This document shows positions 1-64,000 of a stretch of DNA of 64,000 nt, one piece after another. The notes beneath the pieces were generated by a model. The model did no database searches. It was given only the letters and a program-made list of their open reading frames with translations, and was not told the DNA's origin. This stretch comes from Azotobacter vinelandii CA (lineage in GTDB: Bacteria > Pseudomonadota > Gammaproteobacteria > Pseudomonadales > Pseudomonadaceae): positions 1,178,001 to 1,242,000 of the forward strand of contig NC_021149.1 of the NCBI RefSeq assembly GCF_000380335.1, in the 5' to 3' direction. Position numbers and translations under genes: made by a program. Each line of letters opens with the position of its first letter. Within the stretch, counting starts at the first letter, position 1.

Positions 1-701
1 TCAAGCCGATCCTGCTGATCCCGCTGCTCTCCAGCCTGTTCACCGGGCTGGTGATGATCTACGTGGTCGGTGCGCCGGTGGCCGGCATGCTCGCCGGGCT
101 GACCGACTTCCTCAACGGCATGGGCAGCACCAATGCCGTGCTCCTCGGCCTGCTGCTCGGCGGCATGATGTGCGTCGACCTGGGCGGGCCGGTCAACAAG
201 GCGGCCTATGCCTTCTCGGTGGGGCTCCTGGCCTCGCAGAGCTACGCGCCGATGGCGGCGACCATGGCGGCCGGCATGGTGCCGCCGCTCGGCATGGCCA
301 TCGCCAGCCTGCTGGCCCGCTACAAGTTCGCCCAGGCCGAGCGGCAGGCCGGCAAGGCCGCCGGCGTGCTGGGACTGTGCTTCATCTCCGAGGGGGCGAT
401 ACCCTTCGCCGCCAGGGACCCGCTGCGGGTGATCCCGGCGAGCGTCGCCGGCGGCGCCCTGACCGGCGCCTTGTCGATGTTCTTCGGCTGCAAGCTGATG
501 GCGCCGCACGGCGGACTGTTCGTGCTGCTGATTCCCAACGCGATCAATCATGCGCTCCTGTACCTGCTGGCGATCGCCGCCGGCAGCCTGCTGACCGGGG
601 GGCTGTACGCCGTGCTCAAGCGCGGGGAGGTCGCCGAGATGGCGGCTGCGACGGAGCGGCCCGGCCAGCCCGCCGAGCGGCCGTCGGGCCGGCACGCCTG
701 A
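1..701 (+). CDS. fruA: Fructose PTS permease EIIBC, C-terminal part (5' end outside window)
   Basis: This is the membrane EIIC end of the fructose-specific phosphotransferase permease, which imports fructose while phosphorylating it to fructose-1-phosphate. The reading frame is open from the window edge (first full codon at 3), so the gene begins upstream. Residues read as alternating hydrophobic segments with the EIIC-type stretches FTGLVMIYVVGAPVAG, DLGGPVNKAAYAF and ISEGAIPFAARDP; the GGPVNK and EGAIPF loops are characteristic of fructose EIIC. It ends in a short polar Pro/Arg-rich tail. The stop is 2 bp from the stop of the convergent SDR gene. The EIIB domains, and the fruB and fruK partners, would lie to the left and are not visible. 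The family is clear; the gene name rests on the fructose-type EIIC motifs. Confidence 0.9.
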   Translation, partial: KPILLIPLLSSLFTGLVMIYVVGAPVAGMLAGLTDFLNGMGSTNAVLLGLLLGGMMCVDLGGPVNKAAYAFSVGLLASQSYAPMAATMAAGMVPPLGMAIASLLARYKFAQAERQAGKAAGVLGLCFISEGAIPFAARDPLRVIPASVAGGALTGALSMFFGCKLMAPHGGLFVLLIPNAINHALLYLLAIAAGSLLTGGLYAVLKRGEVAEMAAATERPGQPAERPSGRHA

Positions 702-703
702 AC

Positions 704-1456
704 TCAGTACTGGACCGCCTGGGTCAGGCCGCCGTCGACCAGCAGGCTGGTGCCAGTGGTGAAGCTGGCGGCCGCGCTGGCCAGGAACAGCGTGGCGTTG
801 GCCACTTCCTCGGGCCGCGCCATGCGGCCCATGGGGTTCGCCGCCAGGCACCTGGCGAAGAGTTCCGGCTGCTCGCGCTCGATCCGGCCCCAGACGCCGT
901 CCTCGAAGTAGACGTTGCCCGGCGAGACCACGTTGACCCGGATGCGCTGCCCGGCCAGGCGCAGGGCCAGGCCCTTGCCGTAGTGGATCAGCGCCGCCTT
1001 GAGTGCGCCGTAGGGCTCCGCGAAGAGGTCGATCTGCCGGCCGGAGACGCTGGAGATGATCACGATCGCTCCCGCCTCGGATCGCTCGAGCCAGGGCAGG
1101 GCGGCGTTGACCAGGCCGACGGTGCCGAGCAGGTCGGTCTCGAAGGCCTGCCGCCAGGCCGACAGATTCTGCCCGCCGGCCAGCGCGCTGACATTGGGCA
1201 CGACGATGTCGATCCCGCCCAGGCGCGCCGCCGCGTCTTTCACCCACTGCTCCAGCGCCGCGCCGTCGGTGACGTCGACGGCCTGGCCGAAGGCCTGCGC
1301 GCCGAGTTCCCGTTCGGCCTGCGCCACGCCCTGCGGGTCGCGGGCGCAGAAGGCCACGCGCGCGCCTTCGCGCAAAAAGCCTTCGACGATGGCCCGGCCG
1401 ATGCCGCGGGTACCGCCGGTGACCAGTACGTTTCGGTTCTGCAATTGAAGATCCAT
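704..1456 (-). CDS. SDR-family NAD(P)-dependent oxidoreductase
   Basis: A short-chain dehydrogenase/reductase of 250 residues, the usual size for classical SDRs. The dinucleotide-binding motif TGGTRGIG is at residues 13-20, the catalytic Ser region ISSVSG at 134-139, and the YxxxK pair is Tyr149/Lys153. The usual NNAG motif is replaced by NVSA near residue 88. The C-terminal part has the common MARPEEVANATLFLAS segment and ends in a GG-containing loop. I chose the ATG at 1456 because AAGGAGA sits 6 nt upstream; an upstream frame extension of 27 Arg/Pro-rich residues is not SDR-like. The substrate cannot be told from sequence. It converges on the fructose permease gene. Its promoter side now abuts an IS1595-type insertion about 110 bp upstream, which may have separated it from former neighbours or control sites. 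Confidence 0.85.
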   Translation of the reverse strand: MDLQLQNRNVLVTGGTRGIGRAIVEGFLREGARVAFCARDPQGVAQAERELGAQAFGQAVDVTDGAALEQWVKDAAARLGGIDIVVPNVSALAGGQNLSAWRQAFETDLLGTVGLVNAALPWLERSEAGAIVIISSVSGRQIDLFAEPYGALKAALIHYGKGLALRLAGQRIRVNVVSPGNVYFEDGVWGRIEREQPELFARCLAANPMGRMARPEEVANATLFLASAAASFTTGTSLLVDGGLTQAVQY

Positions 1457-1565
1457 GGACTTCTCCTTGAGTGAGGGGGTTGGCTCGCCGGGGCGAGCGC
1501 GAGGGCGTAGAAGTAGCATGCCAGAGCGGTTTGACAAGGCCTGACAGCCGGCCCCTCCAAGGTCT

Positions 1566-1573
1566 TTGCCTAA
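1566..1573. repeat. Target-site duplication of IS1595 element, left copy
   Basis: TTGCCTAA directly abuts the left terminal repeat. The identical sequence at 2600-2607 abuts the right one. Confidence 0.93.
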
Positions 1574-2599
1574 GGCTATGTCTGAGTTAGCTGTTGCAGC
1601 AGGCTAAGCTGATCATGGCGTCTCTGCATGCGGGAGGTGGATCATGAAAGCGAGTCAGTTCACGCGATGGATCGCTCAGCTCTCCAACCTCAGCCCGGAA
1701 CAGCGTGAGCAGCTGAAGGCATGCCTGTCGGCACCAGGCAGCCTTCCGCAGGAGATGATCGCCACGCCCAGCAGTTGCCCGCACTGTCAGTCCAGCGAGT
1801 TACAGCCGTGGGGCTCCAGTGGCGGCCTGCCACGGTATCGCTGCAAGTTTTGCGGCAAAACCAGCAACCCATTGACGGGTACACCGATGGCGCGCCTGCG
1901 AAAGCGCCATCTCTGGCAAGGCTATGCCGAGGCGTTGACCCAGAGCCTGACGGTACGCAGGGCGGCGAAACACTGTGGCGTCAGTAAGAACACAGCCTTC
2001 CTGTGGCGACACCGGTTCCTGACCCAGATCGCCGATCACCAGGCTCAGCATGAGTCCGGGATTGTCGAGGCCGATGAAACCTTCTTCCTGGAGTCTTTCA
2101 AGGGACAGCGAGACTTGCCGCGCCCACCTCGCAGGCGCGGAGGCAGCGCGAAGCAACGCGGGTTGTCTGCCGAGCAGATTCCTGTCCTGGTGGTGAGAGA
2201 TCGCAGCGGCCAGCATGCCGACTTTCAGCTGAAGAAGCTCGATGCCGTGCATGTCAGGGAGCGACTACGCCCCCTGATCGATGCTGATGCGATTCTTTGC
2301 TCTGACAGTGCCGCCGTCTATGCCCACTTTGCCAAGGCAGAAGGCATCACCCATCAGCCGGTCAATCCGAGCCAGAAGCGCAGGGTCGATGGGCCTTTTC
2401 ACATCCAGAACGTGAACGCCTATGACAGCCGACTGAAGAGCTGGATGATTCCCTTTCATGGGGTGGCCACCAAGTATCTGACCCATTACCTGGGATGGCG
2501 CCGCCTGCTCGAACGCTACAAGACGCAGCTCAATCCATTGATTTGCTTGAGGGAGGCGCTGGGGCGAGTAGCCATGCAACAGCTAACTCAGACATAGCC
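1574..2599 (+). mobile_element. IS1595-family insertion sequence, complete
   Basis: A 1026-bp element bounded by perfect 25-bp inverted repeats (1574-1598 and 2575-2599), both beginning GGCTATGTCTGAG when read inward. It is flanked by an 8-bp direct repeat TTGCCTAA (1566-1573 and 2600-2607), the target duplication length expected for IS1595. One transposase gene fills the element, and its stop codon lies inside the right repeat. Perfect ends, perfect target duplication and an intact transposase indicate a recent and probably still mobile copy. Confidence 0.95.
1644..2597 (+). CDS. IS1595-family transposase
   Basis: A 317-residue transposase catalysing cut/copy-and-paste movement of its element. 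The N-terminus carries a zinc ribbon (Cys45-x2-Cys48 and Cys67-x2-Cys70), as in the Zn-ribbon plus DDE/DDN layout of IS1595 enzymes. Candidate catalytic residues are Asp144 in [10 protein letters not shown], Asp221 in CSDSAAVY, and Asn256 or Asn258 in [13 protein letters not shown]. The closing segment with [17 protein letters not shown] is typical of the family. A helix-turn-helix-like region precedes the catalytic core ([19 protein letters not shown]). The ATG at 1644 follows a GGGAGGTGG ribosome site. No frameshift or truncation is visible. Confidence 0.95.
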
Positions 2600-2607
2600 T
2601 TGCCTAA
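2600..2607. repeat. Target-site duplication of IS1595 element, right copy
   Basis: TTGCCTAA follows the right terminal repeat and matches 1566-1573 exactly, so the pre-insertion sequence can be reconstructed by removing 1574-2607. Confidence 0.93.
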
Positions 2608-2656
2608 ACTCCCCGATAATCGATCGGCAGGAAAGGCGCCGAAGCGTCCTCTGCAA

Positions 2657-4142
2657 CGTGCCCACGCAGGAGCGCTCGTCGTTATACACAACTCCAGTCC
2701 CCACAGGTCTATACCCAAAAGGGATTCGTGGAGAATGACGATGAACTGGGCAGAGGAGGAAATGCAGACCGCCGACCTGGGCGATGAGCGCCTGAATGTA
2801 CGGGTAGCCAAGGTCCTGGAGCGGTTGGGAGCGCACCCGGGGAGCAGCATTCCCGCGGCCTGCCGGGGCTGGGCGGAAACGATGGCGGCCTATCGGTTCT
2901 TCGACCACGAGAAGGCAACATTCGAGACGGTGCTGACACCGCATCGGGATGCCACGCTGCAGCGCATGGAGTGTTGCCCGGTGGTGTTGCTGGTACAGGA
3001 CACCACCGAGCTCGACAAGTGGGTGAGCCTGGGCCCCAAGGGCGTGGGCACGCTCAAGGAGCAGCAGAAATACCCGCGTCGGTTGCATCCGACCGTGGCC
3101 TTTACCCCAGAACGCATCTGCCTTGGGGTCGTGGAGGCCTTGTGGTGGAGCCGCGACGAACCGAGTCCGCGCAAGGCGCGTCGTGGCAAGGGCGTGGACG
3201 AGAAGGAGAGCCGGCGCTGGATCGACAGTTACCAGGCTAGCTGCGCGTTGCAGGGGCAGATCTCCAAAACGCAATTGGTGAACCTCGCCGATGCGGAAGG
3301 GGATCTGTATGAATGGTTCACCGAGTATGCGGAAGTCGCACCGTCCACGCGGGCGCAGTGGATCGTGCGTGCGGCACAGGATCGACGCGTGCTGACGGGC
3401 GATGCCGACAAGCTATGGGCATCGCTGGCCATGGCGCCGGGTCTGGGGCAGCTCGCCGTCGAGGTCCGGGCACGCCCGAAGCGCCCGGCCCGGCAGGCCC
3501 GGGTCACGTTGCGTTCGGCCACTGTCGTGCTGCGTCCCCCCGCTCGAATCGGTCGCCACTTGCCGGAAGTCTCCGTCAATGCCGTGCTGGCCCGCGAAGA
3601 GAATCCTCCGGAGGGCGTCGAGCCGCTGGAGTGGCTGTTGCTGACCAGCTTGCCGGTGGGCAGCCTGGAACAGGCCTCTACGATTGTCGCCTGGTATGCC
3701 GTGCGCTGGTATATCGAGATTTACTTTCATGTCCTGAAAAACGGCTGTCAGATCAATTGCCTGCAACTGGAAACCGAGGAGCGGCTACTGCCTTGCATCG
3801 GGCTTTACCTGGTGGTTGCCTGGCGAGTGCTGTACAGCCTGATGCTCGGACGTGCCTGCCCGGAGCTGAATTGCGAGTTGATTTTCGAAGCCCGGGAGTG
3901 GCGGGCCGCCTACCTCGTGATCAAGCGCTGCCCACCGCCGCCGGTGCCACCTCGACTGGGCGAGATGGTTGAGTGGGTGGCCGGTCTGGGCGGCTATCTG
4001 GGGCGCAAACACGATGGCCCACCCGGCCCCAAGGCCATGTGGATCGGATTGCAGCGATTGCGGGAGTTTGTCATTGCACTGGAAGCACGCGATGCGCTCG
4101 CCGGAACTTATGTATAACGACGAGCGCAGAAGCGTGGGCACG
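2657..4142 (+). mobile_element. IS4-family (Tn5/IS50-like) insertion sequence
   Basis: Inverted ends at 2657-2688 and 4111-4142 match at 28 of 32 positions. The four mismatches form one block 11 bases from the outside. The inner part of each end (left 2674-2692, beginning CTCGTCGTTATACAC) resembles the 19-bp outside end of Tn5, in which TTATACACAA is conserved. A single transposase gene lies between them and its stop codon falls in the right end. I found no matching direct repeat at either candidate boundary. The exact tip is therefore uncertain: it may be at 2657/4142 or about 17 bp further in. Confidence 0.82.
2735..4117 (+). CDS. IS4-family transposase (Tn5-like)
   Basis: A 460-residue DDE transposase. 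The IS4 signature Y-(2)-R-(3)-E-(6)-K is present exactly (YAVRWYIEIYFHVLK), giving the catalytic Glu. The first acidic residue is probably Asp89 in QDTTELD and the second lies in NLADAEGDLYEW (Asp186 or Asp190). The N-terminal segment (WAEEEMQTADLGDERL, then AACRGWAETMAAYRFF) is the DNA-binding region shared with Tn5 transposase. I chose the ATG at 2735; the frame is open upstream into the preceding IS1595 element, but that part is not family-like. The gene looks intact. It does not belong to the neighbouring IS1595 element. Confidence 0.93.
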   Translation: MTMNWAEEEMQTADLGDERLNVRVAKVLERLGAHPGSSIPAACRGWAETMAAYRFFDHEKATFETVLTPHRDATLQRMECCPVVLLVQDTTELDKWVSLGPKGVGTLKEQQKYPRRLHPTVAFTPERICLGVVEALWWSRDEPSPRKARRGKGVDEKESRRWIDSYQASCALQGQISKTQLVNLADAEGDLYEWFTEYAEVAPSTRAQWIVRAAQDRRVLTGDADKLWASLAMAPGLGQLAVEVRARPKRPARQARVTLRSATVVLRPPARIGRHLPEVSVNAVLAREENPPEGVEPLEWLLLTSLPVGSLEQASTIVAWYAVRWYIEIYFHVLKNGCQINCLQLETEERLLPCIGLYLVVAWRVLYSLMLGRACPELNCELIFEAREWRAAYLVIKRCPPPPVPPRLGEMVEWVAGLGGYLGRKHDGPPGPKAMWIGLQRLREFVIALEARDALAGTYV

Positions 4143-4311
4143 ATCATCCTCGTCGCTCGATGGCTCTCTCGCTCCTGCGCGAGAGTTCCGGGGCCGGTCG
4201 CTCCGCGCCGTAGGGAGGGGCAAGCGCAGGCGCGCTCGACGCCGCGAAAAGCAAAAGGCCTCGGAGGGCTGGGCCTGACAGCCTTCGTGCGGGGAGGGCG
4301 GCGGGAGGTGC

Positions 4312-4332
4312 GGAGCCGGCCGGGCCGGCTCC
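4312..4332 (-). terminator. Palindrome just downstream of prfC, possible terminator
   Basis: Ten-base arms GGAGCCGGCC and GGCCGGCTCC separated by one base lie 11 nt past the prfC stop. There is no U-run on the minus strand, so this may stabilise the 3' end or be a chance GC palindrome rather than a classical terminator. The rest of 4143-4343 shows no gene. Confidence 0.35.
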
Positions 4333-4343
4333 TGCCCAGGGGA

Positions 4344-5927
<1,584 letters not shown>

Positions 5928-6078
5928 GGGTGGAAACCTGGAGCGGAGCGAAAAATGGACGCGAAGTATACAGGATGGCGCCGGCTTCCCCCGTCATTCG
6001 CCGGAGCGATTCCATCCGCCGGGCAGTAGCGGAACCGGCTGCCCGGCGACCAGCCGGCCTGCCGTTCCGTCGGCGCGG

Positions 6079-6142
6079 GTCGCGGATGAATCCGCTCCCA
6101 CACCGGCAGTGTTCTCCCTGTGGGAGCGGATTCATCCGCGAC
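6079..6142. repeat. REP-type palindromic repeat (24-bp arms)
   Basis: Perfect inverted arms 6079-6102 and 6119-6142 are separated by a 16-base loop. The right arm starts TGTGGGAGCGGATTCATCC, the wording of the common intergenic GTGGGAGCGG...CCGCGA repeats of Pseudomonas. It lies between the tpsB stop and the prfC start, in a 291-bp stretch (5928-6218) with no gene. It could act as a 3'-end stabiliser or terminator for tpsB. Confidence 0.8.
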
Positions 6143-6218
6143 CTGCCGCAGGCAGCCCGAAGCCCGGCGCCCGCGCTGTCGTGCCGATCCGGAACCGGCT
6201 GGCCCCGAATACGGTTAC

Positions 6219-7880
6219 TCAGAAATAGCGCACCACCTGCGCCCAGAGCTGCGGCACGCGGCGTTTGTCGCTCTCGGCGTCCTCGTTGCCCAGCCGCCAG
6301 GCCGCCGTGGCGCTGACCCGCCAGCCATGCGTGGCCCAGGCGGCGCCGAGCCCCGCGCCGGACAGATGGCGGTGGTTTTCGCCGTCGTCCCAGGTGTCCT
6401 TGTGCAGCCGCACTTCGCCGTGGTCGACGAAGCTGGAGAACTGCCAGGCGTCGCTCAGCGCATAGCGCAGTTCGAGGTTGGCCAGCCAGCCCTGGTCGCC
6501 GGACGCCTCGCCCTGCGGGTAGGCGCGCACGCCGTAGGCGCCGCCCAGGTAGAGCTTTTCCGAGCTGTCCAGGTTGCCGTCGGCCCACTGCCCCTGCAAT
6601 TGGGCATACAGGCTGAAGCGCTCGGTCAGGCGCTGCAGCCGGGTCAGGCTCGGGCGCAGCACATGGTATTGCCCGGCGATGCCGGCGCTGGCGCGGTCGG
6701 AGTCCTTCTCCTGGCCGCCGTCGAGGTTCAGGCTGCCGTGGCTCCAGTCCAGGGCGAAGGCATAGACGCCGCCGCCGGACAGCCGGTCGCGCCCGCCGCC
6801 GGAAAGGCCCAGGGTGGTGACCCGGAAACGCTTGTCGCTGCGGCTGTCGAACAGATCGATATCGTCCTTCAGGTGCTTGGCATCGAACTGCAGGCGGGCA
6901 TCCAGGGAGAAATCCCGGCGGCGGATCAGCGGCTGGAGGGCGAACAGGCTGGCGATGCGCGCCTCGCCGTGGGCATCGAGATCGCCGAAATCCTTGGAGA
7001 GCTGGTAATCCATGTCCGACCAGGCGACGCCGAAGCGGGTCGCCCAGGGCCCGACCGGTAGTTGATAGGCGACGCGGTAGTAATCCTGATCCTCGTCCGA
7101 ACCCATGGCGCGCAGGCTCAGGCGGTCGCCCAGGCCCAGCGGATTGTCGACGTTCACGGTCGCCCCCAGCCGGTACTCGCCGGTGAAGCGGTTGCCGTAG
7201 TTGTCGGCATCGATGCTGCCGCTGACCAGCCGCTCCGGCCTGGTCTCGACCAGCAGATCGGTGGTACCCGTATCGGCGCCGGGGCGCAACGTCGACTTCA
7301 CCGCCACGCCGGGGGTTTCCTGCAACAGCAGCAGGCTGCGCTCCAGCGGGCCGGCGCGCACCGCCTCGCCGGGCTTGAGGGCGGCCAGCGGGGCCAGGGC
7401 CGAACCGCCGAGGTGCGCCTTGCCGTCGACGCGGATCTCGCCATAACGGCCTTCCAGCACGGCGATCTTCACGACACCGGCCTCGATCTCCTGGGCCGGC
7501 AGATAGGCGCGGGCCAGCGGATAGCCGCGCTCGCGGTACAGGCGGGTGATGCGCCCGGCGCCGGCGCGCAGCTCGCCGAGCGACACCGAGCGGCCCTTGA
7601 GATCGCCGAGCAGCGGCAACAACTCGGCGGCGGGAATGGCGGCGTTGCCGTCGAGAACGAAACCGCGGACCTGCAGGCTCGGCCCGCCGGACTTGACCTC
7701 GGCGGCGGGCGCGTCGGGCAGGTTCAGCTCCAGGGACTGGCGCGGCGGCAATTGCAGCGGCGGCTCCAGGCTCTGCAGGGTCTGGCCGGCGTCCGGCGCA
7801 CTGGCGGCCAGGGCGACGGAGGAGGCGAGCAGGGAAACGGGCAGCAAGGCGACGGACAGCAGACTCGTGGACAGGCGCAT
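6219..7880 (-). CDS. Two-partner secretion transporter TpsB (ShlB/FhaC family)
   Basis: An outer-membrane beta-barrel that exports the adjacent TpsA exoprotein. At 553 residues it has the usual family length. A signal peptide (MRLSTSLLSVALLPVSLLASSVALA) is followed by a Pro-rich linker, a POTRA region around residues 70-150 (with VRGFVLDGN, ITRLYRERGYPLARAYLP), and a second POTRA-like segment. The barrel has family marks such as DADNYGNRFTGEYRLGATV and the loop-6 motif GVRAYPQGEASGDQG, corresponding to VRGY in FhaC. It ends in the aromatic VVRYF expected of outer-membrane barrels. It starts 6 bp downstream of the tpsA stop, so the two are surely co-transcribed. The order tpsA then tpsB is the less common arrangement but is known. 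Confidence 0.93.
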   Translation of the reverse strand: MRLSTSLLSVALLPVSLLASSVALAASAPDAGQTLQSLEPPLQLPPRQSLELNLPDAPAAEVKSGGPSLQVRGFVLDGNAAIPAAELLPLLGDLKGRSVSLGELRAGAGRITRLYRERGYPLARAYLPAQEIEAGVVKIAVLEGRYGEIRVDGKAHLGGSALAPLAALKPGEAVRAGPLERSLLLLQETPGVAVKSTLRPGADTGTTDLLVETRPERLVSGSIDADNYGNRFTGEYRLGATVNVDNPLGLGDRLSLRAMGSDEDQDYYRVAYQLPVGPWATRFGVAWSDMDYQLSKDFGDLDAHGEARIASLFALQPLIRRRDFSLDARLQFDAKHLKDDIDLFDSRSDKRFRVTTLGLSGGGRDRLSGGGVYAFALDWSHGSLNLDGGQEKDSDRASAGIAGQYHVLRPSLTRLQRLTERFSLYAQLQGQWADGNLDSSEKLYLGGAYGVRAYPQGEASGDQGWLANLELRYALSDAWQFSSFVDHGEVRLHKDTWDDGENHRHLSGAGLGAAWATHGWRVSATAAWRLGNEDAESDKRRVPQLWAQVVRYF

Positions 7881-7886
7881 GGCGGA

Positions 7887-10800
7887 TCAGATTCCTTCGG
7901 GCAGGCGGATGCCGGTGTCGATGACCTGGTAGGGGTCGCGTTGCCCGCCCAGAACCAGCGGCTTGCGCTCGTTGTCGTGGACCGAGGCGAGGATGTCGGC
8001 ATAGGCCGCCGGCGGCTGGAAGAGGCGGGACGGTTCGGCGACGACCGGGATGGCCGGGGTTATGGTCAGGCCGCCGGGCAGGTAGGCGATGGCGTAATTG
8101 CCGGAAGTCAGGCCGCCGGCGCTGAGCTCGTAGCCGCCGGCATCGACGGCGCCCTGAGCCGAGCCGCCGTAGACCAGGGTGCCGGACAGCACGGAAGCGT
8201 CCTCGCCCTCGACGAAACCGGAATAGCTGACGCCGTTGCCGCCGCTGAAGGCCAGCCCGTCGTAGGTCTTGCCGGCGTCGTTGGCGGTGATCGTCAGCCC
8301 GGCCTTGCCGATGGTGAGGGTGCCGTCGACATAGCCGATGTCGTAGTTCGACAAGCCCGTGCCATCGGCATTAGCGGCGGTGATGGCGTAGCTGCCGACC
8401 GTCGCGGTCGCCGTCTTGCCGGCGCTGGCGAGATCGACGCGGCCGACCGAATCGCCGTTGACCAAACCCGACACGCTGTAGCCGCTCAAGCTCGCGGTTT
8501 CACCGTAGGTTTTGGAGGCATTGGAGGCGGTGATGGTCAGCCCGGCCTTGCCGACCGTCAGCGAGCCATCGACATAGCCGATGTCGTAGTTCGACAGGCC
8601 CGTGCCGTCGGCGTTGCTGGCGGTGGTGGTGTAGCGGCCGACCATCGCGGTCGCCGCCTCGCCGGTGCTGGCGAGATCGACGCTGCCGACCGAATCGCCG
8701 TTGACCAGACCCGACACGCTGTAGCCGCCCAGGCTCGCGGTTTCGCCGTAGGTCTTGGAGGCATCGGAGGCGGTGATGGTCAGCCCGGCCTTGCCGACCG
8801 TCAGGGTGCCGTCGACATAGCCGATGTCGTAGTTCGACAGACCCGTGCCCTCGGCACCGCTGGCGGCGATGGCGTAGCTGCCGACCGTCGCGGTCGCCGC
8901 CTTGCCAGTGCTGGCGAGATCGACGCTGTTCACGCCGTCGCCGTTGACCAGGCCATCGACCGTGTAGCCGTTCAGACTCGCGGTTTCGCCGTAGGTCTTG
9001 GACGTATCGTTCGCCGTGATCGTCAGCCCGGCCTTGGCCACGGTCAGGGTGCCGTCCACATAGGTGATGTCGTAGTTCGACAGCCCCGTGCCGTCGGCGT
9101 CGCTGGCCGTGATCGTGTAGCTGCCGACCGTCGCGGTGTTGGCCGTGCCGGCGCCGGCCAGATCGACGCCGCTCACGCTGTCGCCGTTGAGCAGGCCATC
9201 GACCGTGTAGCCGTTCAGACTCGCGGTTTCGCCGTAGGTCTTGGACGTATCGCTCGCCGTGATCGTCAGCCCGGCCTTGGCCACGGTCAGGGTGCCGTCC
9301 ACATAGGTAATGTCGTAGTTCGACAGCCCCGTGCCGTCGGCGTCGCTGGCCGTGATCGTGTAGCTGCCGACCGTCGCGGTGTTGGCCGTGCCGGCGCCGG
9401 CCAGATCGACGCGGCCGACCGAATCGCCGTTGACCAGACCCGACACGCTGTAGCCGCCCAGGCTCGCGGTTTCGCCGTAGGTCTTGGAGGCATCGGAGGC
9501 GGTGATGGTCAGCCCGGCCTTGCCGACCGTCAGGGTGCCGTCGACATAGCCGATGTCGTAGTTCGACAGGCCCGTGCCCTCGGCACCGCTGGCGGCGATG
9601 GCGTAGCGGCCGACCGTCGCGGTCGCCGGCTCGCCGGTGCTGGCGAGATCGACGCGGCCGACCGAATCGCCGTTGACCAGACCCGACACGCTGTAGTCGC
9701 TCAGGTTCGCGGTCTCGCCGTAGGTCTTGGAGGCATCGGAGGCGGTGATGGTCAGCGCCGCCCTGTCGATGCTCAGATCGCCGGCGACGTAGGCGATGGC
9801 GTAGTTGGTGGCGCTCAGGCCGCTGGCGGCGATCGCGTAGTCGCCGGCGTTCACCGCGCCCTGCGCCGTGCCGCCATAGCCCAGCGTGCCGGAAAGCACC
9901 GAAGTGTCTTCGCCGTTGACGAAGCCGCTGTAAGTCACGCCATTGCCGCCGCTGTATGCGAGGCCGTCGTAGGTCTTGTCGGCATCGTTGGCGGTCACGG
10001 TCAGCGCCGCCTTGTCGATGCTGACGCTGGCCGTGCCGGCGTAGCCGATGTCGTAGCCCTGCTGGTCGGAATACAGTCCGCCCAGGCCCAGTGTGCCAGC
10101 GGCCAGCGTGTAGCTGCCGGCATTGGCGCTGCCGGTGGTGTAGGTCAGCGTGCCGTCGATCGGGCTGGCGTCGGCGGCGCTGCCGTCGGTCAGCGTGGCG
10201 GTGTAGCCGCTGCCCAGACTGCCCGTGCTGGTGCCGTCGTAGGTCTTGCTCGCGCTGCCGTCGGCCGTCACCGTCACGGCGGTCAGGAAATGGCGCAGTA
10301 GCGGCGTGGTGTCGCCTTCGTAGAGGCGCCAGGTCTTGCCGGTGCCGCCTTCGTCGTCGATGTCCCAGCCGGCGTCGGTGAAGGTGGACAGGGTCTGCAG
10401 TTGCGCCAGGGTCTTGGCCGTGCCATAGGCGTTGCCGGTCCACGCACCGTCGCTGCCGTTGTTGATGGCATTGCCGTCGGTATCGGTGGTGGCGTAGAAG
10501 CTGGCGGTGATGCTGGAATTGTTCGTCCCGACCAGCCCACCGATGTAGTTGGTGCCCGTCACACTGCCGGTGGCATAGCTGTTGCCGATGCTGGCCGTGC
10601 CGCCGTAGGCAAAGTTATCCCCGACCAGCCCGCCCACGTCGTAGTTGCCCGTCACCTTGCCGCTGGCGTAGCTGTCGCTGATGCTGCCGTTGTTGTTGAC
10701 CCCCGCCAGACCACCGATGAAGTTGCCGCCGTAGTAGTCGGTGATGCCGTTGACGTCGCCGGTGGCGTAGGAAGCCTCGATGCTGCCGCTGTTGCTGCCC

Positions 10801-13800
10801 ACCAGCCCGCCGACGATGTATTCGCCGCTGACATCGCCGGTGGCGTAGCTGTACTGGATGCTGCCCGTGTTGTTGCCGACCAGCCCGCCGAGATACTGGC
10901 TGCCGTATTCGCGGCTGACGCCGACGGCCTGCACGTCGCCGGTGGCGTGGCTGTCGCTGATGCTGCCGGCGTTGTAGCCGACCAGCCCGCCACCGTACCA
11001 ACTGGCGCCGCTCACGCTCACGTTCACATCGGCATGGCTGCCGCTGATGGTGCCGGCGTTGTAGCCGGCCAGGCTGCCGATGTAGTAATAGCCGCCGCTG
11101 ACGCTGCCGTCCTCCAGCCCGACGTTGGCGATGCTGCCACTGCTGCCGACGTAGCCGAACAGACCGATGTAGTTCTCGCTGTCGCTGCGGTTGAGGGTCA
11201 GGTCGCTGATGATATGCCCGTTACCGTCAAAGGTGCCGGTGAAGGTGGTGCCGATATCGCCGATCGGGTTGAAGCCGGTGCAATTGCCGCTGCCGTCGCA
11301 GTTCCAGTCGGCAGTGCCGCTGGCGTCGATGTCGTTGGCCAGCGCGAAGTGCGCGCCGAGCAGCGAAGTCGAGGCCATGCCCTGAAGCCCATAGACATCG
11401 GCGATCAGATAGGGGGTGCCGCTGGCTCCGGTGCCGCCGGTCGCCCGGATGAAGGTGGCGCTGGTGGTCAGGCGGAAATCGGTGGCGCTGAACGACGGCA
11501 GGCTGGTGGCGATCTGCCGCCAGGTGCCGGAAGTCAGGGCGAAGGTGCCGACGTCGATCGCGTCCGCCGTCGTTGCCGTGCCCGCTGCTGCCACGGTCAG
11601 CGTGCCGTCGGCGGCGGTCAGCGTGTCGCCCAGGGCGATGTCGCCGCTCGACGTGGTGGTCAGGGTCAGGCTCGACGTGTCGTTCCAGGCGACGGCATCG
11701 CCGATCGTCAGGTCGCCGGCGGCGGTGAGATCGATGTCGCCGGACACGCCGAAGGTGCCGCCGCTGGCGAGCGACAGCAGGCCGCTCGATCCCAGGTTGG
11801 TGTTCAACCCGTAGTCGCCGCTGGCGTCGAGGTAGACGCCGTAGCCGGCGACGGTGGTCAGGTTGTCGAGCGAACTGTTCGACAGGAACGACAGGTCGCT
11901 GTCGCCGTAGCCGCCGAAGGTCGCGATGTAGTTCGTGCGCGTGGCCGTCAGCGTGGCGGCGTCGGTGATCAGGTGGGCGCCCGAGCCATAGATCGACAGG
12001 TTCTGCACCCCGTTGGTGCCGATCACGTCGCTGAATGCCGCCCCATTGGCGCTGCCGTTATCGAGATAGGCGAGCGCCCCGGTGCTCGCCAAGGTATCCG
12101 CGTCGGCCAGGACGTAGTAGTAGCCGTTGGCGCCAGTGCTGGCATAACCGATGGCGCTGCCGTCCGAAATCGCCGTGACCCCGGCGCCGGCCAGGGCGCT
12201 GGTGCCCGCATCGGAATAGGCAAGGCCCGAAACCGCGATCGGCGTCGTCGGATAGCGCCAGCCGAAATAGGGATAGAGATTGGCGCCGGCGCCCCAGATC
12301 GAGGCGGAGAAACCGGTGGGCAGGGTGCCCTGCAACTGTGCCGTGGTCCGGGCGATGGCGTTGCCGTTGCCCCCGCCTATTCCCGATGACTGGCCGGTGG
12401 TTTCGGTGTTCCAGTAACTCAGGACGATGGCCCCGGCGGCATTGTTGTTCCAGCCCACCAGCCCGCCCGGGCCGGTGCCGCTGACATAGCCGGCGGCATA
12501 GCTGGTGACGATGGTGCCGTTGTTGTAATTGACCCCCACCAGTCCGCCGACGTTCGAAGCCGAACCGGTGCCGATCACCGCACCAAGGGAATAGGAATTG
12601 GTGATGGCACCCTCGTTGTGGCCCACCAATCCGCCGATGGGGCCGGCGGCGCCGGTCACCGAGCCGGTGGCGTAAGACTGGCTGATCGTGCCGCCGTCGC
12701 CGGAAAAGCCATTGGCGCCGACCAGACCGCCGATGTAGCCGTATCCAGCGGTCGTATTGGTCCCTGTCACGTTGCCTGTGGCATAAGACTGGGCGATGGA
12801 TCCTCCGTTGAGGAGATAGCCGACCAGCCCGCCGGCCTGATAACCCGCGCCCGTCACATTGCCGCTGGCGGAGGAACTGCTGATGGCACCTCCATCATTG
12901 GCGCCCACCAGGCCACCCGCGTTGGCTTCGCCGGAACTGTTCGCCGAGACCGTGGCGCTCGCGGAGGCATTGGTCACTGAGCCGTCCTGCATGTAACCGA
13001 TCAGGGTGCCGACATCATCATTGCCGGTGACGCTGCCGCCTGCCAGGCCCACATTGCTGATCGTGGCCCCACTGGTATAGCCGAACAGACCCACGTAATC
13101 GGTGGCGCCGCGATCGATGGTCAGGCCGGCGATGGTATGGCTTTGCCCATTGAAGGTGCCGGTAAAGGGGGTGGAATTGTCGCCGATGGGGAAAAAGCCG
13201 CCGGCCCCCCAGATTTCGCCGCTGTTGCTGGCGGTGGCGGCCAGGGACAGGTTGGTGCCCAGCCGGTAGCTGCCCGACGGGGCCAGCGACATCAATTGCA
13301 GCGCATGGGGCGTATGGATGACGGTGGAATATTCGTTGCGCAGCATCGGCCGGGTCTGGCCCGCGATCATCACCCAGGTATTGGTGAAGTCGAAGCCGGC
13401 ATAGGTGGCTTGGGTAAAGGCATTGCTGTTGGCGATGCCGGTGCCGGTGGGGCTGGTGCCCTGGCCGGTGGTGGTCATATCCCAATAGGCATTGGTGGTG
13501 GCGAAGGTGGTGCCGCTATTCGCGACGCCGATCAACCCACCGGCATTGCTGCCGGTGATTGCGCCGCTGGCGTACACATTGCTCAGGGTCGTGGTGGCAC
13601 CGCTGGCCCGCCCGATCAACCCGCCGGCCTGGTCGCCGGCGCTGACCGCCCCGACGGAATAGGAGTCGGATATGCTCACCCCGTAATAGCCATAGCCGGC
13701 CAATCCCCCGGCGGCGTTGACGGTGGCTGTCACGCTGGCCGTGGATGATGAATCGGTCAGGGATGAATCGCCGAACCATCCGGCGATGCCGCCGACTTCC

Positions 13801-16037
13801 TGATACCCGGTCACCGTGCCGGTGATATGGATATTGGTCAGCGTGGTGCCATAGGCATCGCCGATCAGCGCCCCGGTGCGTGCCATGCCGACGATGGCGG
13901 CGTTGGATAGCGTCAGGTCGCGGATGGTGGTGCCGCTGGTGGCGCCGAACAATCCGGTCGCGTTGCTGCTGCGCTTGATGGTCAGCCCGTCGATGGCATG
14001 GCCCAGACCGGCCAGGGTACCGCCGAATTCACTCCCGCCAATGGTGCCGATGGGGGCAAACCCGGCGCCGCCGTTCCACGCGCTGGTGGCGCTGGCGTCG
14101 ATATCCTCGGCCAAGGCGTAATAACCGCTCAGGCTCATGGCCTGCAGGGCGGTGACATCATGGATCAGCGTATAGCTGGCAAGCGAACCGGTCTCGCCGA
14201 TGGACAGCGTGGCGGCGTCCCCCGACAGGGTGATCCGCGCGCCATCGTTGAGGCCGTAGCCTTGCCCGGAACCGTAGGAGAGGACCAGGCCGGCGCTGTC
14301 GCCGGTGGCGGTGATGTCTGCGTCGACGTCGATGTTGCCCGCCGCTTGCAGCGTCAGGACGGTATCTGCGCTCCATTCCACTGCCGAGGCCACGGTGATG
14401 TCGCCGGCCTGGGTGCCGCCCGTGCCGGTGGAGACGGTGACGTTGGCGGTGGACAGCGCGGTTTCCAGGGTGGAGGCGTCGAGCACGCTGTCGTCGCCGC
14501 TGGCGGTGAAGCTGCTGACATTGCTGTCGCCGGTGTCGCTGATGGTCAGGTCGTACGGGTCCAGCAGCAGGTCGCCGGTCCGGCCCTGTTCGGCGGTCAG
14601 GTCGACCTTGCCCTCGAAGGCCAGCACCGCCTTGCCGGAGACTTCCGCCTTGCCGCCGTCGCCGCCCCGCTTGCCGCCTTTCGCGCTGATGCTGCCGGCG
14701 TAGGTGGTCTTCTCGTCCGACCAGACCACGACCTTGCCGCCGTCGCCTTGTTCGGTGGCGTCGGCCTTGAGGGTGGTTTTCGCGTCCACCGTGGTGGTCT
14801 TGGCGTGGGCCAGGGTGCCGGAACCCTGCCAGTCGCCGCCGACCTTGATGGTGCCGCCGCCGGTCGTGCCGCTGGCGTCCAGGGTGGCTCCGGTCAGGGC
14901 GATGCGCCGGCCGGTGACCTCGATGCTGCCGCCGTTACCCTCTCCCCCGGCCCCTCTCCCATGCATGGGAGAGGGGAGGTTGCCCGTGCTGCCGGTGAGG
15001 CCCGCGATCCGGCTCTCCTCTTGTGGGTGTGGAGCGGTAATGCCGAGGGCGTCCGCGGCTTGGCTCCCCTCGCCCGCTTGCGGGAGAGGGGCCGGGGGAG
15101 AGGACAGCGTGGCGCTGGCGTCGAGCGTGCCGGCGACCTGCACGGTGCCTTCGTCGCCGCCGTCGAGGACGATCCGGCCGTTCATCTCGCCGAGGGTTTG
15201 CGCTTCGACGATGCCGTCGTTGTTGACCACGGTCTTCAGCAGGGCGTCGCTGGCCCGGGCGGTCATGATGACCTGGCCGCCGTCGGCCTTGATGAGCTGG
15301 TGGTTTTCCACCAGGGCGTCGGCGGTGGCTTCGTCGACCTGCACGCTGAGCAGGCCGTCGCCGACGAAGTCCAGCGTCACCGCGTTGCCGGCGGCCAGGG
15401 CCACCGTGCCCCGGTTGGCGACTATGGTGCCCCGGTTGCTGACGGTGCCGCCGAGCAGGGCCACGGCGCCGCCGTCGGCGGCGGTGATGTTGCCCCGGTT
15501 GGTGACGGCGGCGTTGCTGCCGTCGCCCTTGAAGCGGTAGTTGCCCTTCTCGAAGTCCTCGTTGGCGATGTCCAGGGTGGAGGCGACCAGTCCGCCGACT
15601 TCTACCTGGGCGTCCTTGCCGAACAGCACGCCGTTGGGGTTGACGATGAAGACCCGGCCGTTGGCTTGCAGGGTGCCCATGATCTTCGAGGCGTCGGAGC
15701 CGGTGACGCGGTTCAGCGCGATGGAGCTGCTGCTCGGCTGGTCGAAGGTCACCTTGTTGTCGGTGCCGATGTCGAAGGATTGCCAGTCGATGGCGACTTT
15801 GGCGGTGGACTGGGAGACGGTCATCTCCTTGCCGGTGGTGGCGATGCCGGCGGCGCCGGAGACGACGTCGCCGCCGCTGGGCAGGTCGGCGGCGAAAGCG
15901 CAGGCGGGGGCGAGGGCGACGACGCTGGCCAGGGCGCGGCAGGCGCCGCCGGGCCTGCCGCGCTGGCGGGCGTGTTCGCTGGCGACTGTCCAGCCGCCCA
16001 GCGAACGGTTCCAGACGATGTTGAAGATCCGGTTCAT
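7887..16037 (-). CDS. Giant TpsA exoprotein (filamentous hemagglutinin-like, 2716 residues)
   Basis: A surface or secreted beta-helical protein exported by the neighbouring TpsB. The N-terminus has an extended signal peptide (ESPR-type MNRIFNIVWNRSLGGWTVASE, cleavage near Ala49). The TPS secretion domain follows, with GVLFGK after NPNG (residues 133-136) and IALNRVTG. Two blocks of GLUG-type repeats (pattern GGLVGxNxGxIxxSYATGxV) lie roughly at residues 745-1205 and 1645-1845. The C-terminal third holds YDG/MBG-type Ig-like repeats, including six near-identical tandem 81-residue units (residues 2092-2577). It closes with a short tail, PYQVIDTGIRLPEGI. The ATG at 16037 follows GGGAGGGAAC. Residues about 312-367 are encoded by an inserted inverted-repeat element. 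I see no C-terminal toxin or protease domain, so adhesion or biofilm is the likeliest role; the target is unknown. Confidence 0.93.
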   Translation of the reverse strand: MNRIFNIVWNRSLGGWTVASEHARQRGRPGGACRALASVVALAPACAFAADLPSGGDVVSGAAGIATTGKEMTVSQSTAKVAIDWQSFDIGTDNKVTFDQPSSSSIALNRVTGSDASKIMGTLQANGRVFIVNPNGVLFGKDAQVEVGGLVASTLDIANEDFEKGNYRFKGDGSNAAVTNRGNITAADGGAVALLGGTVSNRGTIVANRGTVALAAGNAVTLDFVGDGLLSVQVDEATADALVENHQLIKADGGQVIMTARASDALLKTVVNNDGIVEAQTLGEMNGRIVLDGGDEGTVQVAGTLDASATLSSPPAPLPQAGEGSQAADALGITAPHPQEESRIAGLTGSTGNLPSPMHGRGAGGEGNGGSIEVTGRRIALTGATLDASGTTGGGTIKVGGDWQGSGTLAHAKTTTVDAKTTLKADATEQGDGGKVVVWSDEKTTYAGSISAKGGKRGGDGGKAEVSGKAVLAFEGKVDLTAEQGRTGDLLLDPYDLTISDTGDSNVSSFTASGDDSVLDASTLETALSTANVTVSTGTGGTQAGDITVASAVEWSADTVLTLQAAGNIDVDADITATGDSAGLVLSYGSGQGYGLNDGARITLSGDAATLSIGETGSLASYTLIHDVTALQAMSLSGYYALAEDIDASATSAWNGGAGFAPIGTIGGSEFGGTLAGLGHAIDGLTIKRSSNATGLFGATSGTTIRDLTLSNAAIVGMARTGALIGDAYGTTLTNIHITGTVTGYQEVGGIAGWFGDSSLTDSSSTASVTATVNAAGGLAGYGYYGVSISDSYSVGAVSAGDQAGGLIGRASGATTTLSNVYASGAITGSNAGGLIGVANSGTTFATTNAYWDMTTTGQGTSPTGTGIANSNAFTQATYAGFDFTNTWVMIAGQTRPMLRNEYSTVIHTPHALQLMSLAPSGSYRLGTNLSLAATASNSGEIWGAGGFFPIGDNSTPFTGTFNGQSHTIAGLTIDRGATDYVGLFGYTSGATISNVGLAGGSVTGNDDVGTLIGYMQDGSVTNASASATVSANSSGEANAGGLVGANDGGAISSSSASGNVTGAGYQAGGLVGYLLNGGSIAQSYATGNVTGTNTTAGYGYIGGLVGANGFSGDGGTISQSYATGSVTGAAGPIGGLVGHNEGAITNSYSLGAVIGTGSASNVGGLVGVNYNNGTIVTSYAAGYVSGTGPGGLVGWNNNAAGAIVLSYWNTETTGQSSGIGGGNGNAIARTTAQLQGTLPTGFSASIWGAGANLYPYFGWRYPTTPIAVSGLAYSDAGTSALAGAGVTAISDGSAIGYASTGANGYYYVLADADTLASTGALAYLDNGSANGAAFSDVIGTNGVQNLSIYGSGAHLITDAATLTATRTNYIATFGGYGDSDLSFLSNSSLDNLTTVAGYGVYLDASGDYGLNTNLGSSGLLSLASGGTFGVSGDIDLTAAGDLTIGDAVAWNDTSSLTLTTTSSGDIALGDTLTAADGTLTVAAAGTATTADAIDVGTFALTSGTWRQIATSLPSFSATDFRLTTSATFIRATGGTGASGTPYLIADVYGLQGMASTSLLGAHFALANDIDASGTADWNCDGSGNCTGFNPIGDIGTTFTGTFDGNGHIISDLTLNRSDSENYIGLFGYVGSSGSIANVGLEDGSVSGGYYYIGSLAGYNAGTISGSHADVNVSVSGASWYGGGLVGYNAGSISDSHATGDVQAVGVSREYGSQYLGGLVGNNTGSIQYSYATGDVSGEYIVGGLVGSNSGSIEASYATGDVNGITDYYGGNFIGGLAGVNNNGSISDSYASGKVTGNYDVGGLVGDNFAYGGTASIGNSYATGSVTGTNYIGGLVGTNNSSITASFYATTDTDGNAINNGSDGAWTGNAYGTAKTLAQLQTLSTFTDAGWDIDDEGGTGKTWRLYEGDTTPLLRHFLTAVTVTADGSASKTYDGTSTGSLGSGYTATLTDGSAADASPIDGTLTYTTGSANAGSYTLAAGTLGLGGLYSDQQGYDIGYAGTASVSIDKAALTVTANDADKTYDGLAYSGGNGVTYSGFVNGEDTSVLSGTLGYGGTAQGAVNAGDYAIAASGLSATNYAIAYVAGDLSIDRAALTITASDASKTYGETANLSDYSVSGLVNGDSVGRVDLASTGEPATATVGRYAIAASGAEGTGLSNYDIGYVDGTLTVGKAGLTITASDASKTYGETASLGGYSVSGLVNGDSVGRVDLAGAGTANTATVGSYTITASDADGTGLSNYDITYVDGTLTVAKAGLTITASDTSKTYGETASLNGYTVDGLLNGDSVSGVDLAGAGTANTATVGSYTITASDADGTGLSNYDITYVDGTLTVAKAGLTITANDTSKTYGETASLNGYTVDGLVNGDGVNSVDLASTGKAATATVGSYAIAASGAEGTGLSNYDIGYVDGTLTVGKAGLTITASDASKTYGETASLGGYSVSGLVNGDSVGSVDLASTGEAATAMVGRYTTTASNADGTGLSNYDIGYVDGSLTVGKAGLTITASNASKTYGETASLSGYSVSGLVNGDSVGRVDLASAGKTATATVGSYAITAANADGTGLSNYDIGYVDGTLTIGKAGLTITANDAGKTYDGLAFSGGNGVSYSGFVEGEDASVLSGTLVYGGSAQGAVDAGGYELSAGGLTSGNYAIAYLPGGLTITPAIPVVAEPSRLFQPPAAYADILASVHDNERKPLVLGGQRDPYQVIDTGIRLPEGI
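8307..9764 (-). repeat. Six tandem 243-bp coding repeats in tpsA
   Basis: Six direct repeats of exactly 243 bp (81 codons) run head to tail. Each unit begins with (K/R)A(G/A)LTIT, carries SKTYGETA and NYDI, and ends in a TLTV-type strand. Neighbouring units are nearly identical at DNA level, notably 9016-9258 against 9259-9501. The pattern suggests recent expansion or homogenisation of MBG-type domains, and copy number probably varies between strains. Confidence 0.92.
14939..15103. repeat. REPIN/MITE-like inverted-repeat element inserted in frame in tpsA
   Basis: A 165-bp segment bounded by perfect 22-bp inverted repeats (14939-14960 and 15082-15103), both reading CCTCTCCCCCGG inward. The left end contains a further perfect 26-bp palindrome (14951-14976); the right end contains a near-palindrome around CGCTTGCG. 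The same CCTCTCCCCCGGC wording recurs in the gatB-gatA gap at 50341-50387. The segment translates to a Pro/Gly-rich stretch unlike the surrounding beta-helix (SSPPAPLPQAGEG to SPMHGRGAGGEG) and keeps the reading frame. Confidence 0.8.
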
Positions 16038-16164
16038 GTTCCCTCCCGACTGCCCGAAGCAATTGAGCCGGGTAGCCTAGGAGGTGGGCGCGGATACCTT
16101 CTTGATAGAGATTGCTGTCTTTTCGCCATCATTGCGGGCGCGTCGCGCCTTCCCGCGTCCTGGC

Positions 16165-17142
16165 TCAGTTTTTCAGAGCGATGGTCACGTCCAGCCATTG
16201 CTCTCCGCCGCCGTTCAGCCAGGGTGGCTGCCGGTAGCGCTCCAGGGTGCCCGTCCCGCCGGCGCCGAAGCATTCGCCGGAGCGTGGCCCCCACACCGAG
16301 CCGATGGTGCGATAGACCGGAAAGATGTGGCTGTAGGGTGCGCGATGCTCCAGGCAGGCGAAGCGCGCGGCGGGCAGGATCAGGCGCGAGAGAGCGGGGT
16401 GCTCGCGGTCGAAGCCGGCGTCGACGATGGCGCAATCGTAGCGCACCAGGTCGTTGGGGGTGATTTCCGGGTTGTCCTGAACGATGCCGACGGCCTGGGC
16501 ATCGGCCAGGGGAAAGCCGGCCCGGTCGAGGCATTCGGCGAAGCGCCGCCAGTTGTCCTCGACCAGCGCATAGCTGCCATAGAAGCGCATGGCCAGCACC
16601 GGCTGCGACGGGAAGGATTCCACCCGCACTTGGGCTACGCGTGGTTCGTCTTCCGGGGCCAATGGGGTGGAGGCCCGGCGGGCGAACTGGCGGTATTGCG
16701 TGGGTACCAGGCCGAACTGGCGGTGGAAGGCGCGGATGAAGGCTTCATGACTGGCATAACCCGTCGACAGGGCGATCGACAGCACCGACTCCTGGGAGAT
16801 GATGAGAAAGATCGCCGCGCGGTCCAGCCGCGTGCGCCGCAGGTACTCGCCGGGGCTCTCGCCCATCGCCTCCTGGAAGCGGCGCTGGAAACGCGAGGCG
16901 CTGAGATTGGCGTGGGCGGCGATCCGCTCCAGGGGGAACGGCTCTTCCGTGGTCGATTCGATCAGGCGGATGGCCTTGACGATACGCGTGTCTTCCAGCA
17001 AGCGGGGTGGCAGGCCGTTGCGCAGGCGGGGAGCGAGCGGGCCGGCCGGCGGTTTGTCGAACAGCAGCGCCAGCTCCTGCTCGATCAGATGGGATTCCGT
17101 CTGTGCGTCGGGCTGGCCGGTGACGGGGTCCGCGGGAAGCAT
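16165..17142 (-). CDS. AraC-family regulator with GyrI-like effector domain
   Basis: A 325-residue transcription factor. An AraC-type double helix-turn-helix lies in the first half (IERIAAHANLSASRFQRRFQEAMGES-like and GYASHEAFIRAFHRQFGLVPTQYR segments). It is followed by a GyrI/AraC effector-binding domain (VRVESFPSQPVLAMRFYGSY to the end), as in SoxS/Rob-like two-domain regulators. I chose the ATG at 17142 for its AAGGAA ribosome site; the upstream frame extension is Arg/Pro-rich and unlikely. It lies upstream of tpsA on the same strand with a 127-bp gap, so it could control or be co-transcribed with the exoprotein genes, though its targets cannot be read from sequence. The ligand is unknown; GyrI domains often bind hydrophobic small molecules. 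Confidence 0.88.
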   Translation of the reverse strand: MLPADPVTGQPDAQTESHLIEQELALLFDKPPAGPLAPRLRNGLPPRLLEDTRIVKAIRLIESTTEEPFPLERIAAHANLSASRFQRRFQEAMGESPGEYLRRTRLDRAAIFLIISQESVLSIALSTGYASHEAFIRAFHRQFGLVPTQYRQFARRASTPLAPEDEPRVAQVRVESFPSQPVLAMRFYGSYALVEDNWRRFAECLDRAGFPLADAQAVGIVQDNPEITPNDLVRYDCAIVDAGFDREHPALSRLILPAARFACLEHRAPYSHIFPVYRTIGSVWGPRSGECFGAGGTGTLERYRQPPWLNGGGEQWLDVTIALKN

Positions 17143-17727
17143 GGGCGATTCCTTTTCGGCAACGCATGGGGTCGACCGGCGATCGCCGGGCCATGCCCTC
17201 GGCCCGGCGGCGGTTCGTGGCAAGGAGCTGGCCGACGGAAAATAAGGAACTTTTTCGAAAAACTCAAAACACTGCCCGGTCGGCCGGCAACCAGGAAAAG
17301 GCGCGCTGGACGATTTCGCCGACGAGCGGTTCGCTGTCGGGCCCTGGCGGCGTGTCCAGCGGCGCGAGCCTGCCGGTTTTCGAGGCGGAGCATGTTCCGA
17401 AGGTCATGGAACGTGCAGCATTCATGACGTTCTGTCGAAGATTTGCAACGTTCGTCGGTGACAATGTAAAGAGCCGCCTTGCAGGGCAATTTCCGATTGC
17501 CGCCCGTGGCGTGTGGCCCTAAAGTTCGCGGCCGAACGTCCATGCTGGAAACGATCCATCCGGCTCAAGTACTGACGACGAGACAGCAAGGTCAACCCGC
17601 CTTTCCGGTTGGCCTTTTTGCTTTCGGCGACAAGCCTTGGGAAGTAGGCGAACCAAAGTGGGGAAACTGATCAGGCGTTCGAACCCCTTTTTGACCCTTT
17701 CCGCGTTTTGCCATTTGGAGTCCGTGC
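17143..17727. other. 585-bp gene-free region upstream of speC
   Basis: No convincing protein gene on either strand. It holds the promoter side of the AraC-type gene (minus strand) and a long leader for the decarboxylase gene. The leader contains a terminator-like hairpin at 17588-17619. The stretch 17400-17530 has lower GC (for example GATTTGCAACGTTCG and GACAATGTAAAG), which suits promoter activity, but I cannot place -35/-10 boxes with confidence. Confidence 0.6.
17588..17619 (+). terminator. Rho-independent terminator hairpin in the speC leader
   Basis: Arms AAGGTCAACC (17588-17597) and GGTTGGCCTT (17607-17616) pair along ten positions with one G-U, followed by a run of T. It is about 110 bp before the speC start on the same strand. 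There is no protein gene immediately upstream on this strand, so it either ends a small RNA or acts as an attenuator in the speC leader. Confidence 0.7.
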
Positions 17728-18891
17728 ATGTCGATCAAGATCGAAGACTACTACCCACCCGCCACTTTCCAGCGCATGAAGGCCTTCGCCGACAAGCAGG
17801 AAACGCCCTTCGTCGTCATCGATACCGAGATCATCGCCAACGCCTACGAGGAACTGGGCGACTGTTTCCCCTTCGCCCGCATCTACTACGCGGTGAAGGC
17901 CAACCCGGCGGTGGAGATCATTCGCCTGCTGCGCGACAAGGGCTCGAACTTCGACATCGCCTCGCGCTACGAGCTGGACAAGGTGATGGCCGAAGGCGTC
18001 GGTCCCGAGCGCGTCAGCTACGGCAACACCATCAAGAAGGCCAAGGACATCCGCTACTTCTACGAGAAGGGCGTGCGCCTGTTCGCCACCGATTCCGAGG
18101 CCGACCTGCGCAACATCGCCAAGGCCGCGCCGGGCTCCAAGGTCTATGTGCGCATCCTCACCGAGGGCACCGCGTCGGCCGACTGGCCGCTGTCGCGCAA
18201 GTTCGGCTGCCAGCCGGACATGGCCCTGGACCTGATGATCCTCGCCCGCCAGTTGGGCCTGGTGCCCTACGGCCTGTCCTTCCACGTGGGCAGCCAGCAG
18301 CGCGACATCGACGTCTGGGACGCGGTGATCGCCAAGGTCAAGGTGATCTTCGAGCGCCTCAAGCAGGAAGACGGCATCGAGCTGAAGATGATCAACATGG
18401 GCGGCGGTTTCCCGGCCAACTACATCACCAAGACCAACAGCCTGCAGACCTATGCCGAGGAAATCATCCGCTTCCTCAAGGAAGACTTCGGCGAGGAACT
18501 GCCGGAGATCATCCTCGAGCCGGGCCGCTCGCTGATCGCCAACGCCGGCATCCTGGTCAGCGAAGTGGTGCTGGTCTCGCGCAAGTCGCGCACCGCCGTG
18601 GAGCGCTGGGTGTACACCGACGTGGGCAAGTTCTCCGGTCTGATCGAGACCATGGACGAGGCCATCAAGTACCCGATCTGGACCGAGAAGAAGGGCGAGA
18701 TGGAAGAGGTGGTGATCGCCGGGCCGACCTGCGACAGCGCCGACATCATGTACGAGAACTACAAGTACGGCCTGCCGCTCAACCTGGCCAGCGGCGACCG
18801 CCTGTACTGGCTGTCCACCGGCGCCTATACCACCAGTTACAGCGCCGTGGAGTTCAACGGCTTCCCGCCGCTGAAGTCCTATTATCTATAA
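17728..18891 (+). CDS. speC: Ornithine/lysine decarboxylase, PLP fold III
   Basis: A pyridoxal-phosphate enzyme that decarboxylates ornithine to putrescine (some members also take lysine). It is 387 residues long, the compact eukaryotic-like alanine-racemase-fold type, not the large bacterial SpeC/SpeF type. The PLP lysine is Lys57 in YYAVKAN. The specificity region includes FHVGSQ (185-190), a glycine loop GGGF (225-228) binds phosphate, EPGR is at 264-267, and the catalytic cysteine is Cys335 in GPTCDSAD. The ATG at 17728 follows TTGGAG at good spacing. It is monocistronic, with its own terminator just downstream and a long leader upstream. The name follows P. aeruginosa usage (PA4519, from memory). 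Confidence 0.94.
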   Translation: MSIKIEDYYPPATFQRMKAFADKQETPFVVIDTEIIANAYEELGDCFPFARIYYAVKANPAVEIIRLLRDKGSNFDIASRYELDKVMAEGVGPERVSYGNTIKKAKDIRYFYEKGVRLFATDSEADLRNIAKAAPGSKVYVRILTEGTASADWPLSRKFGCQPDMALDLMILARQLGLVPYGLSFHVGSQQRDIDVWDAVIAKVKVIFERLKQEDGIELKMINMGGGFPANYITKTNSLQTYAEEIIRFLKEDFGEELPEIILEPGRSLIANAGILVSEVVLVSRKSRTAVERWVYTDVGKFSGLIETMDEAIKYPIWTEKKGEMEEVVIAGPTCDSADIMYENYKYGLPLNLASGDRLYWLSTGAYTTSYSAVEFNGFPPLKSYYL

Positions 18892-18916
18892 GCCTATAAG
18901 CTCTGCCCGCCAGTGA

Positions 18917-18943
18917 AAAACGCCGCGTCCGTCGCGGCGTTTT
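18917..18943 (+). terminator. Rho-independent terminator of speC
   Basis: An 11-base stem AAAACGCCGCG / CGCGGCGTTTT with a 5-base loop, starting 25 bp past the speC stop. A-run before and T-run after could make it work in both directions. Confidence 0.9.
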
Positions 18944-19229
18944 CGTGTCCGGAGGCGACCTCCAACGCGAACCGATCGACCGGTTCCCACCTTGCGTGAT
19001 TCTGGTTCCGAAGCTGGCGCCGGTGTTCGTCGCCATTCCCCCATTGGGGGCTGCGCCATCCTCTCTCGACCTTATTTTTCGAACCGTCGGCTGCGGCCCC
19101 TTGCCGGGGCGGAGTGGGCGACCGCGGGGAGCGGGTACGTTCAGAGACGGCAAGGTGACTCATCTATTTCTGCATTTATATATACATACTCGTATGTCAC
19201 ATTTTGTAAATGTAAATAAATCTCAATTG

Positions 19230-19257
19230 TTGAATGAGATTCTCTCTTGAGTAGGAT
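19230..19257 (+). promoter_or_regulatory. Predicted promoter with Fur-like site before TonB receptor 1
   Basis: Candidate -35 TTGAAT (19230-19235) and -10 TAGGAT (19252-19257) with a 16-bp spacer containing GAGATTCTCTC. The layout mirrors the piuA promoter (TTGATT, 18 bp, TAGAGT). The Fur match is partial (about 8 of 14 positions of the 7-1-7 model), so iron control is inferred. Confidence 0.45.
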
Positions 19258-19288
19258 TTGGGAAATCCCCAAATCGAGTCGATTTTTC

Positions 19289-21598
19289 ATGAGAAAGCAA
19301 CTCTGCGAAGATGGCGTTGAAGGATTTCAGCAGCGCGGCCCACTGGTTTCGGCAATCGGTCTTGCCATGTTTTCTTGCGGGGAGGCCGGGCTGGCGGCGG
19401 AGGTCGCCAGGGAGCGCGAGGATTCGGTAGAGCTCGACAGTTTCTCGGTTCTTGGCGAGAAGGATGATGGCTACAAGGTCGATCGGACTTCTTCGCCCAA
19501 GCACACCGCGCCGTTGTTGGATACGCCACAAACCATCAGCGTGATTCCGGAAACCCTCTATCGGGAGCAAGGCGCGCGCAACCTGACCGAGGTCCTGAGA
19601 AACACTCCGGGGATCAGTTTCAACGCCGGCGAGAACGGTTTCTCCACCAGCTCCAACAACTTCAGTCTGCGCGGCTTCGACACCAGCGGCAACATCTTCA
19701 TCGATGATTCGCGCGACTCCGGCAGCTACACCCGTGATGTGTTCAACATCGAGCAGGTCGAGGTCGTCAAGGGGCCGGCCGCCGACAACGGCCGCGGCGG
19801 TGCCGGCGGCTATGTCAACATGGTGACCAAGGTTCCAACGCTGGAAAGATCCATCGGCGGTGTGGCCACCTATGGCTTCGATCAGTACCAGTCCGAGGCC
19901 CGCAAACGCACCACTCTGGACCTCAACCAGCCGCTGGCCGACACCGTGGCCATGCGCCTGAACCTGTTGTGGGAGGACAGCGGCATACCCGGCCGCGAAC
20001 ATGCCGAGAAAAACAGTTGGGGCCTGGCGCCTTCCCTGGCCTTCGGCCTCGGCACCGACACCCGGGCGATCTTCTTCTACGAGCACCTGGAGCAGAACGA
20101 CCGGCCCGACTGGGGCGTGCCCGGCGCCACGGTGCGTTACATGGACCGGCACGATCCCGGTGCCGGCAGCGGCGACCGCGACGAGTTCTACGGCCTGGAC
20201 TCCGATTACGACGACACCACCAGTTATTCCTTCATGGCTCGCTTCGAGCACGATCTGCGCGACGGGCTGAGTCTCAGCAACCAGACCCGCTGGTCGCGGG
20301 TCAGCCGGGATGCCCGTTATACCGTGCCGACCGGCTACGTTCCGGCCACCCGGCAGGCCACCACCCAGACGCAGTTCTACGACCGGGACAATTACACCTT
20401 CAGCAACCTGACCAATCTGTCGGCGCGCTTTCTCACCGGTTCCATAAAGCACAATCTGGCCGCCGGCCTCGAATTCACCCTGGAAAAGTCGGAATCCAAA
20501 GGCTATCCCACCGTGAACGGCGGCAACACGCCCATCAACGAGCCCGACTACAACCGGACCGGTTCGGCGACTCCGTCGAAAGCCAACGATAGCAAGGTCA
20601 AGATCGACACCGTGGCGCTGTACGCCTACGACACCGCCGAATTCAACGAGCGCTGGCAACTCACCGGCGGCGTGCGCCTGGAGCATTACCGGGTACGGAT
20701 CGACAGCAAGCTGGCGAATGGTACGCGCATGGCCATCGACGGTTACGACGACTCCGAATTCACGGTGGGCGGCAAGCTGGGCCTGGTCTACAAGCCGGCG
20801 AAGAACGGCAGCATCTATGCCGCCTTCGGGGTTTCGCACCAGCCGCCGGGGTCCTATTTGTCCAACCCGGATATTTCCCGCCCGGATGCAAATGTGTTCC
20901 CCGGTTTCGTCGAGGGCGCCGATCCGGTGGTGTCCTACAGCTACGAGATCGGCACCAAGTGGGACTTTTTCAAGGATCGTCTCTCCACCGCGGCGGCGCT
21001 GTTCTATACGGAAAAGAAAGATGTGCCGATCACCGGCCGCGACGCGGGCGAAACCCAGGACAGCCACAAGGGCGACGGCAAGCAGGTCGTCTACGGCCTC
21101 GAACTGAGCGCGACCGGCAAGCTGACCGAAAACTGGAGCGTGTTCGGCGGCCTCATGCTGATGGAAAGCGAGCGCCGGCACAGCACCCGCATGGATCAGG
21201 TGCGCCGCAACGCCAACCCGGCCGACTACGGCAGCCATTCCCGCACCGATGGCGATGACCTGGCCTTCACGCCGGAGGTGTCCGCCAGCCTGTGGACCAC
21301 GTATCGCCTGCCGTTCGGCCTGACGGTGGGGGGCGGCCTGCAGCACGTCGGTTCGTCCTATCTGGGGCGTCCGGACGACGCCAACCGCATCATCGCCAAC
21401 GGTCTGTACGGCAAGCTGCCCAGCTATACGATCTACAACCTGATGGCTTCCTACGACATCAATCAGAACATCGGGATACGCATGAACGTCGACAACCTCA
21501 CCAACGAGGAATATCCGGTGTCTTCGAACTGGAACGGAACCCGTGTGGCGTGGGGCAGTCCGCGCCTGGTTCAGGTCAGTACCGACTTCCGGTTCTGA
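19289..21598 (+). CDS. TonB-dependent siderophore receptor (Fiu/PiuA-like)
   Basis: An outer-membrane gated channel for ferric siderophores, energised by TonB. With the ATG at 19289 it is 769 residues; an in-frame TTG at 19247 is possible but lies inside the predicted promoter. An N-terminal export region ends near GLAAE. The plug domain follows ([59 protein letters not shown]), then a barrel with C-terminal Phe (VSTDFRF). It resembles the second receptor at 29325 and belongs to the catecholate-type group. The next genes, a PiuC-type dioxygenase and an FMN oxidase, follow on the same strand and look operonic. The natural ligand is unknown; PiuA relatives take up catechol siderophores and siderophore-like antibiotics. 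Confidence 0.92.
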
Positions 21599-21674
21599 AC
21601 GCCGCCCGTATTCGCCGCCAGGGAGCGGCTCGCGCCAATCCCGGTGGTGTTCCGCTCGATGGGATGCTTTGACG

Positions 21675-22355
21675 ATGATGTTGACGATTCCCGATGTGCT
21701 GACGGTGGGTCAGCTACGCCAGTGTCGGGAGGCCCTGGCACGGGCCGCCTGGCATGACGGGCGGCAGACCGCCGGACATGTGGCGATCCGGGCCAAGGCC
21801 AACCTGCAGTTGGCCCAGGACGATCCGCTGGTCGCGCGGCTGGGGGCGCTGATTCTGGAGCGTCTCGGCGCCAACCCGCGTTTTCTGGCCGCAGCCCTGC
21901 CGTTGAAAGTGCTGCCGCCGCGCTTCAATTGCTACACTGGCGGCGGCGTTTACGGCGACCATATCGACAATGCGGTTTTCAGTGTCCCGGGGACGTCGCA
22001 CCGGGTTCGCAGCGACCTGTCGGCCACTCTGTTCTTCTGCGATCCGGACGAATACGATGGCGGCGAACTGGTGATCCGGGACACCTACGGCACGCAGCGG
22101 GTCAAGTTGCCGGCCGGCCACTTGGCGCTCTACCCCGGCACCAGCCTGCACCAGGTCACTCCGGTCACCCGCGGCGCGCGCTACGCCGCGTTCTTCTGGG
22201 TCCAGAGCCTGGTACGCGGGGACAGCCAGCGGGCCACGCTGCTGGAGCTGGACGAGTCGATCCAGGCGCTGGCCGCCGAGCGGCCCGACAGTCCGCTGCT
22301 GGAGCGTCTGACCGGCGTCTATCACAACCTGCTGCGGCACTGGGCGGATACCTGA
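21675..22355 (+). CDS. PiuC-type Fe(II)/2-oxoglutarate dioxygenase (PKHD hydroxylase)
   Basis: A 226-residue PKHD-type hydroxylase of the PiuC/YbiX family, which is linked with catecholate siderophore receptors; its substrate is not established. The iron triad is His96, Asp98 (GDHIDN) and His159 (TSLHQVTP), with a downstream Arg for 2-oxoglutarate (TRGARY). The [10 protein letters not shown] segment is typical. Two adjacent ATG codons (21675, 21678) can start it and neither has a strong ribosome site. It begins 76 bp after the receptor stop and ends 12 bp before the FMN oxidase start, consistent with one transcript. It is a paralogue of the piuC gene at 28467-29147, with iron ligands at identical residue numbers. 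Confidence 0.92.
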
Positions 22356-22367
22356 GGAGCGGACCCG

Positions 22368-23483
22368 ATGCACGACCCCCTGCCCAAGCTGCAGCAGATT
22401 CCCGCGAGCATCGCCGCGCTCGCCGACTACGAGCCCTTCGCCCGCGAGCGCATGAGCGAGCAGGCCTGGGCCTACATGGCCGGTGGCGCGGCGGACGAAC
22501 TGACCCTGCGCGACAACTGCGCGGCCTTCCAGCGCCTGCGCCTGCGAAGCCGGGCGCTGCCCGACCTGACGGACGGCCATACCCGCCTGGAACTGTTCGG
22601 TCAGCGCTTCGAGCAGCCGATCCTGCTGGCGCCGGTGGCCTACCAGAAGCTGGTCCACCCGGACGGTGAGCTGGCCACGGTACTGGCGGCCTCGGCGGCG
22701 CGCGCCGGAATGGTGGTCAGCACCCAGGCCAGCGTGGCGCTGGAGGACATCGCCCGCCAGGCGCAGACGCCCTTGTGGTTCCAGCTCTACGTGCAGCCCG
22801 ACCGCGCCTTCACCCGCGAACTGGTGCAGCGCGCCGAGGCGGCCGGTTACCAGGCGCTGGTGGTGACCGTGGATGCGCCGGTCAGCGGCCTGCGCAACCG
22901 CGAGCAGCGCGCCGGCTTCGCGCTGCCGGAGGGAGTCGAGGCGGTCAACCTGCGCGGCATGCGCGCGCTGCCGCCGACCATCGCCCGGATCGGCGACAGC
23001 CCGCTGTTCGGCGGCCCGCTGCTGGCCGCCGCGCCGACCTGGCGGGAGCTCGCCTGGCTGCGTTCGCTGACCCGTCTGCCGCTGCTGGTCAAGGGCGTGA
23101 TGCACCCCGAGGATGCCCGCCGCGCGCTGGCCGAGGGCATCGACGGGATCATCGTCTCCAACCACGGCGGGCGAACCCTGGACACCCAGCCGGCGACCAT
23201 CGAGGTGCTGGAGGAGATCGCCGGGGTCGTCGAGGGACGGCTGCCCTTGCTGCTGGATGGCGGCATCCGCCGCGGCACCGACGTGCTCAAGGCCCTGGCC
23301 CTGGGCGCCAGCGCGGTGCTGGTGGGGCGGTCCTACGTCTTTGCCCTGGCCGCGGCGGGCGCGCCCGGCGTCTGCCATGCGCTGCAACTGCTGCGCGCCG
23401 AGCTGGAGGTCGCCATGGCCCTGACCGGTTGCCGGACCCTGGCCGATATCGGACCCGAGCTGCTCTGGCGGCCGGGGCGGTGA
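22368..23483 (+). CDS. FMN-dependent alpha-hydroxy-acid oxidase/dehydrogenase
   Basis: A 371-residue TIM-barrel flavoprotein of the lactate/glycolate oxidase family, which oxidises L-2-hydroxy acids to 2-keto acids and passes electrons to O2 or another acceptor. The catalytic His266 and Arg269 are in SNHGGRTLD. Flavin-site features include Lys242 (LLVKGV), LLDGGI near 296-300 and the GRSYVFAL segment near 320. The N-terminal YEPFARERMSEQAWAYMAGGAADE is the family entry helix. No membrane-binding insert like that of L-lactate dehydrogenase LldD is obvious, so it is probably soluble and oxidase-like. It follows the PiuC-type gene by 12 bp with a GAGGAG site. Its presence in an iron-uptake operon is unusual; the substrate could be a siderophore breakdown product or a generic hydroxy acid. 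Confidence 0.88.
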   Translation: MHDPLPKLQQIPASIAALADYEPFARERMSEQAWAYMAGGAADELTLRDNCAAFQRLRLRSRALPDLTDGHTRLELFGQRFEQPILLAPVAYQKLVHPDGELATVLAASAARAGMVVSTQASVALEDIARQAQTPLWFQLYVQPDRAFTRELVQRAEAAGYQALVVTVDAPVSGLRNREQRAGFALPEGVEAVNLRGMRALPPTIARIGDSPLFGGPLLAAAPTWRELAWLRSLTRLPLLVKGVMHPEDARRALAEGIDGIIVSNHGGRTLDTQPATIEVLEEIAGVVEGRLPLLLDGGIRRGTDVLKALALGASAVLVGRSYVFALAAAGAPGVCHALQLLRAELEVAMALTGCRTLADIGPELLWRPGR

Positions 23484-23734
23484 TCCGCTCCTGCACCGGG
23501 CGATCGCCATGGCGCCGGACTTTCGCGTTCCCCTTGCAGGCGTGAATTCGTTCGCGATCCGGAGTGGGTACGGGGCTTCGGGCGCCTTCGGTAGGTCGCG
23601 GCGGACGGCCGCCGCGGTGATCCGCTCCTACCCGGGAGCGCCACCTTGCAACGCCGGACGTTCGGCACTCTCCCTGTAGAAGCGGGTTCGTTCGCGACCG
23701 GTGTGGAGCACGAGGTTTCCGTTGTCCGCAACTG
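23484..23734. repeat. Intergenic region with REP-like palindromes between convergent operons
   Basis: No gene. Contains a hairpin with arms CGCGGCGG/CCGCCGCG (23597-23604, 23609-23616) nested in outer arms GTAGG/CCTAC (23591-23595, 23627-23631). Partial copies of the GAAGCGGGTTCGTTCGCGACC-like repeat lie near 23548 and 23679. These probably serve as the bidirectional end region for the two convergent operons. Confidence 0.65.
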
Positions 23735-25276
23735 TCAGTAAAGGTCGCGGCGGTAACGTCCGGCCTCGCGCAGGTGTTCCACCTCGGCGCCGCCGAGCAG
23801 GCCGTGGAGCAGGGCGTCGACCTCGCGGCCCATGCCCTGCAGGCTGCCGCAGACCAGCAGGCTGGCGCCGCGGGCCAGCCAGGCGCGCAACTCGTCGGCG
23901 GCCTCGCGCAGCAGGTGCTGGACGTAGACCGACGCGGCCTGGTCGCGGGAGAAGGCCAGGTCCAGGCGCGCCAGATGGCCGTCGCGCCGCCAGGTCTCCA
24001 GTTCCTCGGCGAAGAAACGGTCGTGGGCGGCGTTGCGTTCGCCGTACAGCAGCCAGTGGCCGTGCCGACCCAGACGCTCGCGTTCGCGCAGATGGGCGCG
24101 CAGGCTGGCCAGGCCGGTGCCGTTGCCGATCAGGATCAGCGGACCGCCATCGGCGGGCAGGCGGAAGCCGGGGTTGGCGCGCACGCGCAGATCGATGGTC
24201 GCGCCGGGGGCGGCATGGTGGCACAGCCAGCCGGAACCGAGGCCGAGGCGGCCATCGGGGTGCCGCATCTGCCGTACCAGCAGTTCGAGACGGCCGTCGC
24301 CGGGCAGCGAGGCGATGGAGTATTCGCGGTGCGGCAGCCTTGGCAGCCGCTCCAGCAGTTCCGCGGCGGACAGCCCGGTCAGTTCGCGGGCATCCTCCGG
24401 CAACTGGCGGCGAGCCAGGTGCCAGGCCAGCGGGCGGCCGTCGGCCTGGAACTCTCCGCCGTCCAGGCCGAGGCGTTCGAGCAGGACGGCGACCCGTTCG
24501 GCCGGCAGGCACGGACCTACCTCGGCGATGTCGCCGGCCCGCCAGTCGGCGGCGCTGTCGTTCGGGGCCAGGTGCAGGTGGAACACCGGCGCGCCCTGGC
24601 TGCCGGGGTTGAGGCACTGGCGCCGGATCAATGTCCAGGGCTGATAGTCGACTTCCTGCCAGTCGTCGAAGCGGGTATCGCCGGCGAGTCGGCCGAGCTG
24701 CTGCTGCCAGCGGCGCAACACCGCCGGGTCGGCGCGGTCGGCCTCCAGGCGGTCGAACAGCGGCGTGGCGCCCAGCTCGCGCAGGCGCCGGTCGAGGCGC
24801 TGGGCGAAGGCGCAGAAATGCGCATACTGGCGGTCGCCGAGGCCCAGCACGGCATATTCCAGCGCGCGCAGGTCGGGACGTTCGCCGAGCAGCCGGCGCT
24901 CGAAGCGCGCCGCGTGGTCGGGCGCTTCGCCGTCGCCATAGGTGCTGGCCACCAGCAGCAGGCGCGCCGGTTGCGCCAGCCGTCGCAGGTCGAGCGCCTC
25001 CAGCGGCAGGGCACGGGCGGGCAGGCCGGCGTCGCGCAGTTGGGCGGCGCTGCGCTCGGCGATGGCCCGCGCCTGGCCGCCCTGGCTGGCGTAGGCGACC
25101 GGCAGGCCGTCGCCGGGGCGGGTGTCATCGCGCCCGGCCCGCCATTGCCGCCAGCCGTGCAGGCAGACGCCCAGCCAGGCGAGGACGGCCAACAGGGCGG
25201 AAAGCTCGCGGGAGGGTTGCAGCCACGGCAGCAGGGCGATGAACGCCAGGCCGGCGAGGAGAAGGAACGGCTTCAA
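23735..25276 (-). CDS. Membrane-anchored flavodoxin-ferredoxin/NADP reductase (sulfite reductase flavoprotein-like)
   Basis: A 513-residue diflavin reductase with one N-terminal membrane helix (about residues 3-20, possibly a second to 38). A flavodoxin domain follows ([48 protein letters not shown]), then an FAD/NAD(P)H half with REYSIASLPGD, LILIGNGTGLASLRA and a C-terminal VCGSLQGMGREVDALL. It should pass NADPH electrons through FAD and FMN to a membrane or periplasmic acceptor. I use the TTG at 25276 (CGGAG nine bases before); a longer frame to a GTG at 25411 reads through an intergenic palindrome and is Arg/Pro-rich. It is last in a four-gene operon with DUF4198, DUF2271 and PepSY genes. 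It resembles the C-terminal half of the fused protein at 31795-34146. Confidence 0.88.
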   Translation of the reverse strand: MKPFLLLAGLAFIALLPWLQPSRELSALLAVLAWLGVCLHGWRQWRAGRDDTRPGDGLPVAYASQGGQARAIAERSAAQLRDAGLPARALPLEALDLRRLAQPARLLLVASTYGDGEAPDHAARFERRLLGERPDLRALEYAVLGLGDRQYAHFCAFAQRLDRRLRELGATPLFDRLEADRADPAVLRRWQQQLGRLAGDTRFDDWQEVDYQPWTLIRRQCLNPGSQGAPVFHLHLAPNDSAADWRAGDIAEVGPCLPAERVAVLLERLGLDGGEFQADGRPLAWHLARRQLPEDARELTGLSAAELLERLPRLPHREYSIASLPGDGRLELLVRQMRHPDGRLGLGSGWLCHHAAPGATIDLRVRANPGFRLPADGGPLILIGNGTGLASLRAHLRERERLGRHGHWLLYGERNAAHDRFFAEELETWRRDGHLARLDLAFSRDQAASVYVQHLLREAADELRAWLARGASLLVCGSLQGMGREVDALLHGLLGGAEVEHLREAGRYRRDLY

Positions 25277-25388
25277 GGTCGTGGGCTCCGCGGCGTGAGG
25301 CGACGGCGGCAAGACGTCGCGAGCAAGGACTTGGCGTCCTCCCCGCTCCCCGCGAGGTGGACGACGATGCCGCCGGCCCGTCCACCGT

Positions 25389-25412
25389 GGTGGATGGCTG
25401 TGGCCATCCACC
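25389..25412. repeat. Intergenic palindrome between the DUF4198 and reductase genes
   Basis: Perfect ten-base arms GGTGGATGGC (25389-25398) and GCCATCCACC (25403-25412) around a 4-base loop, in the 157-bp gap within this operon. It resembles the dispersed GGGTGGATGG repeats of pseudomonads and could tune expression of the downstream reductase gene. Confidence 0.6.
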
Positions 25413-25433
25413 CTACCGGCTGTCGCGGACCGC

Positions 25434-26381
25434 TCAGGGGGTCAGCACTTCCAGGGTCGCGCTGTACACCGCGCGGCGCTCGGTGACCGGCTTGGCGACG
25501 CCCTCCGTGCTACTCAGCTCGGCCTCCAGCCAATACATGCCGGCGCTCGGCCAGGTGATGCTGACCTTGCCCTGGGCGTCGGTCTTCGCCTTGATCTCGC
25601 CGGTCTCGTCGCGATAGCGGTTGCCGCCGGGGATCAGGGTGATCTCCAGGTCCTTGGCCGGCTTGCCGTCGAGCAGGAAACCGAACTCGGCGGCCTCGCC
25701 GGCGACCAGGTCGTTGGGATGGGTGACCGGCACCAGTTCCAGCCCCTGGTTGGTGGGCTTGAGCACGGTATCGGTGGGCTTGCCGGAGGTGACGAAGACC
25801 TCCATGCGGTTGCTGGTCTGCACCACCTTCAGATCCTCGGCCTTGGCCGGTACATCCTTGTCCAGATCCTCGGCCTTGCCCATCCAGCGGCGCGGCTGGC
25901 CGTTCTCCTTCCAGGAGGCCATCAGGCCGCTGTTGGCCACCGCCAGTTTATAGGTGCCCTTCTGGGTCAGGTGCACGTCGAAGGTGCTGCGGTAGCGGCC
26001 GCGATTGCCGTTCTCGGGCTTCACCTCGCTGCCGTCGGGGGCCAGCACCAGCAGTTTGTTGGGCGGGCGGCGCATCGGCGGCTGGCCACCGGGAGCGCCC
26101 GGGCCGCCGGGCTGGCCGGCCTGCGCGGCGGGCTTGCCGTCGGGGCCGCTCTGCGGCGCCGGAGCGGAGGGCGGCAGTTGCGGTTTGCCGATGCCTTCCA
26201 GTTGCAGCGGGAAGTGGTCGAAATAGAACAGGTTGTTGGATACCGCGGCGTCCACGGTGATCCAGGGGTCCTCGCCGGACAGCACGGTGGCGGAAGGCAG
26301 CATCCAGACGCGGTGGGCATGGGCGGACAGCGGCAGGCAGGCGGCGAGGGCCAGGGCGGTCCATTTGAAGATCGGTTTCAT
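25434..26381 (-). CDS. DUF4198-family exported protein
   Basis: A 315-residue secreted or periplasmic protein. A clear signal peptide (MKPIFKWTALALAACLPLSAHA) is followed by HRVWMLPSATVLSGEDPWITVDAAVSNN-type sequence, which is characteristic of DUF4198 proteins. The His directly after the signal cut site (HAHRVW) could become an N-terminal metal ligand. A Pro/Gly/Gln-rich low-complexity linker (about residues 76-110) separates two halves; the second holds an Ig-like segment (AGEAAEFGFLLDGKPAKDLEITLI and GKVSITWPSAGMYWLEAEL). The ATG at 26381 lies 14 bp after the DUF2271 stop. DUF4198 relatives often sit beside metal-transport or TonB genes. No enzymatic motif is visible; a periplasmic metal-binding or scaffold role is inferred only from context. 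Confidence 0.85.
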   Translation of the reverse strand: MKPIFKWTALALAACLPLSAHAHRVWMLPSATVLSGEDPWITVDAAVSNNLFYFDHFPLQLEGIGKPQLPPSAPAPQSGPDGKPAAQAGQPGGPGAPGGQPPMRRPPNKLLVLAPDGSEVKPENGNRGRYRSTFDVHLTQKGTYKLAVANSGLMASWKENGQPRRWMGKAEDLDKDVPAKAEDLKVVQTSNRMEVFVTSGKPTDTVLKPTNQGLELVPVTHPNDLVAGEAAEFGFLLDGKPAKDLEITLIPGGNRYRDETGEIKAKTDAQGKVSITWPSAGMYWLEAELSSTEGVAKPVTERRAVYSATLEVLTP

Positions 26382-26395
26382 GGTGGCTTCCTTGG

Positions 26396-26908
26396 TCAGG
26401 GTTTCAACTGGAGGGTGACGGTGCCCAGTTCGCTCTTGCCCTGGGCCTGGTGCTGCTCGGCCTGCCGGGGCGGCCAGGCGAAGGGAACGCGCAGCAGTTC
26501 GCGGCCGCCGACCTCGCGCGCCGCCTCGACCACCAGGCTGTATTCGCCGGCCGGCAGATTCTTGAGCTGGGCGCTGTCGCCGCCGAAGGTCAGGTTGTGG
26601 GTGCCGACCGCGCGGGTCGCGCCGCTGACGCCATCGACCGGCAGTTCGAGGCCGCGGCCGCTGCGGCGCCACCACTGGCGCAGGTCCTTGAGCCACTTCT
26701 CGCCTTCCTTGTCCTTCATCTTCAGGTCGTACCAGACCGCCAGGTCGGCGACGTGCTGCTGGTCGGGTTTCTCCAGCCAGATGGCGACATAGGGGCGATG
26801 GTACTCGGCGACCTCGAGGCGGGGGATTTCCACGCCGATCTGCAGTTCGGCGGCGAAGGCCGGGGCGGCGAGCAGCGAGCAGAGGGGGAGCAGCAAGCGT
26901 TTGCGCAT
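26396..26908 (-). CDS. DUF2271-family exported protein
   Basis: A 170-residue protein with a signal peptide (MRKRLLLPLCSLLAAPAFA) and a single domain resembling DUF2271: EIPRLEVAEYHRPYVAIWLEK, VADLAVWYDLKMKDKEGEKWLKDLRQWWRRSGR, and VDGVSGATRAVGTHNL. I prefer the ATG at 26908 because AAGGA is 8 bases upstream; an ATG six bases earlier is too close to that site. It lies between the PepSY membrane gene (12-bp gap) and the DUF4198 gene (14-bp gap). DUF2271 proteins recur with PepSY and flavodoxin-reductase genes. The VSGATRA wording recalls the substrate loop of FMN-attachment sites, but I would not call it flavinylated on that alone. Function unknown. Confidence 0.83.
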   Translation of the reverse strand: MRKRLLLPLCSLLAAPAFAAELQIGVEIPRLEVAEYHRPYVAIWLEKPDQQHVADLAVWYDLKMKDKEGEKWLKDLRQWWRRSGRGLELPVDGVSGATRAVGTHNLTFGGDSAQLKNLPAGEYSLVVEAAREVGGRELLRVPFAWPPRQAEQHQAQGKSELGTVTLQLKP

Positions 26909-26920
26909 GGGCATGATCCT

Positions 26921-27520
26921 TCAATGGATGAACAGCAAGGCGATCAACAGTGGCAGCAGCAGGCCGAGGCCGGTCAGTGGCCAGGTGCTCGGCCGTGCGC
27001 CGGCCTGGCGCTGCAGGAGCAGCAGGCCGGTCAGGCTGAAGACCACGCAGGCCGCGGCGAAGATGTCGATGAACCAGCTCCAGGCGACGCCCGCGTGGCG
27101 GCCCTTGTGCAGGTCGTTCAGGTAGGCGATCCAGCCGCGGTCGGTGTCCTCGTACTCCAGTTCGCCCGACTTCAGGTCGAGGCTCAGCCAGGCGTCGCCG
27201 CCCGGACGCGGCAGGCCGACGTACAGCTCGTCCTCCGTCCACTCGGCCTCGCGTCCGTCCAGGCGGATGTCCAGTTCTTCTTCCAACCAGTCGCGCAGCA
27301 CGGCCGGCAGGCCGTTTCCCGGCGCCTCGGCGCGCAGCGCGGCGAGCAGTTCCTCGGGCAAATGGGCGCTGCGGTTTTCCACCCGTGGCTTGCTCTCGAT
27401 CTGCGCGGCGTGGTTGAGGGTGATGCCGCTGACGGCGAACAGCAGCATGCCGGCCAGACAGAGGGCGGAGCTGATCCAGTGCCATTGGCGGAGGGTGCCG
27501 AGCCAGAAAGTACGGGGCAT
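26921..27520 (-). CDS. PepSY-associated inner-membrane protein
   Basis: A 199-residue membrane protein with an N-terminal helix (about 15-35), a periplasmic PepSY-like segment (about 40-130) and two C-terminal helices (about 147-168 and 178-198). Conserved-looking histidines at His14 (RQWHW), His37 (TLNHAAQ), His138 and His142 (LHKGRHAG) are placed as heme or metal ligands would be near membrane faces. PepSY transmembrane proteins include siderophore-iron reductases such as FpvG and FoxB (known family). First gene of the four-gene operon ending in a flavodoxin reductase, so it is the natural electron conduit across the membrane. The start is the ATG at 27520. The AT-rich stretch just upstream (27570-27620) should hold the promoter. 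The role is inferred. Confidence 0.86.
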   Translation of the reverse strand: MPRTFWLGTLRQWHWISSALCLAGMLLFAVSGITLNHAAQIESKPRVENRSAHLPEELLAALRAEAPGNGLPAVLRDWLEEELDIRLDGREAEWTEDELYVGLPRPGGDAWLSLDLKSGELEYEDTDRGWIAYLNDLHKGRHAGVAWSWFIDIFAAACVVFSLTGLLLLQRQAGARPSTWPLTGLGLLLPLLIALLFIH

Positions 27521-27694
27521 GGGGAGCTTCTGTTCGGAGAGGTCGGAATTCCGGCGGATTCTAGGGAGGCCCGTGCGATTTATGCGAAAAATTTACCAAT
27601 AATATACGTTCGTGTTTACCCCTCGGCTCGCCGCCGGGGAAGCGTGGCAAGCGACACCCGCACGGCGGCTCCGGCGTGGACGCCGGCCTTTCGC

Positions 27695-28456
27695 TCAGGA
27701 GGCCGTCGCCTCCAGCTCGGTGCAGCGCCGGGCGTAGGCTTCGGCGATGTCGGCGACTTCCGCGACGGCGGCCCGGCGCAGTTCGTCGCAGGCCTTGCGC
27801 AGGAATTTCAGATGACCGAGGGCGAGGGCTTCGCACAGCCAGTGGCGGGCCTCGTCCCAGCGGTCCAGGCCCATCAGTACCGTCGCGTAGCTGAACTGGC
27901 CGCGGAAATCGCCGGCTTCGGCGGAGCGCCGGTAGCATTCGAAGGCGGCCTGCAGGTCGGCGCGGACCACCCGGCCTTCCTCGTAGTAGCGTCCGACCAG
28001 ATTCATCGACTTGGCGTGCCCCTGCGCGGCGGCGCGTTGATACCAGGCGAAGGCCTGCTCCTCGTCGCGCTCGACCCCGCGGCCGGTGGCGAGCAGGTTG
28101 GCGTAGTTGTACATGCCCCAGTCGAGGCCGCGCACGGCCGCCTCGTGGTAATGCCGGGCGGCGGCGGCTTCGTCGACGGGGCCGCCCCAGCCCAGTTCGC
28201 AGCAGCGCCCCAGCATGTTGCCGGCCATGGCGTGCCCTTTGCGGGCGGCGATCGCGAACCAGTCGCGGGCCAGCACCGCGTCGGGCTGGATGCCGAGGCC
28301 ATCGAGCAGGATCTGGCCGAGCAGGGCCTGGGCCTCCGGTTCGCCGGCGCCCGCCGCGGCGAGAATCCAGCGCGCCGCCTGGCGCGGATCGTCGGCCAGG
28401 CTGCGGCCCAGCCGTTCGAGGTCGGGGGTTTCGGTGCGGCGGAGGATGAAGCTCAT
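27695..28456 (-). CDS. Sel1-repeat (TPR-like) protein
   Basis: A 253-residue cytoplasmic protein built from Sel1/TPR-like helical pairs: AQALLGQILLDGLG, AGNMLGRCCELGWGGPVDEAAAARHYHEAAVRGL, YANLLATGRGVERDEEQAFAWYQRAAAQGHAKSMNLVGRYYEEG. No signal peptide. Such repeats mediate protein-protein contacts. It is downstream of piuC with a 10-bp gap and matches the P. aeruginosa arrangement next to piuC (PA4516, from memory). The exact partner is unknown; co-conservation suggests a role tied to the PiuA/PiuC iron uptake pathway. Confidence 0.88.
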   Translation of the reverse strand: MSFILRRTETPDLERLGRSLADDPRQAARWILAAAGAGEPEAQALLGQILLDGLGIQPDAVLARDWFAIAARKGHAMAGNMLGRCCELGWGGPVDEAAAARHYHEAAVRGLDWGMYNYANLLATGRGVERDEEQAFAWYQRAAAQGHAKSMNLVGRYYEEGRVVRADLQAAFECYRRSAEAGDFRGQFSYATVLMGLDRWDEARHWLCEALALGHLKFLRKACDELRRAAVAEVADIAEAYARRCTELEATAS

Positions 28457-28466
28457 GGCCGTTCGC

Positions 28467-29147
28467 TCACACTTCGCCCCAGCGGCGCAGCAGGTTGTGG
28501 TAGTTGCCGGTCAACTGGACCAGCGCCGGGTGATCCGGCACGTCGCGCGACAGGCTCTGGATCGCCTGGTCCATCTCGTACAGCAGGCTGCGCTGGGAGT
28601 CCTCGCGGACCAGGCTCTGCGTCCAGAAGAAGGAAGCGTAGCGCGCGCCGCGGCTGACCGGCGTGACCTGGTGGATGCTGGTGGCCGGGTAGAGCACCAG
28701 ATCGCCGGCCGGCAACTTGAGCCGCTGCGAGCCGTAGGTGTCCTGGATCACCAGCTCGCCGCCGTCGTATTCGTCCGGATCGCTGAAGAACAGGGTGGAG
28801 GAGAGGTCGGTGCGTACCCGTTCGGCGGAGCCGCGTACCTGGCGCACGGCGTTGTCGATGTGGAAGCCGAAGGTGCCGCCGTCGGTATAGCAGTTGAACA
28901 GTGGCGGATAGACCTTGTGCGGCAGCGCGGCGGACATGAATTGCGGGTTCTGCCACAGGCGTTCGAGCATGGCGCTGGCGATCTCCCGCGCCAGCGGGTC
29001 GTCCTCGGCGAGCTGCAGGTTGTGCTTGGTGCGCGCCGACTGATAGCCCGCGGTCACCTTGCCGTCGAGCCATTGCGCCTGCTCCAGTGCCTGGCGAATG
29101 CGCCGGACCTCGTCGCGGGAAAACACCCCCGGTATGTGTAGCAGCAT
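28467..29147 (-). CDS. piuC: PiuC, Fe(II)/2-oxoglutarate-dependent hydroxylase
   Basis: A 226-residue PKHD-type hydroxylase. The iron ligands are His96 and Asp98 (GFHIDN) and His159 (TSIHQVTP); the C-terminal Arg for 2-oxoglutarate is in [11 protein letters not shown]. The start is the ATG at 29147. It is divergent from the PiuA receptor gene, sharing a 177-bp AT-rich control region with Fur-like sites, and leads the piuC-Sel1 operon. The arrangement matches P. aeruginosa piuA-piuC. The dioxygenase at 21675-22355 is a paralogue of equal length. The true substrate of PiuC is not established; a siderophore or a protein side chain are both open. Confidence 0.94.
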
Positions 29148-29167
29148 GCTGGCTGGCCCTTGTTAAT

Positions 29168-29182
29168 CGAGAATGTATCTCA
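29168..29182. promoter_or_regulatory. Fur-like site on the piuC side of the divergent promoter region
   Basis: CGAGAATGTATCTCA fits the 7-1-7 Fur pattern at about 9 of 14 positions and lies 21 bp upstream of the piuC start. Binding is inferred. Confidence 0.45.
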
Positions 29183-29263
29183 AATGATATTTTTTTCTAT
29201 TTTCCGGGTAAATGGTACGAAAGGTAAAGATTGAAAATTCGGTGCATTTGAAAATTGTATCTA

Positions 29264-29293
29264 TTGATTTCGAGAATTGTTCTCGAATAGAGT
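29264..29293 (+). promoter_or_regulatory. Predicted piuA promoter with embedded Fur box
   Basis: -35 TTGATT (29264-29269), 18-bp spacer, -10 TAGAGT (29288-29293). The spacer holds CGAGAATTGTTCTCG (29271-29285), a near-perfect 7-1-7 palindrome like the Fur consensus, placed to block RNA polymerase when iron is plentiful. Confidence 0.65.
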
Positions 29294-29324
29294 GCGCGCC
29301 GTTCGTTCGCCAGGGGGAAACGAA

Positions 29325-31586
29325 ATGTCGCGTATCAATGAGCGCCCGGCCGCCACGCCGCGCGTGCTGGCTTCCGCGTTGGGAGTCATGACGGCCTTCA
29401 GCTCGATCGGCGGGCTGCGTGCCGAGGAAGTGTCGCAGAAGAAACCGACGGAAAAGGATGCCGAGAAGCAGGGCGTCGTGTCGATGGAGGCGGACAGCAT
29501 CGTCGACGAGCGGGAGGGCGAGTACAAGGTCGAGTCGGCTTCGAAGAAGTTCACCGCGCCGCTACGCGAGACGCCCAAGTCGGTCACCATCATTTCCAAG
29601 CAGGTCATCGAGGACACCGGCTCGCTGAGCCTGGTCGATGCCCTGCGCACCACCTCCGGCATCACCTTCGGCGCCGGCGAGGGCGGCAACCCGGCGGGCG
29701 ACCGGCCGATCATCCGCGGCTTCAACGCCGAGAGCGACACTTTCATCGACGGCCTGCGCGACGTCGCCTCGCAGACCCGCGAGATCTTCAACATCGAGCA
29801 GATCGAGGTGAGCAAGGGGCCGGGCTCGGCCTATACCGGCGCCGGTTCCACCGGCGGCAGCGTGAACATGATCACCAAGACCGCCAAGCGCAACGATTTC
29901 CTCGATATCAGCCAGACTTTCGGTTCGGACCAGACCCGTCGTTCCACCCTGGACTTCAACCGGATGCTGAGCGACCAGATCGGCTTTCGCCTGAACCTGA
30001 TGAAGCACGACGCCAACGTCGCCGGCCGCGACGGGGTGGACGTCAGCCGCTGGGGCGTGGCGCCGACCATCACCTTCGGCTTCGACACCCCGACCCGCGC
30101 GACTTTCTCCTACTATCACGTGGAAGCCGACGATATGCCGGATTACGGCATTCCGCTGAGCCCGTCCGGTACCGGTTCGGTGCGCCGTCCGGTGGGTCAC
30201 AAGGACGCCTTCTACGGTTTGAGCAGCCGCGACTTCCGGGAAAGCAGCACCGATTCGGGCACCTTCAGGATCGAGCACGACCTCGCCGAGAACGTGACGA
30301 TCTCCAACTCCTTCCGCCAGGTGCGCACCACCCTCGACTATATCGCCACCAACCCGAACGACTCCGCGGCCGGGAATATCGAGCAGGGACTGGTGTGGCG
30401 CTCGCCGAAAAGCCGCAACTCCACTTCGGAAGGCTGGGTGAACCAGACCGATATCCGGGCGAAGTTCAAGACCGGCTTCATCGAGCACACCATGGTGGGC
30501 GGCATCGAGATCACCGACCAGGACGTGCACAACCGGCCCTACGCCTTCACCCAGGGAGCCGCTGGCCGGGTCTGTAGCTCGGCGCTGCTGGCCTCGGGCG
30601 ACTGTACGACCCTGAACAACCCGACCTACAAGGATTCCTGGTCGGGGTATTACACCGACGGTCTGGCCTATACCGACACCGATACCCAGACCAAGTCCGG
30701 CTACCTGTTCGACACCCTCAAGTTCAACGACCAATGGTCGCTGAACCTCGGCCTGCGCTACGACGACTTCGAAACCAAATCCTCGGGCTATTCCACGGGT
30801 GGCCGTGGTACGTCCGCGGGCAATTTCAAATACGAGAACAACAACAACTTCTGGAGCCACCAGCTCGGCGTGGTCTACAACCCGCTACCCAACGGCAGCA
30901 TCTACGTGGCCTGGTCGACTTCGCGCAACCCGGTCGGCGAGACCTCCGGCGAAGGCAGCGACAGCATCGCAACCGCTACCCAGGATCTCGAGCCGGAACG
31001 CAACCGCAACATCGAGCTGGGCACCAAGTGGGAGTTCTTCGACGGTCGCCTGGCGCTGGATTCGGCGATCTTCAAGACCAAGAAGTCCAACGCACGGGTC
31101 ACCGACCAGGATGGCCGGACGCAGAACATGGGTGAGGTCGAGATCAAGGGCTTCGAGCTGGGCGTCAGCGGGCGGCTCAGCCGCGAATGGCAGATCTTCG
31201 CCAACTACACTTACCTCGACAGCGAGATCGTCAACGGCGGTGTGGTCAACGGCGTCGACGGCGCCAACGACGGCAACGAGAACCCCAGCACGCCGGAGAA
31301 CAGCTTCAGCTTCTGGAGTACCTACCAGTTGTTCCCCTTCCTGACCGTCGGCGGCGGCGCCAACTACGTGGACTCGCGCTACGGCGACGCTGCCAACACG
31401 GCCCTGGTGTCCAGCTACTGGCGCTACGACGCCATGGCCAACCTGAAGGTGAGCAAGAACCTCGACCTGCAGTTGAACGTGCAGAACCTGACCGACAAGC
31501 GCTACTTCGACCAGATCTATCCGACCCACATGGCCCACGTGGCGCCGGGGCGCACCGTGCTGCTGGCCACCAACCTGCACTTCTGA
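29325..31586 (+). CDS. piuA: TonB-dependent siderophore receptor PiuA
   Basis: A 753-residue outer-membrane receptor. The ATG at 29325 follows CAGGGGGAAACGAA and an export signal (VLASALGVMTAFSSIGGLRAEE). An N-terminal MEADSIVDEREGEYKVESASKKFTAPL-type segment precedes the plug (KSVTIISKQVIEDTGSLSLVDAL, RPIIRGFNAESD, IFNIEQIEVSKGPGSAYTGAGSTGG, VNMITK). The barrel ends in the terminal aromatic LLATNLHF. The sequence and the piuC-Sel1 / piuA / reductase neighbourhood match P. aeruginosa PA4513-PA4516 (from memory). PiuA takes up iron complexes and serves as an entry route for siderophore-conjugated antibiotics. A Fur-type promoter lies just upstream. Confidence 0.95.
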   Translation: MSRINERPAATPRVLASALGVMTAFSSIGGLRAEEVSQKKPTEKDAEKQGVVSMEADSIVDEREGEYKVESASKKFTAPLRETPKSVTIISKQVIEDTGSLSLVDALRTTSGITFGAGEGGNPAGDRPIIRGFNAESDTFIDGLRDVASQTREIFNIEQIEVSKGPGSAYTGAGSTGGSVNMITKTAKRNDFLDISQTFGSDQTRRSTLDFNRMLSDQIGFRLNLMKHDANVAGRDGVDVSRWGVAPTITFGFDTPTRATFSYYHVEADDMPDYGIPLSPSGTGSVRRPVGHKDAFYGLSSRDFRESSTDSGTFRIEHDLAENVTISNSFRQVRTTLDYIATNPNDSAAGNIEQGLVWRSPKSRNSTSEGWVNQTDIRAKFKTGFIEHTMVGGIEITDQDVHNRPYAFTQGAAGRVCSSALLASGDCTTLNNPTYKDSWSGYYTDGLAYTDTDTQTKSGYLFDTLKFNDQWSLNLGLRYDDFETKSSGYSTGGRGTSAGNFKYENNNNFWSHQLGVVYNPLPNGSIYVAWSTSRNPVGETSGEGSDSIATATQDLEPERNRNIELGTKWEFFDGRLALDSAIFKTKKSNARVTDQDGRTQNMGEVEIKGFELGVSGRLSREWQIFANYTYLDSEIVNGGVVNGVDGANDGNENPSTPENSFSFWSTYQLFPFLTVGGGANYVDSRYGDAANTALVSSYWRYDAMANLKVSKNLDLQLNVQNLTDKRYFDQIYPTHMAHVAPGRTVLLATNLHF

Positions 31587-31612
31587 TGAGCAGGCTGCGA
31601 AGCTGCCGGAGG

Positions 31613-31626
31613 CCGCCCGCGGGCGG
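31613..31626 (+). terminator. GC palindrome after piuA, weak terminator candidate
   Basis: CCGCCCGCGGGCGG followed by TCTT, 27 bp after the piuA stop. The short T-run makes it weak, so some read-through into the reductase gene is likely. Confidence 0.35.
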
Positions 31627-31794
31627 TCTTCGCGCATCTGGTCGGCATACCGGGTAAAGGCTGAGTAAAGCCGGTTTGTTGCAAAAAGCTCTCGAATAGA
31701 ATCCTCTCACACTGCCGTGACGGCAGGCATGACGGGCGAGCGCATTTCGATTCCAGGCGTGTCGCCAGGGGTGATACCGATCGGGTGACATCAG

Positions 31795-34146
31795 GTGTTG
31801 AAGAAGATTCTTTTCCAGTTGCACTGGCTGTTCGGCATCACTGCCGGGCTGGTGCTGGCGGTCATGGGGGTGAGCGGCGCGAGCCTGTCCTACCAGGACG
31901 AGTTGCTGCGTTTTCTCAATCCGGGGGTGATGACCGTCGAGGTGCCGCAGGACGCCCGGGCGCTGACTCCGGACGAATTGCTCGCCAGCCTGCGCGGGCA
32001 ACTGGGGCAGCGCCGGGTGCTCGGGCTGACCCTGTCGAGCGCGCCGGAGGATGCCGCCCGGGTGAGCGTCGACGGCGCCGCTCCGCGCGGCGAGACCCTC
32101 TACGCCGATCCCTACAGCGGCGACCTGCTCGGCGCGGCGCGGGGACTGGATTTCTTCCGTTTCATGATGCAGGTGCATCGCTGGCTGGCCATCGGTGACA
32201 CCGGCAAGGCGATCACCGGCGCCTCGACCCTGATCCTGGTGTTCCTCTGCCTGTCCGGCCTCTACCTGCGCTGGCCGCGCCAGGCCGGCGACTGGCGCGC
32301 CTGGCTGGTCCTCGACTGGTCGCGCCAGGGGCGCGGTTTTTTCTGGGGCCTGCATGCGGTGGCCGGTACCTGGGTGCTGCTGCTTTATATGCTGGCCGCG
32401 CTGACCGGCCTGAACTGGTCCTACGATTGGTATCGCCAGGGCCTCTTCGCCCTGGCCGGCGAAACCGCCGCGCAGCACGGCGGACGCCGCGCTCCGCCTC
32501 CGGGAGGCGGGCAGGACGGGGCGGCGGCGCCGGCGATCGACCTCGATCCCTTGTTCCAGGCTTTTCGCCGCGAGGTGGGGGATACCTACCGGCAGGTCAA
32601 CCTGACGCTGCCCGAGCGTCCCGGCCAGCCGCTGCAGATCACCTATGTCGCGTCCGGCGCCGACCATTCCCGGGCGACCGACCGGCTGAGCCTCGACATC
32701 GCCAGCGGCATGCCGCTCGAGCATGAACGCTACGCGGACAAGAGCCTGCCCCGGCGCCTGCTCGCCAGCCTCTACCCACTGCATACCGGCGAGTATTTCG
32801 GCCATCCCGGGCGCGTGCTGATGATGCTCGCCAGCCTGGGCATGCCGTTGTTTTTCGTCACCGGCTGGCAGCTCTATCTCGATCGCCGGCGCAGCCGCCG
32901 CGCCGCTCGCGAGGCGCAACGGGCCCTGGCGCTGTCGGTCGAGGGCCAGCCGTGGCTGATCGGCTTCGCCAGCCAGAACGGTTTCGCCGAACGCCTGGCC
33001 TGGCAGGCCGCCGGCCAGTTGCAGGCGGCTGGCGCCGCGGTGCAGGTGCGTTCGCTGGCGCAGCTCGACGAGAGCGACCTGCGCGGTGCCGAGCGCGTAC
33101 TGTTCGTGGTCAGCACCTTCGGCGACGGCGAGGCGCCGGACAGCGCCCGTGGCTTCGCGCGCCGGGTGCTCGGCAGCGACTGCGAACTGAGCCACCTGCA
33201 GTACGCCCTGCTCGGGCTCGGCGACCGCCAGTACCCGCATTTCTGCGCCTTCGCCCGGCGTCTCGAGCAGTGGCTGAAAAAGCAGGGGGCCCGGGCGCTG
33301 TTCGCTCCGGTGGAGGTGGATGGCGACGACGGTGCGGCCCTGCAGACCTGGCGCGAGCAACTCGGCCGGCTGGTCGGCGGCGGCTCGCCGGCGGCGCAGG
33401 AGGAGCGCTTCGACGAATGGATGCTGCTGGCCCGCGAGTGCCTCAACCCGGGCAGCACGGCCGAACCGGTCTGGCGCCTGGTTTTCCAGGTGCCGGACGG
33501 GCAGCACTGGGAGGCCGGCGACCTGGTGGAGATCCGTCCACCGCAGGATGCGCTGCCGCGCTGCTATTCGGTCGCCTCGCTGGAAGAGGATGGTGTGCTG
33601 GAGCTGCTGGTGCGCCGGCAGCGGCGTCCCGACGGTACGCCGGGGCTGTGCTCCGGCTGGCTGTGCGAGCTGGCGCCGGGGGCCCGCGTGCCGATGCGTC
33701 TGCGCTCCAACGGCGGCTTCCGCCTGCCGGCGGACGACCGGCCGCTGCTGCTGATCGGCAACGGCGCCGGTCTGGCCGGGCTGCGCGGCCTGTTGCGCGA
33801 GCGCGTCCGGCGTGGCCAGAGCCGCAACTGGCTGATCTTCGGCGAACGCAGCGAGGCCCATGATTTCCTCTGTCGCGACGAGTTGCTGGCCTGGCAGACG
33901 GCGGGGCGGCTGGCCCGCCTCGACCTGGCCTTTTCCACCGACGCGGGAAGCAAGGTCTACGTGCAGGATCGCCTGCGCGACGCCGCCGACGTCCTGCGCG
34001 GCTGGCTGGCCGAGGGGGCCGTCATCTACCTGTGCGGCAGTCGTGGCATGGCTTCCGGGGTCGAGGCGGTGCTCATCGAGCTGCTCGGCAGCGCCGCGGT
34101 CGAGCGCCTGCGCGACGAGGGACGCTTTCGCCGCGATCTCTTCTGA
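31795..34146 (+). CDS. Fused PepSY membrane-flavodoxin-reductase protein (siderophore-iron reductase-like)
   Basis: A 783-residue inner-membrane electron-transfer protein. Residues 1 to about 380 form a PepSY transmembrane region with histidines near the helices ([28 protein letters not shown]). A flavodoxin domain begins near 385 ([29 protein letters not shown] near 439; [14 protein letters not shown]). An FAD/NADPH reductase half follows (RCYSVAS near 588, [30 protein letters not shown] near 745). It should carry NADPH electrons across the membrane to reduce ferric complexes. The start is the GTG at 31795 (a TTG next to it is an alternative). It lies downstream of piuA with a 208-bp gap and a likely promoter ending TAGAAT at 31697-31702. 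It combines in one chain what module 1 encodes as separate PepSY and reductase proteins. Confidence 0.92.
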
Positions 34147-34214
34147 AGTCGTCGCGCGGGGGCTATTCCTCCCGCAGGCTTGCGACAGAGCGGCGGAGGC
34201 TCCAAGCTAGCGCG

Positions 34215-34967
34215 ATGAAAACCGCTACCCGCATCCTTCTCAACTGCGACATGGGCGAGAGCTTCGGCGTCTGGAAAATGGGCAACGACGCGCTCGCCAT
34301 GCCGCTGATCGACCAGGCCAATCTGGCCTGCGGCTTCCATGCCGCCGACCCCCTGACCATGCAGCGCAGCGTGGCCCTGGCGGTGCGCCACGGGGCGAGC
34401 ATCGGCGCGCACCCGGCCTACCCGGACCTGGCCGGCTTCGGTCGCCGCCACCTGGACTGCTCGCCCGACGAGGTGCGCGCCCTGGTGCTCTATCAGCTCG
34501 GCGCGCTCGAGGCCTTCTGCCGCGCCGCCGGCACCCGCGTCGACTACGTCAAGCCGCATGGCGCGCTGTACAACGATCTGGTGCTCGACGACGAACTGCT
34601 CGGCGCCGTGCTGGAGGCCTGCGCGGCCTTCCGTCCGGGTCTGCCGCTGATGGTCCTGGCGCTGGCCGACAACGCCCGCGAGCGGCGGCTCGCCGAGGCC
34701 GCCGGGGTGCCGCTGCTGTTCGAGGCCTTCGCCGACCGCGCCTACCTGTCCGACGGCCGGCTGGCGCCGCGCCGCCTGGACGGAGCGCTGCACACGGACC
34801 CCGAGCGCATCCTCGTCCAGGCTTTGGCCATCGCCCGCGGCGAGCCTTTCCCGGACCTCGACGGCAAGCCGCTGCGCCTGCGCGCCGACAGCCTCTGCGT
34901 GCACGGCGACAACGCCGAGTCGCTGGCCGTGCTGCGCCGCCTGCGCGCGGCGCTCGACGCTCTCTGA
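34215..34967 (+). CDS. pxpA: 5-oxoprolinase subunit A (LamB/YcsF family)
   Basis: With PxpB and PxpC it makes the ATP-dependent 5-oxoprolinase that opens 5-oxoproline (pyroglutamate) to glutamate. It is 250 residues, the family length. Motifs: [11 protein letters not shown] at the N-terminus, [27 protein letters not shown], and VKPHGALYN; these Asp/His/Glu residues form the proposed catalytic site. The ATG at 34215 is preceded by GGAGG somewhat far upstream (34196). The stop overlaps the pxpB start (TGATG), giving a tight pxpABC operon that converges on the peptide ABC-transporter operon. 5-oxoproline arises spontaneously from glutamine and from peptide N-termini, so neighbouring peptide import makes sense. 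Confidence 0.95.
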
Positions 34968-35641
34968 TGCGCCTCGAACCCGCCGGCCCCGAAGCCCTGC
35001 TGCTGGTCCTGGCCGACCAGCCGGACGCCGGCCTGCCGCTGCGCATCGCCGCCCTGGCCGATCTGATCCAGCTCGAACTGGGGCCGCTGGTCGTCGATCT
35101 GGTGCCCGGTTGGACCACCCTGCTGCTGCATTACGATCTGCTGCGGACCGATCATCTGCAGCTCAGCAGGCGCCTGTTGCCCCTGCTCGAGGACTGGTGC
35201 GTGCAGGCGCAGCCTTCCCGCAGCGGGCATCTGCACGAGATCCCCGTCTGGTATGCCGGCGAGGACCTGGCCGAGGTGGCCCGCGCCTGCGCCCTGAGCG
35301 AGGCCGAGCTGATCGCCCTGCACAGCGGCGTGGAGTACCGGGTCGGCGCCATCGGCTTCGCCCCGGGCTTCGCCTACCTCGGCGAACTGGACGCGCGCCT
35401 GTCCCTGCCGCGCCGGCGCACGCCGCGCACCCGGGTACCGGGCGGCTCGCTGGCCATCGCCGAGCGGCAGACGGCGATCTATCCCCAGACTTCGCCGGGG
35501 GGCTGGCACCTGATCGGGCGTTGTCCGTGGCGCCTGTTCGACGCCCAGGCCGAGCCGCCCTGCGCGCTGGCGGTGGGCGACCGGGTGCGTTTCCTGGCCA
35601 TCGACGAAGCGGCCTTTCGCGCCGAGGGCGGTGCGCCGTGA
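34967..35641 (+). CDS. pxpB: 5-oxoprolinase subunit B (KipI family)
   Basis: A 224-residue KipI/allophanate-hydrolase subunit 1-type protein. Family motifs: IPVWYAGEDLAEVA near the middle, then HSGVEYRVGAIGFAPGFAYLGELD and RTRVPGGSLAIAERQTAIYPQTSPGGWHLIG. The start overlaps the pxpA stop by one base and its stop overlaps the pxpC start (GTGA). Works only in complex with PxpC and PxpA. Older annotation calls this family a kinase inhibitor; the operon context favours 5-oxoprolinase. Confidence 0.95.
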   Translation: MRLEPAGPEALLLVLADQPDAGLPLRIAALADLIQLELGPLVVDLVPGWTTLLLHYDLLRTDHLQLSRRLLPLLEDWCVQAQPSRSGHLHEIPVWYAGEDLAEVARACALSEAELIALHSGVEYRVGAIGFAPGFAYLGELDARLSLPRRRTPRTRVPGGSLAIAERQTAIYPQTSPGGWHLIGRCPWRLFDAQAEPPCALAVGDRVRFLAIDEAAFRAEGGAP

Positions 35642-36558
35642 CGGGCCTCGCGGTGATTCGCCCCGGGCCGTTCAGCCTGTTGCAGGATGCCGGCCGGCTG
35701 GGCTGGCAGCACCTCGGCGTGTCTCCCGCGGGCCCTCTGGACATCCAGGCGGCGGCCTGGGCGAACCGACTGCTGGACAATCCCCGGGGCACGCCGCTGG
35801 TGGAAATCGCCCTGGGCGGCATGGAGCTGGAAAGCGCGCTCGACACTTGGGTGGCGCTCTGCGGCGCCGAACTGGATATCCGCCTGGACGGCGCGCCACG
35901 GCCGAACTGGTCGCGCTTCGCCCTGCGCGCCGGGCAGCGTCTGAGCCTCGGTTTCGCGCGCAGCGGCCAGCGCGCCTACCTGGCGGTGGCGGGAGGCTTT
36001 CGCGCCGCTCCCGTGCTGGGCAGCGTGGCGACCCAGGAGCGCGAGGGGCTCGGCGGCCTGCACGGCGACGGCCGGCCGCTGTGCGCCGGGGACTTCCTGC
36101 CCTGCGTGCCGGTCGTCCTGCCCGGCGCCGCCAGCGTGCCCTGGCGCTTCGTGCCGGACTACCGGGCCGAGCCCTGCCTGCGGGTGATGCTCGGCGGCGA
36201 TGCCGGGGATTTCAGCGTGGCTGATCGCCAGCGTTTCTTCGCCCGGCCCTGGCGCCTCAGTCCGCAGTCCGACCGCATGGGGACGCGCCTTTCCGGCGAG
36301 CCCCTGCGGGCACCGGCCAGGCAGTGGTCGCTGGGAGTGACCGCGGGCGCCATCCAGGTGCCGCCGGACGGCCAGCCGATCGTGCTGATGGCCGACCGAC
36401 AGACCATGGGCGGCTATCCCATCCTCGGTTGGGTGCATCCGCTGGACCTGGGCTTGCTGGCGCAGTGCCCGGCGCACCGGGAGGTGCGTTTCGAGCGGGT
36501 GAAGCTGGGGGGGATGCAGGAGGATATTCGGGAGTTCTATCGGTTCTTCGGACGCTGA
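35638..36558 (+). CDS. pxpC: 5-oxoprolinase subunit C (KipA/biotin-dependent carboxylase-like)
   Basis: A 306-residue KipA family protein, starting at a GTG that overlaps the pxpB stop. It has the family N-terminus VIRPGPFSLLQDAGRLGWQHLGVSPAGPLD, then EIALGGMELE, and a C-terminal half with LSPQSDRMGTRLSGEPL and QPIVLMADRQTMGGYPILGWV, all standard for this subunit. Completes the pxpABC operon. Ends 113 bp from the convergent ABC transporter ATPase gene. Confidence 0.94.
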   Translation: MTGLAVIRPGPFSLLQDAGRLGWQHLGVSPAGPLDIQAAAWANRLLDNPRGTPLVEIALGGMELESALDTWVALCGAELDIRLDGAPRPNWSRFALRAGQRLSLGFARSGQRAYLAVAGGFRAAPVLGSVATQEREGLGGLHGDGRPLCAGDFLPCVPVVLPGAASVPWRFVPDYRAEPCLRVMLGGDAGDFSVADRQRFFARPWRLSPQSDRMGTRLSGEPLRAPARQWSLGVTAGAIQVPPDGQPIVLMADRQTMGGYPILGWVHPLDLGLLAQCPAHREVRFERVKLGGMQEDIREFYRFFGR

Positions 36559-36644
36559 GCGCTTGCCGGTTTTCGTGGCCTCACTTTCGCGAGGAAAGCG
36601 CGATGTCATGAGCGCGGAAAATGGGCCGGCCCCCCCGGCATACC

Positions 36645-36670
36645 GGCGGGTTACGCTGCACCAACCCGCC
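36645..36670 (-). repeat. Palindrome at the end of the ABC transporter operon
   Basis: Arms GGCGGGTT (36645-36652) and AACCCGCC (36663-36670) with a 10-base loop, directly after the dppF-type stop. The wording GGCGGGTTACGCTGC resembles a widely dispersed intergenic repeat. It may end transcription of the operon. Confidence 0.55.
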
Positions 36671-37630
36671 CTACACGAACCGCTCCGCATAATGACAAGC
36701 CACTTTCCGGCCATCGACCTCCCGCAGCGCCGGCACCTCTACCCGACAACGCTCCGTCGCATATAGGCAGCGCGGATGGAACACGCAGCCGGACGGCGGC
36801 TCCAGCGGGTCGGGCGGCTCGCCGGCGAGGCGGACGCGCTGGCGGCCCGGCTCGGGATGCAGGGTCGGCGTGGCGGCGAGCAGGGCCTGGGTGTAGGGGT
36901 GCAGCGGCTTCCGGTAGATCCTTTCGGCGGGACCGAGCTCCATGGACCGGCCGAGGTACATCACCAGCAGGCGGTCGGCGACGTGGCGCACCACCGCCAG
37001 GTTGTGGGAGATGAACACGTAGGCGGTGCCGAATTGCCGCTGCAGTTCCAGGAACAGGTTGAGCACCTGGGCCTGTACCGACACATCGAGCGCCGAGGTC
37101 GGCTCGTCGGCGACCAGCACCTTGGGACGCAGCATCATCGCCCGGGCGATGGCGATACGCTGGCGCTGGCCGCCGGAGAACATGTGCGGGTAGCGTGCAT
37201 AGTGCTCGGCGCGCAGGCCGACCTGGTCAAGCATCGCCAGCACCCTGGCGCGTCGCTCGGCGCCGGAAAGGTCGGTGTTGATGGCCAGCGGTTCGGCCAA
37301 CTGGTCGCCGATCCGCCGGCGCGGGTTGAGCGAGGCGTAGGGGTTCTGGAAGACCATCTGCACGTCGCGGCGCAGCAGCCGGTGATCGGTAGCGGCGACG
37401 TCCCGGCCGGCGATCCGCAGCGAGCCGGCGGTCGGCTCCTCGACCAGGGTCAGGGCGCGGGCCAGGGTCGACTTGCCGCAGCCGGACTCGCCGACCACCG
37501 CCAGGGTCTCGCCGGCCTCGAGCTCGAAGGACAGGCCGTTCAGCGCCTGGACGTTGGCCGCGGGACGGAACGGGCCGCGGGAGACACGGTAGTGACGGGT
37601 CAGGTCGCGGGCGATCAGCACCGGATTCAT
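36671..37630 (-). CDS. dppF: Di/oligopeptide ABC transporter ATPase, DppF/OppF type
   Basis: A 319-residue ATP-binding subunit. Walker A is GESGCGKS, Q-loop [17 protein letters not shown], signature [15 protein letters not shown], Walker [14 protein letters not shown]-loop [10 protein letters not shown]. The C-terminal oligopeptide-transporter extension includes the Cys-rich [15 protein letters not shown], which may hold an Fe-S cluster. Its ATG overlaps the preceding gene's stop (ATGA), so translation is coupled. Last gene of the dppABCDF-type operon read right to left. Confidence 0.94.
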
Positions 37631-38595
37631 GGACTCTCCTGGTTGCGCGGGTGGAAGCAGCGCGCCAGGCTTCGGCGCCTGGCTTCCAGCGCTGGCCGAA
37701 GGGCGCGGCAGTCGTCCTGCGCATAGGCGCAGCGCGGCGCCAGCAGGCAGCCGGCGGGGCGGTCGTGATGGCCGGGGACGCTTCCCGGCAGGCCGCGCAG
37801 CGGGCGGCGCGCGGTACCGGCCTCGGGCAGCGCGGCGAGCAGCGCCTCGGTATAGGGATGCGCCGGGGCGTCGAACAGGCCGGGCAGTTCGCCGACCTCG
37901 ACCGCCTGGCCGGCGTACATCACGCAGACCCGGCTGGCGCATTCGGCGACCACGGCGAGGTCGTGGCTGATCAGCAGCAGGGCCATGCCGCGCTCGCGCT
38001 GCAGGTTCAGCAGCAGTTCGAGGATCTGCGCCTGGATGGTCACGTCGAGGGCGGTGGTCGGTTCGTCGGCGATCAGCAGGCGCGGCCCGGCGGCGATCGC
38101 CAGGGCGATGGCCACGCGCTGGGCCATGCCGCCGGAGAGCTGATGCGGGTAGGCCTCCAGACGGCTGGCGGCGGCCGGGATCTCGACCTGTTCGAGCAGC
38201 TCCAGGGCGCGCCGGCGGGCCTCGCGACCGCGCAGGCCGAGGTGCTGGCGCAGCACTTCCTCGAGCTGGAAGCCGATCCGGTAGCTGGGGTCGAGGGCGG
38301 CCAGCGGGTCCTGGAAGACCATCGCCAGCTCCTTGCCGAGCAGCCGGCGCCGCTGGCGTTCGCCGAGGGCGAGCAGGTCGTGACCGGCGAAGCGCAGGCG
38401 CCCGGCGGCGACCCGGCCGGGCGGATCGATCAGGCCGAGCAGGGCGAGCATGGCCTGCGACTTGCCGGAGCCGGACTCGCCGACGATGGCCAGCACCTCG
38501 CCGGCCTCCAGGCGCAGGTCGAGGCCGTCCACCACCGGCGGGGCGCCGGCGGGGCCGTAGCGCACGCTGAGGTTGTCGATTTCCAGCAGGCTCAT
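37627..38595 (-). CDS. dppD: Di/oligopeptide ABC transporter ATPase, DppD/OppD type
   Basis: A 322-residue ATP-binding subunit. Walker [10 protein letters not shown]-loop [15 protein letters not shown], signature [15 protein letters not shown], Walker [13 protein letters not shown], and H-loop [10 protein letters not shown]. The C-terminal Cys-containing segment ([15 protein letters not shown]) is shared with DppF. It starts 10 bp past the permease gene stop and overlaps dppF by 4 bp. Pairs with DppF as a heterodimeric motor. Confidence 0.94.
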
Positions 38596-38605
38596 GGTGC
38601 GTTCC

Positions 38606-39505
38606 TCAGGCCAGGTTCTTCAGCTTCGGGTCCAGCGCGTCGCGCAGGCCGTCGCCGACCAGATTGATCGCCAGCACGCTCGAGAGGATGGCCAGGCCCG
38701 GCAGGGTCACCACCCACCAGGCGCGTTCGATGTAATCCCGCGCCGCGGCCAGCATGCTGCCCCATTCCGGGCTCGGCGGCTGCACGCCGAGGCCGAGAAA
38801 ACCCAGCGCGGCGGCATCCAGGATGGCCGCGGAGAAGCCCAGGGTAGCCTGGACGATCAAGGGCGCCAGACAGTTCGGCAGCACCGCGACGAACATCAGG
38901 CGCAGCCGTCCGGCGCCGGCCAGCTTCGCGGCGGTGACGTAGTCGCGGTGGATCTCGCCGAGTACCGCCGCGCGGGTCAGGCGCACATAGGCGGGCAGCG
39001 AGACGATGGCGATCGCCAGCACGGTGTTGAGCAGTCCCGGACCGAGCACGGCGACCACCGCCACCGCCAGCAGCAGGGCGGGCAGCGCCAGCATGATGTC
39101 CATCAGGCGCATGATCGAAGGGCCGAGCAGGCGCGGGAAGAAGCCGGCGCAGAGGCCGAGCAGCACGCCGGGCAGCAGCGACAGCGCCACCGAGGCCAGG
39201 CCGATCGAGAGCGACAGGCGCGCGCCATGGATCAGTCGCGAGAGCAGGTCGCGGCCCAGTTCGTCGGTACCGAGCGGAAAGCGCGTCTCGCCGCCCTCCA
39301 GCCAGGCCGGCGGGGTGAGCAGGAAGTCGCGGTGCTGGGCGGCGGGGTCGAAGGGCGCGAGCCAGGGCGCCAGCAGCGCGCAGAGAGCGAGCAGGGCGAG
39401 GAACAGCAGGGCGGCGAAGGCGCCACGGTTGCGCGCGAAGGCTCGGCAGAAGTCGCGCAAGGGCGAGGGCCAGGCCGGTTCGCTGGCGAGGGAGGAGGTA
39501 TTCAT
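38606..39505 (-). CDS. dppC: Di/oligopeptide ABC transporter permease, DppC type
   Basis: A 299-residue inner-membrane permease with a cytosolic N-terminus, a first helix ([23 protein letters not shown]-like) and a further set of five. The periplasmic [21 protein letters not shown]-type segment identifies the DppC/OppC class, and the EAA loop reads [24 protein letters not shown] chose the ATG at 39505; a longer frame begins 16 codons earlier inside the upstream gene. It follows the DppB-type gene by 10 bp. Confidence 0.93.
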
Positions 39506-39515
39506 CGACGGGCCC

Positions 39516-40526
39516 TCATTGCCGGTGACGGATGCGTGGGTTGGCCAGGCCATAGAGGATGTCCACGACGAAGTTGACCAGGATGACCAGCGCGGCGATC
39601 AGCAGGATGCCATTCTGCACCACCGGATAGTCGCGGGCGCCGATGGCCTCGATCAGCCACTTGCCGATGCCCGGCCAGGAGAACAGGGTTTCGGTGAGCA
39701 CCGCGCCGGAGAGCAGCGAGCCGACCTGCAGGCCGAACACCGTGAGCACCGGGACCAGGGCGTTGCGCAGCGCGTGCACGAACACCAGACGCGCCGGCGA
39801 CAGACCACGGGCGCGGGCGGCACGGATGTAGTCCTCGCGCAGCACTTCGAGCATCGCCGAGCGGGTCATGCGGGCGATCACCGCCAGCGGGATGGTGCCG
39901 AGCACGATGGCCGGCAGGATCAGGTGGCGCAGGGCGTCGAGGAAGGCGCCCCGCTCGTCGCTGAGCAGCGTGTCGACGAGCATGAAGCCGGTCACCGGCG
40001 GTACGTCGTAGAGCAGGTCGAGGCGCCCGGAGACCGGTGTCCAGCCGAGTTCCACGGAAAAGAACATGATCAGCACCAGCGCCCACCAGAAGATCGGCAT
40101 CGAGTAGCCGGTCAGCGCCAGGCCCATGGTGCCGTGGTCGAGGATGGAACCGCGCTTCAGCGCCGCCAGGGTGCCGGCGAGCAGGCCGAGGACGCCGGCC
40201 AGCAGCAGGGCGGCGAGGGCCAGTTCGACGGTGGCCGGAAACAGCCCGGCGAACTCGTTCCAGACGCTTTCGCGGGTGCGCAGCGACTGGCCGAGATCGC
40301 CCCGGGCCAGTTGGCCGAGGTAGCTCAGGTACTGCTCGTGCAGCGGCCGGTCGAGGCCGAGCCGGTGCATGGCCTCGGCATGCATCTGCGGGTCGAGGCG
40401 GCGCTCGCCCATCATCACCTCCACCGGGTCGCCGGGGATCAGGCGGATCAGGGCGAAGGTCAGCAGGGTCACGCCGAGGAAGGTGGGGATCAGCAAGCCG
40501 AGACGGCGGGCGAGGAAGGACAACAT
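39516..40526 (-). CDS. dppB: Di/oligopeptide ABC transporter permease, DppB type
   Basis: A 336-residue permease beginning MLSFLARRLGLLIPTFLGVTLLTFALIRLIPGDP, the standard DppB opening. The family also shows LDRPLHEQYLSYLGQLARGDLGQSL and an EAA loop YIRAARARGLSPARLVFVHALRNALVP. Six helices are predictable. It is 9 bp downstream of the binding-protein gene. Confidence 0.94.
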   Translation of the reverse strand: MLSFLARRLGLLIPTFLGVTLLTFALIRLIPGDPVEVMMGERRLDPQMHAEAMHRLGLDRPLHEQYLSYLGQLARGDLGQSLRTRESVWNEFAGLFPATVELALAALLLAGVLGLLAGTLAALKRGSILDHGTMGLALTGYSMPIFWWALVLIMFFSVELGWTPVSGRLDLLYDVPPVTGFMLVDTLLSDERGAFLDALRHLILPAIVLGTIPLAVIARMTRSAMLEVLREDYIRAARARGLSPARLVFVHALRNALVPVLTVFGLQVGSLLSGAVLTETLFSWPGIGKWLIEAIGARDYPVVQNGILLIAALVILVNFVVDILYGLANPRIRHRQ

Positions 40527-40535
40527 GCGCGGGGC

Positions 40536-42149
40536 TCACTCCGGAGCGTTGGCCGGGGCGCGACGCACGCCGGCGAAGTTGTTGGTGCCCAGCGGGCTGA
40601 TCACGAAGCCCTCGACGTCGCGGCGCACGGCGGCGAACTCGCGGGGATGGGCCAGGGGAATCCAGGGCGCCTGTTCGTGGAAGATCGCCAGGGCCTGGCG
40701 GTAGAGCGCGGTGCGTTGCGCCTGGTCGGTGGTGCGGCGCGCCTCGCGCAACAGGGCGTCGAAGCGCTCGTCGCACCAGCCGGCCTGGTTTTCGCCCGAG
40801 GCGGCCGCGGCGCAGGACAGATTGGGGGTCAGGAAGTTGTCCGGGTCGCCGTTATCGCCGGCCCAGCCCATGAACACCAGGTCGTGCTCGCCGTTCTTCG
40901 CCCGCTTGATCAGCTCGCCCCATTCCAGCACGCGGATTTCCGCCCGGATGCCGATGGCGGCCAGGTCGGCCTGCAGCAACTGGGCGCCGATGCCGGGGTT
41001 GGGGTTGGTCGGGCCGCCGCCGGGACGGGTCCAGATACTCAGCTTCAGGCCTTGGGCGTGTCCGGCTTCGGCCAGCAGGGCGCGGGCTCGCGCCGGGTCG
41101 TGGGGCCAGCCGGCGAGCGTCGGGTCGGAGCCCCACAGGCTCGGCGGGTAGGGTGCCACCGCCGGGCTGGCGCCGCCCTCGCCGTACTGGGCGCGCAGGT
41201 AGGCGGACTTGTCGAAGGCGAGGTTGAGCGCCTGGCGCACCCGCACGTCGTCGAGCGGCGGATGACGGGTGTTGATGCCGATGTAGGCGGTCAGCAGCGG
41301 TTCGTCCTCCAGCACCTGGATGCGCACGTCCCGGCGCAGGCCGGGCAGGTCCACCGGGCGCGGGTAGAGGGCGATCTGGCAGTCGCCGGCCTTGAGCTTC
41401 TGCACCCGCACGTTGGGCTCGGGGGTGATGGCGAAGATCAGCCGCTCGATGGCCGGCGCGCCGTCCCAGTAGTCCGGGTTACGCCGGAAGCGCACCTGGG
41501 CGTCCTTCTCGTAGCGTTCGAAGATGAAGGGGCCGCTGCCCGCCGGCTGGCTGTTGAGGCGCTCCGGGGTGCCGGCGGCCAGCAGTCGATCGGCGTATTC
41601 GGCCGGGTAGATGGAGGCGAAGCCCATCGCCAGGTTGGCCAGGAAGGGCGCCTCCGGGTGGCGCAGGACGAAGCGCACGCGGTGCTCATCGAGGCGCTCG
41701 ATGCGTTCTATCAGCTCGCCCACGGCCATCGATTCGGCATAGGGGAAACCGCGCGGCGACAGTTTGTGCCAGGGATGCGCGGGATCGATCTGCCGCCGGA
41801 AGCTCCAGATCACGTCGTCGGCGTTGAATTCGCGGCTCGGCATGAACCAGGGCGTGCGCTGGAATTTCACGCCGCGGCGCAGGTGGAAAGTGTATTCGAG
41901 GCCGTCGGCGGACACCTCCCAGCGCTCGGCGAGGGCGGGGAGCAGTTCGCTGCCGCCGGGAGCGAAGCGCAGCAGGCGGTCGAACACCGTCTCCGCCGAG
42001 GCGTCGGCGCTGACGGCGGCGGTGTACTGGACGATGTCGAAGCCTTCCGGGCTGCCCTCGGTACAGACCACCAGGCTGCTCGGCGCGGCCTGGACGGCGC
42101 CGGCGAGCAGGCCGGCGAGCAGGAGGGCGGTCGGGCGTCGGAGCATCAT
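40536..42149 (-). CDS. dppA: Di/oligopeptide-binding periplasmic protein, DppA type
   Basis: A 537-residue solute-binding protein (SBP family 5). Signal peptide MLRRPTALLLAGLLAGAVQA; mature start near APSSLVVCTEG. Family marks: SPEGFDIVQYTAAVSADASAETVFDRL, LAERWEVSADGLEYTFHLRRGVKF, FNADDVIWSF, and GSGPFIFERYEKDAQVRFRRNPDYWDG. A GxWCDE(R)F-type region lies near the C-terminus. Two adjacent ATGs (42149, 42146) could start it. First gene of the operon. The substrate is probably dipeptides or short peptides; heme or 5-aminolevulinate binding, known for E. coli DppA, cannot be excluded. Confidence 0.93.
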   Translation of the reverse strand: MMLRRPTALLLAGLLAGAVQAAPSSLVVCTEGSPEGFDIVQYTAAVSADASAETVFDRLLRFAPGGSELLPALAERWEVSADGLEYTFHLRRGVKFQRTPWFMPSREFNADDVIWSFRRQIDPAHPWHKLSPRGFPYAESMAVGELIERIERLDEHRVRFVLRHPEAPFLANLAMGFASIYPAEYADRLLAAGTPERLNSQPAGSGPFIFERYEKDAQVRFRRNPDYWDGAPAIERLIFAITPEPNVRVQKLKAGDCQIALYPRPVDLPGLRRDVRIQVLEDEPLLTAYIGINTRHPPLDDVRVRQALNLAFDKSAYLRAQYGEGGASPAVAPYPPSLWGSDPTLAGWPHDPARARALLAEAGHAQGLKLSIWTRPGGGPTNPNPGIGAQLLQADLAAIGIRAEIRVLEWGELIKRAKNGEHDLVFMGWAGDNGDPDNFLTPNLSCAAAASGENQAGWCDERFDALLREARRTTDQAQRTALYRQALAIFHEQAPWIPLAHPREFAAVRRDVEGFVISPLGTNNFAGVRRAPANAPE

Positions 42150-42162
42150 GATGGCGGCTGCC

Positions 42163-42873
42163 TCAGGGCATCTGCACCTCGATCACGCCGTCGGCGCTGA
42201 CGCTCACCTGGCTGCTGCCGGCCTCGATCTCCGGCGCCGGCGCGCCCGCCTCGTGGTCCAGGGTCTTCGCCATCGCCACGCGGGCGAAGGGGGGCGGGAC
42301 CACGCCGCTGCTGCCGAGGTTCAGGCTGACCAGCTTGTAGCCGCTGCCGCCGAGCGCCCGGGTGGCGAGCTGGGCGCGCTCGCCGAAGGCCTGCACGGCG
42401 TCCTGCAGCAGTGCGTCCTCGCCCTTCTTGCGTGTGGCGTCGGCGATGGCGAAGCGCATGTCGGCGATCCTCAGTTCGCCGAGCAGGTCGGCGCTCAGTT
42501 GGGAAAGGGCTGCGAAGTCGGCGCTTTCCAGGCGCAGCTCGGCGCGCTCGCGCCAGGCGACGATCCGCCGGCCCTGGTCTTCGTAGACCGGATAGCTGTT
42601 GCGGTTGCCGAGGCTGACCTTCACCCCCGCCACCTGGCGTGCGCGCTCCACCGCGCCGTTGAGGGTGCGGGTGATGTCGCCGGCCAACTGGCCGGGGTCC
42701 TTGTGCTGGGCTTCGGCGTAGAGGGTCACCCGCATCAGGTCGTGGGCGATCTCCCGGCTCGCCTCGGCGTGCAGGGAGATTCGGTTGTAGCGGGAACTGT
42801 CCTCGGCCAGTGCCGGCAGGCTGGCCAGAGCGGCGAGGACGAGGGGAATGGCGGGGCGAAGACGGCGGAGCAT
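42163..42873 (-). CDS. SIMPL-domain (DUF541, YggE-like) periplasmic protein
   Basis: A 236-residue exported protein with signal peptide MLRRLRPAIPLVLAALASLPALA and one SIMPL domain (ISLHAEASREIAHDLMRVTLYAEAQ; IARTLNGAVERARQVAG-like helices; AFGERAQLATRALGGSGYKLVSLNLG). The ATG at 42873 has AAGGATTTCCCC before it; the longer frame upstream is not protein-like. E. coli YggE lowers oxidative stress, but a mechanism is lacking. Its stop is 13 bp before the dppA start, so it may be the first gene of the transporter transcript. Confidence 0.87.
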   Translation of the reverse strand: MLRRLRPAIPLVLAALASLPALAEDSSRYNRISLHAEASREIAHDLMRVTLYAEAQHKDPGQLAGDITRTLNGAVERARQVAGVKVSLGNRNSYPVYEDQGRRIVAWRERAELRLESADFAALSQLSADLLGELRIADMRFAIADATRKKGEDALLQDAVQAFGERAQLATRALGGSGYKLVSLNLGSSGVVPPPFARVAMAKTLDHEAGAPAPEIEAGSSQVSVSADGVIEVQMP

Positions 42874-43005
42874 GGGGAAATCCTTGTGTGGGCCGGGAAC
42901 GTGTCCGTTGGGTGTCGAGCCAGACTCTACCGGCGTAGTCCAGTTTTTGCAGCCCCGCCTGCGTCCGGTTGCCGCATTCGGCCCGGCTGGTGGCGGGCTT
43001 TTGGG

Positions 43006-43011
43006 TATACT
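43006..43011 (+). promoter_or_regulatory. Possible -10 element of the roxSR promoter
   Basis: TATACT in GGGTATACTGG, 38 bp before the sensor start. No good -35 box is visible at standard distance, so any promoter here is weak or activator-dependent. Confidence 0.3.
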
Positions 43012-43049
43012 GGCCGCGCGCTCCCGGGGCCCCATGACAAGCCATTCCT

Positions 43050-44312
43050 ATGCTCGCACCCGTTCAAATGCTGTCGGCCAGCCGCCACAACCTCCGTCGG
43101 CTCATCCTGATCCGTGTCCTCGTGCTGGCCGCCCAGGCCGGTTCGGTCGGGCTCGCCTATCTCACCGATCTGATGCCGTTGCCCTGGCTGGCGCTCGCTT
43201 TCACCCTCAGCCTGTCGGCCATGCTTTGCCTGGGAACCGCTCTGCGCCTGACCATGTCGTGGCCGGTGACCGATCTGGAATACGCCGGCCATCTGGCTTG
43301 CGATCTGATCATCCACAGCCTGCTGCTGTATTTCACCGGCGGTCCGACCAACCCCTTCGTTTCCTATTACCTGGTGCCGCTGACCATCGCCGCGGCGACC
43401 CTGCCCAGGCGGCACACGGTGATGCTCGCCGGCCTGGCGTTCGTGGCCTACACCCTGCTGGTCTTCTGGTACAACCCGACTACCCTGCCGCCGGAGCATC
43501 GCGTCACCCTGCTGATCTACGGCATGTGGCTGAGCTTCGCCCTGGCGGCGGCGTTGATCACCTTCTTCGTCGGGCGGATGGCCGGCGAACTGCGTCGTCA
43601 GGAGGAGTTCCAGGCCACGCGCCGCGAGGAGGGCATGCGCGACCAGCAACTGCTGGCGGTGGCTACCCAGGCGGCCGGCGCCGCCCATGAGCTGGGCACG
43701 CCGCTGGCGACGATGAGCGTGCTGATCACCGAACTGCGCCAGGAGCACGACGATCCGCTGCTGCAGGAGGATCTGGCGGTGCTCCAGGAACAGGTGAAGC
43801 TGTGCAAGGACACCCTGCAGCAACTGGTGCGCGCCGCCGAGGCGGATCGCATGCAGACGGTCCAGGAGCAGAGCGCGGCGGCCTGGCTGGAGACGGCGCT
43901 CAATCGCTGGCACCTGATGCGCCCGGAAGCGAGCTATCGCTACGAGATCCTCGGCACGGGTTCCATGCCGCGCCTGGCGCCGTCGCCGGACCTGACCCAG
44001 TCGCTGCTCAACCTGCTCAACAACGCCGCCGATGCCTGTCCGGACGACCTGGACATCTACCTCGACTGGGACGTCGAGGAGTTGTGCATCAGCATCCGCA
44101 ACCATGGCGAAGGCGTGCCGCTGGCGATCGCCGAGCAACTGGGCAAGCCTTTCTTCACCACCAAGGGCAAGGGCTTCGGCCTCGGCCTGTTTCTGAGCCA
44201 GGCCAGCGTGACTCGCGCCGGCGGCTCGGTGAAACTCTACAATCACGAGGAGGGCGGTACGCTGACCGAGCTGCGGCTGCCGCGCCTGGGGCCAGGAGAC
44301 TACTATGAGTGA
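43050..44312 (+). CDS. roxS: Redox-sensing histidine kinase RoxS (RegB/PrrB family)
   Basis: A 420-residue membrane sensor kinase that reads respiratory redox state and phosphorylates its partner regulator. About six N-terminal helices (residues 20-175) include the quinone-site signature GGPTNPF (97-103) between helices. The H-box AAHELGTPLATM places the phosphorylated His at 213. The redox-active cysteine of RegB is matched by Cys252 in QVKLCKDTLQQL. The ATP-binding part has LLNLLNNAADAC and GKGFGLGLFLSQ. It overlaps the regulator gene by 8 bp. In pseudomonads this pair controls terminal oxidases and cyanide-insensitive respiration (known). Confidence 0.95.
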   Translation: MLAPVQMLSASRHNLRRLILIRVLVLAAQAGSVGLAYLTDLMPLPWLALAFTLSLSAMLCLGTALRLTMSWPVTDLEYAGHLACDLIIHSLLLYFTGGPTNPFVSYYLVPLTIAAATLPRRHTVMLAGLAFVAYTLLVFWYNPTTLPPEHRVTLLIYGMWLSFALAAALITFFVGRMAGELRRQEEFQATRREEGMRDQQLLAVATQAAGAAHELGTPLATMSVLITELRQEHDDPLLQEDLAVLQEQVKLCKDTLQQLVRAAEADRMQTVQEQSAAAWLETALNRWHLMRPEASYRYEILGTGSMPRLAPSPDLTQSLLNLLNNAADACPDDLDIYLDWDVEELCISIRNHGEGVPLAIAEQLGKPFFTTKGKGFGLGLFLSQASVTRAGGSVKLYNHEEGGTLTELRLPRLGPGDYYE

Positions 44313-44865
44313 GCATCCGATCGAGGGAGAAGAACAGCAGCCGCACCTGCTGCTGGTGGACGACGACACGACCTTCACCCGGGTCATGATGCGGGCCATG
44401 ACCCGCCGTGGCTTCCGGGTGAGTTGTGCCAGTTCGGCCGAGGAGGGGTTGGAGCTGGCGCTTCAGGACGTGCCGGACTATGCCGTGCTGGATCTCAAGA
44501 TGGAGGGCGACTCGGGGCTGGTGCTGCTGCCGAAGCTGCTCGAACTGGACAGCGAGATGCGCGTGCTGATCCTCACCGGTTACTCGAGCATCGCCACCGC
44601 CGTGGAGGCGATCAAGCGTGGCGCCTGCAACTACCTGTGCAAGCCGGCCGACGCCGACGACGTGCTCACCGCGCTGCTTTCCGAGCACGTCGACCTGAAC
44701 AGCCTGGTGCCGGACAACCCCATGTCGGTGGATCGCCTGCAGTGGGAGCACATCCAGCGCGTGCTCAGCGAGAACGACGGCAACATCTCCGCCACCGCCC
44801 GCGCCCTGGGTATGCACCGGCGTACATTGCAGCGCAAGCTGCAGAAGCGTCCGGTCCGCCGCTGA
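44305..44865 (+). CDS. roxR: Response regulator RoxR (RegA/PrrA family)
   Basis: A 186-residue regulator. The receiver has the acidic pocket VDDD near 18-21, the phosphoryl site Asp63 (AVLDLKMEGDSGL), Thr in LILTGYSS and Lys in CKPADADD. A short linker with a Pro-rich hinge leads to a Fis-type helix-turn-helix (NISATARALGMHRRTLQRKL) that is nearly invariant in RegA relatives. The start overlaps the kinase gene. No hairpin with a U-run follows; the downstream 295 bp (44866-45160) hold only short palindromes and no gene. Confidence 0.95.
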   Translation: MSEHPIEGEEQQPHLLLVDDDTTFTRVMMRAMTRRGFRVSCASSAEEGLELALQDVPDYAVLDLKMEGDSGLVLLPKLLELDSEMRVLILTGYSSIATAVEAIKRGACNYLCKPADADDVLTALLSEHVDLNSLVPDNPMSVDRLQWEHIQRVLSENDGNISATARALGMHRRTLQRKLQKRPVRR

Positions 44866-45160
44866 GGGCCTGGCGCCATGGTCTTTCGCATCGGGCATCG
44901 GCTCGATGCGAGCGGCCGCAGGCCAGACCCGGATGCCGGACGCGCGTTCTCTCGGTTGTTTCATTCGTTCGCGCGAGCGAAGGGAAAGTGACTGGCGGGA
45001 GCCCGAAAGCGGAGTGTCCGGCCTCCCGGCCAGCGGCTCGTGCAACGGTGCCGAAGACCGCGCCGGAACGAATTGGCACATGGGTTTTGCCAGTCCACTG
45101 TCGAGCGGATGACTCCATGCGATCGCCCTGGAGCGTCGGGCTCCCGGAGTCGCTGCCCGA

Positions 45161-46159
45161 TCATCTCATGACGGTATCGCCTGCAATGTATCGCGCGGAT
45201 TGGCGGCCGGGCGGCAGGAGCGATTCATGGTTGGGGCCTTGCCGCTTCGCCAGAACGTATACCAGGGCCATTGGTAAGTCCTTCTGATAATAACGGTGGT
45301 ATTTTTCCCTGAATCTGTCGGTGATGGGGAAGCACTCGACCCGGTTTATTATCTTCAGGTGTTTGTCGAAGATCTTTTCGTAGGTATCGATGTCCTTCCA
45401 GTAATGGGCGAATACTCCATGCTCTCCGTGGGAGCCATGGACGAATGAGTATTTCTCGTTGGTCTGCAGCGGTTTGTTGTGCGGGCTCAGGTCGAGGTGT
45501 TTCTTTTGTTCATAGCTCGGGTTCAGAAAGGCGATGATGGACTTTCCATCGCTTTTCAGAATTCTGGAAATTTCCGAGACATGGTATTCCAGATCGCTCT
45601 TTTCCAGGTGCATGACGAAGTTTCGCGAAATGGCCAGGGCAATGGACGAGTCGCCGAAAGGTTTTCTCCGTCCGTGCCTCACCTCGAAGTGGCGAATGTC
45701 GATATTGCCCGGATGTCCCAGTTCGCCAAGCTGTTCTCTGGCCTTTGCGACCAACTGTTCGGAGCCTTCCAGGCCGATGAAGCTGTCGATGTTCTTTCTC
45801 GCCTGAGCGATGTTTTTTATCGACTCCAGGGCTGGGATGTCTGGCGAGTTTCCATACATGAATTGAATCGCCAGCATGTTCGTGCCCGCACCGAAATCGA
45901 CGATCTTCGATTCCGGGTTTTCGCAGAGAAAGTCGGCAATTTCTTTATAAAGGTATGGGTTGATTATGAAGTCAATGCCGATGTTGCCCTCTCGTTCGAG
46001 TCTGCACCAATGCTTTTCCATTTTTTCTCCATCAACCACCAAGTCAAACGACGGATTGGTTTTGAACGGCGATAGGCGGGCCGTGGCGACAAGATGTCTG
46101 TGCCTGAATATTTGCCCGTAAAACACTTGTGGTTTTTCAGATGGATATTGATTTATCAC
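45161..46159 (-). CDS. Class I SAM-dependent methyltransferase, AT-rich
   Basis: A 332-residue protein with a methyltransferase motif I IVDFGAGTN (residues 86-94), acidic EGSEQLVAKAREQLGEL for the ribose loop, and a motif IV/V region LAISRNFVMHLEKSDLEYHVSEISRILKSDGKSIIAFLNPS. The flanking N-terminal 60 residues and C-terminal 90 residues are not recognised. The start is a GTG at 46159; an ATG at 46021 would drop 46 residues. The gene is visibly richer in A/T, with AT-ending codons, compared with all neighbours, and has no operon partner. This suggests horizontal acquisition. The substrate is unknown: small-molecule, protein or lipid methylation are all possible. Confidence 0.72.
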   Translation of the reverse strand: MINQYPSEKPQVFYGQIFRHRHLVATARLSPFKTNPSFDLVVDGEKMEKHWCRLEREGNIGIDFIINPYLYKEIADFLCENPESKIVDFGAGTNMLAIQFMYGNSPDIPALESIKNIAQARKNIDSFIGLEGSEQLVAKAREQLGELGHPGNIDIRHFEVRHGRRKPFGDSSIALAISRNFVMHLEKSDLEYHVSEISRILKSDGKSIIAFLNPSYEQKKHLDLSPHNKPLQTNEKYSFVHGSHGEHGVFAHYWKDIDTYEKIFDKHLKIINRVECFPITDRFREKYHRYYQKDLPMALVYVLAKRQGPNHESLLPPGRQSARYIAGDTVMR

Positions 46160-46373
46160 TGGTTTGTTACGGTGTCTTTAAGCATGGCTCCGCAGCCCTT
46201 TGTCGAACTGCCCGTTTTTCGATCATTCCGGTGCCGTCGGGAGCGGATGTGCCGGGACGGCAACTCGTGGTTCCGGCCCGGCCGGGCCATCCGGGCGGCG
46301 TGCCTCGGCATCCCGCCTCGCGGCGGGAGATATGCCGTTATGATAGGTGCCTATTATTTTTCGGACTTTTCAC

Positions 46374-47315
46374 ATGTTCGCGCTGTTCTCGCAAACCCTG
46401 GGCATCACCGCACCGGTATTCGCCATGCTGTTTCTCGGCGTACTGTTGCGGCGCCTCGGCTGGATCGACATCGCCTTCATCGACACGGCGTCGACGCTGG
46501 TGTTCAAGGGCACCATGCCGACCATGCTGTTCCTCGCGATCCTGCAGGCCGATCTGGATGCGGCGTTGCAACCGGCGCTGCTCGGCTATTTCACCCTGGC
46601 CTCCATCGCCGGCTTCCTGATCGCCTGGGCTTGGTCGCTGTGGCGTTGCCCGCGTCCCGATCGCGGCGTCTATGTGCAGGGCGCGTTTCGCGGCAACAAC
46701 GGCATCGTCGGCCTGGCCCTGGCCACCAGCATGTACGGCGATTACGGTCTGTCCCTCGGCGGGGTGCTGGCCGGGGCGGTGATCCTGGTCTACAACACGC
46801 TCGCATCGGTAGTGCTGGCGTTCTACAGTCCGACCGCCCGGACCGATCCCTGGAGCCTCGCCAAGAGCATTCTCGGCAACCCGCTGATCATCGGCGTGCT
46901 GGTGGCGATCCCGTTCGCCTACTGGCATGTCGGCCTGCCGGCCTGGCTGCTCACCTCCGGCGACTATTTCGCGCAGATGACCATGCCGCTGGCGCTGATC
47001 TGCATCGGCGGCACCATTTCCCTCGCCGCCCTGCGCGAAAGCGGCGGCATGGCGCTTGGCGCCAGTCTGCTGAAGATGGTCTGGCTACCGCTGCTGGAGA
47101 CGCTCGGCGCCTGGCTGTGCGGTTTCCGTGGTGCCGAACTGGGCGTGCTCTTCCTTTATTTCGCGAGCCCGACCGCCGCGGCCAGCTTCGTCATGGCCAA
47201 GGCGGTAGGCGGCAATCATCAGTTGGCGGGCGGGATAGTGGTGATCACCACGCTGTTGGCCGCGGTGACCACCAATATCGGTATTTTCATCCTGCAGTGG
47301 CTCGGCTGGATCTGA
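46374..47315 (+). CDS. AEC-family (auxin efflux carrier-type) transporter
   Basis: A 313-residue permease with about ten helices in the AEC fold. Typical segments: ITAPVFAMLFLGVLLRRLGWI at the start, VYVQGAFRGNNGIVGLALATSMYGDYGL in the middle, and LLVIxIGGTISLAALRE-like LALICIGGTISLAALRESGG, then SPTAAASFVMAKAVGGN near the end. I use the ATG at 46374; a GTG at 46347 in the same frame is possible. Bacterial members move malate, malonate or other anions; the substrate here is unknown. Single gene, convergent with the exchanger gene. Confidence 0.88.
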   Translation: MFALFSQTLGITAPVFAMLFLGVLLRRLGWIDIAFIDTASTLVFKGTMPTMLFLAILQADLDAALQPALLGYFTLASIAGFLIAWAWSLWRCPRPDRGVYVQGAFRGNNGIVGLALATSMYGDYGLSLGGVLAGAVILVYNTLASVVLAFYSPTARTDPWSLAKSILGNPLIIGVLVAIPFAYWHVGLPAWLLTSGDYFAQMTMPLALICIGGTISLAALRESGGMALGASLLKMVWLPLLETLGAWLCGFRGAELGVLFLYFASPTAAASFVMAKAVGGNHQLAGGIVVITTLLAAVTTNIGIFILQWLGWI

Positions 47316-47324
47316 GCTGCGCCC

Positions 47325-48407
47325 TCAGCCTCGCTGCCGCCATCCGCGGACGGCGATGACCAGCAGCGTCACGGCGGTCAGCGGCAGGGCGTACCAGGCC
47401 AGGGCGTCGTGCAGCAGGTCTACGGCGGAAGCGCCGCTGGCGAACAGTACCTGGTAGGCGCCGTAGGCCAGGTAGTAGCCGAAGAACAGCAACCCCTCCC
47501 AGCGGCCGATGCGGTAGCCAGTGAGGAAGATCGGCAGGCAGGCCGCCGCCGCCGCGATCATCACCGGGTAGTCGAAGGCCAGGGCGTTGGGCGATACCTC
47601 GATCGGGGCGGGCGAGACCAGCGCGGCCAGGCCGAGGACCGCGAGCAGGTTGAAGATATTGCTGCCGACGATATTGCCCACGGCGATATCGCGCTCGCCC
47701 TTGATGGCGGCCACCAGCGACGTGGCCAGTTCCGGCAGCGAGGTTCCGGCGGCGACCATGGTCAGGCCTATCGCCAGTTCGGACAGGCCGAGCGCTCGGG
47801 CCAGGGTCACCGTGGCATCGATCAGCAGGTCGGAGCCCCAGACCAGCATGGCCAGGCCGAGGGCGACGAGCGCCAGGTGGCCAGGCAGGGCGAGGCGTCC
47901 CTCGGGCTTCCTGCCGAACTCCGTCTCGAATTCGTTGCCGTCGCCGCTGGTTCCGGCATTCAGGCCGCTGCGCACCTGAAAGGCGATGTAGGCGAGAATG
48001 CCGGCGAACAGCAGCGCTCCATCCGGACGGCCGTACTCGCGGTCGATGGCCAGCAGCCAGGCCAGCAGGCTGACGCCGATCATGACGGGTACGTCGAAAC
48101 GGATCAGTTGACGCGAAACCCGCAACGGAATGACCAGTGCGGACAGGCCGAGGATCATCAGCACGTTGAAGATGTTGCTGCCGATGGCGTTGCCGACCGC
48201 GATATCGCCCTGTCCGCCGCTGGCTGATCGCACGCTGACGGCCATTTCCGGGGCGCTGGTGCCAAAGGCCACCACGGTCAGGCCGATGATCAGCGGCGGA
48301 ATGCCGAAGCGGGCGGCCAGGCGTGCGGCGCCGCGGACCAGGGCTTCGGCGCCGGCGATCAGCAGGGCCAGGCCGGCGATCAGGCAGATGAAGGTCAGAG
48401 GATTCAT
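47325..48407 (-). CDS. Calcium/sodium antiporter family (CaCA, YrbG-like)
   Basis: A 360-residue exchanger with two inverted repeats of five helices. Each alpha-repeat is clear: VVAFGTSAPEMAVSV with GNAIGSNIFNVLMILG in the first half, and MVAAGTSLPELATSLVAAIKGERDIAVGNIVGSNIFNLLAVLG in the second. The Glu in each SxPE motif binds the cation. A hydrophilic loop lies between halves (near GDGNEFETEFGRKPEG). I use the ATG at 48407; an ATG at 48431 gives 8 more residues. It ends 9 bp from the convergent AEC gene and starts 28 bp downstream of the small RlpA-like gene, so it is likely cotranscribed with that gene. Confidence 0.92.
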   Translation of the reverse strand: MNPLTFICLIAGLALLIAGAEALVRGAARLAARFGIPPLIIGLTVVAFGTSAPEMAVSVRSASGGQGDIAVGNAIGSNIFNVLMILGLSALVIPLRVSRQLIRFDVPVMIGVSLLAWLLAIDREYGRPDGALLFAGILAYIAFQVRSGLNAGTSGDGNEFETEFGRKPEGRLALPGHLALVALGLAMLVWGSDLLIDATVTLARALGLSELAIGLTMVAAGTSLPELATSLVAAIKGERDIAVGNIVGSNIFNLLAVLGLAALVSPAPIEVSPNALAFDYPVMIAAAAACLPIFLTGYRIGRWEGLLFFGYYLAYGAYQVLFASGASAVDLLHDALAWYALPLTAVTLLVIAVRGWRQRG

Positions 48408-48435
48408 TCGGGGTCCGTCCCAGGCGGTCATTCCC

Positions 48436-48807
48436 TCAGTTGTCGAGCAGTTCCAGACGCACCAGGGCCACGCCGGCATGCAGTATCTCCAACTGCCGGG
48501 CGGCCTTGTAGGACAGGTCGATGATCCGTCCGTGGGTGTGGGGGCCGCGGTCGTTGATGCGCACCACCACGCTGCGGCGGGTACTCAGGCTGGTCACCCG
48601 CACCCGGCTGCCGAGCGGCAGGGTGCGGTGGGCGGCCGTGAGGGTGTTGCGATCCACGGGCTCGCCACTGGCGGTGCGCTTGCCGTGGTGGTGGCTGGCA
48701 TAGTAGGAGGCCATGCCCTCGGCGCTGTAGCGGGCGGCTTCGAGCCGCTCCGAAGGGTAGCCGGCGAGCAGGGCGAGGAGGAGGGCGAGTGGCAATGTTC
48801 GCAGCAT
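48436..48807 (-). CDS. Small RlpA-like double-psi beta-barrel lipoprotein/exported protein
   Basis: A 123-residue protein with a signal sequence (MLRTLPLALLLALLAG) and a compact double-psi beta-barrel as in RlpA septal lytic transglycosylases: GMASYYASHHHGKRTASGEPVDRNTLTAAHRTLPLGSRVRVTSL, then VVVRINDRGPHTHGRIIDLSYKAARQL. The Asp in NDRGP corresponds to the active-site acid. No SPOR domain is present, unlike full-length RlpA, and no cysteine of a lipobox is visible. It probably cleaves or binds denuded glycan strands; enzyme activity is inferred. Confidence 0.88.
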   Translation of the reverse strand: MLRTLPLALLLALLAGYPSERLEAARYSAEGMASYYASHHHGKRTASGEPVDRNTLTAAHRTLPLGSRVRVTSLSTRRSVVVRINDRGPHTHGRIIDLSYKAARQLEILHAGVALVRLELLDN

Positions 48808-48860
48808 GATCGAAGCTCCGGGAAGTGCAGCGCCGGCTTGGGCCCGGCGCTGTCGCTGGC

Positions 48861-50309
48861 TCAGCCTTCGAGCTTCTTCTTCAGCAGTTCGTTGACCTGG
48901 CCGGGGTTGGCCTTGCCCTTGGAGGCCTTCATCGCCTGGCCGACGAAGAAGCCGAACATCTTGGCGCGCTTGGCCTCGTCGGCGGCGCGGTACTGTTCGA
49001 CCTGGGCGGCGTTGGCGGCCAGCATCTCGTCGAGCATGCTCTCGATGGCGCCGGTGTCGGTGACCTGCTTCAGGCCCTTCCGCTCGATGATCGCATCGGC
49101 GCTGGCGCCTTCATCGGCGGCCAGGGCCTCGAAGACCATCTTGGCGATCTTGCCGGAGATGGTGTTGTCCTGGATGCGCCGGATCAGTCCGCCGAGCTGT
49201 TCGGCGGATACCGGCGAGCGCTCGATCTCCAGGCCTTCCTTGTTGAGCAGGCTGGACAACTCGCCCATCACCCAGTTGGCCGCCAGCTTGGCATCGCCGC
49301 AGACCTCGAAAACCGCCTCGAAGTACTCGGCCATCTCGCGGCTGGCCGACAGCACGCTGGCATCGTAGGCGGACAGACCGTACTGGCTCTGGAAACGCTC
49401 GCGTTTCTGGTTGGGCAGCTCGGGCAGGGTTTCGCGCAATCGCTCGACGAAACCGTCCTCCAGCACCACCGGCAGCAGGTCGGGACAGGGGAAGTAGCGG
49501 TAATCGTTGGCTTCCTCCTTGCCGCGCATGGAGCGCGTCTCGTCCTTGTTCGGATCGTACAGGCGGGTTTCCTGGATCACCTTGCCGCCGTCCTCGATCA
49601 GCTCGATCTGCCGTTGGATCTCATGGTTGATCGCCTTCTCGATGAAGCGGAAGGAGTTGACGTTCTTGATCTCGGCGCGGGTGCCGAAGGCTTCCTGGCC
49701 CCTGGGTCGCACCGAGACGTTGCAGTCGCAGCGTAGCGAACCTTCGGCCATGTTGCCGTCGCAGATGCCGAGGTAGCGGACCAGCGCATGGATCGCCTTG
49801 ACGTAGGCGACCGCCTCCTTGGCCGAACGGATGTCCGGCTCGGAGACGATTTCCAGCAGGGGCGTGCCGGCGCGGTTGAGGTCGATGCCGGTCATGCCGT
49901 GGAAGTCCTCGTGCAGGCTCTTGCCGGCGTCTTCCTCCAGATGCGCGCGGGTGATGCCGATGCGCTTGAGCGTGCCGTCCTCCAGGGTGATATCCAGGTG
50001 GCCCTTGCCGACGATGGGCTTGTCCATCTGGCTGGTCTGGTAGCCCTTGGGCAGGTCCGGGTAGAAGTAGTTCTTGCGGGCGAAGACGTTGGTGTGGCCG
50101 ATTTCCGCCTCGATGGCCAGGCCGAAGCGGACCGCCATGCGCACGGTTTCCTCGTTGAGCACCGGCAGGGTGCCGGGCATGCCGAGGTCGATCAGGCTGG
50201 CCTGGGTGTTGGGCTCGGCGCCGAAGGCGGTGGCGCTGCCGGAGAAGATCTTCGAGCGGGTGGCGAGCTGTGCGTGGATTTCCAGCCCGATCACGGTTTC
50301 CCATTGCAT
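48861..50309 (-). CDS. gatB: Asp-tRNA(Asn)/Glu-tRNA(Gln) amidotransferase subunit B
   Basis: Part of GatCAB, which amidates misacylated Asp-tRNA(Asn) or Glu-tRNA(Gln). At 482 residues it has the family length. The N-terminus [22 protein letters not shown] is diagnostic, with [22 protein letters not shown] and the tRNA-kinase-like Cys/His region CDCNVSVRP. The C-terminal YqeY-like tail ends [17 protein letters not shown]. The ATG at 50309 has GAGGA upstream. It lies downstream of gatA with a 106-bp gap that contains a REP-like element. Confidence 0.96.
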
Positions 50310-50340
50310 CTGTGTGTTCCTCGAATCTGGTGGCATGCGG

Positions 50341-50390
50341 CCCCTCTCCCGGCCCTGCGGGCCACCCTCTCCCCCGGCGGGGAGAGGAGC
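50341..50390. repeat. REP-like palindromes in the gatA-gatB gap
   Basis: Arms CCTCTCCCC (50366-50374) and GGGGAGAGG (50379-50387) with a 4-base loop, beside GGCCC/GGGCC (50351-50355, 50359-50363). Shares CCTCTCCCCCGGC with the element inside tpsA at 14939-15103, so it belongs to the same dispersed repeat family. Confidence 0.7.
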
Positions 50391-50415
50391 ATCGGCCGCA
50401 TTGCGGAGCGATGCC

Positions 50416-51866
50416 TCAATATCCTTCCGGTGCCCGCTGGTGCCAGTCGGTCGCCTGCTGGTACTGGTGGGCGACGTTGAGCAGACGGCTCTCCTGGAAG
50501 TAGGGCGCGAGCAATTGCACGCCCACCGGCAGGCCGTCGACGAAGCCGGCCGGCATGGACAGGCCGGGAATGCCGGCGAGGTTGGCGGTGATGGTGTAGA
50601 TGTCCTCGAGGTAGGCGGCGACCGGGTCGTCGCCCTTCTCGCCGAGCTTCCACGCCGGGTTCGGGGTGGTCGGGCCGAGGATCAGGTCCACCTCCTGGAA
50701 GGCGCCGATGAAGTCGCTGCGGATCAGCCGGCGGATCTTTTGCGCCTTGAGGTAGTAGGCGTCGTAGTAGCCGGCGGAGAGGGCGTAGGTGCCGACCATG
50801 ATGCGCCGCTTCACTTCCGCGCCGAAGCCTTCGCCGCGCGAGCGCTTGTACAGGTCCTCGAGGCTCTGCGGGTTCTCGCAGCGGTAGCCGAAGCGCACGC
50901 CGTCGAAGCGCGACAGGTTGGAGGAGGCCTCGGCCGGGGCGATCACGTAGTAGGCGGGGATCGCATGCTGCATGCTGGGCAGGCCGATTTCCTTCACCGT
51001 GGCGCCGAGCTTCTTCAGTTCCTCGACGCAGGCCATCACCGCATCGGACAGGCGCGGATCGAGGCCGGCGCCGAAGTATTCGCGCGGCAGGCCGATGCGC
51101 AGGCCGGCCAGCGGCCGGTGCAACGCGGCCAGGTAATCGTCCACCGGCTGATCGACGCAGGTGGAGTCCTTCGGGTCGAAGCCGGCCATGGCGGAGAGCA
51201 GCAGGGCGCAGTCCTCGGCGCTGCGCGCCAGCGGGCCGCCCTGGTCGAGGCTGGAGGCGTAGGCGATCATGCCCCAGCGCGAGACGCGGCCGTAGGTGGG
51301 CTTGAGGCCGGTGAGGTTGGTCAATGCCGCCGGCTGGCGGATCGAGCCGCCGGTATCGCTGCCGGTGGCCGCCGGGACCAGCCGCGCCGCCACCGCGGCG
51401 GCCGAGCCGCCGGAGGAGCCGCCGGGGACGCATTCGGTGTTCCAGGGGTTTCTCACCGGGCCGTAGTGGCTGGATTCGCTGGCCGAGCCCATGGCGAACT
51501 CGTCCATGTTCAGCTTGCCGAGGCTCACGCAGCCGGCGGCGGCGAGTCTCTCCACCACGGTGGCGTCGTAGGGGGCGATGAAGTCGTCGAGGATCTTCGA
51601 GGCGCAACTGGTGCGCACGCCCTTGGTGCAGAACAGGTCCTTGTGGGCGATCGGCGCGCCGAGCAGGGCGCCGCTCTCGCCGGCGGCGCGCCGCGCATCG
51701 GCGGCGCGGGCCTGCTCCAGGGCCTGCTCGGCGGTGACGGTGATGAAGCTGTTGAGCCCGGGGTCGAGTTCGGCAATGCGGGCCAGCAGGGCCTCGCTCA
51801 GCTCGACGGAGGAGAATTCCTTGGCGGCCAGGCCGCGGGCGATTTGCGCCAGAGTCAGTCGATGCA

Positions 51867-51867
<1 letters not shown>
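50416..51867 (-). CDS. gatA: Asp-tRNA(Asn)/Glu-tRNA(Gln) amidotransferase subunit A
   Basis: The amidase subunit, 483 residues. Amidase-signature Ser-cisSer-Lys triad: Lys in [13 protein letters not shown], the cis-Ser in [13 protein letters not shown], and the nucleophile in [16 protein letters not shown]. The glycine/serine region matches GatA closely, and [20 protein letters not shown] is family-specific. The start at 51867 overlaps the gatC stop (TGATG); a GTG one codon earlier is also possible. It hydrolyses glutamine to give ammonia to GatB. Confidence 0.96.
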
Positions 51868-53397
<1,530 letters not shown>

Positions 53398-53473
53398 GCC
53401 GCCGGGCCGGGCTCCGGGGTGCGCGCCGGAAGCGATGCCCTCCGGTGTCCCGGGGGGCGTGACAGGCGGTTGG

Positions 53474-54490
53474 GTGTGTAGTCGCGAGGAACCCGCTATC
53501 AAACTGCTCTTCAGCAAAGGGCCTTCGCTCGTGATGCGTCTGTTGGTGCTGGTGGTGCTCGCCGCCACGCTGATGGTGGTGGATGCCCGTTTCGACACGC
53601 TCAAGCCGGTACGCAGCCAACTGGGATTGGTGCTGACCCCTTTCTATTGGCTGGCCGATCTGCCGGTGCGCATCTGGGATGGCGTCAATCAGCAGTTCAG
53701 CAGCCGTAGCGAGCTGCTAGCGGAAAACGAGAAGCTCAAGGCCGAGGCCCTGCTGATGCAACGCCGCCTGCAGAAGCTGGCGGCGCTGACCGAGCAGAAC
53801 GTGCGTCTGCGCGAACTGCTCAACTCCGCGGCGCTGGTGGACGAGAAGGTGCTGGTCGGCGAGCTGATCGGCGTCGATCCTAATCCCTTCACCCATCGCA
53901 TCCTGATCGACAAGGGCGAGCGCGACGGGGTGTTTCTCGGCCAGCCGGTGCTCGATGCCCGCGGTTTGATGGGGCAGGTAGTGGAAGTCATGCCCTACTC
54001 GGCGCGGGTGCTGCTGCTCACCGATACCACCCACAGCATTCCGGTGCAGGTCAACCGCAACGGTCTGCGCGCCATCGCCGTCGGCACCGGCAATCCGGAG
54101 CGTCTCGAACTGCGCCATGTCGCCGATACCGCCGACGTCAAGGAAGGCGACCTGCTGGTCAGCTCCGGCATGGGCCAGCGCTTTCCCGCCGGTTATCCGG
54201 TGGCCGTGGTGAGCGAGGTGATCCACGATTCCGGACAGCCGTTCGCCATCGTTCGCGCCGTGCCCACGGCGGCCCTCAATCGTACCCGTTACATGCTCAT
54301 GGTGTTCAGCGATCCGCGCTCGCCGGAGCAGCGCGCCAGCGAGGCGGCCCAGGCGCAGGAGGCGCACGATCGCCAGCTCGCCGAGCAGGCGAAGAAGCAG
54401 GACGCGAAGCCCTCGGCGGAGGCTGCGCCGGCTCCCGCGCCGGCGCAGCCGGCACGACCGGCCCCGGCAAGTGCGGGTGGGGCACGCTGA
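53474..54490 (+). CDS. mreC: Rod shape-determining protein MreC (start uncertain)
   Basis: A bitopic inner-membrane protein linking MreB to the elongasome. One N-terminal helix (LVMRLLVLVVLAATLMVVDARF), a coiled coil (ELLAENEKLKAEALLMQRRLQKLAALTEQNVRLRELLN), then the two beta-domains (VGELIGVDPNPFTHRILIDKGERDGVFLGQPVLDARGLMGQVVEV and on). It ends with an Ala/Pro-rich tail. Possible starts: ATG 53435, GTG 53474 (used here), and ATC 53498, the last preceded by AGGA at 53487-53490 and aligning with the IKxLFxKGPS start of relatives. GTG/ATG at 53531/53534 would cut conserved sequence. The stop is followed at once by mreD. Confidence 0.92.
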   Translation: MCSREEPAIKLLFSKGPSLVMRLLVLVVLAATLMVVDARFDTLKPVRSQLGLVLTPFYWLADLPVRIWDGVNQQFSSRSELLAENEKLKAEALLMQRRLQKLAALTEQNVRLRELLNSAALVDEKVLVGELIGVDPNPFTHRILIDKGERDGVFLGQPVLDARGLMGQVVEVMPYSARVLLLTDTTHSIPVQVNRNGLRAIAVGTGNPERLELRHVADTADVKEGDLLVSSGMGQRFPAGYPVAVVSEVIHDSGQPFAIVRAVPTAALNRTRYMLMVFSDPRSPEQRASEAAQAQEAHDRQLAEQAKKQDAKPSAEAAPAPAPAQPARPAPASAGGAR

Positions 54491-54970
54491 ATGGGCGAGC
54501 ACAACGGTTGGCTGATCTGGGCCAGCTATCTGGTGGGCCTGTTGCTCAGCGTGGCGCCCATGCCGGATTTCATGGAACTCGGCCGGCCGTTGTGGCTGGC
54601 GATGTTCATCACCTACTGGATTCTGTCCGTGCCGCAGCGGGTCAGCCTGACCCTGACTTGGCTGCTGGGGCTGGCGATGGATGTGCTCTATGGGGTTCTG
54701 CTCGGACAGCATGCCCTGACCCTGACGCTGATCGCCTTCCTGATGCTGACCTTGCAGCAGCGTGTCCGCATGTTTCCGCTCTGGCAACAGAGCCTGGTCC
54801 TGCTGGTAGTCTTCGGCCTGGCCCAACTGGTACAGCTCTGGCTCAATGCGCTGGCCGGCAATCGCCCGCCGACCCTGGTCTTCTTGCTGCCGGCTCTGGT
54901 CAGCGCCCTGCTCTGGCCCTGGGTGTTCACCGCTCTGCGCAGTCTTCGACTGCGCTTCAATGTCAATTGA
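54491..54970 (+). CDS. mreD: Rod shape-determining protein MreD
   Basis: A 159-residue inner-membrane protein of about five helices, completing mreBCD. Segments SVAPMPDFMELGRPLWLAMFITYWILSVPQRV, GLAMDVLYGVLLGQHALTLTLIAFL and QRVRMFPLWQQSLVLL are standard for gammaproteobacterial MreD. The ATG directly follows the mreC stop. Confidence 0.95.
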   Translation: MGEHNGWLIWASYLVGLLLSVAPMPDFMELGRPLWLAMFITYWILSVPQRVSLTLTWLLGLAMDVLYGVLLGQHALTLTLIAFLMLTLQQRVRMFPLWQQSLVLLVVFGLAQLVQLWLNALAGNRPPTLVFLLPALVSALLWPWVFTALRSLRLRFNVN

Positions 54971-55021
54971 CCCCTGGTTCCGGCGTGACGGCGGGTGGAT
55001 CTTCAGACAGAGGGAAATCGC

Positions 55022-55612
55022 ATGGTTGCCACGCTCTACCTGGCCTCCGGCTCGCCCCGTCGACGCGAGCTGCTGACACAGATCGGCGTACCCTTCACCA
55101 CGCTGGCGGTGACTATCGACGAGACTCCCCTGGCGGACGAAACTCCGGCAACCTATGTGGAGCGCTTGGCGCGCGACAAGGCGGCGGCCGGTCTGGCCGG
55201 CCTCGCCGGCGACCGCCAGGCGGTGGTGCTCGGTGCGGACACCACCGTGGCGCTGGACGGACGCATCCTCGGCAAACCGGGGAGTCGTGCCGAGGCGCTG
55301 GCCATGTTGCGGGCGCTCGGCGGGCGCGGGCACGAGGTGCTGACCGCGGTGGCCCTGGCTTCTGCCGGGCGTTGCGAGGCGCGGCTGGTGCGCAGCCGGG
55401 TGACCTTCCGTCCGCTCGCCGCTGCCGAGACCGAGGCCTACTGGGCCACCGGCGAGCCGCTGGACAAGGCCGGCGGCTATGCCATCCAGGGCCTCGCTGC
55501 GGTATTCGTCAGCCATCTCGAGGGCAGCTACTCGGCGGTGGTCGGCCTGCCGCTCTGCGAAACCGCGCAACTGCTGGCCGAATTCGGCATTCCATGCTGG
55601 CAACGACAATGA
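55022..55612 (+). CDS. maf: Maf-family nucleoside triphosphate pyrophosphatase
   Basis: A 196-residue house-cleaning pyrophosphatase (dTTP/UTP type, YhdE subgroup). The N-terminal [19 protein letters not shown] is the Maf signature; [22 protein letters not shown] and [24 protein letters not shown] carry the metal- and nucleotide-binding Asp/Lys residues. A C-terminal [28 protein letters not shown] is conserved. The ATG at 55022 follows AGAGGGAAATCGC. Gap of 51 bp after mreD and 46 bp before rng. Confidence 0.95.
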
Positions 55613-55658
55613 CAAGGCGCCTGAGCGGACAAGCCGCGCCCAGCTTCGGGAATATGCG

Positions 55659-57116
55659 ATGAGCGAAGAAATCCTGATCAATATCACGCCGATGGAGTCG
55701 CGCGTGGCGGTGGTGGAGAACGGCGTACTGCAGGAGGTGCACGTCGAGCGCACCCAGCGCCGCGGCATCGTCGGCAACATCTACAAGGGGCGGGTGGTGC
55801 GGGTGCTGCCGGGCATGCAGGCAGCCTTCATCGACATCGGCCTGGAGCGCGCGGCATTCATCCATGCCGCGGAAATCTCCACCCGCGAGGGCAGTGCGGT
55901 GGAGAACATCGCGGCCCTGGTGCACGAGGGACAGAGCCTGGTGGTGCAGGTCACCAAGGACCCGATCGGCAGCAAGGGGGCCCGACTGACCACCCACCTG
56001 TCGATTCCTTCCCGCTATCTGGTCTACATGCCGCGTACCCGCCACGTGGGCATCTCCCTGAAGATCGAGGAGGAGGCCGAGCGCGAGCGTCTCAAGAAGG
56101 TGGTAGCCGACTGCGTGGCCAGCGAAGGGATCGAGCACGAGGGCGGTTTCATCCTGCGTACCGCCGCCGAGGGTGCCGGCGCCGACGAGATTCTCGCGGA
56201 TATCCGCTATCTGCGCCGCTTGTGGGACCAGATCGCCGGGCAGATCCAGACCGCCAGCGCACCGGCGGTGATCTACGAGGACCTCAGCCTGGCCCTGCGC
56301 ACCCTGCGCGACCTAGTCAGCCCGCGCATCGAGAAAATCCGCATCGACTCGCGGGAAACCTTCCAGAAGGTTTTGCAGTTCGTCTCCGAACTGATGCCCG
56401 AGATCACCGACCACCTCGAGCATTATCCCGGCGAGCGCCCGATCTTCGACCTCTATGGCGTCGAGGACGAGATCCAGCGGGCCCTGGAGCGCAAGGTGAT
56501 GCTCAAGTCCGGTGGCTACCTGATCATCGATCCGGCCGAGGCGATGACCACCATCGACGTCAATACCGGCGCCTTCGTCGGCCATCGCACCCTGGAAGAA
56601 ACCATCTTCAAGACCAATCTCGAGGCGGCCATCGCGATCGCCCGCCAGCTGCGCCTGCGCAATCTGGGCGGGATCATCATCATCGACTTCATCGACATGG
56701 AGGACGAGGAGCATCAGCGCCAGGTGCTGCGTACCCTGGAGAAGCAGCTGGAGCGCGACCACGCCAAGACCAACATCATCGGCATCACCGTGCTGGGGCT
56801 GGTGCAGATGACCCGCAAGCGCACCCGGGAGAGCCTCGAACAGGTGCTCTGCGAGCCCTGCAGCTGCTGCCAGGGGCGTGGCAAGCTGAAGACGGCGGAG
56901 ACCATCTGTTACGAGATCTTCCGCGAGATTCTCCGGGAGGCCCGCGCCTACCAGGCCGAGGGCTATCTGGTGCTGGCCAATCAGAAGGTGGTCGATCGAC
57001 TGCTCGACGAGGAGTCGGGCAACGTCGCCGATCTCGAGGCCTTCATCGGCCGTCCGATCAAGTTCCAGGTCGAGGGCACTTACTCCCAGGAGCAATACGA
57101 TGTCGTCCTGCTGTAA
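55659..57116 (+). CDS. rng: Ribonuclease G
   Basis: A 485-residue RNase E/G-family endonuclease that matures the 5' end of 16S rRNA and trims other RNAs. Opening MSEEILINITPMESRVAVVENGVLQEVHVER; S1 domain with GNIYKGRVVRVLPGMQAAFIDIG; DNase I-like catalytic region with two acidic residues in DVNTGAF and FIDMED; and the Zn-link Cys motif CEPCSCCQGRG. Lacks the long C-terminal scaffold of RNase E, as expected for RNase G. The ATG at 55659 is chosen over an in-frame extension to 55479 that overlaps maf. Confidence 0.96.
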   Translation: MSEEILINITPMESRVAVVENGVLQEVHVERTQRRGIVGNIYKGRVVRVLPGMQAAFIDIGLERAAFIHAAEISTREGSAVENIAALVHEGQSLVVQVTKDPIGSKGARLTTHLSIPSRYLVYMPRTRHVGISLKIEEEAERERLKKVVADCVASEGIEHEGGFILRTAAEGAGADEILADIRYLRRLWDQIAGQIQTASAPAVIYEDLSLALRTLRDLVSPRIEKIRIDSRETFQKVLQFVSELMPEITDHLEHYPGERPIFDLYGVEDEIQRALERKVMLKSGGYLIIDPAEAMTTIDVNTGAFVGHRTLEETIFKTNLEAAIAIARQLRLRNLGGIIIIDFIDMEDEEHQRQVLRTLEKQLERDHAKTNIIGITVLGLVQMTRKRTRESLEQVLCEPCSCCQGRGKLKTAETICYEIFREILREARAYQAEGYLVLANQKVVDRLLDEESGNVADLEAFIGRPIKFQVEGTYSQEQYDVVLL

Positions 57117-57125
57117 GCGCTGATC

Positions 57126-60100
57126 ATGCCGCGATCCTCCCGCCTGTTCGCGATCGTCCTGCGTATCCTGCTCGGGCTCGGTTTCCTCGGCCTGATGCTG
57201 TTGGCGCTGAGCGTCAGCCTGGGGCGTCAGTTGGCGCCACTGGTCGCCGACACGCGCCTCGAAGTGCAGGCGCGGGTCCGCGACGTACTGGACATGCCGG
57301 TCGCCATCCGTGCCCTGGAGGGGCGCTGGACCGCCTTGTCGCCACGCCTGCTGGCGCGTGACGTGACGATCGGCGAGGGCGAGGATGCGCTGCACCTGGA
57401 GCGGGTCCAGGTGCGCCTCGATCTGCTGCGCACTCTGCTGGCCCGCGAGTTGCGCGTCGCCGCGCTGGAGGTCGAGGGGGTGAGTTTCACTCTGGCGCAG
57501 GATGCCGGTGGACGCTGGACCCTGGAGGGGGCGCCGCAGCGCGGCCGGCAGCGGCCGTTCAACCCGGACGAGTCCCTGCGCGCGCTCGAGCGGATCGATC
57601 ATCTGTCGCTGCTGGACAGCCAGGTCACCTTCGCGCCGCACGGGCAGGAGCCTTTCTCTCTCCAGAACGTCGACCTCACGTTGCGCAGCGACGGCTGGCG
57701 GCAGCGTCTCGACGGTCGGCTGATCCTGCCCGACGGCCAGCCGCTGCAATTGAGCCTGCACGGCCAGTTGGCCGACGAGGGCTGGCGGCAGAGTTCCGCC
57801 GAACTCTACGTCAGCCTGCCGCAGAGCGATTGGGCGAGCTGGGTGCCGCGCAGCCTGACCGGCGACTGGCGGATCGAGCGGCTGCGTGCCGGCGGCGAGT
57901 TCTGGCTGGCCTGGGACAAGAGCCGCCTGCAGCGCGCGGCGGCCCGCCTGCAGGCGCCCGAGCTGCGCATCCAGCGCACCGGGCAGGCGCCGGCCGAGGT
58001 GCGTGACCTGGCGCTGAGCGGGCATTTTCTGAGCGATGGCGAAAATCTCCGCGCCTTGATCGATTCGCTGCAAGCCGACTTCGGCGAGAGCCGCTGGGCG
58101 GGCGTGCAGATCGCGCTCGAGCACCGGACCGCGGCCGATGCCGCCTCTGCCTGGACGCTGACCGCCAACCACCTCGACCTGACCCCGCTGACCCCGCTGG
58201 TACAGTCCCTTGCGCCGCTGCCGGAGGCCGCCGAAGGCGCCCTGGAGGCCTTGCGGCCGCGTGGCAGCCTGCGCAACCTGCGGCTGGATTACCGTCCCCG
58301 GGCCGAGGGAGGCCAGCGTCTCGCCTATGCGGCCAATCTTCAGGGCGTGGCCTTCGATGCCTGGCAGGGTGTGCCGGCGGCGAACAATGTCAGCGGCAGT
58401 GTCAGCGGCGATCTGGCCGGCGGCGAGCTGCGCTTCAACGGCGAGGACCTCGCCCTGCATCTCGCGCGCCTGTTCCCCCGTCCCTGGCACTACCGGCATG
58501 CGGCCGGTCAGTTGTTCTGGCGGATCGACGAGCAGAGCGTGACCCTGCGCAGCCCCTACGTGCAGACGGACGGCGAGGAGGGACGCGCCAGCGGGGACTT
58601 CCTGATCCGCCTGCGCCGCGATCCGGCGGAGGAGGACTACATGGATCTGCGCGTCGGTCTGCGCGATGGCGATGCCCGTTACGCCGAGAAATACCTGCCG
58701 ACCCTTTCGCCCGGGCTGTCGCCGCAACTGGCCGACTGGCTGAAGACCGCGATCCGTGCCGGCCGCGTGGACGAAGGCTATTTCCTCTATCAGGGCTCGC
58801 TGAACAAGGGCGCCGAGGATGCGGCGCGCAGTCTCGCTCTGTTCTTCAAGGTGCGCGATGTCGAGCTGGCCTATCAGCCGGGCTGGCCGGCGTTGCGCGA
58901 GGCGCAGGGCGAGGTGTTCGTCGAGGACAGCGGCGTGCGCGTGCGCCTGGATAGCGGGCGGGTGCTGGACACCCGGCTGAGTTCGGCCATGGCCGAGATT
59001 CCTTCGGCCAAGGGCGGGGTGCCGCACTTGCAGGTGGAAGGCGAGCTGGAAGGCAGTGTCGGCGACGGCCTGCGCATTCTCCGGGAGGCGCCGCTGGAGA
59101 CCGCGGAAATCTTCGCCGGCTGGTCGGGCGAGGGGCCGCTGCGGGGGCGGCTCACGCTGGACATCCCGTTGCGCCGGGAGGTGGATCGGCCACCGCGAGT
59201 GGTGGCGGAGTTGCACACCGAGGGCGCGCGCCTGCAGATGGCCCAGCCGAACCTGCAACTGACCCGCCTGCAAGGTGCCTTCAGCTACGATACGGCGAAG
59301 GGGCTCAGTGCGCCGGACATCCGCGCCCAGGCGTTCGGCCGGCCGGTACGCGGCCGGGCTCTCGCCGAGGGGCGCAAGGGCAAGGCGCGGACCCGTATCC
59401 AGGCCAACGGTCAGGTATCCGCGGCGGCGCTTGCCAAGTGGTTGCAGGTAAGCCAGCGCCTGCCGCTGTCCGGCGAGCTACCTTATCGCCTCGAGTTGCT
59501 GCTGGACGGCGCGAACAGTTGGCTACAGGCCGATTCCACCTTGCGCGGCCTGCGCATCGATCTGCCGGAGCCGCTGGGCAAGCCGGCCGGAGAGGCCCGC
59601 AATACGCGTTGGCGCATGACCCTGGATGGCGCCGAGCGCCGTTACCGGCTGGATTACGCCGATCAGGCCAGTCTGGCTCTGGCCGCGCCGTCCGGACGCT
59701 TCGGCGAGGGGCGCGGCGAACTGCTTCTCGGCAGCGGCAAAGCTCGGTTGCCGAGGGCACGTGGCCTCTGGCTGCGCGGTCGGATTCCCACCCTGGACTG
59801 GGACGCCTGGCAGGTAGCTCTGGCCCCTCTGGCCGCCCAAGGCGGTGCGCAGGCCGGCCTGCTGCGTGGCGCCGAACTGGAGATCGGTCGTTTCCAGGGG
59901 CTCGGTGTCCACCTGGACTCGCTCGGCGCCTCGCTGACATCCGGCCGGGCCGGCTGGAACCTGCAACTGGAAAGCCCGCAGGTTCAGGGGCGCATCGCCA
60001 TTCCGACGACTTCCCAGGCGCCGATCGTCGTCGATCTGTCGCATCTGCAACTACCGGCCAGTGTGGCCGGATCTAGCGGTGCGCCATCCGGCGCGTCGGC

Positions 60101-60959
60101 CGACGATTCCCTGCAGGCGGTCGACCCGCGGAAGATTCCGGCGCTGGATGTGCGCATCGCCCGTCTGCAACAGGGCGCCGAGCCGCTGGGGGCCTGGTCG
60201 TTGAAGGCCCGGCCGCGTCCCGACGGCGTGCAGTTCAGCGACCTGGATCTGGACCTCAAGGGCTTGCGAGTGCTCGGCAGCGCCGGCTGGCAGGGGCGGC
60301 CCGGCGCTACCCGTAGCTGGTTCCGGGGGCGCTTGCAGGGGGGCGACCTCGCCGATGTGCTGCTGGCCTGGGGATTCGCCCCGAGTGCTTCCAGCGAGAC
60401 GTTCCGTGTGGACATCGATGGCAACTGGCCGGGCTCTCCGGCGGCCCTGGCCTTGCAGCGCTATACGGGCAGCTTCGATGTCAGCCTGAGACGAGGGCAG
60501 TTCCACGAAGTGGAGGGCGCGGCCTCGGCCCTGCGGGCGTTCGGCCTGCTCAACTTCAATGCCATTGGCCGTCGGTTGCGCCTGGATTTCTCCGACCTGT
60601 TCGGCAAGGGGTTGAGCTACGACCGGGTCAAGGGGCTGGTCGAAGGGCGCGACGGAGTCTTCCGGACGGAGATTCCGCTGACCCTGACCGGCCCCTCGAG
60701 CAATCTGGAGCTGGACGGCGTCCTCAACCTGCCCGGCGATAATATCGATGCCAAGCTGCTGGTCACCCTGCCGATCACCAACAACCTGCCGCTCGCCGCC
60801 CTGCTGGCCGGCGCACCGGCGGTCGGCGGGGCCTTGTTCGTCGTGGACAAGCTGCTCGGCGATCGCGTGGCACGTTTCGCCAGTGTGCAGTATCGCGTCC
60901 AGGGTCCTTGGCGAGAGCCTAGAATTACCTTCGACAAGCCTTTCGAGAAGCCGCGCTAG
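57126..60959 (+). CDS. yhdP: YhdP-family AsmA-like envelope lipid transport protein
   Basis: A 1277-residue protein with one N-terminal membrane helix (about residues 10-32) and a huge periplasmic AsmA/DUF3971 region, as in YhdP, TamB and YdbH. These form beta-groove bridges that move phospholipid between inner and outer membranes (known for YhdP). Signatures: ALEGRWTALSPRLLARDVTIGE near the start, many LRxDGxxxxLDGRL strands, and a closing AsmA-like GVLNLPGDNIDAKLLVTLPITNNLPLAALLAG plus VQYRVQGPWREPRITFDKPF. It lies 9 bp after rng and 75 bp before the nitrilase gene, an arrangement shared with relatives. Confidence 0.93.
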   Translation: MPRSSRLFAIVLRILLGLGFLGLMLLALSVSLGRQLAPLVADTRLEVQARVRDVLDMPVAIRALEGRWTALSPRLLARDVTIGEGEDALHLERVQVRLDLLRTLLARELRVAALEVEGVSFTLAQDAGGRWTLEGAPQRGRQRPFNPDESLRALERIDHLSLLDSQVTFAPHGQEPFSLQNVDLTLRSDGWRQRLDGRLILPDGQPLQLSLHGQLADEGWRQSSAELYVSLPQSDWASWVPRSLTGDWRIERLRAGGEFWLAWDKSRLQRAAARLQAPELRIQRTGQAPAEVRDLALSGHFLSDGENLRALIDSLQADFGESRWAGVQIALEHRTAADAASAWTLTANHLDLTPLTPLVQSLAPLPEAAEGALEALRPRGSLRNLRLDYRPRAEGGQRLAYAANLQGVAFDAWQGVPAANNVSGSVSGDLAGGELRFNGEDLALHLARLFPRPWHYRHAAGQLFWRIDEQSVTLRSPYVQTDGEEGRASGDFLIRLRRDPAEEDYMDLRVGLRDGDARYAEKYLPTLSPGLSPQLADWLKTAIRAGRVDEGYFLYQGSLNKGAEDAARSLALFFKVRDVELAYQPGWPALREAQGEVFVEDSGVRVRLDSGRVLDTRLSSAMAEIPSAKGGVPHLQVEGELEGSVGDGLRILREAPLETAEIFAGWSGEGPLRGRLTLDIPLRREVDRPPRVVAELHTEGARLQMAQPNLQLTRLQGAFSYDTAKGLSAPDIRAQAFGRPVRGRALAEGRKGKARTRIQANGQVSAAALAKWLQVSQRLPLSGELPYRLELLLDGANSWLQADSTLRGLRIDLPEPLGKPAGEARNTRWRMTLDGAERRYRLDYADQASLALAAPSGRFGEGRGELLLGSGKARLPRARGLWLRGRIPTLDWDAWQVALAPLAAQGGAQAGLLRGAELEIGRFQGLGVHLDSLGASLTSGRAGWNLQLESPQVQGRIAIPTTSQAPIVVDLSHLQLPASVAGSSGAPSGASADDSLQAVDPRKIPALDVRIARLQQGAEPLGAWSLKARPRPDGVQFSDLDLDLKGLRVLGSAGWQGRPGATRSWFRGRLQGGDLADVLLAWGFAPSASSETFRVDIDGNWPGSPAALALQRYTGSFDVSLRRGQFHEVEGAASALRAFGLLNFNAIGRRLRLDFSDLFGKGLSYDRVKGLVEGRDGVFRTEIPLTLTGPSSNLELDGVLNLPGDNIDAKLLVTLPITNNLPLAALLAGAPAVGGALFVVDKLLGDRVARFASVQYRVQGPWREPRITFDKPFEKPR

Positions 60960-61034
60960 CCGCAGGAAGGCTTGCAGTGGCTGGCAAAGTGCGAGAGCTT
61001 GGGCAGACAAATCCTGGAAAAGCGGAGAAGGCCA

Positions 61035-61883
61035 ATGAACGTGGCGGTATTGCAGATGGTCAGCCAGGACGATGTGCCGGCCAACCTCGCGACCGCGCGC
61101 CGTCTGCTCGAGCAGGCCGCTATCGGGGGCGCGCGCCTTGCCGTTCTGCCGGAGAACTTCGCCGCCCTGGGTCGGCGCGATAGCGCTGCCCTGGCCCGTG
61201 CCGAGGCCGAAGGGCAAGGGCCGGTGCTGCCCTGCCTGCGCCAGGCGGCCCGTGATTTCGGCCTGTGGATAGTCGCGGGTACCCTGCCGCTGCCGCCGGA
61301 CGGCCGGCCGTGGGCCAAGGCCCATGCCTGTTCGCTGTTGTTCGACGAGCATGGCGAGCAGGTGGCTCGCTACGACAAGCTGCACCTGTTCGACGTGGAC
61401 GTGGCCGACCAGCGCGGACGCTACCGCGAATCGGACGACTATGCCCATGGTGAGCGGATCGTGGTGGCGGATACCCCGGCCGGTCGGCTCGGTCTGTCGG
61501 TCTGCTACGACCTGCGCTTCCCCGAGCTCTATGCCGCCCTGCGCGATGCCGGGGCCGAGCTGATCAGCGCTCCCTCGGCCTTCACGGCGGTGACCGGCGG
61601 CGCCCACTGGCATGTGCTGGTGCGTGCGCGTGCGCTGGAAACCCAGTGCTATCTGCTGGCGGCCGCCCAGGGGGGCCTGCATCCCGGCCCCCGGGAAACC
61701 TACGGCCATTCGGTCATCGTCGATCCCTGGGGGCGGCCGTTGGCCGAGCAGGCGCAGGGCGAGGGCGTACTGCTGGCCCGCCGGGATGCCGACGAGCAGG
61801 CGGCGATCCGTCAGCGTATGCCGGTGCAGCGCCATCGGCGATTTTCAGTGTCGGCCGTGCCGCGGCCGATCGAAATGGAGTGA
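61035..61883 (+). CDS. Nitrilase-superfamily amidase (deaminated glutathione amidase-like)
   Basis: A 282-residue carbon-nitrogen hydrolase. The Glu-Lys-Cys triad is Glu40 (LPENFA), Lys115 (YDKLHLFD) and Cys157 (VCYDLRFPE). Sequence and context fit the NIT1/YafV-like group that clears deaminated glutathione, a repair function. The ATG at 61035 follows GGAGAAGGCCA. It ends 2 bp before the tldD start, so both are in one transcript. Confidence 0.92.
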   Translation: MNVAVLQMVSQDDVPANLATARRLLEQAAIGGARLAVLPENFAALGRRDSAALARAEAEGQGPVLPCLRQAARDFGLWIVAGTLPLPPDGRPWAKAHACSLLFDEHGEQVARYDKLHLFDVDVADQRGRYRESDDYAHGERIVVADTPAGRLGLSVCYDLRFPELYAALRDAGAELISAPSAFTAVTGGAHWHVLVRARALETQCYLLAAAQGGLHPGPRETYGHSVIVDPWGRPLAEQAQGEGVLLARRDADEQAAIRQRMPVQRHRRFSVSAVPRPIEME

Positions 61884-61885
61884 AT

Positions 61886-63328
61886 ATGAGCGAGTTGTTG
61901 TTACCCGTCAGCCAGCAGTTGCTGAGCCCCGGTGGTCTGGATCTCGATGCCTTGCCGGCGCTGCTCGGCGAACTGGCCGGCCCCGGCATCGACGCGGCCG
62001 ACCTGTATTTCCAGAGCCAGGTATCCGAGTCCTGGGTGCTGGAGGACGGTATCGTCAAGGAGGGCAGCTTCCATCTCGACCAGGGCGTCGGTGCGCGCGC
62101 CCAGTCCGGCGAGAAGACCGGATTCGCCTACAGCAACGCGATCACCGGCGAGGCGTTGCGTCAGGCGGCCCAGGCGGCGCGTTCGATCGCCCGTAGCGGG
62201 CAGTCGGGCCGCGTGCAGGCTTTTACCGGAGCGTCGGTGACGCGTCTCTATGCAGCCGACAATCCGCTGGAGGTGATCGATCGGGCTGCGAAGGTCGAGC
62301 TGCTCAAGTGCGTCGATGCCGCCACGCGGTCGCTGGACCCGCGCATCAAGCAGGTCACCGTGAGTCTGGCCGGCGCCTGGGAGCACATCCTGATCGCTGC
62401 CAGCGACGGCAGCCTGGGTGCCGATGTGCGTCCGCTGGTGCGTTTCAACGTCAGTGTCATCGTCGAGCAGAATGGCCGTCGCGAGCGCGGCGGGCACGGT
62501 GGCGGCGGACGCACCGACTACCGTTTCTTCCTCGACGAGGAACGTGCCATGGGCTATGCCCGCGAGGCCGTGCGCTAGGCGCTGGTCAACCTCGAAACGA
62601 TCCCGGCGCCGGCCGGTACGCTGCCGGTGGTGCTCGGTCCGGGCTGGTCCGGCGTGCTGCTGCACGAGGCGGTCGGCCATGGACTGGAAGGGGATTTCAA
62701 CCGCAAGGGCAGCTCGGCCTACAGTGGCCGGATCGGCGAGCAGGTGGCTTCCAGCTTGTGCACCATCGTCGACGACGGCACCTTGGCCGGCCGGCGCGGC
62801 TCGCTCAGCCTGGACGACGAGGGCACGCCGACCCAATGCACCACGCTGATCGAGAACGGCATTCTGCGCGGTTACATGCAGGACAAGCTGAACGCCCGCC
62901 TGATGGGCGTGGCGCCGACCGGCAACGGTCGCCGCGAGTCCTATTCGCACCTGCCGATGCCGCGCATGACCAACACCTACATGCTGGCCGGGGAAAGCGA
63001 ACCCGAGGAGATCATCGCCTCGGTGAAGAAGGGGATCTATTGCGCCAGCCTCGGCGGCGGCCAGGTGGACATCACCAGTGGCAAGTTCGTCTTCTCCACC
63101 AGCGAGGCCTACCTGATCGAGGATGGCCGGATCACGGCGCCGGTCAAGGGAGCGACCCTGATCGGCAATGGTCCGGAGGTGATGACCCGGGTTTCCATGG
63201 TCGGCAACGACCTGGTGCTGGATAGCGGTGTCGGCACCTGTGGCAAGGACGGTCAGTCGGTTCCGGTAGGGGTCGGCCAGCCTACCCTGAAGATCGATGC
63301 GATCACCGTCGGCGGTACCGGGGCCTGA
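61886..63328 (+). pseudogene. tldD: tldD interrupted by an in-frame amber codon
   Basis: TldD pairs with PmbA (TldE) to form a metalloprotease that degrades unfolded peptides and trims modified peptides. The frame from the ATG at 61886 would give 480 residues, the family length. The TAG at 62576-62578 (codon 231) stops it within REAVR-stop-ALVNLE, where relatives (from memory) have Gln, one C-to-T change from CAG. The frame stays open afterwards to 63328. The zinc motif HEAVGH (His260, His265) lies beyond the stop, so the 230-residue product cannot be active. Restart could occur at GTG 62627. The rest of the sequence is well preserved, so the change is either recent or a sequencing error. Confidence 0.9.
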
Positions 63329-63344
63329 GGCCGGTGCCGGGGTA

Positions 63345-63863
63345 TCAGCGAAGCCCGCGCCTGCTTTCGTCGAGATCGCGGATGTATTTGAAGATCTTGC
63401 GGCTGGCGGCCGGTGGCTTGTTCTGCGCCGTCTCGTGGCGGGCCTGGCGGATCAGGCCGCGCAGGTGCTGGCGGTCGGTGTCCGGGTAGTCGCCGACGAA
63501 GGCCTCGAGCGCTTCGTCGCCGCCGTCGAGCAGCCGGTCGCGCCAGCGCTCGAGGGCGTGAAAGCGCTCGTTGTACTGGCGGCTGGAGGCGTCCAACTGC
63601 TCGAAGAGGGCGAGAATGGCGTCAATGTCCTGGTCGCGCATCAGCTTGCCGATGTACTGGATGTGCCGCTTGCGGGCGATGTGCGCGGTGTGTTTCGGCG
63701 CATCCAGCAAGGCGCGGCGCAAGGCGTCGGTCAACGGCAGGCGATCGAGCTGCTCGGGCCTGAGGCCGGCGAGGCGCTCGCCGAGTTCCTGCAGGGCATG
63801 CAACTCGCGCTTGACCTGGGATTTGCTCTTCTCTTCGGAGAGGTCTTGGTGAAATTCAGACAT
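63345..63863 (-). CDS. yjgA: Ribosome-associated protein DarP/YjgA
   Basis: A 172-residue alpha-helical protein that joins late 50S subunit assembly (E. coli DarP). The family text [72 protein letters not shown] and [10 protein letters not shown] is all present. The start is ATG at 63863. It converges on tldD (16-bp gap) and is divergent from pmbA. Confidence 0.94.
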
Positions 63864-63940
63864 GGTGGTGGTCCAGAGATACAGGCCGCCATGATAACAG
63901 CAGCTCCGGAGCGACTGGCCCGGACCTGACAGGAGTAGTT

Positions 63941-64000
63941 ATGAATCCAGCAGAAATGGTAGGTCCGCAGGCGCTGCCGGAGTTGCGGGCCAAGGTCGAG
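63941..64000 (+). CDS. pmbA: PmbA/TldE metalloprotease subunit, first 20 codons
   Basis: The window ends within the gene. ATG at 63941 follows AGGAG at 63931-63935 and encodes MNPAEMVGPQALPELRAKVE, the usual opening of Pseudomonas PmbA. PmbA is the partner of TldD, whose gene is interrupted nearby. The rest is off the edge, so I cannot tell whether it is intact. Confidence 0.8.
   Translation, partial: MNPAEMVGPQALPELRAKVE

Follow-up and report, generated by a model that had tools for sequence, protein, structure and literature searches.

The closest described relatives of the repeat reported here are the TM_ECO/PIT intrastrand triplex repeats (Hoyne et al., by way of citation; Holder et al. 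2015, PMC4666352). According to the available text of the latter paper, these repeats are found in many proteobacteria, TM_ECO is always intergenic in E. coli MG1655, and its strict pattern is CCCTCNCCCN3-6GGGNGAGGGN3GGGNGAGGG. Other palindromic repeats have been described inside genes. Rickettsia palindromic elements (RPEs) are repeats of about 150 bp which lie in frame in protein genes (Ogata 2000, 2002, as summarized in excerpts of PMC10969869 and PMC3733652). GTAG/CGTC REPs, which are tagged stem-loops tied to tyrosine transposases, occur as dimers inside ORFs, and REPs were located at about the same recB site in two Xanthomonas species (Di Nocera 2013, excerpts of PMC3733652). Pseudomonas REPINs form inverted doublets and tandem clusters and adjoin RAYT genes (Bertels and Rainey 2011, excerpts of PMC3116915). 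The triplex-forming purine repeats of Acinetobacter are mostly located in coding regions; they are plain purine tracts of at least 20, and the palindromic three-arm motif was not found in the available text of PMC5472653. Judged by titles and abstract openings, the papers listed in literature searches included no earlier report of the three-arm motif in coding sequence.

The window analysed here is a stretch of 64,000 nucleotides of Azotobacter vinelandii CA. In it the exoprotein gene tpsA carries an in-frame segment of 165 bp, which we regard as very probably an inverted pair of TM_ECO/PIT-type repeats, tolerated as an insertion in a loop of the beta-helix. The features concerned are the following; the names gatA and gatB come from reading the sequence and not from the family scan.

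6219..7880, minus strand: tpsB-like partner in the outer membrane, 553 aa, next to tpsA on its downstream side (name from reading and position)
7887..16037, minus strand: tpsA, two-partner-secretion exoprotein, 2716 aa, with ESPR (1-49), TPS domain (52-303), and GLUG and MBG repeats (ORF list and domain matches)
14939..15103, no strand: inverted pair of triplex-motif units, 165 bp, in frame in tpsA
14936..14976, minus strand: unit 1, three-arm triplex motif with 12-nt arms, loops GC and CCG, 0 mismatches
14979..15063, no strand: spacer separating units 1 and 2, 85 nt
15064..15103, plus strand: unit 2, of the same three-arm design as unit 1 but degenerate
50341..50389, no strand: variant hairpin of the tpsA core, in the gatB-gatA intergenic region between ORFs 48861-50336 and 50416-51870

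The architecture given by the sequence-only reading was confirmed. The outer 22 nt of the segment pair fully by eye, the inner palindrome (14951-14976) is perfect over 26 nt, and the 165 nt amount to 55 codons inside the 2716-aa ORF. The inverted arms as a whole (14939-14978 and 15064-15103, 40 nt) are 83% complementary. When 14938-15104 was folded as single-stranded DNA, hairpin folding gave a z of -5.65, and none of 200 shuffles folded equally well. Any triplex motif with arms of at least 8 was present in none of 100 shuffles of the tpsA region. Further copies were found in the whole genome as 64 exact hairpins, compared with 0 for a reversed control pattern. A chance palindrome was ruled out by the copy number and these controls. 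No target duplication was evident by eye at the ends of the segment, where the nearest homologue is too diverged to give base-level junctions. Since about a third or more of the site differs in the homologues, the ends are fixed only to within several bases.

Both ends of the segment are three-arm units consisting of a C-arm, a G-arm and a second G-arm. Unit 1, on the coding strand of tpsA, shows the complete TM_ECO/PIT order of C-arm, loop, complementary G-arm, loop and mirror G-arm, while unit 2 lacks it at up to one mismatch and was missed by the triplex scan at this setting. The strict TM_ECO pattern was matched by neither unit, but 26 copies in the loci fetched from this genome match it exactly. 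Other longer-arm copies in the genome have 95% identity to the tpsA arms and share clusters with strict TM_ECO copies (L041, L043). Judged by its letters, the pair was filed as a probable longer-arm relative of TM_ECO/PIT rather than as strict TM_ECO. It resembles the repeats of PMC4666352, as far as that text describes them, in the three-arm design, the core letters, the inverted pairs and the many copies, and differs in its position in frame in a gene and in its longer arms. The core had been said to recur between gatA and gatB; an intergenic copy does exist there, but it is a variant, and the scan found no third arm adjacent to it.

The tpsA copy does not follow the intergenic habit reported for TM_ECO of E. 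coli. When 33 repeat clusters of this genome were subjected to a base-composition test for coding span, the cluster in tpsA alone spanned coding sequence and the other 32 failed. In E. coli no feature lay under the best place in any of the 60 records listed (of 5,715 with a match). In plasmids 3 of 32 best places were under an annotated gene, among the matches listed (12 + 20, some records in both). Elsewhere the repeat was found in frame in genes for a methyltransferase and a carboxylase-type protein, in two genes of cyanobacterial plasmids and in one loop of VgrG, where 9 of 31 loops, from several genera, contained it intact or decayed. All six frames were open in 42 of 50 units, and the remaining 8 had one closed frame; 40-mers drawn at random from the loci of these units were fully open in only 245 of 660 cases. 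The segment shares with the RPEs the size, the palindromic structure and the in-frame position, as excerpted in the sources above, but it belongs to another sequence family and other hosts, and it is rare (1 of 33 clusters in the genome). Like the Acinetobacter repeats (PMC5472653, available text), it belongs to a family described as triplex-forming and lies in coding sequence.

The segment was seen at the site in none of the 44 distinct homologues aligned (17 TPS loci plus 28 homologues, L051 and L195 being one gene), although L058, L062, L217 and L218 are too diverged there to be judged. The 17 TPS loci include the paralogue L076 of the same genome, which has no such segment. Unrelated extra residues were present at the insert site in L066 and L204, and fewer in L208 and L209. 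At the level of sequence the locus resembles an RPE-like protein-coding palindrome, with an in-frame palindromic repeat and homologues that are without it. This distribution suggests that tpsA gained the segment, and not that every relative lost it.

The encoded insert had been called Pro/Gly-rich and unlike its surroundings. This was correct for Pro, which makes up 14.3% of the 56 codons touched by the segment and 0.8% of the rest of residues 51-480; for Gly (19.6% versus 15.8%) the difference is weak. In the AlphaFold model the pLDDT was below 50 throughout residues 312-366 (block means 25-47), whereas the flanking blocks on both sides reached about 90, with strands at 304-306 and 371-375. 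Disorder of residues 312-366 is suggested by this model, which rests on a shallow alignment of 18, so that a stretch without homologues would also score low. Residues 403-409 were also low in pLDDT. The secretion domain of EtpA matched the model with a TMt of 0.94 over 440 alignment columns (383-residue target). As the predicted beta-helix continues on both sides, the segment resembles an extruded loop more than it does a hinge. The expected tryptic peptide within the insert is IAGLTGSTGNLPSPMHGR.

The idea of a domesticated hinge was not supported, since the insert was modelled as an unstructured loop within a continuing beta-helix and the insertion was seen in one genome only, no second genome among those aligned keeping it. 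Selection could nevertheless retain the insert as a flexible aid to secretion or display of TpsA, and for such a co-opted linker speak its richness in Pro, its probable lack of structure in the model and its position right behind the Pfam TPS domain. This explanation is considered very unlikely, as no aligned homologue has kept the insert, the helix goes on past it so that no domains are separated, and peptides of a similar kind result whenever such repeats are translated in frame. Of the earlier alternative of tolerance or co-option, tolerance was the better half. TpsA is presumably produced and secreted, and the effect of the insert, seen as it was in a single genome, may be close to neutral.

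Identification of the segment as a REPIN or MITE mobilized by a RAYT is likewise improbable, although the repeats are like REPINs, as described in the available text of PMC3116915, in their inverted pairing, their local tandem arrays and their number of copies, and hairpin and Y1_Tnp counts correlate (rho 0.33, p 2e-4, 119 family genomes, uncorrected for kinship or genome size). By eye neither unit carries the GTAG/CGTC end tag, and no cognate RAYT flanked by the same repeat was found for them, in contrast to the GTAG/CGTC REPs and the REPINs of the excerpted reports. In this genome the sole Y1_Tnp match is divided over different frames and adjoins a GTAG-tagged repeat of another family. The latter, which we take from its likeness to the repeats of PMC3733652 to be a GTAG REP, was found at 13 genomic places at up to one mismatch (control 0), one of them being the sequence from which the pattern was derived and hence no independent test. 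Each of 30 family genomes was represented by its best Y1_Tnp match, and within about 1.5 kb of these loci (less at contig ends) no hairpin was present; some of the loci look like IS200-type transposases, so that fewer than 30 RAYTs were covered. Moreover, no Y1_Tnp match was found in 5 of the 33 genomes with at least 50 hairpins, and at most two hairpins occur in 6 genomes that have at least three Y1_Tnp matches. For the enzyme mobilizing these units the data point away from RAYT. The segment has the terminal inverted repeats of a MITE but lacks a body common to the copies. Of 21 other F-R spacers compared with that of tpsA, 19 gave p > 0.05 and two gave borderline, uncorrected values (L039_2322, 0.005; L095_1441, 0.045); in the genome search one match of 69% extended along the full length, to the same L039 array. 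Apart from these, a common body was sought in vain. As the spacer is not common to other pairs, the insert may have come in by more than one step. Two separate insertions, or one unit and an inverted copy made by template switching, are a conceivable if somewhat doubtful route in place of a single 165-bp element; pair spacers differ between loci, and single units are common, in frame too. Against it, the F-R gap measures 73-93 nt in 12 of 16 cases, taken from 5 loci of this genome (93 for tpsA in that measure), a hint that one pair geometry is preferred, and the homologues contain nothing that matches the spacer. This question concerns the route only and is compatible with a tolerated insertion.

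According to the tolerated-insertion explanation, an inverted pair of TM_ECO/PIT-type repeats would have inserted, or been built up, in a beta-helix loop of TpsA. It would have survived because its length is divisible by three and stop codons are nearly lacking from its units, whichever of the six frames is read. About 55 unstructured residues would then protrude from the helix and leave its stacking unbroken.

TM_ECO was earlier tied to genome instability, and in E. coli MG1655 it was called always intergenic. Copies that lie in frame and have empty homologues, together with one loop hit in several genera, represent insertion events with a known target, and these are required for finding the mechanism of TM_ECO mobility. 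Where unrelated proteins contain an odd Pro/Gly-rich peptide of the PSPxxGRGxGGEG type, it may be a translated repeat rather than a conserved motif. Tentatively, triplex-motif repeats could be a widespread class of mobile palindromes that code for protein, ranging from Pseudomonadaceae to cyanobacteria; they would enter genes in frame with a preference for exposed loops, insert repeatedly in the one VgrG loop, decay there into ordinary linker and so be a source of new protein loops.

The 165-bp segment at 14939-15103 lies within the tpsA reading frame, and the palindromic structure claimed for it by the sequence-only reading was confirmed: it contains an inner palindrome of 26 nt, and the outer 22 nt of its 40-nt inverted arms pair perfectly. 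ESPR, TPS, GLUG and MBG domains were found in the tpsA frame. The features concerned were:

6219-7880, tpsB-like gene following tpsA, named by reading and position
7887-16037, minus strand, tpsA open reading frame of 2716 aa, holding the segment
14936-14976, minus strand, repeat unit 1
15064-15103, plus strand, repeat unit 2

Two overlapping transposase-like frames were also read from the sequence at 1644-2597 and 2495-4117 of the window. The genome contained three nifH matches over the cut-off, one of which is interrupted by an internal TGA; all four Azotobacter genomes examined had nifH over the cut-off, in line with the genus inferred for this one.

The tpsA site was aligned in 17 TPS loci, including the same-genome paralogue L076, and in 28 of 33 collected homologues, giving 44 distinct homologues since L051 and L195 are one gene. 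In keeping with the insertion first proposed, the 165-bp segment was seen in none of these 44; in L058, L062, L217 and L218 the site is too divergent for a verdict. Unrelated extra residues occur there in L066 and L204, and a few in L208 and L209; in most aligned homologues the gap between the conserved motifs DAS and GG is 5-6 residues. An AlphaFold model of TpsA residues 1-500, built from 18 aligned sequences, gave a pLDDT below 50 across residues 312-366 and of about 90 in the flanking blocks on either side, with strands at 304-306 and 371-375 bracketing the insert. A shortage of homologues for the insert can also produce such low values. On this evidence the insert is modelled as an extruded loop of the secretion-domain helix rather than as an inter-domain hinge. 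Among solved structures the model matched the secretion domain of EtpA best, with a TMt of 0.94 and an alignment of 440 columns to a target of 383 residues, and we infer that the surplus columns correspond to the insert.

The repeat unit is about 40 nt long and has three arms rather than two, namely a C-rich arm, an arm complementary to it and a G-rich third arm mirroring the second. This design was published as TM_ECO, formerly PIT (excerpts of PMC4666352), and judged by sequence it is the design of the copies studied here. Exact fits to the published pattern were found in 26 copies at the loci examined from the window's genome. Unit 1 of tpsA is a triplex motif with 12-nt arms and no mismatches, unit 2 is degenerate, and neither matches the strict pattern. 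The arms of the tpsA pair share 95% identity with other longer-arm copies in the genome, and longer-arm and strict copies share clusters in L041 and L043. Further copies, which the sequence-only reading had proposed to look for, are plentiful: the 5.37-Mb genome holds 64 hairpins and no instance of the reversed pattern. Units stand singly, in tandem arrays or as pairs, the pairs being of either F-R or R-F order. The tpsA spacer showed no clear relation to 21 other F-R spacers (p > 0.05 in 19, two borderline). Tandem arrays of units or pairs occur in L038 (genome 5304459-5305475), L039 (4415996-4416611), L028 (2014122-2014791) and L041 (4425162-4425557), and their near-identical spacers point to local amplification. 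Copies with identical 16-nt flanks in opposite orientation were seen in L181 (5064529) and L188 (4646382), and in L177 (497074) and L178 (4989309), which suggests that inverted duplicated segments surround them.

Mobilisation by a RAYT, as in the REPIN/MITE identity first proposed, would fit the correlation between hairpin and Y1_Tnp counts in 119 genomes (rho 0.33), but 5 of 33 hairpin-rich genomes had no Y1_Tnp match. The window's genome had a single one:

L045 2333-2833 (genome 1585832-1586332), RAYT-like Y1_Tnp match, split between two frames

Just upstream of it, at 2291-2308, lies a GTAG-tagged repeat belonging to another family than the tpsA repeat and present at 13 genomic places at up to one mismatch. 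No tpsA-type hairpin was found near Y1_Tnp at 30 loci examined in the family, though some of these probably encode IS200-type enzymes. A RAYT is unlikely to be the mover of the tpsA-type repeat.

Intragenic copies were sought by testing whether the DNA on either side of a cluster has the base-composition signal of coding sequence. Among the matches listed, this signal was found for one of 33 clusters of the window's genome, the tpsA one, in a set that lacks three exact hairpins (366715, 4067892 and 4508331) missed by the cluster script. Another 59 loci, some of which overlap and one of which (L153) belongs to the same genome, contributed 56 clusters, and three of these passed the test. In relatives the counts were 0/39 (G103), 0/13 (G011), 1/25 (G043), 0/21 (G122) and 0/2 (G143), covering two 400-kb blocks and places among the matches listed in three more relatives, partly the same places as in the 59 loci. 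Besides tpsA, four in-frame cases emerged from these tests, and annotated plasmids added two Pseudanabaena genes:

L142 (genome G143), frame 3-2855, biotin-dependent carboxylase-type protein, presumably urea carboxylase; inverted repeat pair in frame between CT_A_B and CT_C_D matches
L147 and L264, VgrG-type proteins, as judged by their Phage_GPD, Phage_base_V and Gp5 domains; repeat in frame
L102, MmeI-type methyltransferase; repeat in frame
L304 947-5320, Pseudanabaena galeata plasmid, methyltransferase gene adjoining drmD; in-frame copies, pairs by eye
L305 1034-4039, Pseudanabaena galeata plasmid, DUF559 gene; in-frame copies, pairs by eye

One Azospirillum plasmid gene overlaps a repeat match. 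For E. coli, none of the best 60 of 5,715 matching records had a feature under its best repeat place.

In-frame palindromes like the tpsA pair are known from Rickettsia (excerpts of PMC10969869 and PMC3733652) and as GTAG/CGTC REPs (excerpts of PMC3733652), and triplex-forming purine tracts were reported in Acinetobacter genes (excerpts of PMC5472653). In the literature searched, no earlier report described coding sequence that contains a palindromic triplex motif, or such a motif reusing a single protein loop.

At the loci examined in the window's genome, 42 of 50 single units were stop-free in all six frames and the other eight had one closed frame, as compared with 245 fully open among 660 random 40-mers; the tpsA segment is open in five of six frames. 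Because the frames of the repeat are mostly open, a loop insertion of a length divisible by three could be read through.

Of 31 VgrG loops between KQPQVLEE and GYRNxF (the best 30 loci, from matches in 90 of 119 genomes, plus L147), nine contained a triplex-motif repeat, either intact or decayed. The query, L306, is itself counted among the nine, and best-match sampling favours repeat-bearing loops. The nine scored 33-50 against the repeat, beating each of 300 letter shuffles, and the other 22 scored at most 22; plain loops mostly have 14-15 residues. The hairpin is kept in L147, L306, L308 and L320, and the repeat looks decayed in L315, L317, L318, L321 and L333. These nine loops span four genera and, counted by loop flanks rather than on a tree, may represent up to six separate insertions. 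The VgrG loop reads as a hot spot for the repeat.
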